Shown one piece after another: positions 1 through 45,305 of a stretch of DNA of 45,305 bases; within the stretch, counting starts at the first letter, position 1; each line of letters starts with the position of its first letter. Where the stretch lies: the IMG/VR virus record IMGVR_UViG_3300009529_000013, positions 1 through 45,305 of that record; one strand, given 5' to 3'. The notes beneath the pieces were generated by a model, which did not search any database, was not told the origin of the DNA, and saw only the letters and a list, made by a program, of their open reading frames with translations. The stretch comes from a virus. A program made the position numbers and the translations under genes.

Positions 1-3000
1 TAGGTAAATATGTCCTAAACCATCCTGCATATCTATTCTCTGAAACTTCAGATCTTCCTTTATTTTATTATGAACATCAAATATTTGTTGGGGTGGTCCT
101 GCCAGTTTGATTGTTTCATCAGAACTAGCAGCCTTATTAACTCTGCTAGATTTATCCCTAACCGCTTCAGATATATTGCTGTAAATAACCTTTAGAATCT
201 CTGGCATTTTACCCTCTATGGCTTCTTCTTTGAACCTCAAAATCCTCCATCCTATATTGGCTAAGACCTGATCTCTTTGTTGGTCGTGAATCTTTTGGTC
301 TATTTGTTCGTGCCAGATCTCGCCGCATGTTTCAATACCGACACCCACGTCAGGATATGCAAAATCCAAAACGTAAGGTTGAGGTTGACCTGCGGTGGCT
401 ATCTTGTACTGCAAAAAGAACTTATAAGGAATTTGTCCAGACAACATTGATAGTCCATTTAACATCTTCTGTTCAAGGGTAGTCAGTCTTATATTCTGCA
501 TACTCTGCTGGAACTGTTGAGCCTGTTGTTGTGCTTGTTCCTGCTGTTGTTCTGCCATAGACTTTCCACCTTTTCCTCTTTTACTTATAAAGGAGGGTGC
601 TGGTGAAACCGGTTGAGCCGCTGCCATCGGTGCTGGCATGCCTCCTGGTGCCGGTGGTGCTGCCCCTGGCATCCCCGGTGGTGCTGCTCCAGGCATTCCA
701 GGTTCTCCACCCGGCATTCCAGGCATCCCTCCACCGCCTAGATCCATTGGTGGCATTCCTCCACCCATACCGCCACCCATTGGCATACCACCCATACCGC
801 CCATACCACCTTGTGGCTGTCCAAGGAATTGTCCGGTAGCAGAAGCCAAAGCATTTTCTTCTCTAATTCTTCGTGTTTCCTGATCGTAATCGATATCGAA
901 CTCTTCCAACAATCTTTGAGCGGAAATCAATCCCTTATCATGTAACTGCATAAGAATTTGTCTAAAATTAGTTCTATCACGAAGCTGTAGGTCATTCCAT
1001 TTTAATTTTGGGTAAACAAACACGTCTTCACCAGCTTCTTTGCTCTCTTCCTCATCTTTGAAATTCTGCATCATTGCAATAGGCAAGAAAATGTGATTTT
1101 CAACCCATTCTGCTAATTCATTTCTCCAACTCTCTAAACGAGCAATCATAATTTCAATACCAACTTGTGCAGAGTTACCTTGAATTGTAATTTGACCATT
1201 TCTCATCGTTACAAATAATCCATAAGGAACTTCAAAACAGTAAACCTTTCCCTTATAATGTTTCTTTGTTATTTCTTCGTGATCATCATAAATTGAATAT
1301 TCTTCTTGCCCAATTTTAATGGTTTTTTGATAGTTTCCGGCATACCCCTCTACTGCACCAATAAATTTTGCCCTTGCTTTTACGTCTTTGGCTTCTATAA
1401 ATCTATACTCATCAGAATCCCTTTTGGCACTCCACATCCTGTGGTTCGGCGTTACTAAAATATCCATCTTATCAGTATTAAAATGTATCATTTCTCCGTC
1501 ATAATCATAAACCATTTTTTTATAAGGAGAATGATATTCTATTTCTTTTGTATCGGGGTTATAACATGCTATCTTATCAACTTTAGGATCTATATCATCG
1601 TATTTTTTGAATCCCGAATCACATAGAGTAAGTGTATCTTCACTGTGGCAACTATAACCACTCGCCTCACCGTTTAGAATAGCCTGATTTAACATAAAGC
1701 CATCTAGGATTTCCTTGCCAATTTCTTCCAATTCATTAGTGAGATTATGAATCTTACCAGAATTGCCTTGTACAGAGATCATTCCATTTCTACGGACAAT
1801 GAGCATACTATTAGGAACTTTTACGCAATATACCTTACCAATATAATCGGGTCTATGTATATGTTGTTTTCTTATATTAAATTTTACATCTTTACGCCTT
1901 TCTGACCAGTATACACGATACATATTTTTATGTTTCAAATGGGTTTTATCTTCTACTGATGTATTAGCAAAATATCCAATCTTTAAACATATTTCGGATA
2001 CATCATCTGCCAATTGTTTAGAAGTTGTGCTGTATTTGTATCTGGGTGTAGACCCGTCATTTCGTCTAGTCCCATCTCCGTCCATCAAGGCATCAAGCAA
2101 AATTTGTAATTTTTCTTTCGGCAAATTTTTAATCCACTGCGGTATTCTCTTGTTCTCTGAACCATGTCCACATTCGTTGAACAAATGCCTAGCTATGATA
2201 CAACTATTAATGGCAAAATTAGCACAGACGCTTTTATGCCTCGCCCCAATTCTATTATCTTTATAATGAGAATACTTCGGATATACCTTTTGTACAGTAT
2301 CAGTTATACTGCGATTATGTACGCTATTTTGATTTTGGTATATGTTGCAATCTACAATCTGTTTTCCCCCACTTAATTGTAGATACCTTTTTATACCATC
2401 TTTTCTTTTATATGGTATTCTTTTTATTATGTGCGTGGACCCTTCGCTAACAAAATATCCAATAAATTTCAAATACGTATCTAAATCAACATCTTTCATA
2501 TTATGTTCTTTGTATGGGAGATATTCTGGAATAGATCCTGCCCAATTTAGCGTAGAAACAAATTTGTCATTATGTTTTACGTCCTGGGAATAAACTACCT
2601 GTGTTTTGCCTTTTCTTTCTATCAACATTCTGTGATTTGGCGTTACCATAACATCAACGGATCTACGTTTAAAATGATACATCTGAGAGAATGTAGTAGA
2701 ATCATAATCGTATTCATTATATTCTGTTGGTAATTGGTACTCCAAATGTTTATTATCCATATTGTATGTGGCAACTTTTTCATCTTTTTCAAGTTCGTTA
2801 AAATACTTCCATCTATTCTCTGTAAGAATTTCTGTATCCTCTGAATGACAAGCTCCTTCCCAAGAGTAATCGAAATTATTATGAGTAACAAGTGTCAGGT
2901 TAGGATCATTGGAAACAGCTACAAGTTGAGATGAAACATCTGCGATATCGGCGGCAGTAGCTGGACGGCTGTCCGATCCTAATTTAACAATACGAATAGG

Positions 3001-6000
3001 AAGAATTAATCTTTCAGCAACAATCCAGTTTGCTGTCATTAATTTTGTCTTGTATGCTAAATATGTAAACATTCTACGAATAATAGATGTTCCATAAGCA
3101 CTATATGGACTACCACCATATTTAATATGACTCATATTTCTATTGGACAATACAATTGGCTGCCCAGTTGAGACTGACTCAATTAGAGAAGCAGGTAGTT
3201 TGCTATATATAGCTTCTGGTCTTTTGGTGGCGATAATGCCTTTTAGCTCATCATCTGGTTCAAGCATATAAACTGCTTCTTCTGACATTGGGTTCTTGTG
3301 GACCGTGATCCAGTCTGGGTTTAATACTTTAATTTTACTAACCGTTCCACCTGGGTGATTACACTCGGTTCCATCTAGCAGTGCGTGTCCACCACACCTT
3401 TCACATTCATATTCTACAAATGGGTACACGTCACCTAATAAATGTCTCTCAAATCCAATTGCTTTAAGCCAATAATTCAACTTAAGTCTTTTGACAGTTC
3501 TCTCAAAAAACTTCAATATCTTTTTGTCTTTACATTCTAAAACAAATCCATTAAGTGGAAATTCGGAGTTATGAACAGCAATTCTGTTAGCAATATAACT
3601 ATGTTTGTTGCTAATTGTCAAATCAAACACGTCACCAGAATATCTCTGTGTTTTTATATCATTAATTTTTCTATAGATATATTTGCCTTTAACAATATCA
3701 TCGTCAACAGAATACTGACTATTTTCGTCTGTTTCATAATTTATTGGCGTTAATAAATAATCTCCAACTTTTAATGTTCCTACTTGTACAAAATCTATCT
3801 GCCCATCTTTCTCAGTAAGGACTTTATGTCCAGGTGTTACTTTTAATGTATCCTGACTGACGCCCTCAATTTCTATGGCAAGTATTTCTTCATCTACATA
3901 TTTTTTATGAATTTCTTCCACACTATTGACAGTGCCATCATGACTTCTGACTAAATCGTCTTTTTTAATCGAAGATATAGATTTCTGTGATCCATCTACC
4001 ATTAATATTTGCGTAGCAGGAACAAAACAATAAAAATCCACACCAGCCGCCACCTTTGGCTCGTTCGAATTATGAACAACACATCTATTAACACAATAAC
4101 TATGTTCCCCTTCTAATTCCAAATCATACACTTTTCCTTCGTAATATTTTTCGCGGATAGATGTAATTTCATGATATATTTTATTTTTAGTTTTTATGGG
4201 TGGAGTATATAATCTATCCCCCACTCTTATCTCTGATGCTTCAACCCATTTTTCCTCAAAATCCAAATCGTCATATTGATGTTTTTCCCATTTTTTTTGT
4301 TTGACGATTGGTATTTCGTGTGAACTAGTCACATTCATTTCTCTATTTATTCCACCGGCTTTAATAGATAAGATATTCTCGGAAATATCTCTACTGTGAA
4401 TTTTTTTAATAGGACTAATATTCCCAGTACCATTAATAACTTCATCTCCTTCCGTTAATTCATCTATTCTTTTTTCCGTACCATCTCCCATCAGTACTAA
4501 AGACTCTGGAGTAAAACATTGATAGAACCTACAATTAGAACAAATATACCCATCTGCAACTAAGGCATGACGACTATTAGTCATTTCTATGTCATAACCT
4601 TTGCCGGTGTAGTAAAACTGCTCTATTTTTGATATTGGTTGAGCAAAATATATTTGTCCATCTTCTTCGTAGAAAAATTTTAATTCTCTTGATGTTTTCG
4701 GCGTAAAATCTTCGGGGATTTTATCACTTCTCATGTATGGCCGTAATTTTTTGACTTCAGAAGAAGGGATAAAAATCCTATAACACCATTCTAATGTTGT
4801 TGGATAATGATCTCCATCCAAAGGATATTTATTTAATGAACAAGATATCCCACAAGATAATAATAGCCAGTATAATTGATCCGCCATATCCTTAGAATAA
4901 TTATTTGCTATTAGTTTTGTTTCTTTTTTGTCAAACGAACTATCTCCATCAAAATAACCAGCAAGAACGTGTAATCTAGTTTCTTTATCTAGTGAAAAAA
5001 TTTCTTGTGTAAATTTTTTATTAATACCTTTATTTGTGATGTATTTTAAGAAAAAAGAACATGTTGCCGACGTAGTAGCACTCACTCGATATCCATTCCC
5101 ATCACCATGTTTTTTTCTACTTATTTTTCCTTCAAACTCATTATTTAATATTTTTTCACATTCATCGAGATGCTTTTCTCTGCTATCACCGGTAAATCCA
5201 ACAAAATGGTATGCATTTTTTTTGGAACATAATGTACCATCAGCAATGCATAGTCCAACCAACCAAGCAAGATCAGATTGAATATTTTGAGTTCCAACTT
5301 CAGGAACGGGACAAAGTAAATAATCATTACTTTTAACATTCTGTGCTTCTACTTTCTTTATTAAATCATCGGGGACAATAACTTTTTTTACTCCATTTGG
5401 TTTAATCCCAACTTTTCGTCTATGTCTTGTAGCATCTTCTACTGATTTCTTTTTCCTATAAAGATCTCCATCTAACACAAAGATTTTATGTTCTTCACTT
5501 ATTCTTAATTCTCTCCAATACCCATAAGCAGAAAAACTAAAACATCTTTTATCAACGCATTCCCTTTCCGAGAAACGAGGAGGTTTACTGAAATTTCCCT
5601 CTGAATCCATGATCTCAGGATAATCTATGTTCTCATAAAGAAGTCCACCAGTCAATGTGTCTTCAATCAAATTTTCACAAGAAAAACTAACATTTTCCAT
5701 ACTCTGATAAGTGAAATCATTCATAAGTACTTGTGTATAAAGGAGATACGTCCACTGATAAATTTCTCTTTTTTTACTAGCAATTTGCCAATTTTGAGGA
5801 GTATGGAGTGGTGAGAAGAACATTGGCTGGCCATACATCACATTTGGAAGACCGCCGCCTCCTCCTCCCATTGCCTGTCCTGTTTTTGTATAGGCTTCTA
5901 CAACGCTCTTCGTTAGTGGTGTATCAGCATTACCTGATGATGCGTAATGTTGTCCTTCGAACTGAGATGATCCAACACCTTTTGAATAGGCTGAGAATTT

Positions 6001-6042
6001 CCTCTTCACTTGTCTATTACTCATAGAGAATTTAATTCCCAT
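1..6042 (-). CDS. Phage portal protein with five inteins and a C-terminal DUF559/Vsr-like nuclease domain (C-terminus beyond window)
   Basis: The portal forms the dodecameric DNA gate at the capsid vertex. I translated the whole frame by hand: it is open from ATG 6042 to base 1 (2014 codons, no stop) and continues off the left edge. AAGGAT lies 8 nt before the ATG. Removing five inteins joins extein pieces of 97, 5, 13, 239, 37 and at least 391 residues into a portal-like chain: NWQIASKKREIYQW, CRFYQ, SNEPKVAAGVDFY, SEFPLNGFVLECK and onward. A CxxC-CxH cluster (ECERCGG...TECNH) lies at about 3319-3390. The tail is a Gly/Met/Pro-rich linker (about 600-830), a Gln-rich helix (about 485-565), then a DUF559/Vsr-like nuclease domain (about 170-420: DFAYP, IETCGEIWH, RDQVLANIGWRILRF). 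The portal call rests on extein resemblance and on sharing a minus-strand cluster with the terminase; the intein calls are much firmer. Confidence 0.85.
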   Translation of the reverse strand, partial: MGIKFSMSNRQVKRKFSAYSKGVGSSQFEGQHYASSGNADTPLTKSVVEAYTKTGQAMGGGGGGLPNVMYGQPMFFSPLHTPQNWQIASKKREIYQWTYLLYTQVLMNDFTYQSMENVSFSCENLIEDTLTGGLLYENIDYPEIMDSEGNFSKPPRFSERECVDKRCFSFSAYGYWRELRISEEHKIFVLDGDLYRKKKSVEDATRHRRKVGIKPNGVKKVIVPDDLIKKVEAQNVKSNDYLLCPVPEVGTQNIQSDLAWLVGLCIADGTLCSKKNAYHFVGFTGDSREKHLDECEKILNNEFEGKISRKKHGDGNGYRVSATTSATCSFFLKYITNKGINKKFTQEIFSLDKETRLHVLAGYFDGDSSFDKKETKLIANNYSKDMADQLYWLLLSCGISCSLNKYPLDGDHYPTTLEWCYRIFIPSSEVKKLRPYMRSDKIPEDFTPKTSRELKFFYEEDGQIYFAQPISKIEQFYYTGKGYDIEMTNSRHALVADGYICSNCRFYQCFTPESLVLMGDGTEKRIDELTEGDEVINGTGNISPIKKIHSRDISENILSIKAGGINREMNVTSSHEIPIVKQKKWEKHQYDDLDFEEKWVEASEIRVGDRLYTPPIKTKNKIYHEITSIREKYYEGKVYDLELEGEHSYCVNRCVVHNSNEPKVAAGVDFYCFVPATQILMVDGSQKSISSIKKDDLVRSHDGTVNSVEEIHKKYVDEEILAIEIEGVSQDTLKVTPGHKVLTEKDGQIDFVQVGTLKVGDYLLTPINYETDENSQYSVDDDIVKGKYIYRKINDIKTQRYSGDVFDLTISNKHSYIANRIAVHNSEFPLNGFVLECKDKKILKFFERTVKRLKLNYWLKAIGFERHLLGDVYPFVEYECERCGGHALLDGTECNHPGGTVSKIKVLNPDWITVHKNPMSEEAVYMLEPDDELKGIIATKRPEAIYSKLPASLIESVSTGQPIVLSNRNMSHIKYGGSPYSAYGTSIIRRMFTYLAYKTKLMTANWIVAERLILPIRIVKLGSDSRPATAADIADVSSQLVAVSNDPNLTLVTHNNFDYSWEGACHSEDTEILTENRWKYFNELEKDEKVATYNMDNKHLEYQLPTEYNEYDYDSTTFSQMYHFKRRSVDVMVTPNHRMLIERKGKTQVVYSQDVKHNDKFVSTLNWAGSIPEYLPYKEHNMKDVDLDTYLKFIGYFVSEGSTHIIKRIPYKRKDGIKRYLQLSGGKQIVDCNIYQNQNSVHNRSITDTVQKVYPKYSHYKDNRIGARHKSVCANFAINSCIIARHLFNECGHGSENKRIPQWIKNLPKEKLQILLDALMDGDGTRRNDGSTPRYKYSTTSKQLADDVSEICLKIGYFANTSVEDKTHLKHKNMYRVYWSERRKDVKFNIRKQHIHRPDYIGKVYCVKVPNSMLIVRRNGMISVQGNSGKIHNLTNELEEIGKEILDGFMLNQAILNGEASGYSCHSEDTLTLCDSGFKKYDDIDPKVDKIACYNPDTKEIEYHSPYKKMVYDYDGEMIHFNTDKMDILVTPNHRMWSAKRDSDEYRFIEAKDVKARAKFIGAVEGYAGNYQKTIKIGQEEYSIYDDHEEITKKHYKGKVYCFEVPYGLFVTMRNGQITIQGNSAQVGIEIMIARLESWRNELAEWVENHIFLPIAMMQNFKDEEESKEAGEDVFVYPKLKWNDLQLRDRTNFRQILMQLHDKGLISAQRLLEEFDIDYDQETRRIREENALASATGQFLGQPQGGMGGMGGMPMGGGMGGGMPPMDLGGGGMPGMPGGEPGMPGAAPPGMPGAAPPAPGGMPAPMAAAQPVSPAPSFISKRGKGGKSMAEQQQEQAQQQAQQFQQSMQNIRLTTLEQKMLNGLSMLSGQIPYKFFLQYKIATAGQPQPYVLDFAYPDVGVGIETCGEIWHEQIDQKIHDQQRDQVLANIGWRILRFKEEAIEGKMPEILKVIYSNISEAVRDKSSRVNKAASSDETIKLAGPPQQIFDVHNKIKEDLKFQRIDMQDGLGHIYL
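602..816 (-). repeat. Gly/Met/Pro-rich low-complexity linker in the portal
   Basis: The portal frame here encodes GGM, GGMP and PGMPGAAPP units, a flexible linker between the portal core and the C-terminal nuclease-like domain. The opposite strand also stays open here as Pro/Ile-rich shadow frames, which are a side effect of the biased composition. Confidence 0.8.
1174..1650 (-). mobile_element. Portal intein 5 (159 aa mini-intein)
   Basis: It is inserted 37 extein residues after intein 4, between GEASGYS and SAQVGIE. It starts CHSEDTLTLCDSG, has block B LVTPNHRMW and ends MRNGQITIQGN before Ser+1. It has no endonuclease domain. The first six residues are identical to intein 4 and the last eleven are nearly so, which makes it a likely endonuclease-free relative of intein 4. 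Confidence 0.93.
1762..2850 (-). mobile_element. Portal intein 4 (363 aa, LAGLIDADG endonuclease)
   Basis: It is inserted between extein DYSWEGA and SGKIHNL. It starts CHSEDTEILTENRW, has block B MVTPNHRML, and carries two LAGLIDADG-type motifs: FIGYFVSEGST near 2450 (Glu in place of the usual Asp) and LLDALMDGDGT near 2080. It ends RRNGMISVQGN before Ser+1, so the penultimate residue is Gly rather than His. Its N- and C-terminal blocks match those of intein 5. It is probably a complete mobile intein. Confidence 0.93.
3568..4029 (-). mobile_element. Portal intein 3 (154 aa mini-intein)
   Basis: A mini-intein inserted 13 extein residues after intein 2, between VDFY and SEFPLNG. It begins CFVPATQILMVDG, has block B KVTPGHKVLT and ends NKHSYIANRIAVHN before Ser+1. 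There is no endonuclease domain. It is a sibling of intein 2 by its termini and length. All standard splicing residues are present. Confidence 0.93.
4069..4518 (-). mobile_element. Portal intein 2 (150 aa mini-intein)
   Basis: A mini-intein without an endonuclease domain starts only five codons after the end of intein 1. It begins CFTPESLVLMGDG, has a block B TxxH (NVTSSHEIPI) and ends GEHSYCVNRCVVHN before Ser+1. All canonical splicing residues (Cys1, TxxH, His-Asn, Ser+1) are visible, so it is expected to be active. Its ends resemble those of intein 3 (CFxP...LMxDG; HSYxxNRxxVHN), suggesting shared ancestry. Confidence 0.93.
4534..5751 (-). mobile_element. Portal intein 1 (406 aa, LAGLIDADG endonuclease, Thr at position 1)
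   Basis: This intein lies between extein YQW and CRFYQ. Its N-terminal block (TYLLYTQVLMND) aligns with the usual CxxxDTxVLM pattern, but residue 1 is Thr (codon ACG) instead of Cys or Ser. The block B region reads RISEEHKIFV, with the His present but Ser in place of the usual Thr. Two dodecapeptide motifs of a LAGLIDADG homing endonuclease are present: WLVGLCIADGTL near 5250 and LAGYFDGDSSF near 4960. The C-terminal blocks read YDIEMTNSRHALVADGYICSN followed by Cys+1, with Ser as the penultimate residue. Splicing chemistry with Thr1 is not established; the boundary is inferred from the expected continuity of the portal extein. Confidence 0.85.
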
Positions 6043-6056
6043 TTTTATTATCCTTA

Positions 6057-6587
6057 TTATCCATCAATTTCTAAATCAAGTAATGTACTATCAATGGACT
6101 TTAAATTTTTTGTTTTTCTTTTAATATCGGAATTAGGAGCATAAAGCATATTAAATTCTTGGCTTTCACAATTTTCTACACCACAATCAGTTAGCTCTGC
6201 TGGGATTGTATGCGGCTTTGCTTTTTCTTCAATTGGTCCTTTACTTCTATTTATTTGTTTTTTTAATCTTTCTTCTTGTTCTTCGGGAGATAGTTTCTTT
6301 TTTGCTGCTACTTGTAATTGTTTTTTTGTATCAGGGGCATTTTTATATCCGAAAAGTATCCCAATCTGACCAACCCCATTAGCATCAGTACAGTTTTCAC
6401 AACTAGGTTTTTTGCCCTGTGATAATACGGTTGTGTCGAGAAGTGTTCGACAAATTGGGCAAATATATTGTACTCCACCAGATGGATTTGGTTTTTTTCC
6501 CTCAAGATAAACTTCAGCGGGGGATCTTCTATGTTTTTTATCAAACGGAGATTCTACTGGTTTGAGACCAGTATCAGCTGCTAACTT
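6057..6587 (-). CDS. Zinc-ribbon C-terminal part reached by a -1 frameshift from the upstream gene
   Basis: This frame has no usable start codon: a TAA sits immediately before it and the first ATG is 30 codons from its end. It opens inside the A10 run at 6586-6595, where the upstream gene (6581..8107) terminates one codon later. A -1 shift on the A run joins the two as a 683-residue product (507 + 176). The added part begins KLAADTGLKPVES and contains a zinc-ribbon-like pair of CxxC motifs (YICPICRTLL, PSCENCTDA) and a charged helix. It stops at TAA 6057, 15 nt before the portal ATG. A sequencing or assembly indel in the homopolymer, or transcriptional slippage, would give the same fusion. 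Function unknown; probably virion-associated. Confidence 0.7.
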   Translation of the reverse strand, partial: KLAADTGLKPVESPFDKKHRRSPAEVYLEGKKPNPSGGVQYICPICRTLLDTTVLSQGKKPSCENCTDANGVGQIGILFGYKNAPDTKKQLQVAAKKKLSPEEQEERLKKQINRSKGPIEEKAKPHTIPAELTDCGVENCESQEFNMLYAPNSDIKRKTKNLKSIDSTLLDLEIDG

Positions 6588-8107
6588 TTTTTTTTAGTAG
6601 AAGCTTCTTTTAAATTAAATGATTGACTGAAATCGAAAATCGTTTTTCCAGACGGCTTTTTACTAGGTCGTCTAACAGGTTTCCCCTGTAAAATAGATAT
6701 ATCCTTACCAAATTCTCTCATCTTCCTTTTCTTTCTTAATGCGTTTTCTCTTGATATTTCATCTTCATCTTCTTGTCTTAATTCATTTTTTACATGAAAA
6801 GGTTCTTCATCAGTTTTAGGAGATTTAGTTACCCATTCTGGTGATCCTGCTTCCTTCTTTGATGCTTCTTTCCAATTAAACGGTTTTGTTTTATCGGCAG
6901 ACTCATAGGGGCTATTTGCACTTGCTCTTTGTGCAACCATTCTGGTCTCGATTAATTTCTCTTCTGGGATATAATCTTTTCTTAATTGTCCAGGTTTTAA
7001 CTGAAGATTATTCTTTTCTGGAATCCACTTGTCAATTTCAAACCTCTTTTGAATATATCCACCAACCCAATCACCATTATCATCTTTATATGGACGGCTA
7101 TACTTATCCATAATATTTTGACGCCATACTCTTTCCCAGTCGATATTCCAAACATCATCTACGACTAATCCAAAACCTTTGTTTCGTTCTATTAGGCTCC
7201 ATTCTGAAGCTGGTTGCCTTGTAAATGGGTCAACATATGTTTGCCCAGGGCCAAATAATATTACATTTTCCATTGATTTGGCTTGAGCGGATTTGTGTAA
7301 ATTATATGTTTTTGCTTTTTTGGCATCTTCTTGTGCCAATTTTTTAATAGAGTCATTGGCCTCTTGGACGGTTTCTGCTGCCTTTTCTCTTGGCACAAAA
7401 TTGGTTTCCATTACATTCTCCTGTACTTGTGGACTCTCTATTTTTATACTATTTGGCATATTGTCCCAAATTTCCTCCGCATAATCTAATTTTTCTTCTC
7501 CCACTATTGTCTCAAAAAATCTTTTTACTGTATCTGCAATGAAATCAGACTTCTCATCATCTGCTTCGTTAAGGAGTTTTTCTCTTACGAATTCAGCATC
7601 TGATTGTCGTTCCATCCAATCCCTTAATTCAGCAGAATCCATAAATTTAAACTCTTCTATAGGTTCTTCATTTTGTAATGGCATTCCTCCCTGCGGTTGG
7701 ACAGGTGGCTGCATTGGCTGCTGTATCGGTTGTGGCTGAGGTAGAAATTGCCCCCGTTTTTTTAGATTGTAGGTTCCAGATGTTGAGATTGGAGGAGCAG
7801 CTTGTGGGGCTGCCATCATATTCATTTGTGCATCTCTAACACTTACAACCGCAGAACTAAGAGAAGTTACATTCTGTTGTAAATTATTCATATTTACTGA
7901 GGCATCATTGACCGATTCACTTAATTGCTGAAGCGATACCATTTGTTGTTGAATGAATTCAAGTGATTGTTGTGGATTTGCAACGTCTTCTGGAACATCA
8001 CCTACCGTTATCCCACTAATTGTCATTTGAAGTTGACCAATGACAGAAGTTAAATTCCCTGCCATATCAATTGCGGCTTGCAGATTCTGTCCATTGTTGT
8101 TGTCCAT
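6581..8107 (-). CDS. Virion-cluster protein of unknown function (0-frame product, 508 aa)
   Basis: I do not recognise a family. The N-terminal ~100 residues are Gln/Ser/Val-rich and helical (VSLQQLSESVND and similar), followed by a Pro/Gln-rich stretch, an acidic region and a Lys/Arg-rich C-terminus. Four short motifs of the form [FY]N[LW][KH] recur (YNLKKRG, YNLHKSA, FNWKEAS, FNLKEAS). The ATG shares its A with the TAA stop of the preceding gene (TAATG), suggesting translational coupling. The frame ends TKKKS-stop inside an A10 run that probably allows a -1 shift into the 6057..6587 frame. The position between terminase and portal suggests a head or packaging role, which is inference only. 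Confidence 0.85.
   Translation of the reverse strand: MDNNNGQNLQAAIDMAGNLTSVIGQLQMTISGITVGDVPEDVANPQQSLEFIQQQMVSLQQLSESVNDASVNMNNLQQNVTSLSSAVVSVRDAQMNMMAAPQAAPPISTSGTYNLKKRGQFLPQPQPIQQPMQPPVQPQGGMPLQNEEPIEEFKFMDSAELRDWMERQSDAEFVREKLLNEADDEKSDFIADTVKRFFETIVGEEKLDYAEEIWDNMPNSIKIESPQVQENVMETNFVPREKAAETVQEANDSIKKLAQEDAKKAKTYNLHKSAQAKSMENVILFGPGQTYVDPFTRQPASEWSLIERNKGFGLVVDDVWNIDWERVWRQNIMDKYSRPYKDDNGDWVGGYIQKRFEIDKWIPEKNNLQLKPGQLRKDYIPEEKLIETRMVAQRASANSPYESADKTKPFNWKEASKKEAGSPEWVTKSPKTDEEPFHVKNELRQEDEDEISRENALRKKRKMREFGKDISILQGKPVRRPSKKPSGKTIFDFSQSFNLKEASTKKKS
6586..6595 (-). other. A10 slippery run, candidate -1 frameshift site
   Basis: Ten consecutive A on the coding strand precede GTTAG. The zero frame reads AAA AAA AAA AGT TAG; a -1 slip reads AAA AAG TTA GCA and enters a 176-codon open frame. 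A runs of this length also support RNA polymerase slippage and are common sequencing-error sites. Confidence 0.6.
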
Positions 8108-8751
8108 TAAGTATTATCTTTTGTTAAATGATCAAAGAAGTTATCCAAAGCATTGTTAACTTTTTTTGTGCCCTTAACGTCTCTCCACGAATCGTCTTTT
8201 TCTTTGGGTTTGTTAACTTCTTCTGTAACACCTTCTCCTGCTGTCTTTTGTGGAACTCTACCAAAATCTGTATCAGAATCAAATATACTCATATGTCTTG
8301 TAGGCATTTGATATTTTACACCACGTTCTGTATATTCTCCGATGTTGCGAACTTCTGCATCTTTTCTTGTATCCGTATTTTGTAAAGATTTAACCATTTC
8401 GTCGATTCGTCCTTGTTTTAAAGAATTTCTTAATCTATTTATATCTTCTTTTTTCTCTAAAGTTTTTTCTTTATTAGACGGAGTATTAGCCAATCTCTCT
8501 AATATCTCAGAGTCCCAAATACTATTATTGGTTCGTGTTCCCATTTGGCTCTGTGGTCCACCGGTGTCTTTGATTTGACCAACACCAGCACTCAATATAG
8601 AATGATCGTTCCTCACATCTTCAATATGAGGTGTCTTTTCAATTGGATCTGTACTGTGTAACGGTTTTTGTTTTTCTTGAGGTACACTGGGGCCTGATAT
8701 TGCCTCTTCTAGAAATTTAATTCTATGGGCATCTTTATTTTTATTAATCAT
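8107..8751 (-). CDS. Unknown virion-cluster protein, 214 aa
   Basis: No family recognised. It is hydrophilic and charged, rich in Lys, Glu, Asp and Asn, with no signal peptide or membrane segment. The start ATG overlaps the previous stop as ATGA and is preceded by GAGGAG about 8 nt upstream, which supports this start. Its end overlaps the next gene by one base. The tight coupling on both sides places it in the same late operon as the terminase and portal. Confidence 0.85.
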   Translation of the reverse strand: MINKNKDAHRIKFLEEAISGPSVPQEKQKPLHSTDPIEKTPHIEDVRNDHSILSAGVGQIKDTGGPQSQMGTRTNNSIWDSEILERLANTPSNKEKTLEKKEDINRLRNSLKQGRIDEMVKSLQNTDTRKDAEVRNIGEYTERGVKYQMPTRHMSIFDSDTDFGRVPQKTAGEGVTEEVNKPKEKDDSWRDVKGTKKVNNALDNFFDHLTKDNT

Positions 8752-9437
8752 TTTTTTTTCTCCTCGGAGATTTTAGCCAATTTAATTAACAATCCAGATC
8801 TACCTGCTTCGATAATCTCTGTGATTGTTTGGGCCAATCTACTCCTGTCTCTATTTCTCTTCTTCGATTTTCCTGGGCCTTTTCCACCGCCGAAAATTTC
8901 ATCAAGGTCATCTCCCATCATCTGGTCTTCCTCTTCTTCTGGAGAATTAGGCTGAGAAGTAAAGTTTAAAGTAACTTTTTTCTCTTTACGCAATGCATCT
9001 GTCATTGTTAGCCCAAACTGGGCCTGAATTTCACTAACAATTTGCGTTAGATCTGGATCAGATATAGGTTTCTTTTTGCCATAATATCTATCAGGTAGAA
9101 CTATAGTAACATCCTTCACTCCACCTGGATAGATTTTTTCTTCTATAAATTCATCAGAAAACTCTTCAATCCTACGTGGAGGATATCCGAAACTTTCTAA
9201 TTTCTGATAAATGAATTCATTAACACTAGTTTCGCCATCTGGCTGTGCTTCTTGTGTTTCTTCGAGATTAACTTGTTCTGATGGTTGCTCTATGTCCATA
9301 TCTACAGACGGTCCACCTTGTTGGTCTGAAGGAAAATGATCAGAGGGACCGAGTAAATCGGTTCCCCACTGATCTCCTTGACCAGAAGGATATTGAGCTT
9401 CCATTATACGCTTCTTCCCATTGGGAACAATTGGCAT
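8748..9437 (-). CDS. Unknown virion-cluster protein, 229 aa
   Basis: No family recognised. The N-terminal ~80 residues are Gly/Gln/Glu-rich and likely disordered. The middle is more ordered (NEFIYQKLESFGYPPRRIEE; DVTIVLPDRYYG). A Lys/Arg-rich stretch after DEIFGGGKGPGKSKKRN precedes a C-terminal helix (LAQTITEIIEAGRSGLLIKL). AAGGAG lies 7 nt before the ATG. It overlaps the next gene by four bases (ATGA). Confidence 0.85.
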   Translation of the reverse strand: MPIVPNGKKRIMEAQYPSGQGDQWGTDLLGPSDHFPSDQQGGPSVDMDIEQPSEQVNLEETQEAQPDGETSVNEFIYQKLESFGYPPRRIEEFSDEFIEEKIYPGGVKDVTIVLPDRYYGKKKPISDPDLTQIVSEIQAQFGLTMTDALRKEKKVTLNFTSQPNSPEEEEDQMMGDDLDEIFGGGKGPGKSKKRNRDRSRLAQTITEIIEAGRSGLLIKLAKISEEKKK

Positions 9438-9482
9438 ACTGACTCTCCTTGGCTTAAGGCCAATAAAACGACTTATCCTATA

Positions 9483-10049
9483 TTATTTCTCGGCAAGCAT
9501 TGCGTCGACGTAATCAGCAGGATAGAGAGTCCTCCAGTATGTTCTCAACATTTCTTTGGTTGGTGCGTTCAAAGCTGATAGTTTGATGAAAGATATTTTC
9601 TGAGAAGCTTCTTTTTCTTCATCCTTCTCATCATCCTCTTCTTTTGTCTCAGATTCTTTGTCATCGTCATTATCGTCATCTTTATCGTCATCATCTTTCT
9701 TTTCACTGCCAAAAGGTTTTGCCTGTTTGTCACCAAAGTTCTCAACTCCACCAGCTTCTTTGACTTCTTCCTTTGTGTCACATTCTACTTTTGGCTCATT
9801 AACTAGCTTTGCCTCTGCTTCAGGCTGTCCGCTACTTGGGGCTTCACTGTTATCAGCTTTCCCGGACTTCCCCTTTTCCTTTTTTGGATCATTGACTAAC
9901 TTTGCTTCTGCTTCAGGCTGTCCACTACTTGGGGCTTCGTCTTTTTCTGCCGTCTTAACCATTTCTTCGGCTTTTTTAGCCAGAATTTTCTGAGTAAAAT
10001 CAGCGAAATCTCCAGGTTGTAGATTGATCTTATTGGTTACGAACTTCAT
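9483..10049 (-). CDS. Acidic repeat-containing virion-cluster protein, 188 aa
   Basis: Function unknown. Two copies of a 19-residue unit (EAPSSGQPEAEAKLVNDPK and EAPSSGQPEAEAKLVNEPK) lie at residues 38-56 and 69-87. They are followed by a strongly acidic Asp/Glu/Lys tract (about residues 117-148) and an ordered C-terminus (KISFIKLSALNAPTKEMLRT). An acidic disordered protein in a head cluster could be a scaffold or decoration protein, but nothing proves this. AAGGAG lies 6 nt before the ATG. Confidence 0.85.
   Translation of the reverse strand: MKFVTNKINLQPGDFADFTQKILAKKAEEMVKTAEKDEAPSSGQPEAEAKLVNDPKKEKGKSGKADNSEAPSSGQPEAEAKLVNEPKVECDTKEEVKEAGGVENFGDKQAKPFGSEKKDDDDKDDDNDDDKESETKEEDDEKDEEKEASQKISFIKLSALNAPTKEMLRTYWRTLYPADYVDAMLAEK
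9798..9945 (-). repeat. Two-copy 57-bp repeat inside the acidic protein gene
   Basis: The two copies encode the EAPSSGQPEAEAKLVN unit and differ mostly at synonymous positions (for example ctagctttgcc versus ctaactttgct on the plus strand). This shows an older duplication kept under protein-level selection. Confidence 0.75.
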
Positions 10050-10063
10050 ATGTAACTCCTTAT

Positions 10064-10083
10064 ATTGTACTATATAATTGTAC
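10064..10083. promoter_or_regulatory. Direct repeat ATTGTAC-N6-ATTGTAC in the 105-bp gap of the head cluster
   Basis: The gap 10050-10154 is the longest wholly non-coding stretch in the head cluster. It contains two ATTGTAC copies 13 bp apart (start to start) with TATATA between them, just upstream of the AAGGAG of the 188-aa gene. It could be a regulatory site or an internal promoter; no function is shown. Confidence 0.25.
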
Positions 10084-10154
10084 TTGTTTCTATACTTACT
10101 TTATTTTCCTTGATAATCCTTCACTTTTTTTGTAATATTTTCTATCATTTTTAG

Positions 10155-11516
10155 TTATGGCTCATCGATTGGCCTTTTTGATACTGGCTTTCTTCTCCTT
10201 GGTGCTGCCGGTGGTGATGTATTTATATTTGTTCCGGTGGCAGGAACATTCGGGCTGGTTGCTGGTGTTGCTGTTGGGGCTTCTGCTGTTTGCTGACCGC
10301 CACTAACTTTCGTTTTAGCTATTTCTAGTAATCTAATTATTGCATCAATTTCTTTAGCTAGTTCGGCATCACCTTTTCCTTTTTTAATATCAGTTAAATA
10401 TTTTTCAAGAGGCGTTAATGCACCTTTACGATCAGTGGCTATTGGAGTATCTGTAGGTCCACCGGTTCCACCTGCTGGTGGTGCTTGAGACGTTGAGGCA
10501 GCAGGAGGACCTGAAGGTGCATATGGATTTCTTTCCTGAATATTCATCGGGTCCATCTGATCAACACCTACAATTATATTAGAAATATTTCTTCGACCAG
10601 CCTGTAAAGTCTGCATAGAAGGGTTATTTGTTGTAGCAGCAATTACTGTCTGAATTTTTTGTAATAGATTTATAGCATCTTGTCTTTTCAGTTTCATCCC
10701 TTGTGCTTTTCGCTGTATCTCATTTAATTTGGAAGTAGCCTGATTGTATAAATTGTCTATTACTCCTTGCATGGGATTGCCATGTTGTATATTAATAATG
10801 GCATTTTGGTAATACTCGTCAATCTGAGATATCATTTTCTTTATGGCATCCATATTTTCTTTGCCCCATCCACCGAACCATCCGGGTACATTAAACTTCT
10901 CTTTCAACCAATCTCCCATCTGTGCCTCTTTTACTAATTCATTTGCGACACCAGTAAGAGTAGCAGCTTCTTTATTTTGTTTATGTCTTTTTAGATAAGT
11001 AGCCACTTTTGTTAATTCTTGTAATTCATCTATAAATGAGTTATCATATTTTTCGATATTGTCTTGTATAGTGGCATGAACTGCAACTCCAATTTCAACT
11101 CCTGCTCTGACTCTTTTTGTCATTTCCTTATGAAATGTTTGTGCTGCTGTCTTAATTGTGTTCTGCATATTTTTTCCGGCAAATTTAAAAGTGCCTATGT
11201 TTTCTGCATACTTTTCCCAACCACTTTCAGAATCATTAATAGATTCCAGGTATTCTTCATGACACGCAGTCCACACTTCTTGTGCAGTCTTCGTCGTATC
11301 TGTTGCTCTTTTCTGTCTATAGCAATTATCCCAGCAACGAGTGTTTCTGATCCAATATCCTCCCCCGCCTACGAATTGGGCAGTTTTGATATTGACAAGA
11401 TTTCTAGCCACAGCTGTTAATTTTTTAGCTAGTTTTGGCTTATTTTTACCGTCGTAATAATCAGCCATATCCGTAATTGTCTTAATAGATATTGGAAAAT
11501 TTGATTGTTCAGTCAT
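10155..11516 (-). CDS. Unknown helical virion-cluster protein, 453 aa
   Basis: No family recognised. The N-terminal ~300 residues are mostly amphipathic helix (KNKPKLAKKLTAVARNLV; LKRHKQNKEAATLTGVANEL). A Cys-containing patch reads YWIRNTRCWDNCYRQKRATD. There follows a Pro/Ala/Thr-rich linker, a helix (DAELAKEIDAIIRLLEIAKT) and a Pro-rich basic tail. The two segments LAKKLTAVARNLVNIKTAQ and EAATLTGVANELVKEAQ resemble each other, hinting at an internal duplication. AAGGGTG precedes the ATG. Confidence 0.85.
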   Translation of the reverse strand: MTEQSNFPISIKTITDMADYYDGKNKPKLAKKLTAVARNLVNIKTAQFVGGGGYWIRNTRCWDNCYRQKRATDTTKTAQEVWTACHEEYLESINDSESGWEKYAENIGTFKFAGKNMQNTIKTAAQTFHKEMTKRVRAGVEIGVAVHATIQDNIEKYDNSFIDELQELTKVATYLKRHKQNKEAATLTGVANELVKEAQMGDWLKEKFNVPGWFGGWGKENMDAIKKMISQIDEYYQNAIINIQHGNPMQGVIDNLYNQATSKLNEIQRKAQGMKLKRQDAINLLQKIQTVIAATTNNPSMQTLQAGRRNISNIIVGVDQMDPMNIQERNPYAPSGPPAASTSQAPPAGGTGGPTDTPIATDRKGALTPLEKYLTDIKKGKGDAELAKEIDAIIRLLEIAKTKVSGGQQTAEAPTATPATSPNVPATGTNINTSPPAAPRRRKPVSKRPIDEP

Positions 11517-11530
11517 AATATAACACCCTT

Positions 11531-12184
11531 TTACATTAAATTTTTGTTTTCTCTATCATGTTCTCTTTTCTGCTTCCTTTTTCTTAATCTTCTCTTATAG
11601 TTATGCTGCACTGTTGAGAAGTTAAATTTCGGTTCAAACTGTTGCCCTATAAAATCATACTTCTGTACATTCTCTAGCCTAAAAGCTCTAACAAATGAAA
11701 TTCCTCCTTGAGCAGCCATCCCGCTTGCTTCGGCTGTCTCATCCCATGTCACTAATATTCTTTTCAAAGTAGTACGAGCCCAAAAATCTCCGTGAGGTTC
11801 TATTTCTCTTATAATATAAGTCCCTTTCACAGTGATATAATGAAGTCTCATTACTTCTCTGTTTTCTTTGCCCCATCGGAATGCCTGGAATAACGTACTA
11901 AATTCTGGATATTCCTTTTCTTCTATTTCCTTACCTTCCGGTTCTGTTGGCAATTCTCCTTTATCTTCTCTGTCATCTACTAAAAAATCTGATCCAATGT
12001 CATCAGGAGTTAATGTATCTAAAGCGTCGGCGAAAGGTCTATTGCCGTCCTTTAGAGTTGGACGACGCATTTGTATCCCCAATTGATTGTAAACAGGCTG
12101 CCCAAACTCGTCATACAAGTATGGATCGTTTGGGTCCACAGGTGCTACTTGAGCGAACTTTTTAGTGGATATTATCCTTACCAT
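11531..12184 (-). CDS. Unknown virion-cluster protein, 217 aa
   Basis: No family recognised. The N-terminus (MVRIISTKKFAQVAPVDPND) is followed by an acidic middle, then an ordered C-terminal half with many aromatics (FQAFRWGKENREVMRLHYIT; FDFIGQQFEP-like), ending in a strongly basic tail (YKRRLRKRKQKREHDRENKN). The start overlaps the end of the preceding gene by 7 nt and has only a weak purine stretch (CGGGG) upstream, so translation is probably coupled. Confidence 0.8.
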   Translation of the reverse strand: MVRIISTKKFAQVAPVDPNDPYLYDEFGQPVYNQLGIQMRRPTLKDGNRPFADALDTLTPDDIGSDFLVDDREDKGELPTEPEGKEIEEKEYPEFSTLFQAFRWGKENREVMRLHYITVKGTYIIREIEPHGDFWARTTLKRILVTWDETAEASGMAAQGGISFVRAFRLENVQKYDFIGQQFEPKFNFSTVQHNYKRRLRKRKQKREHDRENKNLM

Positions 12185-12519
12185 TCTGCCCCGGACTCAT
12201 CTAAATCTGGTACTTGTGATTGTTTCTGAAGCCATTTTTGAATCGCCTGTTGTATGTATTCTATCTCTTGAGGTTCTAGTGTAACAGGTCTGCCAGTATC
12301 ATTCTCAATCGCGTCATATAATTCAAGACTAGCAGCAAATCCAGTGTGTGGGTCTCCAGCTTCGAAATCATAACTAACTGTTACAGGTATTTCAACTCCA
12401 TCTCTTATGATCTCTGCTTCCCACTTATCAGAACTATCCTGTGGCTCCTGCCACACGGGTTTATCTGGGAACCTATCAATCGCCTTTTTTTCATATGAGG
12501 AAGTTTTAATAACTCTCAT
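12178..12519 (-). CDS. Unknown small protein, 113 aa
   Basis: No family recognised. It is acidic, with an apparent beta segment (KWEAEIIRDGVEIPVTVSYD) and a C-terminal helix (EIEYIQQAIQKWLQKQS). AGGAG lies 5 nt before the ATG. It sits between the DUF192 gene and the 217-aa gene and overlaps the latter by 7 nt. Confidence 0.8.
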   Translation of the reverse strand: MRVIKTSSYEKKAIDRFPDKPVWQEPQDSSDKWEAEIIRDGVEIPVTVSYDFEAGDPHTGFAASLELYDAIENDTGRPVTLEPQEIEYIQQAIQKWLQKQSQVPDLDESGAEW

Positions 12520-12527
12520 TTTTTCTC

Positions 12528-12938
12528 CTAGCTAAAAATATCTCTTAAAGATATATCAGGGACTTTATCGTCCGGATTAAACACAATTATATCTGTATTG
12601 TCTTCTCTCTCTATCCTTATTACGTCACCAACTTTAATTCCATTAGAACCAAAATATCCGTCATTGGCTTCTAATGCCATACAACATTCTTCATCACTAG
12701 CAACAGCCGTCAAGTCATAAGGTTTTATTCTTCCTATTTTTGTTATTTTATTATCATTGGAAATAAAAGCAATATCTAGTGGAATAAATGTGTTCATTCC
12801 CCAGAATTGCAATTTCCTGGATTGAGGGAATTTGAATAACATTCCAGCATGCTTGGGAAGATGTTTTCGAAACATCAGTCCCTGCTGGTGTTCATAGGGC
12901 GTACTCGCAACCTCTATATATAAAACTTTTTTTCGCAC
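12528..12938 (-). CDS. DUF192 family protein, 136 aa (GTG start)
   Basis: The sequence follows the DUF192 pattern: an early strand (LYIEVASTPYEHQQGLMFRK), a GMLFKF motif, the FWGMNTFIPLDIAFI core, and GIKVGDVIRIE near the end. DUF192 proteins are small beta-rich domains of unclear function found in bacteria and archaea, often exported; this copy lacks a signal peptide. The start is GTG, directly after the preceding stop, with AAGAGG 9 nt upstream. It is unusual to see this family inside a phage head cluster; a structural role is possible but unproven. Confidence 0.85.
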   Translation of the reverse strand: MRKKVLYIEVASTPYEHQQGLMFRKHLPKHAGMLFKFPQSRKLQFWGMNTFIPLDIAFISNDNKITKIGRIKPYDLTAVASDEECCMALEANDGYFGSNGIKVGDVIRIEREDNTDIIVFNPDDKVPDISLRDIFS

Positions 12939-13406
12939 TTAATTCAACCTCTTATAATTAAACCTATTTCTATATAATTCATCTTCAAAATTATCAGCGT
13001 CTTTTCCTTCATCAATTTGGAATGTTATACTTGTATTATCTTTGTCAACTATAGAAATGTCAAGACTACTATGATTCATGAATTTGTTAAACCATTGTTC
13101 AGCCGGGTTTATTTCCTCTTTAGTGACAACTATTTTGTCATAAGTCGTAGGTCTTGGCCTCATACACCATATACCTCTTACCCCAAGAACATCTTTCTGA
13201 ATTTGAGTGGCTTCTTTTTCGGGAATTTTATATAAAATACCATTTTTTGGCACTTCTACGAATTTTTCTTCTTTGTAATCGAAGTCTAACTTAGTGCATT
13301 CAAATGTTTGCATCTTGCCATAGAACTTATCATACCAAAGAAGAGTCCGCTTGACGGGCTCTTTTTTGGGAACTCTTCTCGTTTGTTTGTATACTACGAA
13401 TTTCAT
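12939..13406 (-). CDS. Unknown virion-cluster protein, 155 aa
   Basis: No family recognised. It begins MKFVVYKQTRRVPKKEPVK and appears beta-rich. I chose ATG 13406, one base after the TGA of the preceding gene; an in-frame ATG at 13439 would overlap that gene by 32 nt. A GGTGGAG sequence lies about 14 nt upstream, which is a long spacing, so the start is not certain. The stop abuts the GTG of the DUF192 gene. Confidence 0.75.
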   Translation of the reverse strand: MKFVVYKQTRRVPKKEPVKRTLLWYDKFYGKMQTFECTKLDFDYKEEKFVEVPKNGILYKIPEKEATQIQKDVLGVRGIWCMRPRPTTYDKIVVTKEEINPAEQWFNKFMNHSSLDISIVDKDNTSITFQIDEGKDADNFEDELYRNRFNYKRLN

Positions 13407-13407
13407 A

Positions 13408-14190
13408 TCATATAAATCTACTCCACCAATCATCCTCATTTTTACTTCCTTTTTTCTTTTTCTTTATATTTGCTTGTGCTACTCGTATATCGATTGGAGT
13501 ATCATAATCCTTTTCTAATGCACAACGGTTGTCTCCTAAAATCATAATTTTGATGATTTCGGACCCCATATTTGTAATTTCCAGATTATTTCCAATTGGT
13601 TTTACAAGTCCTTCTTTGCACATATAGTCTACATCTTTTGAAGAAAGGTTTGATGGTTTTCTGTATCTAGTGTGACTTATTTTGTTACCTTTGCTGGACC
13701 ATAGTCTAAATAACGCATCTGCCGCCTGTGTCTTCTGTTGTGATTCAGGAGATTGCATCTGCAAAAACGTATTCATAGTAGAGTTTTGGGATTCTTTGTT
13801 TGATTTTTCTGATACACCCAATTTATTCATTTTGAATATTTCATTTTTTGAATAGTTTTTCAGTCTGCCAAATGGAAGTACAGTAACATCTTCGTGATAT
13901 GACCTCAAATACCTTGGCATCACTCTGTGAGCACGTGTGTTCTCTGAGTGGACAATAATAGGAGTTGACGATGCCACTTTGTTATTTTTCATTTCCCATG
14001 CTAAATCTTCGCCGGTAAAATGAGGACTACTTAGATCTCTATCAAGAAAAATAATATCAAACTGTTTGTTGGTTAATTCATTCAATGCGTCATTCACATC
14101 AGCCGTAATAATTAATTCACAGTCGGAAAAAGTTTTTTTGAACCATTCTATTCTTAGTGGACAATCTTCTAATATGAAAATCCTATTCAT
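13408..14190 (-). CDS. Receiver-like protein (cyclic-phosphate processing receiver type), 260 aa
   Basis: The N-terminal ~105 residues resemble a receiver fold: MNRIFILEDCPLRIEWFKK (acidic pocket ED), DIIFLDRDLSS with the phospho-acceptor-like Asp, then a GEDLAWEM helix and a STPIIVHSEN strand. This matches the 'cyclic-phosphate processing receiver' family, which occurs as small stand-alone proteins. The C-terminal ~130 residues are unassigned and end in a Lys-rich tail. The start is ATG 14190 because GGGGTGA lies directly upstream; a longer reading from 14253 would overlap the preceding gene by 58 nt. Why a receiver-like protein sits in a head operon is not evident. Confidence 0.75.
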   Translation of the reverse strand: MNRIFILEDCPLRIEWFKKTFSDCELIITADVNDALNELTNKQFDIIFLDRDLSSPHFTGEDLAWEMKNNKVASSTPIIVHSENTRAHRVMPRYLRSYHEDVTVLPFGRLKNYSKNEIFKMNKLGVSEKSNKESQNSTMNTFLQMQSPESQQKTQAADALFRLWSSKGNKISHTRYRKPSNLSSKDVDYMCKEGLVKPIGNNLEITNMGSEIIKIMILGDNRCALEKDYDTPIDIRVAQANIKKKKKGSKNEDDWWSRFI

Positions 14191-14195
14191 TTTTT

Positions 14196-15011
14196 TCACC
14201 CCATTAATTGATTTCTTGACGGATACGGACTCTCCGTGGTTCTTTGAGTCCACGCAAAAGGTTCATTCCTCATCTCTCTCCAATAGTGTCCTTCTCCTGC
14301 TCGCCCATAGGGGTCATTGTAATAATCAAAACCTTTTTTATATCTTCTCTGTCTCTTTTTGTCTCTATCTCTTCCCATTAATTCTTCAACGATATCATGC
14401 CAAGGATATCTTCGTTCGAGCATTGGTAGGTCTAGATTGGCCCAAGGACCGGATATACCTCTTGCTGTTTTTATCTGCATTTGAGATAACTTAGTTGGTC
14501 CAAATTTAGCAAAACGGAGTAATGTCTGTATGTAAGCTAACAACGACATTTTTCTGAAAATCCAATCTAAAATGATTTTATTATCAGGTAATGTCAGGAT
14601 TATATCTTTTGGAAATTGTGTATAATCTTTTTCTAATGCGATTTTTATTTGTCGAGGTAAAATTTGTCGTAATTCTGTGTCAGTGAAAACAAAATTTTCG
14701 CATACAAATAGAATTAAATCATTCAAATCTTTTATAGAATGGATAAATAACTTTAAAGATAATTCATCGAGAGGGTCTTTTGTCCCAAATGGCTGTTCCT
14801 GCTGTAGAATTAACAATAAATCTCTTAACTCTTTTTCAAAGACCTTACCATTATTTATAAGTCTTTTTTTTACACTTCCAAGTGCTTTGTCTATCTTTGT
14901 TTTTATATATCTTTTGTTATCGCTATCATAAATCGAACATTCTCTGGCATTAACCAGTTTAATGCCAAAGATCGCAAGTTCTCCAGTAAGAGTGTCCCAA
15001 GTATTAAGCAT
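14196..15011 (-). CDS. Unknown virion-cluster protein, 271 aa
   Basis: No family recognised. It is mainly helical (FEKELRDLLLILQQEQPFG; ILDWIFRKMSLLAYIQTLLR), with an Arg/Lys-rich region (DRDKKRQRRYKKG) and a Tyr/Pro/Arg-rich tail. The start lies three bases after the TAA that ends the frameshifted reading of the small upstream gene (15015), so it is probably coupled to it. No strong ribosome binding site is visible. Confidence 0.85.
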   Translation of the reverse strand: MLNTWDTLTGELAIFGIKLVNARECSIYDSDNKRYIKTKIDKALGSVKKRLINNGKVFEKELRDLLLILQQEQPFGTKDPLDELSLKLFIHSIKDLNDLILFVCENFVFTDTELRQILPRQIKIALEKDYTQFPKDIILTLPDNKIILDWIFRKMSLLAYIQTLLRFAKFGPTKLSQMQIKTARGISGPWANLDLPMLERRYPWHDIVEELMGRDRDKKRQRRYKKGFDYYNDPYGRAGEGHYWREMRNEPFAWTQRTTESPYPSRNQLMG

Positions 15012-15045
15012 TTCTTATTCTTTTGCAGTTTTTGTCATGGTGTCT

Positions 15046-15195
15046 TCATCTTTCCCCCCCAAAGAGACACATTCCTTTAAGAATGGGAGGAATTGAGGAT
15101 ATAACCTGTATCCCCGTTATAGCCATTTTCCTAGAACTTATCCTAACACAATTTGTTTTTATATTTACAGAATTATTAATGACTTTTAATTTCAC
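15046..15195 (-). CDS. Small protein with a G7-run frame break (49 aa as read; 59 aa if one G is skipped)
   Basis: The GTG start overlaps the preceding stop as GTGA and has GAGGA 6 nt upstream. The frame reads VKLKVINNSVNIKTNCVRIS to GMCLFGGER and stops at TGA 15046. Removing one base from the G7 run at 15054-15060 gives FGGKDEDTMTKTAKE and a TAA at 15015, three bases before the next ATG. That perfect fit to the operon spacing suggests the longer product is the real one, by +1 recoding or after correcting an indel. Function unknown. Confidence 0.6.
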   Translation of the reverse strand: MKLKVINNSVNIKTNCVRISSRKMAITGIQVISSIPPILKGMCLFGGER

Positions 15196-16022
15196 TCGAT
15201 TTCCTCGTTCATTGTTGCCTTTTTAACTCCAGTCTTTTTAACTCTAGTTTTTTTAACCTTTTTGGTTTTCTTTGCTTTCTTGCTAAGGATAGGATGCTCG
15301 GCAATTCGTGCAGATGTCTGTTCTTGGTCAACAAATCCCAAGTCAGGGACTTCATTCTCATAAACCAGATCTACATCTCCAAGATCCGGAACCGGCAAAG
15401 TCTTCTTTTTAGCCTTTTTGCTTGTCTTTTTGGCAATCTTTCTCGTTGGTTCTGGTGCGTCAAAATCAATTTCACCAGATTGAATCGACAAATCCATCGT
15501 TGATAAATCACTCATCACCTTTTTTCTGCCTTCTTGTGTATTTAATGCCTGTTGATTGCTACCGTCCCAAACAAGAGGGGTTGTATGCGTATCATCAAAG
15601 TCCCGAGGGTCAATTTCGAATTCGCTGTCCTGTACGGCGGTCTTCGCATTAATTTCCTTAACAACTTCGTTAATATCTTTACCATTAGCATTTTTGCTTC
15701 TAAATAAAACCTTGGATTTTTTCGTTGGAGGTTCTGGAATAAGATCTTCTACTTCTACTTCTTCCTCTTCTTCCTCTTCCTCAAAATCTTCTCTAAATGG
15801 ACTATCAGGACCATCAACAAATGCCTCATCCGGTATAATTATATCAACATTAACAGGTTCCTCGATAAGAAAACCATTCTTTAATGATGATTGTATGTCA
15901 CTCTTCTGAAAATCTTCTTCTTCCAGCATTATTACGTGTCCACTTTGTATTGGATAATTAATGCTTGGGATAACGATCTCGCCTCTAATTTTGGCCGGGT
16001 TAACTCTTAATTTGTGATTCAT
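15192..16022 (-). CDS. Unknown protein with acidic middle and histone-like basic tail, 276 aa
   Basis: No family recognised. The N-terminal ~60 residues look like a small beta domain (KLRVNPAKIRGEIVIPSI). An almost pure Glu run follows (FEEEEEEEEVEVED, about residues 79-92). The C-terminus is Lys-rich with repeated KK(A/T)KK and VKKT units, like H1-type DNA-binding tails. It could bind DNA or RNA, or be a disordered head protein. AAAGGAG lies 7 nt before the ATG, which overlaps the previous gene by four bases. Confidence 0.85.
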   Translation of the reverse strand: MNHKLRVNPAKIRGEIVIPSINYPIQSGHVIMLEEEDFQKSDIQSSLKNGFLIEEPVNVDIIIPDEAFVDGPDSPFREDFEEEEEEEEVEVEDLIPEPPTKKSKVLFRSKNANGKDINEVVKEINAKTAVQDSEFEIDPRDFDDTHTTPLVWDGSNQQALNTQEGRKKVMSDLSTMDLSIQSGEIDFDAPEPTRKIAKKTSKKAKKKTLPVPDLGDVDLVYENEVPDLGFVDQEQTSARIAEHPILSKKAKKTKKVKKTRVKKTGVKKATMNEEIE

Positions 16023-16534
16023 GAAAAATCTCCTTTAACTCTCTCTCTAACTGACCTATATCTCTTATGTATTCGACCAATTCCTTCATTCATATTCTGA
16101 ATTCTGTCTACATCCTTTTGCCAAATTTCGTTATCTGGGACTGGCCTTTCTCTTTCATCGATAAAAGTATCATCATTTCCGCCTCTTCCGGTCAGATTTC
16201 CACTCCTTAAATCCATTGCTCTTTGATCCTTAGTCTCAGTGATAAACATATGGTCCGATGCGGGAATGTCCCTTTTTCTTTGTTCGTCATATTCATCCTC
16301 TCTAGCACTGATCCCCCGTGGAAAACCTTTTCTAGCTCTCGTTCCACCCAGTGAAGATGATCCTGACATGCCACTTTCATCTCCTCTTTGTGTTAAATAT
16401 GATAGCCCATCGGATATTTCCCCCGGAACGCCGTGTGCATACGGGTCTTTGATAGGATCGTTCATCCTTTCAATATTCCCACGCAATGCAAATACTTCAC
16501 GATGTGAGAAATTACTTGTAATAATAATTCTCAT
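16019..16534 (-). CDS. Unknown virion-cluster protein, 171 aa
   Basis: No family recognised. It is hydrophilic and rich in Asp, Arg, Gly and Ser (ARKGFPRGISAREDEYDEQR). ATG 16534 follows the preceding TAA by two bases; the alternative start at codon 24 (MNDPIKDPYAHG) has GAAAGG touching the ATG, so the true N-terminus is uncertain. It overlaps the next gene by four bases. Confidence 0.75.
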   Translation of the reverse strand: MRIIITSNFSHREVFALRGNIERMNDPIKDPYAHGVPGEISDGLSYLTQRGDESGMSGSSSLGGTRARKGFPRGISAREDEYDEQRKRDIPASDHMFITETKDQRAMDLRSGNLTGRGGNDDTFIDERERPVPDNEIWQKDVDRIQNMNEGIGRIHKRYRSVRERVKGDFS

Positions 16535-16535
16535 C

Positions 16536-17156
16536 TTATAATAGTGACTCTAAAATATCAGTTTTTTCTTTATTAACTTGTTCTATAATTTTGCTCTCTG
16601 AGTCTGTTAAATCCCTATCCTCGGTGGCAGCAACCCTATAAGTGTGATATAAAACCGCATCTGCAACTAATAATTTGTTGGCAGATTCACTTTTTTTTAC
16701 ACATGGATTGTTTTTTTCAAATTCTTCTCTAGTGTCATAGTTCGATAACAATTGACTCTTTTGGGTATTGCCAATAATCTTTGTTTTCTGATCTGCGGGA
16801 ATATCGTCTCCTATATAGGCATCCCAGAAAGATTTTTTGCCTTCTTCTTCCGGGTTTTTATCGGTTGTAACTTTCTTTGCCATATCCATTAAAGGGACTC
16901 CATCATCATGTCTTTGTTTTGGTTCTGCTTCCAATTGACCGTCAGTAATTTTATTACTTGATTCCACTCTTGTTGAATCGTTGAGTAACTTTTCGTAATT
17001 TTTATCACCTTCCGGATTTTTTCTGTCCTTTTCAAGCAATTTAGTATAATTCTTATCTTTTTCGGCTCTCAAATTATAATGATCGACTTGCTCGACTAGT
17101 CTTTTAGGATAAGGTGTTACGCTATCAGCTTGTTTCTTTAAATTAAATTTAGCCAT
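16536..17156 (-). CDS. Unknown virion-cluster protein, 206 aa
   Basis: No family recognised. It begins MAKFNLKKQADSVTPYPKRL, with the FNLKK motif that also recurs in the 508-aa protein. It is charged and mostly helical, with a C-terminal region (KLLVADAVLYHTYRVAATED) that looks ordered. TTTGGAG lies 6 nt before the ATG. It is the first gene after the terminase, with a 53-nt gap that shows no obvious promoter or terminator. Confidence 0.85.
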   Translation of the reverse strand: MAKFNLKKQADSVTPYPKRLVEQVDHYNLRAEKDKNYTKLLEKDRKNPEGDKNYEKLLNDSTRVESSNKITDGQLEAEPKQRHDDGVPLMDMAKKVTTDKNPEEEGKKSFWDAYIGDDIPADQKTKIIGNTQKSQLLSNYDTREEFEKNNPCVKKSESANKLLVADAVLYHTYRVAATEDRDLTDSESKIIEQVNKEKTDILESLL

Positions 17157-17209
17157 TTATATCTCCAAATGTTCGCATATTCTATTATCTATTCTCTTTT
17201 TATTCAAAA

Positions 17210-19120
17210 TCACCTTTTGCTATTTGGCCACGAATGAATCTTTTCTCGTTGTCTGGCAACTTGTGGGCCAGTTCCGTAGCCAATTGGACCAGACATTGAC
17301 TGCCATAAGTGAGCACCAGAAGATGTGCTTCGACCAGTATTCACAACATGGCTTTTCTGTAATCTATTGAATTGGGCTTGTATCGCCGTATAGGCGGCAC
17401 CGGCTAATCCGTCCACTATGTCATCGGTTTTTACCGTTCCCACCTTACTAGGTTCTTTTTTGTATCCACGTGGAGTCGGTTTCCTTTGAAGATTGAGCAT
17501 TTCGTCCATTAACAACTTATGATACGGAATGACTATCTTTCCACTCACAACAAGATTATATAATTCATCATATATTGTCATGATGTATCTATTATCAAAT
17601 TTCGTGCATCTTGCAGGGATACCGATTTTTTGTAACTTATGTATACTCCCCGCACTGTTCCACTGGTCAAACGTAACGGATGCTAAAAAGAAACGACTCT
17701 TTAATTGTTCCATATATCTGTCAATTTCTTCAACAAGGATAGGTTTTCCGGCTTGTGGAGTCCAATATTTAATATGGTCAACAACAATACAGAAATCAGC
17801 TACCCTTGTTTGTTTATTCATAAAAATATTCTTGTGACAAATGACTAATGCGTAATTATGACTCGTACTCGCAGGGTCGAGATGAGCGAAATACGGGATT
17901 CCCGGTTCCCCATACTCCGAAAATTGCATTCCACGAGACGCTTGGAATATGTCTTCTATACATTCTCTTGGGAAGAATGTAGTACCAGCTGTTCCTGCAA
18001 ACTCTGCACCATATTCTTGGCGGAAATGTTCATCTGGTAAATTGCTAACATCTCGTAAATCTTGTTCAGATAAATTCGGATCTACATGCCATGCTGGGAG
18101 TCTGCATGATACTCTGTTATGTCTCTGTGGAGATTTAATGTATAGATCGAACAGCACACCCTCTTTACCCATGGGAGATGAAATACAAATAATCTTGCCA
18201 TCAAATTCTTTCTTTTCCCGATGATTACCATAATCGTCTAATACCGGATTACCGTCTTCGTCAAATACTTTTACTTTTCTAAAAAATGTATTGACTGCCG
18301 GTTCTAAAGCCTGATACAATCTTTGATCGGAAGATGGACCCGATGTCACATTGTATGAGGCCATCTCGTCAAATAGGAGAGTGTGGATCGATTTACCACG
18401 CAGCGTACTTGAGTTACTGTGGCCAACTTCAATAATAATACTCCCTTTCTTATTGGGTATCTTTCTCTGTTTTCTTTCCATATTGTCTTTCTTATCCTTT
18501 GGTGTCAAAAGATAAATTGAATCCACACCCATTCCTTCTGGTAGACATTTATCAAAAAAATATGGGCTATTAATAATTTTGTCTTTAATCTCCATAAAAG
18601 CCAGATTCGCTTGGTCTGAAGATGTCGCAACTGTCAATATAGAAATCGGAGCACCACTCCCTTTAGCATATATGGCGTATGGATCACCGCCTGGACTCTC
18701 AATTAATTTCATAGCTTCGTATGAGGCTATAATAGAAAATAAGAACGTCTTTCCAGAACGTCTTCCCCACACAAGTACTAAATCTCTGAACCTGGATTTT
18801 GTAAAATACTTATTTAAAGCATCTCCATGGTCTCCGTCATCTAAATTAATATCTCTGCAATATTGTATTTCATCGGGTGTAAGCTCAAGATTTTCGTTTC
18901 CACGTGAACCTCTATAAAAAATCTTTAGAATTATTTTTTGCATAGGATACAAATCTGTCATAACCTCTTGATGTTGATTGAATGTTTTTAACCCGAGATA
19001 CTTAGAGTCTTCACAAAAAGTTATGATATCAGGAACGACACATTCAGAACTTTCGGCATTAAAAGATGATTGAACATTTTCAAGTAATGTGCTTAATTTG
19101 TGGAATTCTTTTCTTGGCAT
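17210..19120 (-). CDS. terL: Terminase large subunit, 636 aa
   Basis: The motor and nuclease that package DNA into the prohead through the portal. The ATPase domain shows Walker A VWGRRSGKTFL (residues 118-127) and Walker B TLLFDEMA (247-254, Asp-Glu catalytic pair), with a coupling-like ISSP at 313-316. The RNase H-like nuclease domain has its acidic residues at HLDPAST (Asp415), VTFDQWN (Asp485) and TDDIVDG (566-571). Length is typical. TAGGAG lies 6 nt before the ATG. Unlike the portal gene, it has no intein. A small terminase subunit was not recognised nearby. Confidence 0.96.
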   Translation of the reverse strand: MPRKEFHKLSTLLENVQSSFNAESSECVVPDIITFCEDSKYLGLKTFNQHQEVMTDLYPMQKIILKIFYRGSRGNENLELTPDEIQYCRDINLDDGDHGDALNKYFTKSRFRDLVLVWGRRSGKTFLFSIIASYEAMKLIESPGGDPYAIYAKGSGAPISILTVATSSDQANLAFMEIKDKIINSPYFFDKCLPEGMGVDSIYLLTPKDKKDNMERKQRKIPNKKGSIIIEVGHSNSSTLRGKSIHTLLFDEMASYNVTSGPSSDQRLYQALEPAVNTFFRKVKVFDEDGNPVLDDYGNHREKKEFDGKIICISSPMGKEGVLFDLYIKSPQRHNRVSCRLPAWHVDPNLSEQDLRDVSNLPDEHFRQEYGAEFAGTAGTTFFPRECIEDIFQASRGMQFSEYGEPGIPYFAHLDPASTSHNYALVICHKNIFMNKQTRVADFCIVVDHIKYWTPQAGKPILVEEIDRYMEQLKSRFFLASVTFDQWNSAGSIHKLQKIGIPARCTKFDNRYIMTIYDELYNLVVSGKIVIPYHKLLMDEMLNLQRKPTPRGYKKEPSKVGTVKTDDIVDGLAGAAYTAIQAQFNRLQKSHVVNTGRSTSSGAHLWQSMSGPIGYGTGPQVARQREKIHSWPNSKR

Positions 19121-19132
19121 ATTTATCTCCTA

Positions 19133-21208
19133 TCATACATGTTTCTTTGGAGTTATCAATACAAATGGATCATAATAAAGCTCGATAACTTCAGATGCCG
19201 TTAACGCTCTAGACCAAATTCCATAAAAGTCTATTTGACCACCGAATACCGTGGCAGCAATTCCGCCCCATCTATGTCCAATGTCAAAAGCAGGTAAAGA
19301 AGGAGTCCAGTTTCCAGTAGTTATGGTTATATCACAATGTTTTACCCCATTGACATAACCCTTCATATGGGTCCCATACTTTGTCCATACAACAAAATCA
19401 CGGACACCATTTCCTGAAGCCGGAATCTGCGAATTAGCCGCCGAACCACCCGCTGGATAGGCTCCACCATAGACATTGTAATAACCACTCTGGTAGCCCT
19501 TAACTATAGAGAAGATATTACCGTTATTAAAGTCTGATATGTATTCGCTTACTGTGATATCATTAGGCGTCACACCAATGGCAATTGTCATGTTCGGATT
19601 AAGTGTTGCGAACGATTTCACAACGATGTTTATGAAATCGTTTGTACTATCAAAATCTAGCATATACCCACGAGTAGTCTTCACCCAATCTGCGTCAGGA
19701 ATCATATTCGTCATTAATCCATGATTACCAAATCCTGAAACATCATGAACAAATTTTCCACCACCTTCCCAGAATGGCCAGAGTCCAAAAACCCCCTGGA
19801 CAAGTGGATGATCGTAACGAATTCCAGGATACCATAATTTTGGTTTGTCACTTGTAACGACTGGATTCCTCGTCATCGTCATGGGTAGTACTCCAGAAGA
19901 ACTTGAGCTAGAACTAGGAGTATTAGAACTCTCAGAGCTTGGGCTACTTAGGGAACTGTTACTGGAACTTGGTGTATTGGAACTCTCAGAACTTAGGCTA
20001 GTCGGAGAACTACCACTGGAACTCGAACTTGAACTTGGAGTATTACTACTCGAACTTGAACTCGGAGTATTACTACTTGAACTCGAACTTGGAGTATTGC
20101 TACTGGAACTACTTGAAGGTGTCTCGACGGATTGGCTCGAAGGCGAGCTACTTGAGCTACTCGAAACTGAAGTATCAGAACTACTTGAACTAGAACTACT
20201 TGAACTTTGAGTGTTAGAACTAGAAGAAGAACTCGAAAATGAACTTGGGGTATTTGAACTTAAGGAACTAGGACTGGACGAGCTAGACGTGGAACTTCTA
20301 GTATTAGAACTTGAACTACTTGAATTAGAAGTATCGGAACTATTTGAGGTTGAGCTACTTGAACTACTTGAAGTAGAAGTATCAGAACTACTTGAGGTAG
20401 AACTGCTTGAACTTGAACTAAATGTATTACTGCTTAAAGAGCTACTTGAAGTTGAACTCGGAGTATTGCTACTAGAAGAACTACTACTCGTTGAACTGGG
20501 GGTGTTCGAGCTTGAGCTACTACTTGGGCTTGAACTTGACGAACTTGGAGTATTAGAACTCAAGCTACTGGAACTTGGACTACTTGAACTTGAAGAACTA
20601 GGAGTATTTGAACTTGAAGAACTTGAACTAGGAGTATTACTACTTGAAGAACTACTAAGTGATGAACTTGAGGAACTACTAAGTGAAGATATAGAAGAAC
20701 TACTAGGTGATGAACTTGAAGAACTACTAGGTGATGAACTTGAAGTAGATTCTGTAGATACGCTGGACGATGATGATAATGATTCTGATGAACTGGACGA
20801 ACTAATATCGCATGGAGGATCGATGTGACTTTCATCGATAGTGTATCCTGCCTTTTCGGACAAGACAGAAAAACTGCACATCACAGTGATGCTATTATCT
20901 GACAGAAAATCATTAACGCTACCATAGTGGAAAGTAACATGATATTGAAGTGCCTTTACTGCCTCTACCTGATCTAAAGCTTCGTCAAGCCGTCTGCTAT
21001 TTATATCTCTGTCCAGAACTCCATTAATGGCATCTCTAAGAGAGTGTCCTGCCATTTTGTTATTTGTGGCATCCTCATGCTCGTTATTAGTAATATAATT
21101 GCTAATCTCATTATACGCCAATTGTAAATATTTAGATATAATGATCTCGTCATCATAATTATATGACAAAGCATCGGCTATGGATTTATATGTGGTAGGA
21201 TCTATCAA
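19133..21208 (-). CDS. Serine-rich stalk protein with C-terminal LamG/concanavalin-like domain, 691 aa (TTG start)
   Basis: Likely a tail-associated adhesin. From the TTG start, the first ~135 residues are an ordered helical and beta segment. Then come about 300 residues of near-pure Ser with SNTPSS, SESSNTP and SDTSSSS interruptions. The last ~240 residues form a LamG-like jelly roll (LWPFWEGGGKFVHDVSG; YMLDFDSTNDFINI; VRDFVVWTKYGTHMKGYVNG; IDFYGIWSRALTASEVIELY), typical of carbohydrate-binding domains. I place the start at TTG 21208 because AAGGAG lies 7 nt upstream; earlier in-frame ATGs fall inside the preceding gene. It probably projects its LamG head on a disordered stalk. Confidence 0.88.
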   Translation of the reverse strand: MIDPTTYKSIADALSYNYDDEIIISKYLQLAYNEISNYITNNEHEDATNNKMAGHSLRDAINGVLDRDINSRRLDEALDQVEAVKALQYHVTFHYGSVNDFLSDNSITVMCSFSVLSEKAGYTIDESHIDPPCDISSSSSSESLSSSSSVSTESTSSSSPSSSSSSSPSSSSISSLSSSSSSSLSSSSSSNTPSSSSSSSNTPSSSSSSSPSSSSLSSNTPSSSSSSPSSSSSSNTPSSTSSSSSSSNTPSSTSSSSLSSNTFSSSSSSSTSSSSDTSTSSSSSSSTSNSSDTSNSSSSSSNTRSSTSSSSSPSSLSSNTPSSFSSSSSSSNTQSSSSSSSSSSDTSVSSSSSSSPSSQSVETPSSSSSSNTPSSSSSSNTPSSSSSSNTPSSSSSSSGSSPTSLSSESSNTPSSSNSSLSSPSSESSNTPSSSSSSSGVLPMTMTRNPVVTSDKPKLWYPGIRYDHPLVQGVFGLWPFWEGGGKFVHDVSGFGNHGLMTNMIPDADWVKTTRGYMLDFDSTNDFINIVVKSFATLNPNMTIAIGVTPNDITVSEYISDFNNGNIFSIVKGYQSGYYNVYGGAYPAGGSAANSQIPASGNGVRDFVVWTKYGTHMKGYVNGVKHCDITITTGNWTPSLPAFDIGHRWGGIAATVFGGQIDFYGIWSRALTASEVIELYYDPFVLITPKKHV
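19893..20803 (-). repeat. Serine-codon repeat tract (about 910 bp, about 300 residues)
   Basis: Imperfect short repeats of serine codons broken by Asn-Thr-Pro, Glu-Ser-Ser and Asp-Thr-Ser units. Codons vary (agt, agc, tct, tca, tcg), so the tract is conserved as protein more than as DNA. The opposite strand stays open as Leu/Glu-rich frames purely as a mirror of this composition. Such tracts expand and contract easily and are prone to misassembly. Confidence 0.9.
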
Positions 21209-21219
21209 CCACTGTCTCC

Positions 21220-22104
21220 TTACGTGTATACAACATCTGTATCTATAACCGCATCGCAAACAGCATCATCAACTATCCTTGTTATCCTTGTATAATATGA
21301 ATCTCCTCTGCCCATATTTGTCGTGTCTATTATACTTGGTATACTTGTGAAGCGAACTTTTCTCCCTATATATTCTTTATATAATCCTCCTTCTGGGAAA
21401 AAATCATAATATATATTTCCCTCTGTATCTTCTGCTGTTTCATAACTCCATCCTATAACTGATGTCCTTGTGTCCAGTGTTTGCAAAACATTGGCAAATG
21501 CAACATCAGTAGCTACTTCTAATATAAAATCATAATAGTTCCCAATACATCCCGTGCTAGACAGTGATGTATTAAACTCCCAATATCCTTCAGTGTAAAT
21601 ATTTTGCGGATTGACATATAAATCCGGGATCAGTTTAATTTGTGTCTGCTGTGCATTTTGATCGATACCGTGAAGATTAGACAAATTATTATCAGATTGA
21701 TCCGGATACTCTATAGAATAATTTTCCGTATAAGACAAAATATCAAGTATAACTTGACTGATTTTATATCCTTTTAGTTCCAAAAATTCATTAAGGGTTA
21801 CACTGGTTACAATGTTACCTGTTATTTTTGTATACACGGAATTATATTCAGCAACAAAACCATTTCTAGCTAATTCTATTAAATATTCCACTATAGGTTT
21901 GAATAATCCCGTTCTCGATTCGTCTGTATAAGGATTGTAAGCGTTAATCATGGGATACAACAAATCTACTTCAGTAGGAACGTCATGACTGGCAACAACA
22001 TACGCATATGCAGCCTGAGCCTGTGCCTGTTGAGGGTACATAAGGGCAATTGCTCTCGCTATGTTGTTATGGCATGTTAACCAAGTTTCGCTTAAATCGG
22101 GCAT
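21220..22104 (-). CDS. Unknown virion-cluster protein, 294 aa
   Basis: No family recognised. The N-terminal ~80 residues are helical and Ala/Tyr-rich (IALMYPQQAQAQAAYAYVVA). The C-terminal ~130 residues look beta-rich (YVNPQNIYTEGYWEFNTS; YYDFILEVATDVAFANVLQT), as in baseplate or tail proteins. The start overlaps the preceding stop as TAATG. It lies 11 nt before the TTG of the serine-rich protein, so the two are likely made together as tail components. Confidence 0.85.
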   Translation of the reverse strand: MPDLSETWLTCHNNIARAIALMYPQQAQAQAAYAYVVASHDVPTEVDLLYPMINAYNPYTDESRTGLFKPIVEYLIELARNGFVAEYNSVYTKITGNIVTSVTLNEFLELKGYKISQVILDILSYTENYSIEYPDQSDNNLSNLHGIDQNAQQTQIKLIPDLYVNPQNIYTEGYWEFNTSLSSTGCIGNYYDFILEVATDVAFANVLQTLDTRTSVIGWSYETAEDTEGNIYYDFFPEGGLYKEYIGRKVRFTSIPSIIDTTNMGRGDSYYTRITRIVDDAVCDAVIDTDVVYT

Positions 22105-23741
22105 TAGAGAAAAATAGACTCCTGACCATTGATGAAATATTGTTTATTAATTTGTATCGTACCGTTCTTTCCTGTAACAGAACTGGTGCCTATGGAATAA
22201 CTTAAATATGTATTGAACATATATGTATCCCAATCCCTAGTCATAGAATGATAGTAAAATCCTCCATCAAACACCTTGATATATCCCTCTGGCTTTATTG
22301 TATGTCCTACATCTTGCCTCGGTGTCTGAATTGTAGTGTGTACATAATAAACACCTGTCGATGAAGCTACTTTGCTAATTGTCATAGAAATGTCGAGGTG
22401 ATGTTGTACTACCTCACCATCAACAATAGATGTTGGTATATCGTTACATGGATCTGGGTCGGCAATAGGGGCAAACCATCTAATACTTGTTAAAGAATAT
22501 GGCAATCTTTTGGACCACAAACAATTGCCGGCTAATTTTAAACGATATAGGCCATTTGGGTCGACGTTAATGGTAGATATTCTAAATCTGTCTCCATCAT
22601 CATTCCAACAATCATCAGAATCTGGTAATTCTATATCATCTATGTTTATTAAAAACCCATATGGTGCAGCCGTAAATCCATAGCTAGTACAAAAAAGGTT
22701 CGGCTGATTTACTACATCCGTATTATACTCGGGAAATGTTGCAGTAGCCAATGGGTCTCCTATAAAAGTAATAGGACAATTAAAATAAGGAAGACTAAAC
22801 AAAAAAGCCTCTCCTATAATTCCCCCTTCTTCTAGTGTGGTGAAAAATCCATTAGCACTCAAAAATTCATCAGGAGATGTTGCTGACATTCCACCGGCAG
22901 CAGAACAATATCCATTGTTTAATGCGACCTCTACCCATTGTGTCTCAGTGGAATCTTTAATTGTGGCAGCAGGTTCTGCGTCCATACTATATAGAAAAAC
23001 CCTGGTCGTATTTGTACTAAGAAAAAAACTGTCAGATGCATAATCAGCGAGGCCACCCCAATAAAAACTATCTTGTTCTAAACAGGCAAATGCAGGATCA
23101 GTATATGGATCGTCTGTAACCGTCATTCTTAAAGGAGTCTTTAATTGCGGAATATTTTTTGCCGCAAATTCATAGAGAACTGCTTGATAACTATCATAGA
23201 GTTCACTTGATAATCCGAAATATGGATCTAAATAGAATCTCCCATTTACAACTCTTTGTCTTATGAAAGATGTATTATTATCTATTATCGCTTTTGCAGC
23301 GGCCACAGTTGGTGCATCAATCCTGGCAGCAATATAGGCATAGGTATTGTCGGATGGCACATATAAACCATTTTCAGATTTTTGTATGTAAAAAGTGTTT
23401 CCTTGTTTTTTACTATATGCATGACCAATTCTCATAATACGAGATACAGAAGAAATTAAATCTTGGCCATCATAAAATCCACCAGGAACATTATATCCCA
23501 ATATAATAACATAAATATCACGACCACTGAGCGGAGGAGTAGTAATAGCCGTATTTACGAGATCTTCTACTTCAGCGGCGAAAGACGCTGGACTGCTCAA
23601 TACCTCTTCATCTGAGCACGCTATGGCCACTAACTGGCCTCCAGGGACATTCCTGGCGTCTCTGTAGTATTCGGCAACTTCTAGGCTGTCTGCGTCCCCG
23701 GCTCTGTAGAAAAAAGCCACATTATTTCCAGTTATATCCAT
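22104..23741 (-). CDS. TIGR03790-like protein, 545 aa
   Basis: The N-terminal ~330 residues resemble the TIGR03790 family of uncharacterised bacterial proteins: NVAFFYRAGDADSLEVAEYY, then RNVPGGQLVAIAC, a DIYVIILGYNVPGGF strand and FIGDPLATATFP. The C-terminal ~190 residues are beta-rich and unassigned. There is no signal peptide. It is the first gene of the virion block, straight after a hairpin with a T7 run, and its ribosome binding site (CGGGAA) lies within that hairpin stem. The role is unknown; position next to the adhesin suggests a tail or receptor-related structure. Confidence 0.7.
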   Translation of the reverse strand: MDITGNNVAFFYRAGDADSLEVAEYYRDARNVPGGQLVAIACSDEEVLSSPASFAAEVEDLVNTAITTPPLSGRDIYVIILGYNVPGGFYDGQDLISSVSRIMRIGHAYSKKQGNTFYIQKSENGLYVPSDNTYAYIAARIDAPTVAAAKAIIDNNTSFIRQRVVNGRFYLDPYFGLSSELYDSYQAVLYEFAAKNIPQLKTPLRMTVTDDPYTDPAFACLEQDSFYWGGLADYASDSFFLSTNTTRVFLYSMDAEPAATIKDSTETQWVEVALNNGYCSAAGGMSATSPDEFLSANGFFTTLEEGGIIGEAFLFSLPYFNCPITFIGDPLATATFPEYNTDVVNQPNLFCTSYGFTAAPYGFLINIDDIELPDSDDCWNDDGDRFRISTINVDPNGLYRLKLAGNCLWSKRLPYSLTSIRWFAPIADPDPCNDIPTSIVDGEVVQHHLDISMTISKVASSTGVYYVHTTIQTPRQDVGHTIKPEGYIKVFDGGFYYHSMTRDWDTYMFNTYLSYSIGTSSVTGKNGTIQINKQYFINGQESIFL

Positions 23742-23746
23742 AAAAA

Positions 23747-23790
23747 AATTCCCGAGTTAACCATCTTTAATTCGGAAAATTAACTCGGAA
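23747..23790 (-). terminator. Hairpin plus T7 between dut and the virion block
   Basis: On the minus strand a 12-bp stem with one mismatch (TTTCCGAGTTAA with TTAACTCGGGAA) closes a 19-nt loop and is followed directly by TTTTTTT and the ATG at 23741. This has the form of a rho-independent terminator for the dut transcript. The right arm contains the likely Shine-Dalgarno CGGGAA of the downstream gene, so the hairpin might also control its translation. Confidence 0.65.
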
Positions 23791-23819
23791 ATCCTTGTTT
23801 TTAAATTATATGGAAAATT

Positions 23820-24296
23820 CTAGTCTTCTTGTTCTCCATATTTAATCATTTTTTCAGTTCCAACACCTGTTGAACCAAATCCTCCACCACGATCTTTTTC
23901 CATATCTTCTGCGGAAAATTCTTCTACTTCTACTAAATCAACAACTTCTATTTTATTTACAACACATTGAGCAATTCGGTCACCTTGCTCTATTGCAAAC
24001 GAATGGGTGCTGGTATTTTGCAAAATCACCATTAACGAATTTCTGTATGAACTATCGAGTGTCCCGGGACTGTTGGTAATTGTTATCCCGTGTTTAGCCG
24101 CTAAACCACTTCTCGGCCTAATTTGCAACTCAAATCCATCTGGTATAACGAAGGCTAATCCTGTTTCTATGATTGCTCTACCGCCTGGATGTAAAACCCA
24201 TCCGTGCAACGCATGAACATCAAAACCTGCTGAACCTTTTGTTTGATACTGTGGAATAATTGCATCTGGATGTAGTTTCTTAATCTTGACTTTCAC
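23820..24296 (-). CDS. dut: dUTP diphosphatase (trimeric dUTPase), 158 aa
   Basis: Hydrolyses dUTP to dUMP and pyrophosphate, keeping uracil out of phage DNA and feeding dTMP synthesis. All five dUTPase motifs are present in order: SAGFDVHA, RPRSGLA, NSPGTLDSSYRN, GDRIAQCVV and DRGGGFGSTGVG. A ~10-residue tail after motif 5 is not typical. The start is GTG 24296, which overlaps the protease stop as GTGA, with AAAGGAA 6 nt upstream. It lies in the nucleotide-metabolism block with nrdJ. Confidence 0.96.
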   Translation of the reverse strand: MKVKIKKLHPDAIIPQYQTKGSAGFDVHALHGWVLHPGGRAIIETGLAFVIPDGFELQIRPRSGLAAKHGITITNSPGTLDSSYRNSLMVILQNTSTHSFAIEQGDRIAQCVVNKIEVVDLVEVEEFSAEDMEKDRGGGFGSTGVGTEKMIKYGEQED

Positions 24297-25102
24297 TTTA
24301 ATTTCCTTTCTTCGGTTATTTCAAATCTTTCTAGAAACAGACCGTCTATCTTTTTTCTCGTAAATGGGACAAATATCCCACCTTGTTGGTGTAAAATAGG
24401 GATAACATGTTGATGATGATATTGAGCTACTCGTACCTTTATCCCCGTTTTTTTATCAGTTAGTACTGGTATGATATTCGATTCTTTAGAACCGATTTCA
24501 TACGGAGATGATAAAACTCTGCTCGCAAGTCCTACTAGTTCTTGTCTACTATTGAATATGCCACCTCCAGAACTCCCAGGAGAAACACCACCGGTGTAAT
24601 AGCCCCCAGGGCACACGGAGAATAGTCCTGAACTACACCAACCCCCAAATATGCCATCGTTTAGAAGAGGATAAGCACCACCCGGAGAAGATGTTAACCA
24701 TAATTTTTCTCCAACTCTAAATTTATGATCTTCTGCAATTGTCGCGACTTTTAACGGTATTTTTTTACTAACAGTGAACCACATTGTTGCTATATCTTGT
24801 GTTATATACCCACTATATGCGAATCCTTGAGCTACAACGACGCCTATTATTTTGCCATTATTGTCATAAATGCGGACTCTGAACAAAGGAGTAGGCATTT
24901 TTTTTGCAATATGTAAGGCCGTCAATACCGTAACCATATTTAAATCTTCAGTTAATGTGGTCACATCAATTATAGTTCCGGAGCCTTGGGCTTCGAATGT
25001 CTTTGAATCATGTATCGTCACTGCGGTCGCAAGCATGTCATTCGGAACAGAACATCCAAAGAACAAAAGCATCATAACGCAACATAGGAATAACTTTTTC
25101 AT
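24293..25102 (-). CDS. Trypsin-like serine protease, lipoprotein, 269 aa
   Basis: A chymotrypsin-fold peptidase. The N-terminus MKKLFLCCVMMLLFFGC is a lipoprotein signal with the lipobox Cys at residue 17, so it should be anchored in the host envelope. The catalytic triad is visible: TALHIAKK (His64), TQDIATMW (Asp103) and SPGSSGGG (Ser178). I chose ATG 25102 because GGGAGA lies 6 nt upstream and the signal peptide begins exactly there; a longer frame reaches into nrdJ. A membrane-anchored protease in an early operon suggests superinfection exclusion or envelope remodelling, which is inference. Confidence 0.88.
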   Translation of the reverse strand: MKKLFLCCVMMLLFFGCSVPNDMLATAVTIHDSKTFEAQGSGTIIDVTTLTEDLNMVTVLTALHIAKKMPTPLFRVRIYDNNGKIIGVVVAQGFAYSGYITQDIATMWFTVSKKIPLKVATIAEDHKFRVGEKLWLTSSPGGAYPLLNDGIFGGWCSSGLFSVCPGGYYTGGVSPGSSGGGIFNSRQELVGLASRVLSSPYEIGSKESNIIPVLTDKKTGIKVRVAQYHHQHVIPILHQQGGIFVPFTRKKIDGLFLERFEITEERKLK

Positions 25103-25115
25103 TTTATTCTCCCTT

Positions 25116-28100
25116 TCAATTACATTTAGACCATCCACAACTAATACAGAAAGCACATCCTTCTTTTCGTTGTAATTCTCCATGGCAGATTTCACATTCC
25201 ATACCTTGTATTTTTGTTCCATCTTTAATATATTTTTTCAAGGCCCTAGCAATTGACTTAGCAAAACTAGTTAAATCTCCTTGCGTTTTTTCAAGTTGAT
25301 GAACAACAAATTGAATATCTGCTCCATGACGTAAGGCGGTTGAAATAATCCTTGTTGTTACTTCTTCTTCATCGGTCTCGTATTGTATAATGTTTTCTAT
25401 CGTATTACCATTCTCTAATTTTAAATCATATTTGCCTCTTTTAACTTTAATAACACTACCATGCTTCATATTTTTCGGTATGTTGCCATTTTTACCAGCG
25501 AAAATTTCATATGGGTCTTTGTATTCTCCAAAAACTCCAACACAAACAAAATATTGTTCACCCTTGACTGTGATATGGTGAATATCACAAGGTAATTCTT
25601 TGGGTCTTTTTGGAGACTTGTTCTTCGTGATTGTATTCTCTGTTGACAGGGTTCTGAGATCTTTGATTAAGACCCCAGTTCTACATCCATCTCTGTAGAT
25701 TGTAATGCCCTTACACCCGCAATTCCAGGCTGTTTCATAAATTTCTTTAACTTCATTTACTGTTACATCTGATGGGAGGTTGATTGTGCTACTTATTGAA
25801 TGGTCTACCTCCTGTTGTATGGTTCCCTGTAATTTAATTCTCATTTTCCAATCTAGTTCTTCGGCTGTATTATTATGCCATGGAGATTTACTTGGGTCTG
25901 TTTCGTTATTAACTCTCATCCATTCCAGCATCGCCTCTGGATATACCTCAAAATGCTGCCATTTATCTCCGTTTGGATCAACGTAATCAACTCTGACATT
26001 CTCATCATTAGCATTAATTTTAGTGCGTCTAATAATTTTCTGCGTAGAATATTGAGGCTCAACTCCAGATGATGTTCCGAAAGAATCAACCAAAGAAGCC
26101 AATAGAGAAACAGTTCCTGCTGGAGCCAATGTCAATAACGCTATATTTCTACGTCCATATTTGGTCATATTATTGTATAATTCCGCACCACTAACAGATT
26201 TTTCTCCAAGAAGTATTGCTTCATCTCTAATCCTATTAAGATATGGATTGTCCTTTTCTAGTGCGTGGTTCCAAATCTCAAATGGTTCTAGAGCCTTGGC
26301 CATATCTACAGAAGACTGATATGCTGCAAATTTGAATGTCCTGAATATCCTCTCAGCAGTTTTAATACCTTTTTGAGTTCCGTACTCGACACCAATGGAT
26401 GCCAACGTATCACCTAAAGCGGTTAGTCCTGTCCCAGTTCTACGTCCCTTAGTTAAAGTTTCTTTCACTTTTTGCCATAGATGTAATTCTCTTGCTTTGA
26501 TAAAAGAATCTTCTGGATCATTTCTGACTTTTTTAATAATCTTCTTTAATGCTTCTTCTTCTAAATCGATAAGGTCGTCAGCGAGTCGTTGAGTTATTTT
26601 TACATGATTATAGAAATCCTCATAGTCAAAATATGCCTCTTTCGTATAAGGATTTTTAACAAAACCAAATAGATTAAGAAGCATTAGGATGCAAGAACCA
26701 TAAGCGCTCAAAATTAATTCGGCACAGGGATTAACACCGACTGTTGCAAATCCCCAGGAAGCATAACAATCAGAAATGCTTTCCTTTAAAATATTGTCCC
26801 ATAGCAGAATTCCAGGATCTGCCACGCGATGGGCACTGCGAATAAGCTTATCCCATGCCTTCTTCGCATCAACCTCTTTAGTTATCTGTGGATTATCGGA
26901 ATCAACTGGCCATCTTTGTTGATATGTTTTTCCTTTCTTAACCGCTTCCATAAACTCGTCTGTAATTCTCACTGAAATATTTGATCCGGTTACTTTCGTT
27001 GAATCATACTTTGACGTAACAAAATCTATTTTATCAGGGTTAAAATGTTGAGAAGAAACAGTAAAACTCCCATATTCTCTACTATTAATTTCTATATCAT
27101 ATGGTTTTCCATCAACTTTATCATCCCACAATATAACGCACTCAGGGTGATGAATAGATATGCTCTGCATACTGGCTCCACGACGATTTCCCTGACCAAC
27201 TTCCCTTGTTGTATTAGAAAAACGGCACATAAATGGGATGATTCCAGTAGATGTACTTGATGAATTTGTAGTAGGTGTTTTGTTGGGTCTTAACTTCGAA
27301 ATATCAAGGCCACAATTATGGATATTTATCAATCCGACACTCCCAGCATAATAATTGTTATTATCTTCCACAGAAATGTCTATGTAATCATATTGTTTAT
27401 CTACAGATTCTATAGATGATACCTTAACTCGTTGCATAATTTTAGTTTTTCCAGCACTGCCATCTCCAGCGTGGGCACCAATAAACCATTCTAAATCATT
27501 CTGCTCATCACTATCATTAATGTTGTCAAATTTCTCGGACTCTGGAATGATTAGAATGTCATCATTTTTAACTTCACCGGCTTTGATATAGACATGTTTA
27601 TTATCTTTTAACACCGAAATTGGATGTTTTACAGAAGTATATATTGAAGAACCATGTGATGTCGTTATTTTAATTTGGTCTTTTTTCCTCACTTCGGTAT
27701 AATAATGGTCCAAAATCTTTTTATACTCATCTTGCCCAGTATTTATATTATATGACAGTATCATATCACCGATATTGACATCCTGAATTTCAACAAGCCC
27801 TTTATTTTTGATATCAACATAACTGTCTGATCTTACGCATCCCCCTCTGCGTTTTGAAATTTGAGCTATCTCTTCATCCGCTCTGCATATTCCTCCGTAA
27901 CTATCTTCTGGTCCTGGAATTGCGAAACAATTAGCAAGAGAAACATACTGAGTGTTATTTCCAATCCCATACATTGGAGATCCTTGGGGTATAACCTTTT
28001 TAAATTTATCAAGAAGTGTAAAAATTTCATCTTCTGTAAGTGGTGGAGTTTTAGTATCTTTATACTTTTTCTTTTCTATTCTTGCGAATTCTTTTGCCAT

Positions 28101-28256
28101 TCGTCTGTGCATGTTTGCTGGAGTTTTTTCATGATAGTTATTATCTTTATCTTTTAGGGCATACTTGTTGACGAATTTATCTGCTGCCAATTCGTTTCCG
28201 TTAAAATACTCTTTAGAGGCAGCAAAAGCCTCTTCAAACGTGTATACTGGTTTCAT
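25116..28256 (-). CDS. nrdJ: Adenosylcobalamin-dependent (class II) ribonucleotide reductase with intein, 1046 aa
   Basis: Reduces ribonucleotides to deoxyribonucleotides with host-supplied B12 coenzyme. Family features: the N-terminal Cys region (YVSLANCFAIPG), KRRGG-[intein]-CGLDISKLRP, active-site NPCAE, a LLTLAPAGTVSLLA core and GCKGITIYRDGCRTGVL. The C-terminal zinc-ribbon (CEICHGE...CAFCISCGWSKC) is typical of NrdJ and carries the redox cysteines. Without the 175-aa intein the enzyme is 871 residues, a normal length. ATG 28256 has GGAGAA 8 nt upstream and overlaps the small upstream gene as ATGA; the ATG at 28265 touches its purine tract and is less likely. Confidence 0.93.
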   Translation of the reverse strand: MKPVYTFEEAFAASKEYFNGNELAADKFVNKYALKDKDNNYHEKTPANMHRRMAKEFARIEKKKYKDTKTPPLTEDEIFTLLDKFKKVIPQGSPMYGIGNNTQYVSLANCFAIPGPEDSYGGICRADEEIAQISKRRGGCVRSDSYVDIKNKGLVEIQDVNIGDMILSYNINTGQDEYKKILDHYYTEVRKKDQIKITTSHGSSIYTSVKHPISVLKDNKHVYIKAGEVKNDDILIIPESEKFDNINDSDEQNDLEWFIGAHAGDGSAGKTKIMQRVKVSSIESVDKQYDYIDISVEDNNNYYAGSVGLINIHNCGLDISKLRPNKTPTTNSSSTSTGIIPFMCRFSNTTREVGQGNRRGASMQSISIHHPECVILWDDKVDGKPYDIEINSREYGSFTVSSQHFNPDKIDFVTSKYDSTKVTGSNISVRITDEFMEAVKKGKTYQQRWPVDSDNPQITKEVDAKKAWDKLIRSAHRVADPGILLWDNILKESISDCYASWGFATVGVNPCAELILSAYGSCILMLLNLFGFVKNPYTKEAYFDYEDFYNHVKITQRLADDLIDLEEEALKKIIKKVRNDPEDSFIKARELHLWQKVKETLTKGRRTGTGLTALGDTLASIGVEYGTQKGIKTAERIFRTFKFAAYQSSVDMAKALEPFEIWNHALEKDNPYLNRIRDEAILLGEKSVSGAELYNNMTKYGRRNIALLTLAPAGTVSLLASLVDSFGTSSGVEPQYSTQKIIRRTKINANDENVRVDYVDPNGDKWQHFEVYPEAMLEWMRVNNETDPSKSPWHNNTAEELDWKMRIKLQGTIQQEVDHSISSTINLPSDVTVNEVKEIYETAWNCGCKGITIYRDGCRTGVLIKDLRTLSTENTITKNKSPKRPKELPCDIHHITVKGEQYFVCVGVFGEYKDPYEIFAGKNGNIPKNMKHGSVIKVKRGKYDLKLENGNTIENIIQYETDEEEVTTRIISTALRHGADIQFVVHQLEKTQGDLTSFAKSIARALKKYIKDGTKIQGMECEICHGELQRKEGCAFCISCGWSKCN
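27315..27839 (-). mobile_element. nrdJ intein (175 aa) with eroded LAGLIDADG domain
   Basis: It interrupts the conserved KRRGG/xGLDIS site. It starts CVRSDSYVDIKNKG, has a block B-like YTSVKHPISV, and ends GSVGLINIHN before Cys+1. One LAGLIDADG-like motif remains (LEWFIGAHAGDGSAG) but the second half of the endonuclease is missing, so this looks like a decaying homing intein that can still splice. The usual Val at the +1 position of the enzyme is Cys here, as the splicing reaction needs. Confidence 0.92.
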
Positions 28257-28424
28257 AAAACACATTCTCCATTTTTATTGTAATGTTCAGGGGTTCTCTC
28301 CACACAATATTCGGACTTAGCAAAATATTCCTTCTTTGTAAAATTTAACCATCTGTCTATTATGTTTGTAACATCAGAATGGCATTATGTTTGCTGCGAA
28401 AAAATATTTTTCACCATACGACAT
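28253..28424 (-). pseudogene. Small gene between AAA ATPase and nrdJ, frame broken by a 25-nt direct-repeat insertion
   Basis: ATG 28424 reads MSYGEKYFFAANIMPF and stops at TGA 28374. The +1 frame continues DVTNIIDRWLNFTKKEYFAK to NKNGECVL and ends at TGA 28253, overlapping the nrdJ ATG as ATGA. Two copies of CAAACATAAT sit exactly 25 nt apart over the break. Deleting one unit gives a continuous frame (FFAANIIDRWLNF). It is therefore either a recent insertion mutation, a +1 shift at TTC TGA, or ribosome bypassing between the repeated AAC ATA codons. Function unknown. Confidence 0.5.
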
Positions 28425-28437
28425 TAAAAATAGGTTT

Positions 28438-29874
28438 TCACTTAAAACCCACTGGTCCATTCTCTGCTTTTTTGCTCAATTGTGTAAAATCTTTATCTTT
28501 AATCTCGTCATATGATGTTGCAAAATGTGCTTTTTTAACTATAATTTGTCCATTTTCTGTCAAACTATTATCTTCTATAGCACATACGGCAGCAGTAGAA
28601 CATAGTGTTGAAATATACGCCCCTGTCATCTTGTCACATTCTTTTTCCGCCAAAGAATCAAAATCCACATCATCGTCTACAATGTAATTCTTAGTAAACT
28701 TCTCCATCATTGCCTTCCTACCTTCTATGGTGGGTAGTCCAACTTGAATTACCCTGTCAAATCTACCAGGACGATTTTTTATTGCTTCTTCAATTTTATC
28801 AGGGCAATTAGTGGTGGCGAGAGTGATAACATCACCAAAGTCCTCTATCCCATCCATTTTATTCATCAATTCTACTGTCACACCAGCAGAACCCATACCA
28901 TACTCTCGTTGTTCCGCAAGCCAATCTATATCTTCTATAATAAGAAGTGTTGGTCCTAACTCCTTAGCCATACGACATATTCTTCCAACGTCATTTATCC
29001 TGCCTATGTGCGAAGGTAAAACATATAATACAGATGATTTACTATCTCTTATTAACGCCTTACAAATGAGAGTTTTACCAGTTCCTGGCTCACCAGCCAG
29101 AATAACGCCTCTTTTTACTTTGACATTATTCTGTTTTAGAATTTTGTCATATTTAAACATATTCTCTATATTACGACGTATAGTAGTGCGAATTTTGTCC
29201 GTGATAATTACGTCGTCCCAGGAAATGTTATCAACCTCAAGAAATTCTCCGAAAGCATCTATCTTTTGTCCTCTATAAAAATTGTGTTCTTTCGCATACT
29301 CTTCCCACTCTTTCCATAAGGTTTTGCCCTGATCATCGTTTCTAATTACATATTCCGTAGCCATCCTGTTCGGATCGAATATTAGCTCAAGACAAAATCT
29401 TGAATCAGTATTTTCATTAACAAAGAATAATATGGCGTCGGTGTAAATTTCGAATTCCTCTGTTAATGAAATTTTGATAGATGCTTTTTGAGGATTTTGT
29501 TCTGTTGAATATTCAGACGTTGTTTCAAAAAGCAGTCTATATCCTTTGCTCTCAAAAAAATCTTTCATCGTGAACTGAATAATATTATTGTCATAAGAAA
29601 ATTGAGTGTTGTTAATTTTCGTGTATGGAATGTCATTAAAGAAATCTCTTATCATTAAATCATGTTCGTCAAACCTCTCAAACAATTTTGCGAACTGTCC
29701 AAGGGTACAATCTGATAGTTTTGCTTTTCTATCTTCGTCAGACAATCCATCCAAGGGTGCTTGTTCCAACGTCCTATCCAATCTTTCTAACGCAGCAATC
29801 CCTCTTCCCCTGACGATTGGTTTTGGATTTTTTGCAAAAATTTCGCTTAATCCAACGTCTGCCTCGTCTACCAT
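28438..29874 (-). CDS. AAA+ ATPase, 478 aa
   Basis: A single-ring AAA+ protein of the cell-division/BCS1-like type. Walker A is GEPGTGKT (residues 261-268), Walker B LLIIEDID (310-317), sensor 1 TTNCPD and the arginine-finger region RPGRFDRV, followed by a helical lid. The N-terminal ~210 residues are unassigned and probably bind the substrate. AGAAGGAG lies 8 nt before the ATG. It may remodel phage or host protein complexes; the substrate cannot be told from sequence. Confidence 0.92.
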   Translation of the reverse strand: MVDEADVGLSEIFAKNPKPIVRGRGIAALERLDRTLEQAPLDGLSDEDRKAKLSDCTLGQFAKLFERFDEHDLMIRDFFNDIPYTKINNTQFSYDNNIIQFTMKDFFESKGYRLLFETTSEYSTEQNPQKASIKISLTEEFEIYTDAILFFVNENTDSRFCLELIFDPNRMATEYVIRNDDQGKTLWKEWEEYAKEHNFYRGQKIDAFGEFLEVDNISWDDVIITDKIRTTIRRNIENMFKYDKILKQNNVKVKRGVILAGEPGTGKTLICKALIRDSKSSVLYVLPSHIGRINDVGRICRMAKELGPTLLIIEDIDWLAEQREYGMGSAGVTVELMNKMDGIEDFGDVITLATTNCPDKIEEAIKNRPGRFDRVIQVGLPTIEGRKAMMEKFTKNYIVDDDVDFDSLAEKECDKMTGAYISTLCSTAAVCAIEDNSLTENGQIIVKKAHFATSYDEIKDKDFTQLSKKAENGPVGFK

Positions 29875-29899
29875 TTGATATTCTCCTTCTAACTAAAAA

Positions 29900-30592
29900 T
29901 TAAGGTCCTAAAATTCGATTGATAAAATGCTCTTTGCTTGTTTGTGGGTATAGGTCTTCCACCATACCTATTGCTTCGTCCATTGAGTACCGCTTCTTAA
30001 ACACTTTATTGTCAGAACAATTGATAATTTTTTTTTCGTCTTTCATCGATTTTATCCATTTCAACCCTCCGTGACAACATCTCAAGGTATGTTGCTTGTG
30101 AAACCTGTTTACTCCAAAAAAATCTGTATTTTTTCCTCTATATTTACAATCAAATCCAAATAAAACAATTGGGTTACATCCCAAGACACATGCTAATTCG
30201 AATGCTAATGCACCCGAGTTCCCCCTTCCATGTAGAATAGTAGCATCAGTTGGAACTTCAAAAAAACGAGAACTTAAAGAAAATGTATAAAAACTTCCAG
30301 TCGGATCTGACACGTTTCTACAATATTTTATAGAATTGATTTTCTTCAAATCTTTTCTCGCAGAATACCAAAATTCTATGTCCTGCCACATTAATATGGT
30401 TGGAAAAACTTTTTGGTAAGAATGGTTGACTCCAATAAGAAAATATTTGTCAATTTTCTTCATCGGATGGTCATTTAGAGATGGTCCGCTTCCAATAAGG
30501 AAACAAGGATAACCCGCTAAACGATTTGTCCAAGACCTGACCGCCCTTTTTCTCTTACCACAAGAATGCCTTACCCTTTTCTTTATACGCAT
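29900..30592 (-). CDS. MptE/DUF115-like protein, 230 aa
   Basis: The segment FLIGSGPSLNDHPMKKID (from residue 31) is the nucleotide-binding-like signature of the DUF115 / 6-hydroxymethylpterin pyrophosphokinase MptE-like family. It is followed by ILMWQDIEFW, a GRGNSGALAFELACVLG helix and IVLFGFDCKY. Phage and bacterial members often sit with glycosyltransferases and are linked to nucleotide-sugar or pterin chemistry. The N-terminal ~25 residues are very basic. No strong ribosome binding site is visible. Confidence 0.7.
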   Translation of the reverse strand: MRIKKRVRHSCGKRKRAVRSWTNRLAGYPCFLIGSGPSLNDHPMKKIDKYFLIGVNHSYQKVFPTILMWQDIEFWYSARKDLKKINSIKYCRNVSDPTGSFYTFSLSSRFFEVPTDATILHGRGNSGALAFELACVLGCNPIVLFGFDCKYRGKNTDFFGVNRFHKQHTLRCCHGGLKWIKSMKDEKKIINCSDNKVFKKRYSMDEAIGMVEDLYPQTSKEHFINRILGP

Positions 30593-30619
30593 ACATAATA
30601 AATCGGCTATATTCTCTTT

Positions 30620-31246
30620 TCAGTCAATCAGTTCAACATCCCAGTAACCTATCTCGTTCCATTGATCCGTTTTTACATATTTTTCCCAGATTTTAGGAAC
30701 CCTGGTAACATAATGAGCGAACAATAAATTCCAAACAGGTTTTTTTGGTTGTTTGAGAAGTTTCATCCCGGCTTCCTCTGGTGTCCTGTTCGCTTTTTTT
30801 ACATTGGCTTCAACTGAACACAAAACAAGGTTTGTCCAACAAGTTTTTCCACCTCTTGATTTTGGGAATACGTGGTCTTGAGTGGCTTCTTTCAAAGTCA
30901 ATCTCTTCCCGGTATATGAACATTTTCCCTTATCTCTAATGAACAAATTCCTCCTGGTCAATTTTATTTTTATTCTAGGAATTTTGTTGTAATCCTGAAG
31001 AACGATAACATGAGGAATTTTAATCTTCATCATGGCACTACGAACAAACTTGTCATCATTAGAATCGTCCGTTTTGGACATCTCAAGCCACTCATTCCAA
31101 TTATATTGATTATAATTCTCATCAAGAGCTTTAGCAGATCCTTGGAAAAGTTTGACAATACCTTCTCTTATAGTAGAGACTGTCAATGCAACCCAGCTTT
31201 TATTCAAGACCAATGTTTCAGGTTTATTAATTTTGCACGCAGTCAT
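30620..31246 (-). CDS. HNH endonuclease, 208 aa
   Basis: An HNH nuclease domain covers residues ~100-160: RRNLFIRDKGKCSYTGKRLT, then DHVFPKSRGG (His125) and NLVLCSVEANVKK. The pattern is that of free-standing HNH proteins in phages and bacteria, which act as homing endonucleases or packaging-associated nickases. The ATG overlaps the macro-domain stop by four bases, so the two are translationally coupled, which is unusual for a mobile endonuclease and may mean it is domesticated. Confidence 0.88.
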   Translation of the reverse strand: MTACKINKPETLVLNKSWVALTVSTIREGIVKLFQGSAKALDENYNQYNWNEWLEMSKTDDSNDDKFVRSAMMKIKIPHVIVLQDYNKIPRIKIKLTRRNLFIRDKGKCSYTGKRLTLKEATQDHVFPKSRGGKTCWTNLVLCSVEANVKKANRTPEEAGMKLLKQPKKPVWNLLFAHYVTRVPKIWEKYVKTDQWNEIGYWDVELID

Positions 31247-31743
31247 TTTGCCAATCCATTCAAAATTTCTATAAAATCCTCATTCCGATCTACCACGATT
31301 ATATCAATTATACTGCTCATTTTTTTTATCATACTGACAAATATTATGGCTATATTTTCTATGTCACACGCACTTTCTATTCCTATCCCTGGAATAGCAA
31401 TGCTTCTCATTCCTTCTTTTGCAGCTTTTTCTAAAACGCATCTAACAGAACGTTCTATATTATACGAACTAGTTAACCCACCTGGAGACTGTGCTATCAC
31501 TGCGTGATATATCCTTTTTATCCCTATTTCTTGTAAATTTCCTGCATTTGTAGAAAAACAGGTTCCTTCTTCCATTTTACCATTTTTTCGGCATATCCTT
31601 TTAGATTCTTTTTCTACTTCATCTCCGGCCAGTGTCTTCACCACTAATCCCAAGCCTCTTGGCATCGCTCCATAGACACTTGATTCGATGGCAATGGCAT
31701 CTGTATTTGCTTCCAAGATGTTGCCTGTTTTCACGGTAAACAT
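31243..31743 (-). CDS. Macro-domain protein (ADP-ribose binding), 166 aa
   Basis: A stand-alone macro domain. Visible features are the N-terminal strand with TGNILEANTDAIAIESS, a glycine-containing loop (GAMPRGLGLVVK), a VIAQSPGG segment and SIAIPGIGIESACDIENIA. Macro domains bind or hydrolyse ADP-ribose and its derivatives. In a phage this could reverse ADP-ribosylation or clear NAD-derived signals used by host defence; that role is inference. A TATAAT lies at 31765-31770, about 22 nt upstream, and may be its promoter. Confidence 0.88.
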   Translation of the reverse strand: MFTVKTGNILEANTDAIAIESSVYGAMPRGLGLVVKTLAGDEVEKESKRICRKNGKMEEGTCFSTNAGNLQEIGIKRIYHAVIAQSPGGLTSSYNIERSVRCVLEKAAKEGMRSIAIPGIGIESACDIENIAIIFVSMIKKMSSIIDIIVVDRNEDFIEILNGLAK

Positions 31744-31764
31744 AAAAAAAATCCCCTACAAGAT

Positions 31765-31770
31765 ATTATA
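31765..31770 (-). promoter_or_regulatory. TATAAT -10 box upstream of the macro-domain gene
   Basis: The minus strand reads CTACTATAATATC 22 nt before ATG 31743, inside the short gap after the sigma-factor gene. No clear -35 was found, so it is a weak candidate. Confidence 0.3.
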
Positions 31771-31784
31771 GTAGAATAACGAGT

Positions 31785-32609
31785 TCATACTAGATTGTCT
31801 GTATCGTTGCATCTATTGATGAAATCCGCAACATCCATATCAAAATATGACGGATTTACTTTGATACGTGTTTTTAGTCTTTTCAGAATTGAACGATGCA
31901 TTTGACTGACTTTCGATTCTGATATGTTTAACAATGCTGAAATCTTTCTCATAGATAATTCTTGATAGTAGTAGTAATAGATAATACGCCTTTCAACTTG
32001 AGAAAAATTCCTACCAATTAGTTTGCCTAAAAATTCTTTTCGCACAAGTGTACTATCAGCAGTTGGCTCGCATTGAGAAACAAGATGCTTATTAAAGTCT
32101 TTCTTATTATCATCATTATCGATATCATTTGTATTCGTTTCTATGCTCGAAAAATGATTTGCTTTAAATTTACCAATGTTTTTATGATATTCTTTTGGAT
32201 TAAATCCTGCTCGTTTGATCGCAGCACTCTCATTGATATAACCTAGTTCTATCGCCATCTCTGATTTTATTTTTTCTATTTTAGATTGTCTGATCCGCAC
32301 GCTTCTTGGAACTCTATCCTCTTTTCTCAATCCATCGAGAATGCTTCCCCAAATACGGGAAAAAGCATAAGTCTCAAACTTGACTCCCCTTTGATCGTCG
32401 AATCCATCTAAGGCTCTATACAACCCCGTAACTCCATGAGATGCCAATTCGTCAACAGATATTTTATAATAAAATTTGGCAGAAAGATTAGATGCTATTC
32501 TGCGAACTAGGTGAGTGTAGTAGTATTCTACTAGGACATTGAGAGAATCTCCGTCCCCATTCTTTGAGAAGTTTTTCCATGCAGAATTTAATTCTTTCGT
32601 TTTTTGCAT
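31785..32609 (-). CDS. RNA polymerase sigma factor, sigma-28 (FliA/WhiG) family, 274 aa
   Basis: It directs RNA polymerase to selected promoters. Region 2 reads ISVDELASHGVTGLYRALDG, then FETYAFSRIWGSILDGLRKE and DRVPRSVR, a signature of the sigma-28 group. Region 3 is divergent. Region 4 ends with a helix-turn-helix (LSMRKISALLNISESKVSQM). Length fits FliA-type factors. GAGGGAG lies 5 nt before the ATG. It probably turns on a phage gene class; a GCCGATAA element just upstream suggests self-activation. Confidence 0.93.
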   Translation of the reverse strand: MQKTKELNSAWKNFSKNGDGDSLNVLVEYYYTHLVRRIASNLSAKFYYKISVDELASHGVTGLYRALDGFDDQRGVKFETYAFSRIWGSILDGLRKEDRVPRSVRIRQSKIEKIKSEMAIELGYINESAAIKRAGFNPKEYHKNIGKFKANHFSSIETNTNDIDNDDNKKDFNKHLVSQCEPTADSTLVRKEFLGKLIGRNFSQVERRIIYYYYYQELSMRKISALLNISESKVSQMHRSILKRLKTRIKVNPSYFDMDVADFINRCNDTDNLV

Positions 32610-32627
32610 ACAACTCCCTCAACATTA

Positions 32628-32635
32628 TTATCGGC
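32628..32635 (-). promoter_or_regulatory. GCCGATAA, sigma-28-type -10 element upstream of the sigma gene
   Basis: The minus strand reads GTGCCGATAATAATG, an exact match to the FliA -10 consensus GCCGATAA, placed about 19 nt before the sigma-factor ATG. The -35 at the FliA spacing of 11 nt is poor (GAATATTT against TAAAGTTT). Two other GCCGATAA copies in the window lie inside coding sequence. Confidence 0.45.
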
Positions 32636-32695
32636 ACTTTTAACTTAAATATTCATTCATTTTAAAAAAAAATTCCCCTTCTATGTTCTTAATGC

Positions 32696-32701
32696 TATAA
32701 T
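32696..32701 (+). promoter_or_regulatory. Extended -10 promoter (TGCTATAAT) for the plus-strand gene at 32732
   Basis: The plus strand reads AATGCTATAATGG, an extended -10 (TGn-TATAAT), 30 bp before ATG 32732. The -35 at 17 bp is weak (TTCCCC). It is divergent to the sigma-factor promoter. Confidence 0.6.
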
Positions 32702-32731
32702 GGATAAGAGTAATTGTCGATAGGTATAAAT

Positions 32732-33412
32732 ATGAACGTAATGCTACAATCTGACTTTCATGATATATATGACCACTGGTTTGATAGGACTGGTGATTTG
32801 TTTTTCTATAGATATATGGTGGATGGAATGGAACGTCGCTATATGTTCCGTATGTTTGATGAATTAAATATTAAATCGCCAGAACACGGAATAGTATCAG
32901 AATTGTATAACGTACATCATCATAAAATAGGAAGAACTCATACTCCAAAAATAACAAGATTTTTTCTTCCTGCCGATTTTTTACAATTCGTTGTATATAT
33001 AGATGAAAAAGTTCATGCGGGCAGTGGAAAAATATTAGTATCAGCAGATTATGCGATAAAAAGTTTTCCAGATAAATATGCCAGTGTCTATACACCATCT
33101 TCATCAACATCATTTAGATATTTAAAAATAGGGAAAAAAAGTTTCTGGGTAAAATATCAATCAGATGATGCATGGAGATCAAACATGGGAGATGTGGCCA
33201 TAGACATTATAGAAGCACGCAATGATGGATATCATCCAAGTATACCACATGCATTATGGGCAATCGACTTTATTCAAACTGGAAAAGAAATGTTGGCGAT
33301 AGATTTTAATATTTCCCCAGGTATGCCAGATGGTATCGATGCTATAATGAAACCAGAAGAAATTGCACATCAGATAAAAACCGCAGTGTACTATCTAAAT
33401 AGGATGAGATAA
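32732..33412 (+). CDS. ATP-grasp-like protein, 226 aa
   Basis: The C-terminal part looks like an ATP-grasp core: FVVYIDEKVHAGSGKILVS, then HALWAIDFIQTGKEMLAIDF and NISPGMPDG, which matches the metal-binding ExN/DFNxxPG motif of ATP-dependent carboxylate-amine ligases. The protein is shorter than usual for this superfamily and the N-terminal nucleotide-binding half is not obvious. I chose ATG 32732 over the TTG 18 nt earlier because GATAGG lies about 6 nt upstream and the promoter fits. It is one of the few plus-strand genes. It might modify a peptide or amino acid; substrate unknown. Confidence 0.55.
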   Translation: MNVMLQSDFHDIYDHWFDRTGDLFFYRYMVDGMERRYMFRMFDELNIKSPEHGIVSELYNVHHHKIGRTHTPKITRFFLPADFLQFVVYIDEKVHAGSGKILVSADYAIKSFPDKYASVYTPSSSTSFRYLKIGKKSFWVKYQSDDAWRSNMGDVAIDIIEARNDGYHPSIPHALWAIDFIQTGKEMLAIDFNISPGMPDGIDAIMKPEEIAHQIKTAVYYLNRMR

Positions 33413-33413
33413 A

Positions 33414-33830
33414 CTACTTCTTTTTTGCACCAGTTACAATCTCCCACTTACTAGGTTTATGTGGCGTTGGATGATCTTTGTTCCATTTTAATTGGTGATA
33501 TTTGTCCATAGCCAACATATGAATGTAAATCTCAGCATTACTGCCTCTTTTATCAGGAGAATCTTCGTTGACATCGATAGGCATCAAATTAAACCAAGAC
33601 CACGCTTCTAATTCCCTGTATATCCTCAATGTCTCAAGGTCTAATTCTTTAGCAGTTGTAGGATCATGCAATGTGGATTCGATGCTATTCACAACTTTCT
33701 CTGCCCAATCAACTGCTAGGCTTTTTAATCCCTCATCTATATTCGCTTCAATTGGACCTAATTCACCAGCCGCGTATTTCTGCCTACGATGCTTGAGTTG
33801 TTTCCTCTTTTCTTGGTTTTCTTTGTTCAT
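33414..33830 (-). CDS. Unknown protein, 138 aa
   Basis: No family recognised. It starts with a very basic helix (MNKENQEKRKQLKHRRQKYA), followed by helices containing LKSLAVDWAEKVVNSIEST and LDLETLRIYRELEAWSWFN. ATG 33830 has GAGGAAG 6 nt upstream, favouring it over a TTG five codons earlier. It is convergent with the plus-strand gene that ends two bases away. Confidence 0.75.
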   Translation of the reverse strand: MNKENQEKRKQLKHRRQKYAAGELGPIEANIDEGLKSLAVDWAEKVVNSIESTLHDPTTAKELDLETLRIYRELEAWSWFNLMPIDVNEDSPDKRGSNAEIYIHMLAMDKYHQLKWNKDHPTPHKPSKWEIVTGAKKK

Positions 33831-33871
33831 AGTCGACTTCCTCAAAGGTTAAAAATAGAAATCATCGAACC

Positions 33872-33877
33872 TATAAT
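33872..33877 (+). promoter_or_regulatory. Promoter for the lysozyme gene
   Basis: TATAAT at 33872-33877 with TTAAAA (4 of 6 matches to TTGACA) 17 bp upstream at 33849-33854. The lysozyme ATG is 19 nt downstream of the -10 box, leaving a short leader. Confidence 0.6.
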
Positions 33878-33895
33878 CTATATCGGATAAAAAAA

Positions 33896-34615
33896 ATGAA
33901 TTGGTATAAAAAATCTTGGAATGTAACGGACACGATCAAAAATGTAATGAAAGGAATGGCTATTAGCGTTGTTCCACTCGGTATTCTACTGTCCTTCCTC
34001 CATATATCCGATGCCGATTTCTTAGATATTTTAAAAAGAAACGATGGAGACTCAACCGCAGCACGAAAACAGGTCGAGGATGAGGTGAGATCCAGAATTG
34101 CCCAGATATTTGACCACGAACGGTTTGCGGGCCATATAAAGCAATATGAGGGCTTCAGGAACGCCGTATACGACGATGGCATAGGCAATGCCACTATTGG
34201 CATAGGACATCTGGTTACGCCTAAATCCAGAGGGATCTTCCAAAGATTATTTGGAAACACTGTCAACTACGATGCAATAATTTCAGGACAAGCAAAATTA
34301 ACCAATGAACAAGTTAATCAATTAGCAAAATATGATATAAATAAACATCTTAAAAGGGCGAGAAGTATGTTTCCCAAATTTGACACATATCCCTACTATG
34401 TTAAAGAAGCATTATTAAATTCAGTTTATCGAGGAGATACGGGGCAAAAAACAGTAGCATTAATAAATTCCGGAAGATGGGAAGAAGCAGCAGCAGAATA
34501 TATAAATAGACATGATTATCAGAATGCTGGATCTTTGGGCATTCGTGGCATTATAAGAAGAATGGATGCTAATAGAGATGCGATGTTGGAATATGCGAAA
34601 CAATTGAAAGGTTAA
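33896..34615 (+). CDS. GH24 lysozyme (T4-lysozyme type) with N-terminal membrane segment, 239 aa
   Basis: The endolysin that cuts peptidoglycan. The catalytic triad follows the T4 spacing exactly: Glu85 (QYEGF), Asp94 (YDDG) and Thr100 (NATIGIGH), i.e. E+9 and E+15. The C-terminal half keeps the GH24 helical lobe (EALLNSVYRGDTGQ; NSGRWEEAAAEY). Residues ~20-37 (GMAISVVPLGILLSFLHI) form a hydrophobic segment after a basic start, suggesting a signal-anchor or SAR-type endolysin that needs no classic holin. It has its own promoter and no strong Shine-Dalgarno. Confidence 0.92.
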   Translation: MNWYKKSWNVTDTIKNVMKGMAISVVPLGILLSFLHISDADFLDILKRNDGDSTAARKQVEDEVRSRIAQIFDHERFAGHIKQYEGFRNAVYDDGIGNATIGIGHLVTPKSRGIFQRLFGNTVNYDAIISGQAKLTNEQVNQLAKYDINKHLKRARSMFPKFDTYPYYVKEALLNSVYRGDTGQKTVALINSGRWEEAAAEYINRHDYQNAGSLGIRGIIRRMDANRDAMLEYAKQLKG

Positions 34616-34857
34616 TCTAAACCTAGTTGTTTTTTTGCTTCATCCCAAGGAATTCTTGGTTCGTCTTTTCTTTCTTCAATCATTTTTAAATCATCCTCAT
34701 CTTCTAGATGTTCTATTTGTTCTTCTGTGAGATCGCATTTAACGCCCACAACATCATCAACAACTTCTGCTAAATCACTAATGAGAAGTGTTTTGAATTG
34801 TTCGGGATGAAGTATTTCTAATTTACGCCAAATTTTAACCACTTCAGATAATTTCAT
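34612..34857 (-). CDS. Small protein, tandem paralogue A, 81 aa
   Basis: Unknown family. It begins MKLSEVVKIWRKLEILHPEQ and continues LISDLAEVVDDVVGVKCDLT. The layout (KIWxKL helix, then a DL-x-D/N-xxxG helix) is shared with the next two genes, so the three are diverged copies. GGAGAG lies 7 nt upstream. It overlaps the neighbouring gene by 14 nt and the lysozyme end by four. Confidence 0.75.
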   Translation of the reverse strand: MKLSEVVKIWRKLEILHPEQFKTLLISDLAEVVDDVVGVKCDLTEEQIEHLEDEDDLKMIEERKDEPRIPWDEAKKQLGLD

Positions 34858-35167
34858 TTTTTTCTCTCCTATCTTCTATTTTTGCTTTGAATTCATCATG
34901 CATGAATGCTTGGTATACATCTATATCAACTTCGATACAAACAATTTTATGAAATGCGTTTCCGAACTCTTTAAAAGTGAGCGTGCCGGTTTTTACTTGA
35001 CTCTGTAATTTTTCCCATATTTTTGTTATATCAGAAAATTTTATGATAGTTTTTTTTGATTCATTTTCTAATATCTTAGATACTTTTATTTTTTCTTCAG
35101 TTGTTAATTCTCTCGTAAGACCCATCATATTTGCGATTGTAGAAAGATTTTTCTCAGATAGTTCCAT
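34844..35167 (-). CDS. Small protein, tandem paralogue B, 107 aa
   Basis: Unknown family. An extra N-terminal ~40 residues (ELSEKNLSTIANMMGLTREL) precede the shared unit: FSDITKIWEKLQSQVKTGTL, then FKEFGNAFHKIVCIEVDIDV. GAAGGAAG lies upstream of the ATG. It overlaps both neighbouring paralogues by 14 nt, indicating translational coupling. Confidence 0.75.
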   Translation of the reverse strand: MELSEKNLSTIANMMGLTRELTTEEKIKVSKILENESKKTIIKFSDITKIWEKLQSQVKTGTLTFKEFGNAFHKIVCIEVDIDVYQAFMHDEFKAKIEDRREKNEII

Positions 35168-35354
35168 CTATTTTCTTCCTTCTTCTATCTTTAGAATCCT
35201 CTTTCAACCATTCTGGATAGTCATAAAGTCCAGGGGGATAATAAATACCAAGAACATCATTTAATGCTCCACTTAAATCATGATAGGTTATTATATCAAG
35301 ATTGTATAATTTTTTCCAAATTTTAACCACATCTTTAACCATTAATTGTTTCAT
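35154..35354 (-). CDS. Small protein, tandem paralogue C, 66 aa
   Basis: Unknown family. It reads MKQLMVKDVVKIWKKLYNLD and HDLSGALNDVLGIYYPPG, the shortest version of the shared unit. It is first of the three in transcription order. The ribosome binding site is weak, and an alternative ATG lies four codons downstream. Confidence 0.7.
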   Translation of the reverse strand: MKQLMVKDVVKIWKKLYNLDIITYHDLSGALNDVLGIYYPPGLYDYPEWLKEDSKDRRRKKIDGTI

Positions 35355-35465
35355 AATACTTTCATCATTCTTCCGTTTTTTAAATTTTAAAAAGAGGTCA
35401 AGTTAATAAGAATCGGGGTTGTTATTTGATAGAAATAGTTAACCGACTCAGTTCAGACCTTAATC

Positions 35466-35566
35466 TGGTTCAGGTCGGACTCGAACCGACACGGACTGTA
35501 ACATCCACAGATTTTGATTTGTTTGTAAAAAAATCTGTCGCCTCTTGCCAATTGGGCTACTGAACC
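35466..35566 (-). tRNA. tRNA-like gene with an expanded anticodon loop (101 nt, isotype unassigned)
   Basis: Acceptor GGTTCAG pairs fully with CTGAACC, with discriminator A. The D arm is GCC...GGC with the AATTGGCAAGA loop. The T arm is GTCGG TTCGAGT CCGAC, and a small variable arm reads GGA...TCC. The anticodon stem ACAGA/TCTGT is clear, but the loop between its arms is 22 nt instead of 7. The stem could lengthen to 9 bp (ACAGATTTT/AAAATCTGT). The excess of about 15 nt could be a tiny intron or a decay product, so I do not name an anticodon. No CCA is encoded. Confidence 0.7.
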
Positions 35567-35577
35567 TTGTACACTAC

Positions 35578-35583
35578 ATTATA
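35578..35583 (-). promoter_or_regulatory. Promoter TGCTATAATG for the tRNA-like gene at 35566
   Basis: The minus strand reads CATGCTATAATGTAG, an extended -10, with TTGGAA 16 bp upstream. Transcription would start about 5 nt before the tRNA 5' end. Confidence 0.65.
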
Positions 35584-35719
35584 GCATGTTTGTTCATTTT
35601 TCCAATGATAAATTATATGATTTTTTAACAAAAAGATACCCAGGGTGAGATTTAAAAAAAGGTTTTCCACATTTATCTCGGTATTAATGTATTATTATGG
35701 TTATTATTAGGAGAATCAC

Positions 35720-36415
35720 ATGAATAAAAAACAGTACACAAAAGAAGAATTAGCACGACATCTTAAAAAGGCAAAAAAACAATTAGGCAAAATGCCAACA
35801 GCAGAAGGATATGAATCTTTATCATCTGATTTTCCAGATCGAACTACAATAAGCCGATATTTTGGTTCATGGCATAACGCTTTAAAAGAAGTATTTAATT
35901 ACACTACAAAAACTATGAATCCACCTCAACAAGTTCAATGTAAACAATGTGATAAAAAATTTATGAGACAACCAGGACAAATTAAACAGAGTAAATCAGG
36001 AAATCAATTTTGTTCTTCTTCTTGTGCCGCAACATACAACAACACCCATAAAACCACTGGGACCCGGCGTTCAAAATTGGAAAAATATTTAGAAGAACAA
36101 CTCGTAATATTGTATCCGAAATTAGAGATTCACTTCAACAGAAAAGATACGATTAATTCTGAACTTGATATCTATATTCCAAGTCTCAAATTGGCATTTG
36201 AATTAAATGGCATTTTTCATTACGAACCTATACATGGTCAGAAAAAATTGGCACAAATACAAAATAATGATCATAGAAAATTTCAAGCCTGTTCCGAAAA
36301 AAACATTGGATTATGTATTATTGACTCGTCTAAGTTAAAATATTTTAAACCAAAGAATGCTCAAAAGTATCTTGATATAATAATAAAAATTATAAATGCC
36401 CAGAGCGGTATTTGA
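35720..36415 (+). CDS. EDxHD (Vsr-fold) homing endonuclease with HNH-associated repeat, 231 aa
   Basis: A free-standing homing endonuclease. Residues 1-60 form a homing-endonuclease-associated DNA-binding repeat (LKKAKKQLGKMPTAEGYESL; ISRYFGSWHNALKEVF). Residues 72-105 hold a zinc-finger-like CxxC...CSSSC. Residues 118-220 form the Vsr-like nuclease of the EDxHD class: NSELDIYIP (Glu148, Asp150), ELNGIFHYEP (Glu161, His167) and NNDHRK (Asp184). AGGAG lies 6 nt before the ATG. It sits between tRNA genes and its last 19 bases overlap a tRNA on the other strand; tRNA genes are common homing targets. Confidence 0.88.
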   Translation: MNKKQYTKEELARHLKKAKKQLGKMPTAEGYESLSSDFPDRTTISRYFGSWHNALKEVFNYTTKTMNPPQQVQCKQCDKKFMRQPGQIKQSKSGNQFCSSSCAATYNNTHKTTGTRRSKLEKYLEEQLVILYPKLEIHFNRKDTINSELDIYIPSLKLAFELNGIFHYEPIHGQKKLAQIQNNDHRKFQACSEKNIGLCIIDSSKLKYFKPKNAQKYLDIIIKIINAQSGI

Positions 36416-36469
36416 AACCGCACATTAATCGGGTCTAAACCGATTTCCTCTGCGTTGGGATACCTGGGC
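36397..36469 (-). tRNA. tRNA with anticodon TAG (Leu by anticodon), short variable loop
   Basis: Acceptor GCCCAGG/TCTGGGC (one G-T pair), discriminator A. Anticodon stem ATCGG/CCGAT with loop TTTAGAC, T arm GCGGT TTCAAAT ACCGC. Total 73 nt. Two features are odd: leucine tRNAs normally have a long variable arm but this one has 6 nt, and the D loop (CAACGCAGA) lacks the usual GG. Its 3' end overlaps the plus-strand endonuclease gene by 19 nt. Confidence 0.7.
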
Positions 36470-36474
36470 TTGTA

Positions 36475-36516
36475 TTATTTAATTTTCAAATGGTCTGCCA
36501 ATTAGCCTACCCCGGC
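36475..36516 (-). pseudogene. 5' half of a tRNA (fragment)
   Basis: The minus strand reads GCCGGGG-TA-GGCTAATTGGCAGACC, a good acceptor 5' arm and D arm, followed by an AT-rich stretch that leads straight into the next tRNA. No matching CCCCGGC 3' arm or T arm follows. It looks like a truncated tRNA gene left by recombination or homing. Confidence 0.5.
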
Positions 36517-36522
36517 TTGTAT

Positions 36523-36711
36523 TTATTTTGTGCTAATATCGATATCAGCTGGTTCTTCTAATTCTGGCATTTCTTCTTCTTGAGGATCTAATTCGTTGGC
36601 AACTCTACCTAATGCAGTCCGTAATTCTGCGGCAAAATTTCTATCTTTATTGAGTGCCAATTCGTGAGACAACTTGCGAAAACTATCAGCGATGTGTTTG
36701 TTCATACCCAT
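36523..36711 (-). CDS. Unknown small protein, 62 aa
   Basis: No family recognised. It begins MGMNKHIADSFRKLSHELAL, mostly helical, and ends with an acidic tail (DPQEEEMPELEEPADIDIS). AAAGGAG lies 8 nt before the ATG, three bases after the preceding stop. Confidence 0.7.
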   Translation of the reverse strand: MGMNKHIADSFRKLSHELALNKDRNFAAELRTALGRVANELDPQEEEMPELEEPADIDISTK

Positions 36712-36714
36712 TTG

Positions 36715-37035
36715 TTATGCTCCTTTATTTCCAAAAGGCCACTTGCCTTCTGCTTTGAGTTTTTTCACTGCTGCTGCCATTTTTCTTTTATCGGCTTTTT
36801 CTATTCTTTTTTGAATTCTATTGAATTCCTTTTCAGTCATTCCTTCCAAAAAATGAATAATACCTCTTAATTCGGGACATCCATTTCCTCTCTCACCACG
36901 CATCGCATTGACTGGTACTTTTTCGTATGCTCCATATTTACAATCGCACATATGCATTCCTGGTGCGTAAGCACAAACACTTCGACGAATATTCTCTGCG
37001 GCTTTTGTCAATTGTTCTTTTGTCATATCAAACAT
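36715..37035 (-). CDS. Unknown Cys-rich small protein, 106 aa
   Basis: No family named. The core has conserved-looking Cys and aromatic positions (SVCAYAPGMHMCDCKYGAYE; GNGCPELRGIIHFLEGMT), suggesting a bound metal, followed by a basic helical tail. ATG 37035 has GAGGAG 7 nt upstream; longer in-frame starts would overlap the preceding gene. Confidence 0.7.
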   Translation of the reverse strand: MFDMTKEQLTKAAENIRRSVCAYAPGMHMCDCKYGAYEKVPVNAMRGERGNGCPELRGIIHFLEGMTEKEFNRIQKRIEKADKRKMAAAVKKLKAEGKWPFGNKGA

Positions 37036-37045
37036 TGTTTTCTCC

Positions 37046-37465
37046 TCATGTCCATATGCCATTTTTGTTCCATAAATAAGGCAAATCTTTTGATACATCT
37101 CCAAAATATTTTACATAATAATCATAATTTTTTCGCAATAAATTAGACCGATGAGATCGATGAAAAGGTTCATATCCCATCCAAAAAGGCATCTGAATAT
37201 GATCTTTATGAGGAATACTAAAAAGTCCCATATTGTGCTTATATCCTCTTCTAATCCATTCTGTCGAAATAACATTAAAATATAACATTAATGCGTTATC
37301 ATACCCATCCCACATTTTTATAATCGGATGATGTCTCCATCCATTGTTTTTATTTTGGATGGCATTTAATATCTGCTTAGCTTCTATGCGTTGCTTGCAA
37401 AGACGCCTATAATCCAATATTTTCGCTGTTTCTTCAAAATCCGAATAGGGTAAAAAGGTTTGCAT
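37046..37465 (-). CDS. Pyr_excise / MSMEG_6728-like DNA glycosylase family protein, 139 aa
   Basis: The sequence resembles the family related to pyrimidine-dimer glycosylase/endonuclease V: MQTFLPYSDFEETAKILDYR, RLCKQRIEAKQILNAIQN, GWRHHPIIKMWDGYDNAL, then FHRSHRSNLLRKNYDYY and DLPYLWN. Members are small DNA repair proteins that recognise damaged bases. ATG 37465 has GAAGGAG 6 nt upstream and places the conserved MQTFLPY at the N-terminus, where this family has its active end. A TATAATG lies 20 nt upstream. Confidence 0.8.
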   Translation of the reverse strand: MQTFLPYSDFEETAKILDYRRLCKQRIEAKQILNAIQNKNNGWRHHPIIKMWDGYDNALMLYFNVISTEWIRRGYKHNMGLFSIPHKDHIQMPFWMGYEPFHRSHRSNLLRKNYDYYVKYFGDVSKDLPYLWNKNGIWT

Positions 37466-37484
37466 TATTTCTCCTTCACTATAC

Positions 37485-37490
37485 ATTATA
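37485..37490 (-). promoter_or_regulatory. TATAATG -10 box upstream of the Pyr_excise-like gene
   Basis: The minus strand reads GCCTATAATGTATAG 20 nt before ATG 37465; no clear -35. It is divergent to the ribbon-helix-helix gene. Confidence 0.4.
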
Positions 37491-37532
37491 GGCATATCTA
37501 TATATTTTTTTTCACATTTTTTAAATAATCCG

Positions 37533-37560
37533 ATAATGTAATCATAACATTATAACATTA
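37533..37560 (+). promoter_or_regulatory. Probable operator: ATAATGT-N7-ACATTAT plus a further ACATTA
   Basis: A perfect inverted repeat (ATAATGT with ACATTAT) and an additional ACATTA 8 bp further on lie directly upstream of the ribosome binding site of the ribbon-helix-helix gene at 37572. RHH repressors typically bind pairs of short repeats in their own promoter, so this may be an autoregulatory site. Confidence 0.5.
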
Positions 37561-37571
37561 AGGAGAAAATT

Positions 37572-38627
37572 ATGGACCAAAAAATAACAACACCGATCAC
37601 AATAAGATTGCCGGAAAACAAACTAAATTTGCTTAAAGAAGCAGCTAGAAAACAAGCAGCAGAAAAAGGAACAGATATATCTTATTCTGATATTGTCAGG
37701 GATCTTATCAATCAATATATTACAAATGATCCATCGCTAAATACAAAATCGGAATCAGAAAACGATAATAACAATAATCTCCCAACATATGAACATGTAA
37801 AAACGCCAGAAGATCTCCATGCTTTACTGTCATACACTCTCGCCGATGTTATGGCGGGTGTAAAAGATATAGTGGTAGACGAAATATCAAATAATATAGA
37901 AAATTTCCTGAATAGCAACAGTTTACCAAGACAAGTATTACATGTTGACAGATTACCTGCCGGTGGCAAACCGGAATACGATATAACACAGTATTCTTCT
38001 TATGGAAAAAGCTCCGGTGAAAACATACTGATGGTGCCAATTAGAGGAGCAGAGCCACGATGTGTAAAATTAGAAAATAATAAATTTATCATTCCGATGT
38101 TTGAAATCGCAACATGTCCAGGTTTATCATGTGAATGTTGCTGGGAAACATGTCAATTAAATATAGACAGTATAAATTTAGGAATCAATAAAAGCATTCA
38201 TAATATTACGAGAGAAGAGAATGTAAATTTTATAAATTTGCTAGAAGAGACAGTGAAAAAAACCGGTAATAAAATATACCTCTCAATGTCACATCCATCT
38301 GAACAAGAATTTGCCGTTATTATGCCCGTGGGTATTCGCAAAAAATTGGATAATAATACATTAAAGAATGATAATCTAAATGGCATTTTAAATAAAGCCA
38401 GGAATATAATATACAAACCAAAACTTCACCAAAATGAGGGTAAAAAATTATTTATCATTTATAATCCTCACAAATGCGGAGTGATGCCTATTCATCCTTT
38501 TCCTAAAATTATCCAAGCATCAGAATCGAAAAGGCTTAAGGCATCTGTGGTTATCATTGAGAGTTTAGGAATGTGTATTAATACTGATAATGTATACGAA
38601 ATTGATCTAACAGATGTAGATTATTAA
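37572..38627 (+). CDS. Ribbon-helix-helix domain protein with large unknown C-terminal domain, 351 aa
   Basis: Residues 6-55 form an RHH DNA-binding domain (TPITIRLPENKLNLLKEAAR; ISYSDIVRDLINQYI). An Asn/Asp/Glu-rich linker follows, then about 270 residues of unknown fold with a Cys cluster (CPGLSCECCWETCQL) that may bind a metal, and a beta-rich end. AAGGAG lies 7 nt before the ATG. Its C-terminus ends two bases before the tRNA on the opposite strand. The size suggests a regulator with a sensing domain rather than a simple repressor. Confidence 0.75.
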   Translation: MDQKITTPITIRLPENKLNLLKEAARKQAAEKGTDISYSDIVRDLINQYITNDPSLNTKSESENDNNNNLPTYEHVKTPEDLHALLSYTLADVMAGVKDIVVDEISNNIENFLNSNSLPRQVLHVDRLPAGGKPEYDITQYSSYGKSSGENILMVPIRGAEPRCVKLENNKFIIPMFEIATCPGLSCECCWETCQLNIDSINLGINKSIHNITREENVNFINLLEETVKKTGNKIYLSMSHPSEQEFAVIMPVGIRKKLDNNTLKNDNLNGILNKARNIIYKPKLHQNEGKKLFIIYNPHKCGVMPIHPFPKIIQASESKRLKASVVIIESLGMCINTDNVYEIDLTDVDY

Positions 38628-38628
38628 C

Positions 38629-38720
38629 TGGACCCCGCTGGAATCGAACCAGTTGACCGAACCACCTTGCATCGTTATAACGGCCAGCGAATTTACAGTC
38701 CGCGACAAGGAGCGAGATCC
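38629..38720 (-). tRNA. tRNA-Tyr(GTA)-like gene lacking a normal D arm (92 nt)
   Basis: Acceptor GGATCTC pairs with GGGGTCC (two G-T pairs), discriminator A. Anticodon stem GCGGA/TTCGC with loop CTGTAAA (GTA, Tyr). A long variable arm (TGGCCG...CGGTCA, 33 nt in total) and T arm CTGG TTCGATT CCAG follow. Only 10 nt (GCTCCTTGTC) lie between the acceptor and the anticodon stem, so there is no usual D arm. An alternative TCC/GGA D stem would destroy the anticodon stem. It may be degenerate or an unusual functional form. Confidence 0.65.
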
Positions 38721-38734
38721 AAAAACTTTTTCTT

Positions 38735-38783
38735 GGGAGTCGTTCCTGAATTAACTTACATAAGTCAAAAAGGAACGATTCCC
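38735..38783 (-). other. Strong leader hairpin upstream of the Tyr tRNA-like gene
   Basis: A 12-bp stem with one mismatch (GGGAATCGTTCC with GGAACGACTCCC) encloses a loop that itself contains ACTTATGTAAGT, a short palindrome. It lies between the promoter at 38841 and the tRNA. No T run follows, so it is not a typical terminator; it may be a processing signal. Confidence 0.55.
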
Positions 38784-38840
38784 TTGGTATAAACATATGA
38801 ACTTGTATAGTTTCTAATCACGGTTTTGTTCCTTTATTAC

Positions 38841-38846
38841 ATTATA
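38841..38846 (-). promoter_or_regulatory. Promoter GTGACA-N16-TATAAT (TGCTATAATG) for the tRNA-Tyr-like transcript
   Basis: The minus strand reads GGTGCTATAATG, an extended -10, with GTGACA (5 of 6 matches to TTGACA) 16 bp upstream. Confidence 0.65.
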
Positions 38847-38870
38847 GCACCTTTTTACAATTTGTCACAA

Positions 38871-39347
38871 CTATTTTTTGTTTTTCATCATAACAATATG
38901 TTCGTCTTTTGAACCACCTGTATCTTCCCACTCTAATTCTAGTGGAGGATATTTATTATTCCCAGACACAGAACCCCTTATTATTTGAAAATCATATCTT
39001 TTGCCCAGAAATTTTTCTGCCCATAAAGCATGGTTCATACTACAAACCCATAATAAAGGTTTATGAAATGCCAAAGCAAATAAAATAGGAACGATCCTCT
39101 TCGACACAATCATCACTTCCCTTAATGTTCCTTTTGCATCACTGATATTTTGTAAATTGTCTAATTCATCACTTCTTAAACGACGAAAACCAGTTAACTC
39201 ACAGAACTCTTCTGGCATATCTATTTTGTCTAACAATTCCAATAAAAATATTTTGCCCATTTTGCCAGGGACAATACCAAAATTAACAACTTTACGATTC
39301 AAATAAACCTGTATGTTGGCAGAAATTTCTACAATAAGATTGTCCAT
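38871..39347 (-). CDS. Unknown protein, 158 aa
   Basis: No family recognised. It has alternating strands and helices (DNLIVEISANIQVYLNRKVV; LREVMIVSKRIVPILFALAF; KPLLWVCSMNHALWAEKF) and a charged tail. I chose ATG 39347 because an earlier in-frame GTG lies inside the terminator hairpin upstream; the AAGG before this ATG is too close to be a good ribosome binding site, so expression may be low. Confidence 0.65.
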   Translation of the reverse strand: MDNLIVEISANIQVYLNRKVVNFGIVPGKMGKIFLLELLDKIDMPEEFCELTGFRRLRSDELDNLQNISDAKGTLREVMIVSKRIVPILFALAFHKPLLWVCSMNHALWAEKFLGKRYDFQIIRGSVSGNNKYPPLELEWEDTGGSKDEHIVMMKNKK

Positions 39348-39358
39348 ACCTTTATATC

Positions 39359-39402
39359 GAAAAAAAGACACACGAATGTGATCGAAGACCTTCGTGTGTC
39401 CT
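39359..39402 (-). terminator. Rho-independent terminator after the SPFH gene
   Basis: On the minus strand a perfect 10-bp stem GACACACGAA/TTCGTGTGTC with a 14-nt loop is followed by TTTTTTT. It ends the transcript of the SPFH lipoprotein operon. Confidence 0.85.
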
Positions 39403-39464
39403 GTGCAGAATATCGAAATTGTTACATGAAGGATCAGACACCAACTTCGATATTGAAGGAAAGA

Positions 39465-40385
39465 CTATTTCTTCTTGGCCTGCTGAATCTGCTTCAACTG
39501 TACATTGCCAATTGCCTTTTTCATGTCCATCCCTGGCATATTGTAGGGGAACAAGATGAAGGCGTTATTGGGTCCAGTTGCGGCTTCTGACATTGCCTTG
39601 ACAGTGTGCCATTGTAGATATTCCGGACAATCTTTAAGAGAAGTTTTAATAACCTGAATAGATTCGGCAATGGCTTCGGCTTTCTTGACAGTAACCAATT
39701 TCTTAGCTTCTTCTATCTTCAATTCACCCTCAGCCTTTTTCAAATCAGCACGAGTTTGAGCGGCAGTTTCTTCTTCTCTCAACTTGATCGTGGCAAGTTT
39801 TTCTTGTGCAGCAGTAACAGTCTTTGGCCAATCATAATTTACCACTTTGACCATTGTGACGCTCATGGGAGTGCCTTGGGCGGCAGCAATAATCCCCTGT
39901 GTTACCTGTGCTTCTAAGTCTGCCCTATTAGCACACACTGATTCTACGTCCATTTGTGTGCCAAAAACAGTTCTTGGTACGCTCTGTGCCAATTGTTGAA
40001 CATACTTTTCATACAAAGATTTATGTGAAATACAATATTCGTCCTTGCTTTCCTTTCCACCGGCCATCACATCATCAAAAACGGTAAGTACAGCATCTTC
40101 TCTTGTTTTGTCCAAACCACATCTAATACTGACAGTGATGTCCAAATTGACTTTTCCACCAATCAAGATATCCATCTTTTCCTTGTAAACTGCGATTGTG
40201 CTGTCAACACGATACATGTCATCTCTTCCAAAGCACATATGACTGCCAATGCCAAGTAACTTCTTATCCCAGCCATTTGCCGTCTTGACACGCCCTACTT
40301 CGCCCTGCTCGACCTTCTTATTACATCCTACTACAGCGAACATACCTACGACCATCAACATTACAGCGATTAAAGTTCTTTTCAT
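39465..40385 (-). CDS. SPFH/prohibitin-like lipoprotein, 306 aa
   Basis: The N-terminus MKRTLIAVMLMVVGMFAVVGC is a lipoprotein signal (lipobox Cys21). An SPFH (band 7) domain follows (KVNLDITVSIRCGLDKTRED; VCANRADLEAQVTQGIIAAA; ALT-type strand SVTMVKVVNYDWP), then a long coiled-coil helix (AAQEKLATIKLREEETAAQT) rich in Ala, Glu and Lys, as in prohibitin and HflK/C. Such proteins form ring or cage assemblies at membranes. AGAAGGAG lies 7 nt before the ATG. With the next gene it probably forms a membrane complex; its phage role is unknown. Confidence 0.85.
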   Translation of the reverse strand: MKRTLIAVMLMVVGMFAVVGCNKKVEQGEVGRVKTANGWDKKLLGIGSHMCFGRDDMYRVDSTIAVYKEKMDILIGGKVNLDITVSIRCGLDKTREDAVLTVFDDVMAGGKESKDEYCISHKSLYEKYVQQLAQSVPRTVFGTQMDVESVCANRADLEAQVTQGIIAAAQGTPMSVTMVKVVNYDWPKTVTAAQEKLATIKLREEETAAQTRADLKKAEGELKIEEAKKLVTVKKAEAIAESIQVIKTSLKDCPEYLQWHTVKAMSEAATGPNNAFILFPYNMPGMDMKKAIGNVQLKQIQQAKKK

Positions 40386-40416
40386 TGGGTTTCTCCTTCT
40401 GTTAGTTAGAACTTTC

Positions 40417-40836
40417 CTACTTGTTTCTCTCTTGAATCTTTTTTGCTTCTGCTGCCATCTTCTTATCGAAATCGCTCAAAGACTCGTCATGTTTCGCTTT
40501 GAGATTTTTGTCTATCTTTTTTGTATTTGCCCGAATTTCTTGTTCGGTCGGAGCAGTTGTAGCCATTACTTTACGAATATATTCTTTCTGCTTTGGATTT
40601 TCATAATCATCAGGTCTATTAAAGTGGTCCTGAGTGATTCTCCATCCAAGCGTAATGGCAACTATCAAAAAAGATGCTACAATTACAGTTCTGACAGTTC
40701 CCATTATCGGGGAATAGTCTGGGTTCTTTGAGGCTTTCAGTTCTCGTCTAACAAACCAATATAAGACGAGGATTGAAAGAACGATTGCGGCGGTAATAAA
40801 TACTGGTCCAATGATTGATGTGAAAATAGCTAACAT
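40417..40836 (-). CDS. Two-helix membrane protein with coiled-coil tail, 139 aa
   Basis: Two hydrophobic segments are visible: residues ~4-28 (IFTSIIGPVFITAAIVLSIL) and ~47-66 (TVRTVIVASFLIVAITLGW). They are followed by a soluble, charged, probably coiled-coil C-terminus (KKIDKNLKAKHDESLSDFDK). GAAGGAG lies 7 nt before the ATG. It is co-transcribed with the SPFH gene from a TGCTATAATG promoter. Confidence 0.8.
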   Translation of the reverse strand: MLAIFTSIIGPVFITAAIVLSILVLYWFVRRELKASKNPDYSPIMGTVRTVIVASFLIVAITLGWRITQDHFNRPDDYENPKQKEYIRKVMATTAPTEQEIRANTKKIDKNLKAKHDESLSDFDKKMAAEAKKIQERNK

Positions 40837-40863
40837 GGTTTTCTCCTTCTGTTCGAGTATCTC

Positions 40864-40869
40864 ATTATA
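40864..40869 (-). promoter_or_regulatory. Promoter TTGTCG-N18-TATAAT for the SPFH operon
   Basis: The minus strand reads AGTGCTATAATGAG (extended -10), with TTGTCG 18 bp upstream; the gene ATG is 28 nt downstream. Confidence 0.6.
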
Positions 40870-40874
40870 GCACT

Positions 40875-41153
40875 ATGTTAGAGGAATCGACAACATTTTC
40901 CCAGAACTTAATAAAAATGTTAATAAAAATGCATAAAACATTTTTTGAGGCAAAAACAGCAAGGTCTCCTGATTATGCTCGTGCTTTAAAAAAAGCGGCA
41001 AAGAAAATAAAAGGAGATTATCTCTTTTTTGATAGTAATGACAAATTATACAACAAGGCCATTTCTCTAAAATACTCTAAGCAAAAGAAACCTAAACCAT
41101 CAATTAAACCTAAAGTGAAACGTAAAATAAAAAGATGTAAATGCGGAAATTAA
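40875..41153 (+). CDS. Small basic protein, 92 aa
   Basis: No family recognised. A helical N-terminus (LIKMLIKMHKTFFEAKTARS) is followed by RALKKAAKKIKGDYLFFDSN and a very basic tail ending KRCKCGN. There is no Shine-Dalgarno before ATG 40875 and its upstream region is taken up by the divergent SPFH promoter, so the start, and whether it is expressed, are uncertain. Confidence 0.5.
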   Translation: MLEESTTFSQNLIKMLIKMHKTFFEAKTARSPDYARALKKAAKKIKGDYLFFDSNDKLYNKAISLKYSKQKKPKPSIKPKVKRKIKRCKCGN

Positions 41154-41509
41154 AGTGATACTGTTTGGATGCGTGTCGCAACATAAACCTGTTGCCAATC
41201 TAAATTATATCTTCTGACTTCTTTATAATACTCTTCTATTCCGCTTTTTAGTTCATCTGGGAATGAGTCTTGTAAATCATAATATTGTGCCTGGGTGGCC
41301 AATAAAACAATTTTTCGCAATAAAATCTTAATATCCCTACTGATCGTAGCAATATTATTTAACGTTGTTGACCTTGCTGACTGAGGTATGTCTTTACATT
41401 TATGTATTCTGTCATACAATCTGTCATTCGATTCCAGTGCTGTTCTCAGCCCTGATTCTATTCCTGATAACTTATCTAAAAATTCAGATATATTATTGAA
41501 ACTAAACAT
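41150..41509 (-). CDS. Unknown helical protein, 119 aa
   Basis: No family recognised. It is mostly helix (MFSFNNISEFLDKLSGIESG; TISRDIKILLRKIVLLATQA). ATG 41509 has GGGAGAA 6 nt upstream, preferred over an ATG 15 nt earlier. It follows a terminator that ends the preceding gene. Confidence 0.75.
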   Translation of the reverse strand: MFSFNNISEFLDKLSGIESGLRTALESNDRLYDRIHKCKDIPQSARSTTLNNIATISRDIKILLRKIVLLATQAQYYDLQDSFPDELKSGIEEYYKEVRRYNLDWQQVYVATRIQTVSL

Positions 41510-41528
41510 AATATATTCTCCCATATAA

Positions 41529-41555
41529 TAAAAAAAAGATTAGATTTCTCTAATC
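41529..41555 (-). terminator. Rho-independent terminator with GAAA tetraloop
   Basis: The minus strand reads GATTAGA-GAAA-TCTAATC followed by eight or more T. The stop codon of the 142-aa gene (TAG) lies within the left arm of the stem. Confidence 0.9.
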
Positions 41556-41978
41556 CGTGATAATCTTTTGCATTCTATCTATTTCTTCTAATGCAGCCCC
41601 AGGAGCCGTTACTATTTGTGACTGCTGCTTGCGTTGGGCTTTTTCCTGAGCTTCTTGCATTTGTTTAAACATGTCTTCCGCAGATTGATTAAATAATTGT
41701 AAGGCTTCTTCAACATTTTTGGCACCCGGTATGGAAAATTTTATTTCCTTCGGTTCTTTTACCATCGCCATACTCATTCCACCCTGTTCATTCGGCACCA
41801 CTTGTGGTTTTGTGACTGCAATCATAGCAGAACCATAATAAATAACATCTTCGTCAACCTCATAATCTTCATCCTCTACTTCTATTTCAGCCGTACCTGC
41901 TCGTTTCCACTCCTCGATACGTTGTCCAGTTTCTGCCATATATTCCTCTTTTTTTCGATAACTAACTTCTTTTTTCAT
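41550..41978 (-). CDS. Unknown protein, 142 aa
   Basis: No family recognised. A charged N-terminus (MKKEVSYRKKEEYMAETGQR) is followed by an acidic beta segment (EIEVEDEDYEVDEDVIYYGS; AMIAVTKPQVVPNEQG) and a C-terminal helix rich in Gln and Lys (ALQLFNQSAEDMFKQMQEAQ). AAAGGAG lies 7 nt before the ATG. It ends in a strong terminator. Confidence 0.75.
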   Translation of the reverse strand: MKKEVSYRKKEEYMAETGQRIEEWKRAGTAEIEVEDEDYEVDEDVIYYGSAMIAVTKPQVVPNEQGGMSMAMVKEPKEIKFSIPGAKNVEEALQLFNQSAEDMFKQMQEAQEKAQRKQQSQIVTAPGAALEEIDRMQKIITD

Positions 41979-42001
41979 TTTTGATTCTCCTTTTTTGACA
42001 T

Positions 42002-42052
42002 TTAAATTAAATCTCTCTCTTTAACGGAAAATACATAAGTTGAACCTTCCAT
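42002..42052 (-). CDS. Very short open frame, 16 aa
   Basis: ATG 42052 reads MEGSTYVFSVKERDLI and stops at TAA. It has no good ribosome binding site and could be chance; I list it because nothing else explains this 160-nt gap. Upstream of it (42053-42139) the minus strand also keeps an open frame in phase with the 32-aa gene that follows its TAA (FVFTQTKDNGVQIKMIPYNG), which might be a remnant or readthrough extension. Confidence 0.25.
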   Translation of the reverse strand: MEGSTYVFSVKERDLI

Positions 42053-42139
42053 GTTTTATTTCAATTTTCCATTATATGGAATCATTTTGATTTGAACACC
42101 ATTATCTTTTGTTTGTGTGAAAACAAATTTGTGTTTGTG

Positions 42140-42238
42140 TTAATCATCAATTATTTCTACTTTGTCAAATATTTTTGCTATTGTTTCACCATTATCATCG
42201 ATTAAACTTCCTATATCATCGCCTGAAACTAAAATCAT
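42140..42238 (-). CDS. Small acidic protein, 32 aa
   Basis: ATG 42238 reads MILVSGDDIGSLIDDNGETI and ends KVEIIDD. GGAGAA lies 5 nt upstream, a strong start signal just after the serine tRNA. The frame can be extended upstream only through the tRNA gene, so I do not use the longer reading. Function unknown. Confidence 0.6.
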   Translation of the reverse strand: MILVSGDDIGSLIDDNGETIAKIFDKVEIIDD

Positions 42239-42252
42239 TTTATTCTCCAAAA

Positions 42253-42337
42253 CGGACAGAGTGGGATTCGAACCCACGGGACCGTAGCCCACTGGTTTTC
42301 GAAACCAGCCCATTCGACCTGACTCTGGCATCTGTCC
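42253..42337 (-). tRNA. tRNA-Ser(CGA)
   Basis: Acceptor GGACAGA/TCTGTCC, discriminator G. D arm CCAGAGTCAGGTCGAATGG, anticodon stem CTGGT/ACCAG with loop TTCGAAA (CGA, reads UCG), a long variable arm (GGG...CCC) and T arm GTGGG TTCGAAT CCCAC. 85 nt, class II, fully canonical. CCA is not encoded. Confidence 0.95.
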
Positions 42338-42342
42338 ATAAA

Positions 42343-42693
42343 TCAAATATCCAAATATTCGTTTGGCATATCTATATTAAACTTTTCTTTTACAGCTTCC
42401 TGTATATCTTCGGTAGTTAGATTTCCTCTTGCTATTTCTTTAAATTCGAATTCATATATTTTTTCCAGAAATTCTTTTAAACCAGGATGTTTCTTGAAAA
42501 AGTTTTTCTTTTTGGCTTCTTTTTGATGTATCTTATTTTTCCCTCCTTGGAATTTATACCACATCACTTTATATGCTTTTTGCTTTGTCTTATATCCATA
42601 TCCCTGGGCATCATCTAAAACATTATTATCATCATCTGCTATGACAAATCTTTGTTGATATCCGTCCGTATCTTTCTTCGGTATAACTTTAAT
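42343..42693 (-). CDS. Small basic protein, 116 aa, apparent ATT start
   Basis: The frame is open from a TAA at 42697-42699 to the stop at 42343. The upstream 43 codons (VIPKKDTDGYQQRFVIADDD; NVLDDAQGYGYKTKQKAYKV) look like genuine protein, yet contain no ATG or TTG and the only GTG is codon 43. ATT 42693 has GAGGAA 6-7 nt upstream and is the likeliest start; an internal GTG/ATG at 42567/42564 has no ribosome binding site. The C-terminal half (FFKKHPGLKEFLEKIYEFEF; LTTEDIQEAVKEKFNIDMP) is faintly like the small tandem paralogues at 34.6-35.4 kb. Function unknown. Confidence 0.6.
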   Translation of the reverse strand: MKVIPKKDTDGYQQRFVIADDDNNVLDDAQGYGYKTKQKAYKVMWYKFQGGKNKIHQKEAKKKNFFKKHPGLKEFLEKIYEFEFKEIARGNLTTEDIQEAVKEKFNIDMPNEYLDI

Positions 42694-42713
42694 ATTTTAT
42701 TCCTCTTTTCTTA

Positions 42714-42798
42714 CGGAAAGCAGTGGACTTGAGCCACACGCCCTTTCGGGTGTATTCGGTTTAGCAAACCGATATGGGGCCTCCCCATTTCACTTTCC
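42714..42798 (-). tRNA. tRNA-Ser(GCT)
   Basis: Acceptor GGAAAGT/GCTTTCC (one G-T pair), discriminator G. Anticodon stem TCGGT/ACCGA, loop TTGCTAA (GCT, reads AGC and AGU). A long variable arm and T arm GTGG CTCAAGT CCAC follow. The D arm is unusual (TGGGG-AGG-CCCCA, a 3-nt loop), and T54 is C. 85 nt. The call is firm although the D arm departs from the norm. Confidence 0.85.
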
Positions 42799-42807
42799 TC
42801 ATACTCC

Positions 42808-42813
42808 ATTATA
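42808..42813 (-). promoter_or_regulatory. -10 box TATAATG before tRNA-Ser(GCT)
   Basis: The minus strand reads GGACTATAATGGAG, 10 nt before the tRNA 5' end, consistent with transcription starting a few bases before the tRNA. No good -35. Confidence 0.5.
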
Positions 42814-42848
42814 GTCCATGTATCCATTTTTTTTATACTTTTCCTGAT

Positions 42849-43619
42849 TTATTTTTCGCACATACTGTCATTTTTATTTATATCCCAATATGTTGGTAGA
42901 AATTTGGGATTCATCGTATCAATAAAATGTTTTCTCCAATCTAAAATGAATTGGTCCACATCTTCAACTCTGTTTATTATCTCGTTTCCTGGGCAAAATT
43001 TAATAAGTTTTTTTACCACAGGATTCAATTGAGAAGCAACTTCCAGGTCTTCTTGTGTTATTATATTTCTTTTGAAGAATACCTTCAAATAATCCATATC
43101 TTTTTCTTCATAGTCTCCAGATAAAATCGCATCAGCGGATTGTTTGGCAACTAATAATATATCGTCAGTAACCTCCCCCTTCTTATGAATAGGGACACCA
43201 TACTTCTTATGTAATTGTTTTTTCTTTACATTCGCACTTTCTTCATATTTCCAATGACATTCTTGGCACATCAAAACAACATCGTGATACACATGCCTTT
43301 TCAAAGATATCGGGAAATATTTTCTATAGCAATAGGGAACAATATGGTGCTTCGTCAGGGTGTTTTCTCCATTTTCTCCGCACACAGAACACTCATTTTT
43401 TCTGTCAGAAAGATAAAAAGCATCTTTAGATTTTCCTCTCCCTTTGGGTTCGAAGTTTAATTTGATTGTAGGAGGGTCATTATTGACTAATTTAGCCAAT
43501 CCTTTTTCCAAATACCAATTAATTTTATTTGTTCCAATTCTACATAAGAGTTCGCCATCGGGGGCTAACATTTTTCCATTTGTATATAGATTTTTCTTCT
43601 TCAGTGTTTGTTGTTGCAT
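42849..43619 (-). CDS. HNH endonuclease, 256 aa
   Basis: A zinc-binding HNH domain lies at residues ~77-125: ECSVCGENGENTLTKHHIVP (Cys77, Cys80, His91, His92) and VVLMCQECHWKYEE (Cys118, Cys121, His122). The N-terminal ~60 residues (NGKMLAPDGELLCRIGTNKI) resemble short DNA-binding modules of phage HNH proteins, and the C-terminal ~120 are helical. GAAGGAG lies 5 nt before the ATG. It is next to a tRNA gene and is likely a free-standing homing endonuclease. Confidence 0.88.
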   Translation of the reverse strand: MQQQTLKKKNLYTNGKMLAPDGELLCRIGTNKINWYLEKGLAKLVNNDPPTIKLNFEPKGRGKSKDAFYLSDRKNECSVCGENGENTLTKHHIVPYCYRKYFPISLKRHVYHDVVLMCQECHWKYEESANVKKKQLHKKYGVPIHKKGEVTDDILLVAKQSADAILSGDYEEKDMDYLKVFFKRNIITQEDLEVASQLNPVVKKLIKFCPGNEIINRVEDVDQFILDWRKHFIDTMNPKFLPTYWDINKNDSMCEK

Positions 43620-43636
43620 TGTGTCTCCTTCAAAAC

Positions 43637-43642
43637 ATTATA
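43637..43642 (-). promoter_or_regulatory. -10 box TATAATG upstream of the HNH gene
   Basis: The minus strand reads GTCCTATAATGTTT 18 nt before ATG 43619, with no clear -35. Confidence 0.4.
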
Positions 43643-43653
43643 GGACAAAATTA

Positions 43654-45090
43654 TCAATCCTCATATAAATACATGTCAGAGTATAGATCACATTGTCGAT
43701 CCCTCTGATATGCTATTGATGGGTGATTTCCTTTTGTAAATTGAAGATCATTTCTCCATCCTAGTTTTTTGCCAACCACAGGGCTAAATACTTTCGCATT
43801 ACTAAGAACAGCGGCCCACCAAGAAAATGTCGAATTAGCCCTGAAAATTACATCTGCATTTTGTATTGTCTGAAAATCATACAAAAAGTTGTACGGATCA
43901 TGTCCTGCCCACGCTTTATACCTCGGAGTGCAAAAATTTTCTTGTACAAAACAAACATCCTCATAATTGTATCCTAATTCTGCTACGGCCTCTTTGTAAC
44001 ATATTTTCTGTACAACAGCATAAAGATGTTTGTGATATGTAAAATCTCCTCTGCGTAAATGTGCTACAATCTTTTTATCCCTATCAGGTTCTATTTTGTA
44101 TTTATCCTTAAACTCAAACCACTGTTTCGCTTGTTGCCTTGTAAACAACGATACACCACTTTGGCTAAACCAAAATATAGATTCGAAATCTACGTTATAG
44201 ATTCCACATGGAGGTTGATTGGCAGTATGACTTGGCAATGGTTCTTTAATAGTATTGTCATTGATATTTTTAAATATTTCACGACCAATCCAATTCTCGG
44301 GTATTTCTAATGTATATCCATAAGTTTGACAATATCCTTTGGCTGTAGCATATTGAAATAACTGATTACCAAATCCGCCTAGACGTTGCTGCCCTAGACC
44401 TGACAGTTGGATTATTTTTCTTGGATCTGGATCAAAAGTTAAATTGTGTCTTATATTTTTCAAAAAATCCTTTTTAACATATAAAGCGTCACCCCATTCA
44501 GGTTCTTCCAAATTAACTAGGATTCTTTTGAAGTCAAATGTATCTAAATATTCATCTAGATCTGGTAGTATAGGAGAATTCTCGTACAAAGGAACAAGTG
44601 CTATTTCTACATAAATGATATTTACATTTTTTAGTGTTTCTGTAGCCCCTTTAAATGCCATTAATTCTGCCCCCTGTATGTCCAAACACATCGCATCAAT
44701 ATTATAACCGTTTTCTTGTACCAGGAGGTCTACGGTCGTACAATCGACTTCTATTTTATTAATATATGAACATTGGGGGTAAATTTTTTTGTGATGGTCA
44801 AATTTTAACAAAGAGCTACTGAACCCGTCATTATCAGCAATAAAAAATTCCGCCTTCCCAGGCTTATCTGACACGGCTACGTTGTGTAGCTTTCTATGTG
44901 CCATTTTTCTTTTAAGTTTTTGAAAAATCAAAGGGCAAGCTTCAACATAAATTGGTTCAACGTCAAATTCGTAATACAATCTGTCTTCTTCCCCGTAGTG
45001 AGCACCAATATGCAATAATGTTTTGCACTTGATATCAAATCTGCGAAAATATTCTGTCATATATCTAAACATATATTCATTCGTACTCAT
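43654..45090 (-). CDS. FkbM methyltransferase / GT11 glycosyltransferase fusion, 478 aa
   Basis: The N-terminal ~210 residues form an FkbM-type SAM-dependent methyltransferase (LLHIGAHYGEE, VEPIYVEACPLIFQKLK, IDAMCLDIQGAE). The C-terminal ~250 form a GT11 (alpha-1,2-fucosyltransferase-like) domain: GGFGNQLFQYATAKGY, VAHLRRGDF and RANSTFSWWAAVLSNAK. Such a protein would build and cap a glycan on a phage structure or the host surface. I prefer ATG 45090, which overlaps the upstream gene end by 14 nt; the longer reading from 45144 lies mostly in that gene. Its GT11 3' part is duplicated in the preceding gene. Confidence 0.88.
   Translation of the reverse strand: MSTNEYMFRYMTEYFRRFDIKCKTLLHIGAHYGEEDRLYYEFDVEPIYVEACPLIFQKLKRKMAHRKLHNVAVSDKPGKAEFFIADNDGFSSSLLKFDHHKKIYPQCSYINKIEVDCTTVDLLVQENGYNIDAMCLDIQGAELMAFKGATETLKNVNIIYVEIALVPLYENSPILPDLDEYLDTFDFKRILVNLEEPEWGDALYVKKDFLKNIRHNLTFDPDPRKIIQLSGLGQQRLGGFGNQLFQYATAKGYCQTYGYTLEIPENWIGREIFKNINDNTIKEPLPSHTANQPPCGIYNVDFESIFWFSQSGVSLFTRQQAKQWFEFKDKYKIEPDRDKKIVAHLRRGDFTYHKHLYAVVQKICYKEAVAELGYNYEDVCFVQENFCTPRYKAWAGHDPYNFLYDFQTIQNADVIFRANSTFSWWAAVLSNAKVFSPVVGKKLGWRNDLQFTKGNHPSIAYQRDRQCDLYSDMYLYED
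43775..43876 (-). repeat. 102-bp repeat, copy 1 (with 45204..45305)
   Basis: It is identical to 45204-45305 at all but two adjacent positions (CG versus TA on the plus strand near 43812). It encodes the conserved FQTIQNADVIFRANSTFSWW region of GT11. Sequence outside it diverges quickly on the left side; the right edge of copy 2 is cut by the window. Confidence 0.95.
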
Positions 45091-45305
45091 ACATATGCAT
45101 GTCTGTAAACCACTGTTTATGGTTAAAATGATCCTTGTGTGCAATGTGCGGATAATTCCCCTCTACGAATTGAATGTCATTTTGCCATCCTACTTTATTT
45201 TCGACCACAGGGCTAAATACTTTCGCATTACTAAGAACAGTAGCCCACCAAGAAAATGTCGAATTAGCCCTGAAAATTACATCTGCATTTTGTATTGTCT
45301 GAAAA
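45077..45305 (-). CDS. GT11-like glycosyltransferase, C-terminal 75 residues (start beyond window)
   Basis: The partial frame reads FQTIQNADVIFRANSTFSWW, then ATVLSNAKVFSPVV and ends HMYEYE at TGA 45077. It matches the GT11 C-terminal domain of the next gene, nearly identical over the first 34 residues and diverged after. It overlaps the next gene by 14 nt. It is the upstream member of a tandem glycosyltransferase pair. Confidence 0.9.
   Translation of the reverse strand, partial: FQTIQNADVIFRANSTFSWWATVLSNAKVFSPVVENKVGWQNDIQFVEGNYPHIAHKDHFNHKQWFTDMHMYEYE
45204..45305 (-). repeat. 102-bp repeat, copy 2 (with 43775..43876)
   Basis: 100 of 102 bases match copy 1 and the match reaches the window edge, so the true repeat is probably longer. 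Confidence 0.95.

Follow-up and report, generated by a model that had tools for sequence, protein, structure and literature searches.

The window analysed here, i.e. the whole stretch of DNA, comprises the 45,305 bases of an IMG/VR record and is hence a fragment. At its left end it truncates a phage portal gene on the minus strand, which lacks about three codons at its 3' end, as judged by comparison with the relative L003 (VGT, then stop). The frame alternates between exteins and five inteins, whose insertion sites we call a to e in order of translation:

1..6042, minus strand: portal precursor gene, 2014 codons open in the window, 3' end missing
5752..6042, minus strand: N-extein, 97 aa, C-terminal end ...KKREIYQW
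4534..5751, minus strand: intein 1 (site a), 406 aa, T1...SN|C, splicing domain and LAGLIDADG homing endonuclease, class 2-like signature
4825..4977, minus strand: Pfam LAGLIDADG_3 match in intein 1 (intein residues 259-309)
4519..4533, minus strand: micro-extein CRFYQ, 5 aa, its Cys being the +1 residue of intein 1
4069..4518, minus strand: intein 2 (site b), mini-intein, 150 aa, C1...HN|S
4030..4068, minus strand: micro-extein SNEPKVAAGVDFY, 13 aa
3568..4029, minus strand: intein 3 (site c), mini-intein, 154 aa, C1...HN|S
2851..3567, minus strand: extein between inteins 3 and 4, 239 aa
1762..2850, minus strand: intein 4 (site d), 363 aa, C1...GN|S, LAGLIDADG endonuclease
1897..2100, minus strand: Pfam LAGLIDADG_3 match in intein 4 (intein residues 251-318)
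1651..1761, minus strand: extein between inteins 4 and 5, 37 aa
1174..1650, minus strand: intein 5 (site e), mini-intein, 159 aa, C1...GN|S
1..1173, minus strand: C-extein, Gly/Met/Pro-rich linker and C-terminal DUF559-like nuclease domain

A previous sequence-only reading had proposed a continuous frame, complement(1..6042), with five intein units, and we reproduced its coordinates exactly, with intein 1 starting at T98. Recomputation of the further values gave identical results: the inteins sum to 1232 aa, or 3696 of the 6042 bases, an extein of 782 aa is left after their removal, and CRFYQ and SNEPKVAAGVDFY are the micro-exteins. Intein prediction, which that reading had suggested as a check, returned Pfam intein or LAGLIDADG matches in all five units, the one for intein 5 being weak (E 0.008). 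Inteins 2-5 display class 1 features, with Cys1 in 4/4, block B sequences VTSSH, VTPGH, VTPNH and VTPNH, and the C-terminal junctions HN|S, HN|S, GN|S and GN|S (terminal Asn, Ser+1). The matching N- and C-terminal blocks claimed for every unit were thus found for these four, but not for intein 1, which begins with Thr and belongs to a family in which residue 1 is not conserved.

Searching the spliced extein against portal families, likewise proposed beforehand, yielded a match to PHROG 16240 (portal; 5e-42, extein residues 51-436). The concern that the extein boundaries might fit no portal was removed by the portal of Bacillus phage G (gp14), which is homologous in one piece over 99% of the query with 30.7% identity. 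Unlike the window portal, the phage G protein has neither an intein nor a C-terminal DUF559 domain; in the spliced window protein, this DUF559-like nuclease domain follows the Gly/Met/Pro-rich linker. No portal homologues were found in 84,980 prokaryote genomes. An AF2 model of the portal of an intein-free relative (L008) reached a pLDDT of only 51.7, too poor for mapping the insertion sites on the fold. The C-terminal domain itself (375-166, minus strand) is a DUF559/MTES_1575-like nuclease, and the residues D..E.DG..H..D..RD are invariant in 16 intein-free relatives; the window motif reads E-T-C-G, in contrast to E-A-D-G in these 16. A further intein site, f, lies inside this nuclease motif (GVE|C...N|CDG) in L046, L054, L074, L096 and L122.

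To delimit the inteins, we used relatives found by scanning viral contigs with the extein. The extein of L002 is 90% identical and its sole intein is intein 2, while in L003 (93% identical) intein 1 is accompanied by intein 4 in a mini form; sites a, d and e are occupied in L004, and sites a and e in L005. When the spliced exteins of the window and its relatives were aligned, no gap appeared at any of the ten junctions. DNA alignments with L002 and L003 break exactly at the intein end bases, and inteins 2-5 are in-frame insertions that are missing from homologous genes with the site empty. Each boundary is fixed because relatives have the respective site empty. An alternative start of intein 1 at the first Cys of 'ERECVDKRC' was rejected, as it makes the extein 64 residues too long; the empty-site relatives place the junction at W97|T98. 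Purifying selection acts on inteins 1, 2 and 4 and on the extein, with dN/dS values of 0.20 for the splicing domain and 0.28 for the endonuclease part of intein 1, 0.13 for intein 2, 0.10 for intein 4 and 0.07 for the extein. There is little room for doubt that a real single gene holds five inteins.

Among related portals, this gene is not alone in carrying inteins. For a census we combined three scans, which used the portal alignment, the intein 1 family and an intein-free core segment as queries and gave 81 portals below 97% extein identity; the counts are shaped by these search patterns and do not represent an unbiased survey. Here, 56 of the 81 portals contained one to five inteins, spread over six or more sites (25 without intein, 22 with one, 20 with two, six with three, six with four and two with five). 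The second five-intein portal, L119, is occupied at a, b, d and two e sub-sites, and a 4-residue extein (SGYQ) separates its two e sub-site inteins. The independent contig L065 has inteins at a, b, c and e, and the first three are stacked in the same way, separated by CRFYY and SNEPKVAAGVDFY. Relatives keep endonuclease-bearing inteins at sites b, c and e. As a side observation, site-e inteins (window 1650-1174, minus strand; L004, L005, L041 and L119) are found at several adjacent positions, all within about five codons (GEAS|SYS, GY|TSAQ and GYS|SAQ, among others), which gives the impression that homologous inteins slid along or entered again close by.

The earlier description of five inteins as exceptional therefore applies to the extreme count, but needs a qualification: this portal is a hotspot of inteins, and L119 also has five. 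Four inteins in one gene are cited for the Trichodesmium ribonucleotide reductase (Liu et al., 2003, as cited in PMC4649490), three for Haloquadratum polB and four sites (a-d) for haloarchaeal MCM (PMC10643990); we found no gene with more than four in the open-access literature. As in the window portal and its relatives, more than one intein has inserted into a single essential gene in these systems, each at a conserved site of its own; occupancy is patchy, and some of the inteins have no endonuclease. They differ in that their hosts are enzymes of nucleotide metabolism or replication, whereas the window gene encodes a virion structural protein with five inteins and two micro-exteins, 5 and 13 residues long (L119 has one of 4 residues). 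In phages, a crAss-like terminase with two inteins has been described (PMC7886860), and the portal of mycobacteriophage cluster C1 contains a single intein (PMC5050341). The latter (Gizmo gp94) shares the type of host protein with our case, but is a lone intein with an HNH endonuclease at a different site (EIKFS|C...HN|TLNLRDE).

A portal precursor with five inteins, the first of them class 2-like, is probably the best explanation of the whole. The initial product of the gene for the portal, the gateway for packaging phage DNA, would be a precursor at least 2014 residues long; each intein would cut itself out and ligate the exteins on either side, and the spliced portal would have about 785 residues. 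All five inteins very probably splice. Inteins 1 and 4, with their LAGLIDADG homing endonucleases retained, would have spread by homing, whereas inteins 2, 3 and 5 have lost theirs, and the pile-up is best understood as the result of selfish elements entering a conserved gene time and again. Splicing, homing and an order in which the inteins would splice are inferred.

Could the arrangement instead be a strain chimaera, in which each strain has fewer inteins and all were collapsed into one contig? Close relatives hold subsets (intein 2 in L002, inteins 1 and 4 in L003), the exact five-intein arrangement was seen once, and a junction-pattern scan of other IMG/VR contigs returned no second copy of the exact I1-CRFYQ-I2 junction. 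However, DNA identity amounts to only 74% between intein 2 and its L002 copy and 84% between intein 1 and its L003 copy, inteins 3 and 5 are absent from both relatives, and the two independent contigs L065 and L119 are similarly stacked. Furthermore, the micro-exteins measure 15 and 39 nt, which is close to the usual k-mer length or less and presumably too short for assembly joints, and strain collapse is very unlikely, its probability being close to negligible. It is also improbable that the inteins are kept for control of portal maturation by conditional splicing and not by selfishness alone. Such a role would be in agreement with three of five inteins being intact without an endonuclease (intein 2 being constrained as given above) and with micro-exteins that could couple splicing steps, but constraint from splicing alone accounts for purifying selection, and 25/81 intein-free relatives with sporadic occupancy are what is expected of mobile elements.

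The main mechanistic oddity is the missing nucleophile of intein 1, which was absent from the sequence-only reading. Site a holds three intein lineages, a1, a2 and a3. The a3 lineage (L004) is ordinary (C1...KN|S), and a2 has S1 or C1 and a C-terminal Gln. Intein 1 belongs to a1, which comprises 13 members (the window, L003, L032, L034, L036, L040, L066, L069, L074, L088, L091, L092 and L096). Residue 1 of a1 is Leu in four members, Thr and Gln in two each, and Lys, Glu, Ser, Met and Asp in one each, but never Ala; both Thr residues are found in the window and its nearest relative L003. Only 13 of the 409 alignment columns are more variable than this one. In contrast, residue 1 is Cys or Ser in 97/97 scorable non-a1 inteins of the census, with the site-e insert of L088 left unscored. 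Invariant in a1 are HisB:10, AspF:4, SerG:6 (13/13) and AsnG:7 (13/13), and the C-terminus is always SN; the +1 residue is Cys in 12/13 and Ser in L088. No Cys within the intein is invariant, and no alternative N-terminal nucleophile emerged near the start, where position 6 is T, Q, S or C and unconserved. Most of the relatives with an empty site a have a non-Cys residue at the +1 position, most commonly Ala, and the N-extein end NWQIASKRREIYQW is strongly conserved. AF2 modelled intein 1 and the flanking exteins with confidence (pLDDT 87.8), and the model matched whole inteins with endonuclease best in Foldseek, with 7qsu (6e-18), PI-PfuI and PI-SceI at the top and TliVMA among the matches. 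In isolated or annotated phages, the closest match to intein 1 is a crAss-like terminase intein of 22% identity (C1...HN|C), which we read as class 1.

In phylogenetic analysis, a1 and a2 are well-supported sister clades and C1 inteins branch outside, and therefore the nucleophile was lost inside this lineage; by the simplest count this happened once, possibly twice. A second tree calculated without the first eight residues recovered the same clusters, with the root of a1 uncertain due to the long-branch outgroup L004. Two observations stand beside this analysis. In the a2 inteins (L005, L010, L013, L033, L063, L065, L067, L078, L085 and L086), the C-terminal junction reads Q|C or Q|S; close to their start, separated from Ser1 by a distance that varies, they share an additional, strictly conserved Cys ('PC'), and more Cys residues are invariant. 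Within the nucleophile-free family, L088 combines Leu1 with Ser+1, and if it splices, an alcohol would need to attack an amide bond directly.

Intein 1 lacks the N-terminal Cys or Ser of class 1, having Thr1 instead. The class 2 signature consists of Cys+1, SerG:6, AspF:4 and HisB:10 (PMC4031507), and intein 1 has all four. The combination of no N-terminal nucleophile with Cys+1 runs through the family (12/13), with Thr1 of the window being arguable. SerG:6 also occurs in nine Cys1 inteins of the wider family. ThrB:7 is replaced by Ser in the window (SEEH), and the family has Ser or Thr, mostly Ser. Thus, the family resembles the Methanocaldococcus jannaschii KlbA inteins (PMC4031507) in the lack of Cys1/Ser1, SerG:6, AspF:4, HisB:10 and Cys+1, but differs in the portal host, a non-Ala and unconstrained residue 1, Ser at B:7 and the presence of an endonuclease. 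We propose that a1 works like class 2, yet do not assign it to this class because Ala1 and KlbA orthology fail. For class 3 inteins, which also lack an N-terminal nucleophile, a phage origin has been proposed. A class 3 mechanism was rejected because the WCT motif is absent: positions B:12, F:4 and G:5 are Ile, Asp and Cys in the window, in contrast to Trp B:12, Cys F:4 and a conserved Thr G:5, and AspF:4 is invariant in a1, with no Cys at F:4.

For intein 1, we infer that Cys+1 (the Cys of CRFYQ) would attack the W97-T98 peptide bond directly, whereupon Asn406 would cyclise; residue 1, having no chemical role, would be free to drift. Sequence conservation makes such a direct attack fairly probable. 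Thr is among the residues with which a class 1 intein may start according to PMC3196547, and its presence in the window and L003 would suit a class 1 intein using Thr1 for the N-O acyl shift, the residue 1 variation of the relatives then reflecting other solutions or decay. This is unlikely, as ten a1 members have L, Q, K, E, M or D, which are incapable of an acyl shift, and SerG:6, AsnG:7 and Cys+1 (12/13) are fixed despite the variation at residue 1. Elements without N-terminal nucleophile might also only cleave, since Asn cyclisation by itself would free the C-extein, leaving a two-chain portal with a separate 97-residue N-piece. Conservation of Cys+1 in 12/13 a1 inteins, although unneeded for Asn cyclisation and mostly another residue in empty-site relatives, argues against cleavage only, as does the strongly conserved N-extein end, and its chance is slim. 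Returning to direct attack, we lean slightly towards regarding a1 (intein 1 and its 12 relatives) as the first direct-Cys+1-attack inteins outside KlbA and the first with a wholly free residue 1, which would have arisen in phages by nucleophile loss at a site where the S1/C1 sister clade keeps it.

To our knowledge, class 2 inteins have so far been described only in archaeal KlbA, and our search of the open-access literature found no class 2 intein in a phage. The intein 1 family bears on a question that the literature describes as open, namely how inteins get past what hinders a direct attack at their N-terminal junction and how class 2 arose from class 1; until now, archaeal KlbA inteins were the only ones available for it. 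If our reading is true, the transition from class 1 to class 2 is preserved at one insertion site and open to dissection, and an intein without constraint on residue 1 would be useful for protein engineering. Five inteins also exceed the maximum of four in one gene that we found, and they sit in a virion protein that has to assemble into a precise ring. In three different phages, neighbouring inteins are separated by 4-6 residues, and the stacked inteins make it testable how neighbours splice without blocking one another.

Elsewhere in the window, a sixth intein (27839-27315, minus strand; 175 aa, C1...HN|C) with little or no endonuclease resides in a gene for an NrdJ_Z-type ribonucleotide reductase (28265-25116). 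The structural module also contains a long Ser-rich repeat protein (21259-19133, minus strand) with the repeat (SSSSSNTPSS)n, and its C-terminal part resembles, by eye, a LamG/concanavalin-like fold.

Follow-up and report, generated by a model that had tools for sequence, protein, structure and literature searches.

The portal protein gene of a virus recorded in 45,305 bases (the window, i.e., the whole stretch of DNA that was analyzed) raises the question of whether, and by which route, an intein can splice when it begins with threonine, at a position where cysteine, serine or alanine is expected. The initial annotation had placed this threonine, noted the missing penultimate histidine and left several readings side by side, among them splicing started by Cys+1 and a splicing-defective intein whose cleavage is tolerated. 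The element, intein 1, has 406 amino acids and reads TYLLYTQVLMNDFTYQ...YICSN, followed by Cys+1 as the first residue of CRFYQ and then by intein 2, in the following arrangement:

1–6042, minus strand: portal protein open reading frame, open beyond the window edge (phrog_16240, E 9.3e-17)
5752–6042, minus strand: portal N-extein, ending in REIYQW
4534–5751, minus strand: intein 1, a Hint splicing domain with an inserted LAGLIDADG endonuclease domain, Thr1...Ser405-Asn406 (AlphaFold2, VIA-align)
4519–4533, minus strand: extein CRFYQ, five residues, between intein 1 and intein 2

The portal reading frame is interrupted by five inteins in all (4534–5751, 4069–4518, 3568–4029, 1762–2850, and 1174–1650), the first three being separated by exteins of just 5 and 13 residues. 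Inteins 4 (1762–2850) and 5 (1174–1650), both on the minus strand, combine Cys F:4 with Cys1 and have a penultimate Gly (QGN before S), while a sixth intein (Cys1...HN before C) lies in the ribonucleotide reductase at about 27300–27850. A restriction-endonuclease-like domain, DUF559 / MTES_1575 (Pfam E 5.4e-8 and 1.4e-6), is found in the C-terminal part of the portal (1–1173, minus strand), which is unusual on a portal protein.

The boundary of intein 1 was examined in 64 loci obtained from a scan with the portal C-extein. Intein-free portals have QIASKRREIYQW at the site, followed by A, S, C or V and then RFYYENEPKVA; they read through the junction, and the insert is therefore exactly Thr1 to Asn406. 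The N-extein adjoining the junction is conserved, and the same position after Trp is occupied in twelve other loci by inteins starting with Ser (11) or Cys (1) and ending in Gln, hereafter the HQ family, and in L032 by a canonical Cys1 intein ending in KN before S. A boundary elsewhere, with Cys or Ser at position 1, was sought in the intein-free portals and not found, and a shift to a nearby Cys or Ser was ruled out by the empty alleles together with the three other types of intein that occupy this junction. The structural register agrees with both lines of evidence. Intein 1 with short flanks was modeled at pLDDT 88.1 and pTM 0.89 (AlphaFold2), the model matches the TliVMA intein structurally (VIA-align; 7qsu, Z 31.3, 332 residues, rmsd 3.6), and residues 1–454 of PI-PfuI (1dq3, Z 22.8) align to model residues 8–413, i.e., Thr1 to Asn406; PI-SceI was likewise aligned. 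As the junction is fixed and the model aligns Thr1 to residue 1 of solved inteins, there is no hidden Cys or Ser at position 1, and the threonine start given by the initial annotation holds.

With a Hint fold in the model and a precisely removable boundary in the empty alleles, the element is an intein, even though Pfam detected LAGLIDADG_3 alone, and no intein splicing domain, in its sequence. TliVMA and PI-PfuI share its fold and two-domain architecture, but they are class 1 inteins in wild type and only 14–18% identical to it. The class 2 KlbA precursor 2jmz also matched (Z 16.9, rmsd 2.6, 166 residues), a score tied with those of many other inteins, so that the fold singles out no intein class.

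Scans with intein 1 and its profiles yielded 16 distinct relatives inserted at this site, which together with intein 1 make up the SN family (17 members). The residues compared between them are located in intein 1 as follows:

5749–5751, minus strand: A:1, codon ACG, Thr1
5542–5544, minus strand: Cys70, kept in just 10/17 members and rejected as a universal nucleophile
5497–5499, minus strand: B:7, Ser85 (Ser 14, Thr 2, His 1 in 17 members)
5488–5490, minus strand: B:10, His88, invariant (17/17)
5236–5256, minus strand: LAGLIDADG motif 1, GLCIADG
4942–4959, minus strand: LAGLIDADG motif 2, GYFDGD (Pfam LAGLIDADG_3, E 1.6e-10)
4591–4593, minus strand: F:4, Asp387, not Cys, invariant (17/17)
4534–4539, minus strand: G:6-G:7, Ser405-Asn406, invariant (17/17)
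4531–4533, minus strand: Cys+1, proposed initiating nucleophile (Cys 15, Ser 2 in 17 members)

In agreement with the initial annotation, intein 1 has an open frame and both LAGLIDADG motifs. The conservation of the catalytic residues holds down to 36% identity within the family, Trp at -1 likewise never varies (17/17), and position +1 is occupied by Cys in intein 1 and 14 relatives and by Ser in the other two (L005 and L072). Position 1 behaves differently: it is Leu in six members, Gln in three, Thr in two, and Lys, Glu, Asp, Met, Val or Ser in one each, and never Cys or Ala. Its entropy of 2.78 bits (vs. a column mean of 1.47) makes it more variable than 92% of the columns, with a comparable spread in just 7% of them, and even close sisters differ there (Lys in L006 and Leu in L007; Leu in L044 and Met in L060; Asp in L009 and Ser in L010). 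Thr1 can hence not be upheld as a special nucleophile, since 14/17 members have L, Q, K, E, D, M or V instead, the exceptions being intein 1 and L004 (both Thr1) and L010 (Ser1). The penultimate His is indeed absent, the residue there being Ser, but this is no sign of damage because Ser G:6 is invariant in the family and typical of KlbA class 2 inteins (PMC4031507).

One member, L072 (L072:3858-4946; Leu1, Ser+1), has a body shortened to 363 amino acids by a deletion after block B and a LAGLIDADG motif 2 minus an acidic residue (GYLDGVGS), with all splicing residues kept, and is possibly a step towards a mini-intein. The scan of genome contigs recovered no SN-family relatives in isolate genomes, and the phage collection held no close relative of intein 1, only a distant terminase intein of the uncultured crAss-like phage cr118_1.

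Class 2 inteins have been characterized by the lack of Cys or Ser at position 1, by Cys+1 and Ser G:6, and by a need for His B:10 and Asp F:4; all those known at the time of that review were KlbA orthologues with Ala1 (PMC4031507), and direct attack is described only from KlbA orthologues in the open-access literature, with class 2 features taken from reviews (PMC4031507, PMC3196547). The SN family has a +1 nucleophile, His B:10, Asp F:4 and Ser G:6 in 17/17 members each, and thus resembles KlbA of Methanococcus jannaschii and its orthologues, with which it also shares the Hint fold and, in 14/17 members, a position 1 without Cys, Ser or Thr. Unlike KlbA, it resides in a phage portal protein without KlbA orthology, is highly variable instead of Ala at position 1, is large with a LAGLIDADG domain, has Ser+1 in two members and mostly Ser at B:7, a place at which Ser and Thr serve equally well in the AceL NrdHF intein (PMC7891396). 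The family is class 2-like in its proposed working but is kept apart from the KlbA type, as class 2 in the strict sense implies Ala1 and a KlbA host.

Class 3 inteins, such as those of mycobacteriophage Bethlehem DnaB and AceL NrdHF, likewise occur in phages and need no nucleophile at residue 1, but they require Cys F:4 within the WCT motif; intein 1 has Ile90 at B:12, Asp387 at F:4 and Cys404 at G:5, neither Trp B:12 nor Cys F:4 was found among the 17 members, and Asp F:4 (17/17) together with the absent WCT excludes the class 3 route. Bacterial intein-like domains lack a +1 nucleophile, while Cys or Ser+1 is found here in 17/17, and an intein pseudogene is at odds with the open frame, the invariant catalytic residues and a dN/dS well below 1.

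Together, these features point to direct attack by Cys+1 as the simplest account of the SN family, and among the options raised initially, splicing initiated by Cys+1 is the one best supported by the family's conservation pattern and its class 2 signature. By means of His B:10 and Ser B:7, the Hint domain would strain the peptide bond between Trp(-1) and Thr1, and Cys+1, activated by Asp F:4, would then attack this bond directly, giving the block G branched thioester of the class 2 route. Cyclization of Asn406 would release the intein, and an S-to-N acyl shift would leave YQW-CRFYQ, as in intein-free portals. Residue 1 would be free to vary because it is merely a leaving amine when Cys+1 attacks directly. 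We infer the order of these chemical steps, and the occurrence of splicing itself, from the anatomy of the intein, and on sequence grounds we regard intein 1 as probably a functional, mobile member of a phage-portal family that does not use residue 1 and follows the class 2 direct attack. Ser+1 in two relatives counts against this proposal, being a weaker nucleophile for attack on an amide, and so does the fact that direct attack is known only from KlbA orthologues (PMC4031507, PMC3196547). A bolder version, in which the family would be an independent direct-attack lineage not derived from KlbA, with a chemically irrelevant residue 1, hydroxyl attack by Ser+1 in L005 and L072, and help from Asp31 and Thr34, is tentative and, in our judgment, rather doubtful. 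Both residues lie near the N-terminus and are specific to the SN family (17/17 and 16/17, respectively), being absent from the HQ family.

The HQ family (L024, L025, L027, L049, L069, L073, L076, L112, L115, L119, L122, and L124) offers an internal control at the same site. It forms one supported clade (100/100), is homologous to the SN family from end to end (hhalign probability 100, E 1.7e-42) and is linked to SN members by tblastn (E 1e-18 to 1e-27). Its inteins share the insertion junction, His B:10 and Asp F:4 with intein 1 but differ from it by Ser1 or Cys1, a C-terminal Gln and mostly His G:6, a class 1 signature. Position 1 is Ser or Cys in all twelve (Ser 11, Cys 1; entropy 0.41), a contrast with the SN family that gives a Fisher p of 2.5e-7 when not corrected for the tree. 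Cys is the first residue in all eight relatives at the intein 3 site and in the other five inteins of the phage (the remaining four of the portal and that of the ribonucleotide reductase). Since these groups keep Ser or Cys at position 1, the missing first nucleophile is peculiar to the SN lineage. HQ inteins (Ser1...Gln before Cys) also have invariant cysteines after block B, a possible metal site, and in LAGLIDADG motif 2 a Gln instead of the first Asp (AYIQSDG). An AlphaFold model of an HQ member, built from 7 sequences, was of low quality (pLDDT 66.8) and was excluded.

The same comparison bears on the reading in which Thr1 is itself the working nucleophile, so that intein 1 and L004 would perform the N-to-O acyl shift of class 1. 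Some definitions of class 1 admit Ser1, Thr1 or Cys1 (PMC5222942), and Thr1 matches this wide sense; intein 1 and L004 are 80% identical and have Thr1 in common, and the distant HQ sister family uses Ser1. Thr1 is nevertheless not conserved across the SN family, position 1 is neither Cys nor Ser nor Thr in 14/17 same-site members, whose other catalytic residues are equal, and L005, with Leu1 and 57% identity, matches intein 1 in block B and at the C-terminus (...HALVADGY.CSN). A working Thr1 would thus require two mechanisms within one family, and we hold it to be improbable.

Selection and mobility were assessed within the SN family and along the portal tree. For intein 1 and its closest relative, L004, dN/dS was 0.27 in both the N-terminal splicing part and the endonuclease part, with zero amino acid changes in the C-terminal splicing part, and other SN pairs had values of 0.08–0.21 with saturated dS; these ratios indicate purifying selection on the splicing domain. 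Along the supported branches of the portal tree, the family label switches at least four times, in keeping with a mobile intein. The +1 residue was Cys or Ser in 14/14 SN-occupied alleles vs. 15/32 empty ones (Fisher p 5e-4, ignoring kinship), an association that was not significant after correction for relatedness, where about 2 of 7 pairs were informative (nucleophile/no nucleophile) and none went the wrong way.

These results also weigh on a splicing-defective intein, which would cleave or stay in place in a phage that tolerates its portal in pieces. Non-conservative replacement of the position-1 nucleophile blocks splicing of class 1 inteins experimentally, and one decayed intein pseudogene is known (PMC3196547). 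That pseudogene, however, has lost His B:10 and Cys F:4, whereas the SN family keeps His B:10, Asp F:4, Ser-Asn and the +1 nucleophile, the last of which C-cleavage driven by Asn alone would not need. The N-extein beside the junction is conserved, and the window and the records of ten relatives, all of them possible fragments, revealed no further copy of the portal gene. A defective intein fits the invariant residues and the purifying selection poorly, and we judge this explanation similarly improbable. Least credible is a new internal nucleophile initiating in a class 3-like manner from elsewhere, for which the SN-specific Asp31 and Thr34 could be invoked, but F:4 is always Asp, B:12 never Trp, and no Cys column is conserved family-wide; Cys70, the best internal Cys candidate and promising in the first seven sequences, is replaced by Ala, Ser, Ile, Phe or Tyr in 7/17.

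If the SN family splices by direct attack of Cys+1, as we consider probable, its members would be candidates for this route outside KlbA, with a free residue 1 instead of Ala1, which would be new with respect to the open-access literature. An intein that accepts any first residue could serve protein engineering. The reason why other inteins fail at direct attack has been described as not fully determined (PMC4031507), and the homologous SN and HQ families, which share one junction while only one of them drifts at position 1, would provide a natural experiment on what permits it.
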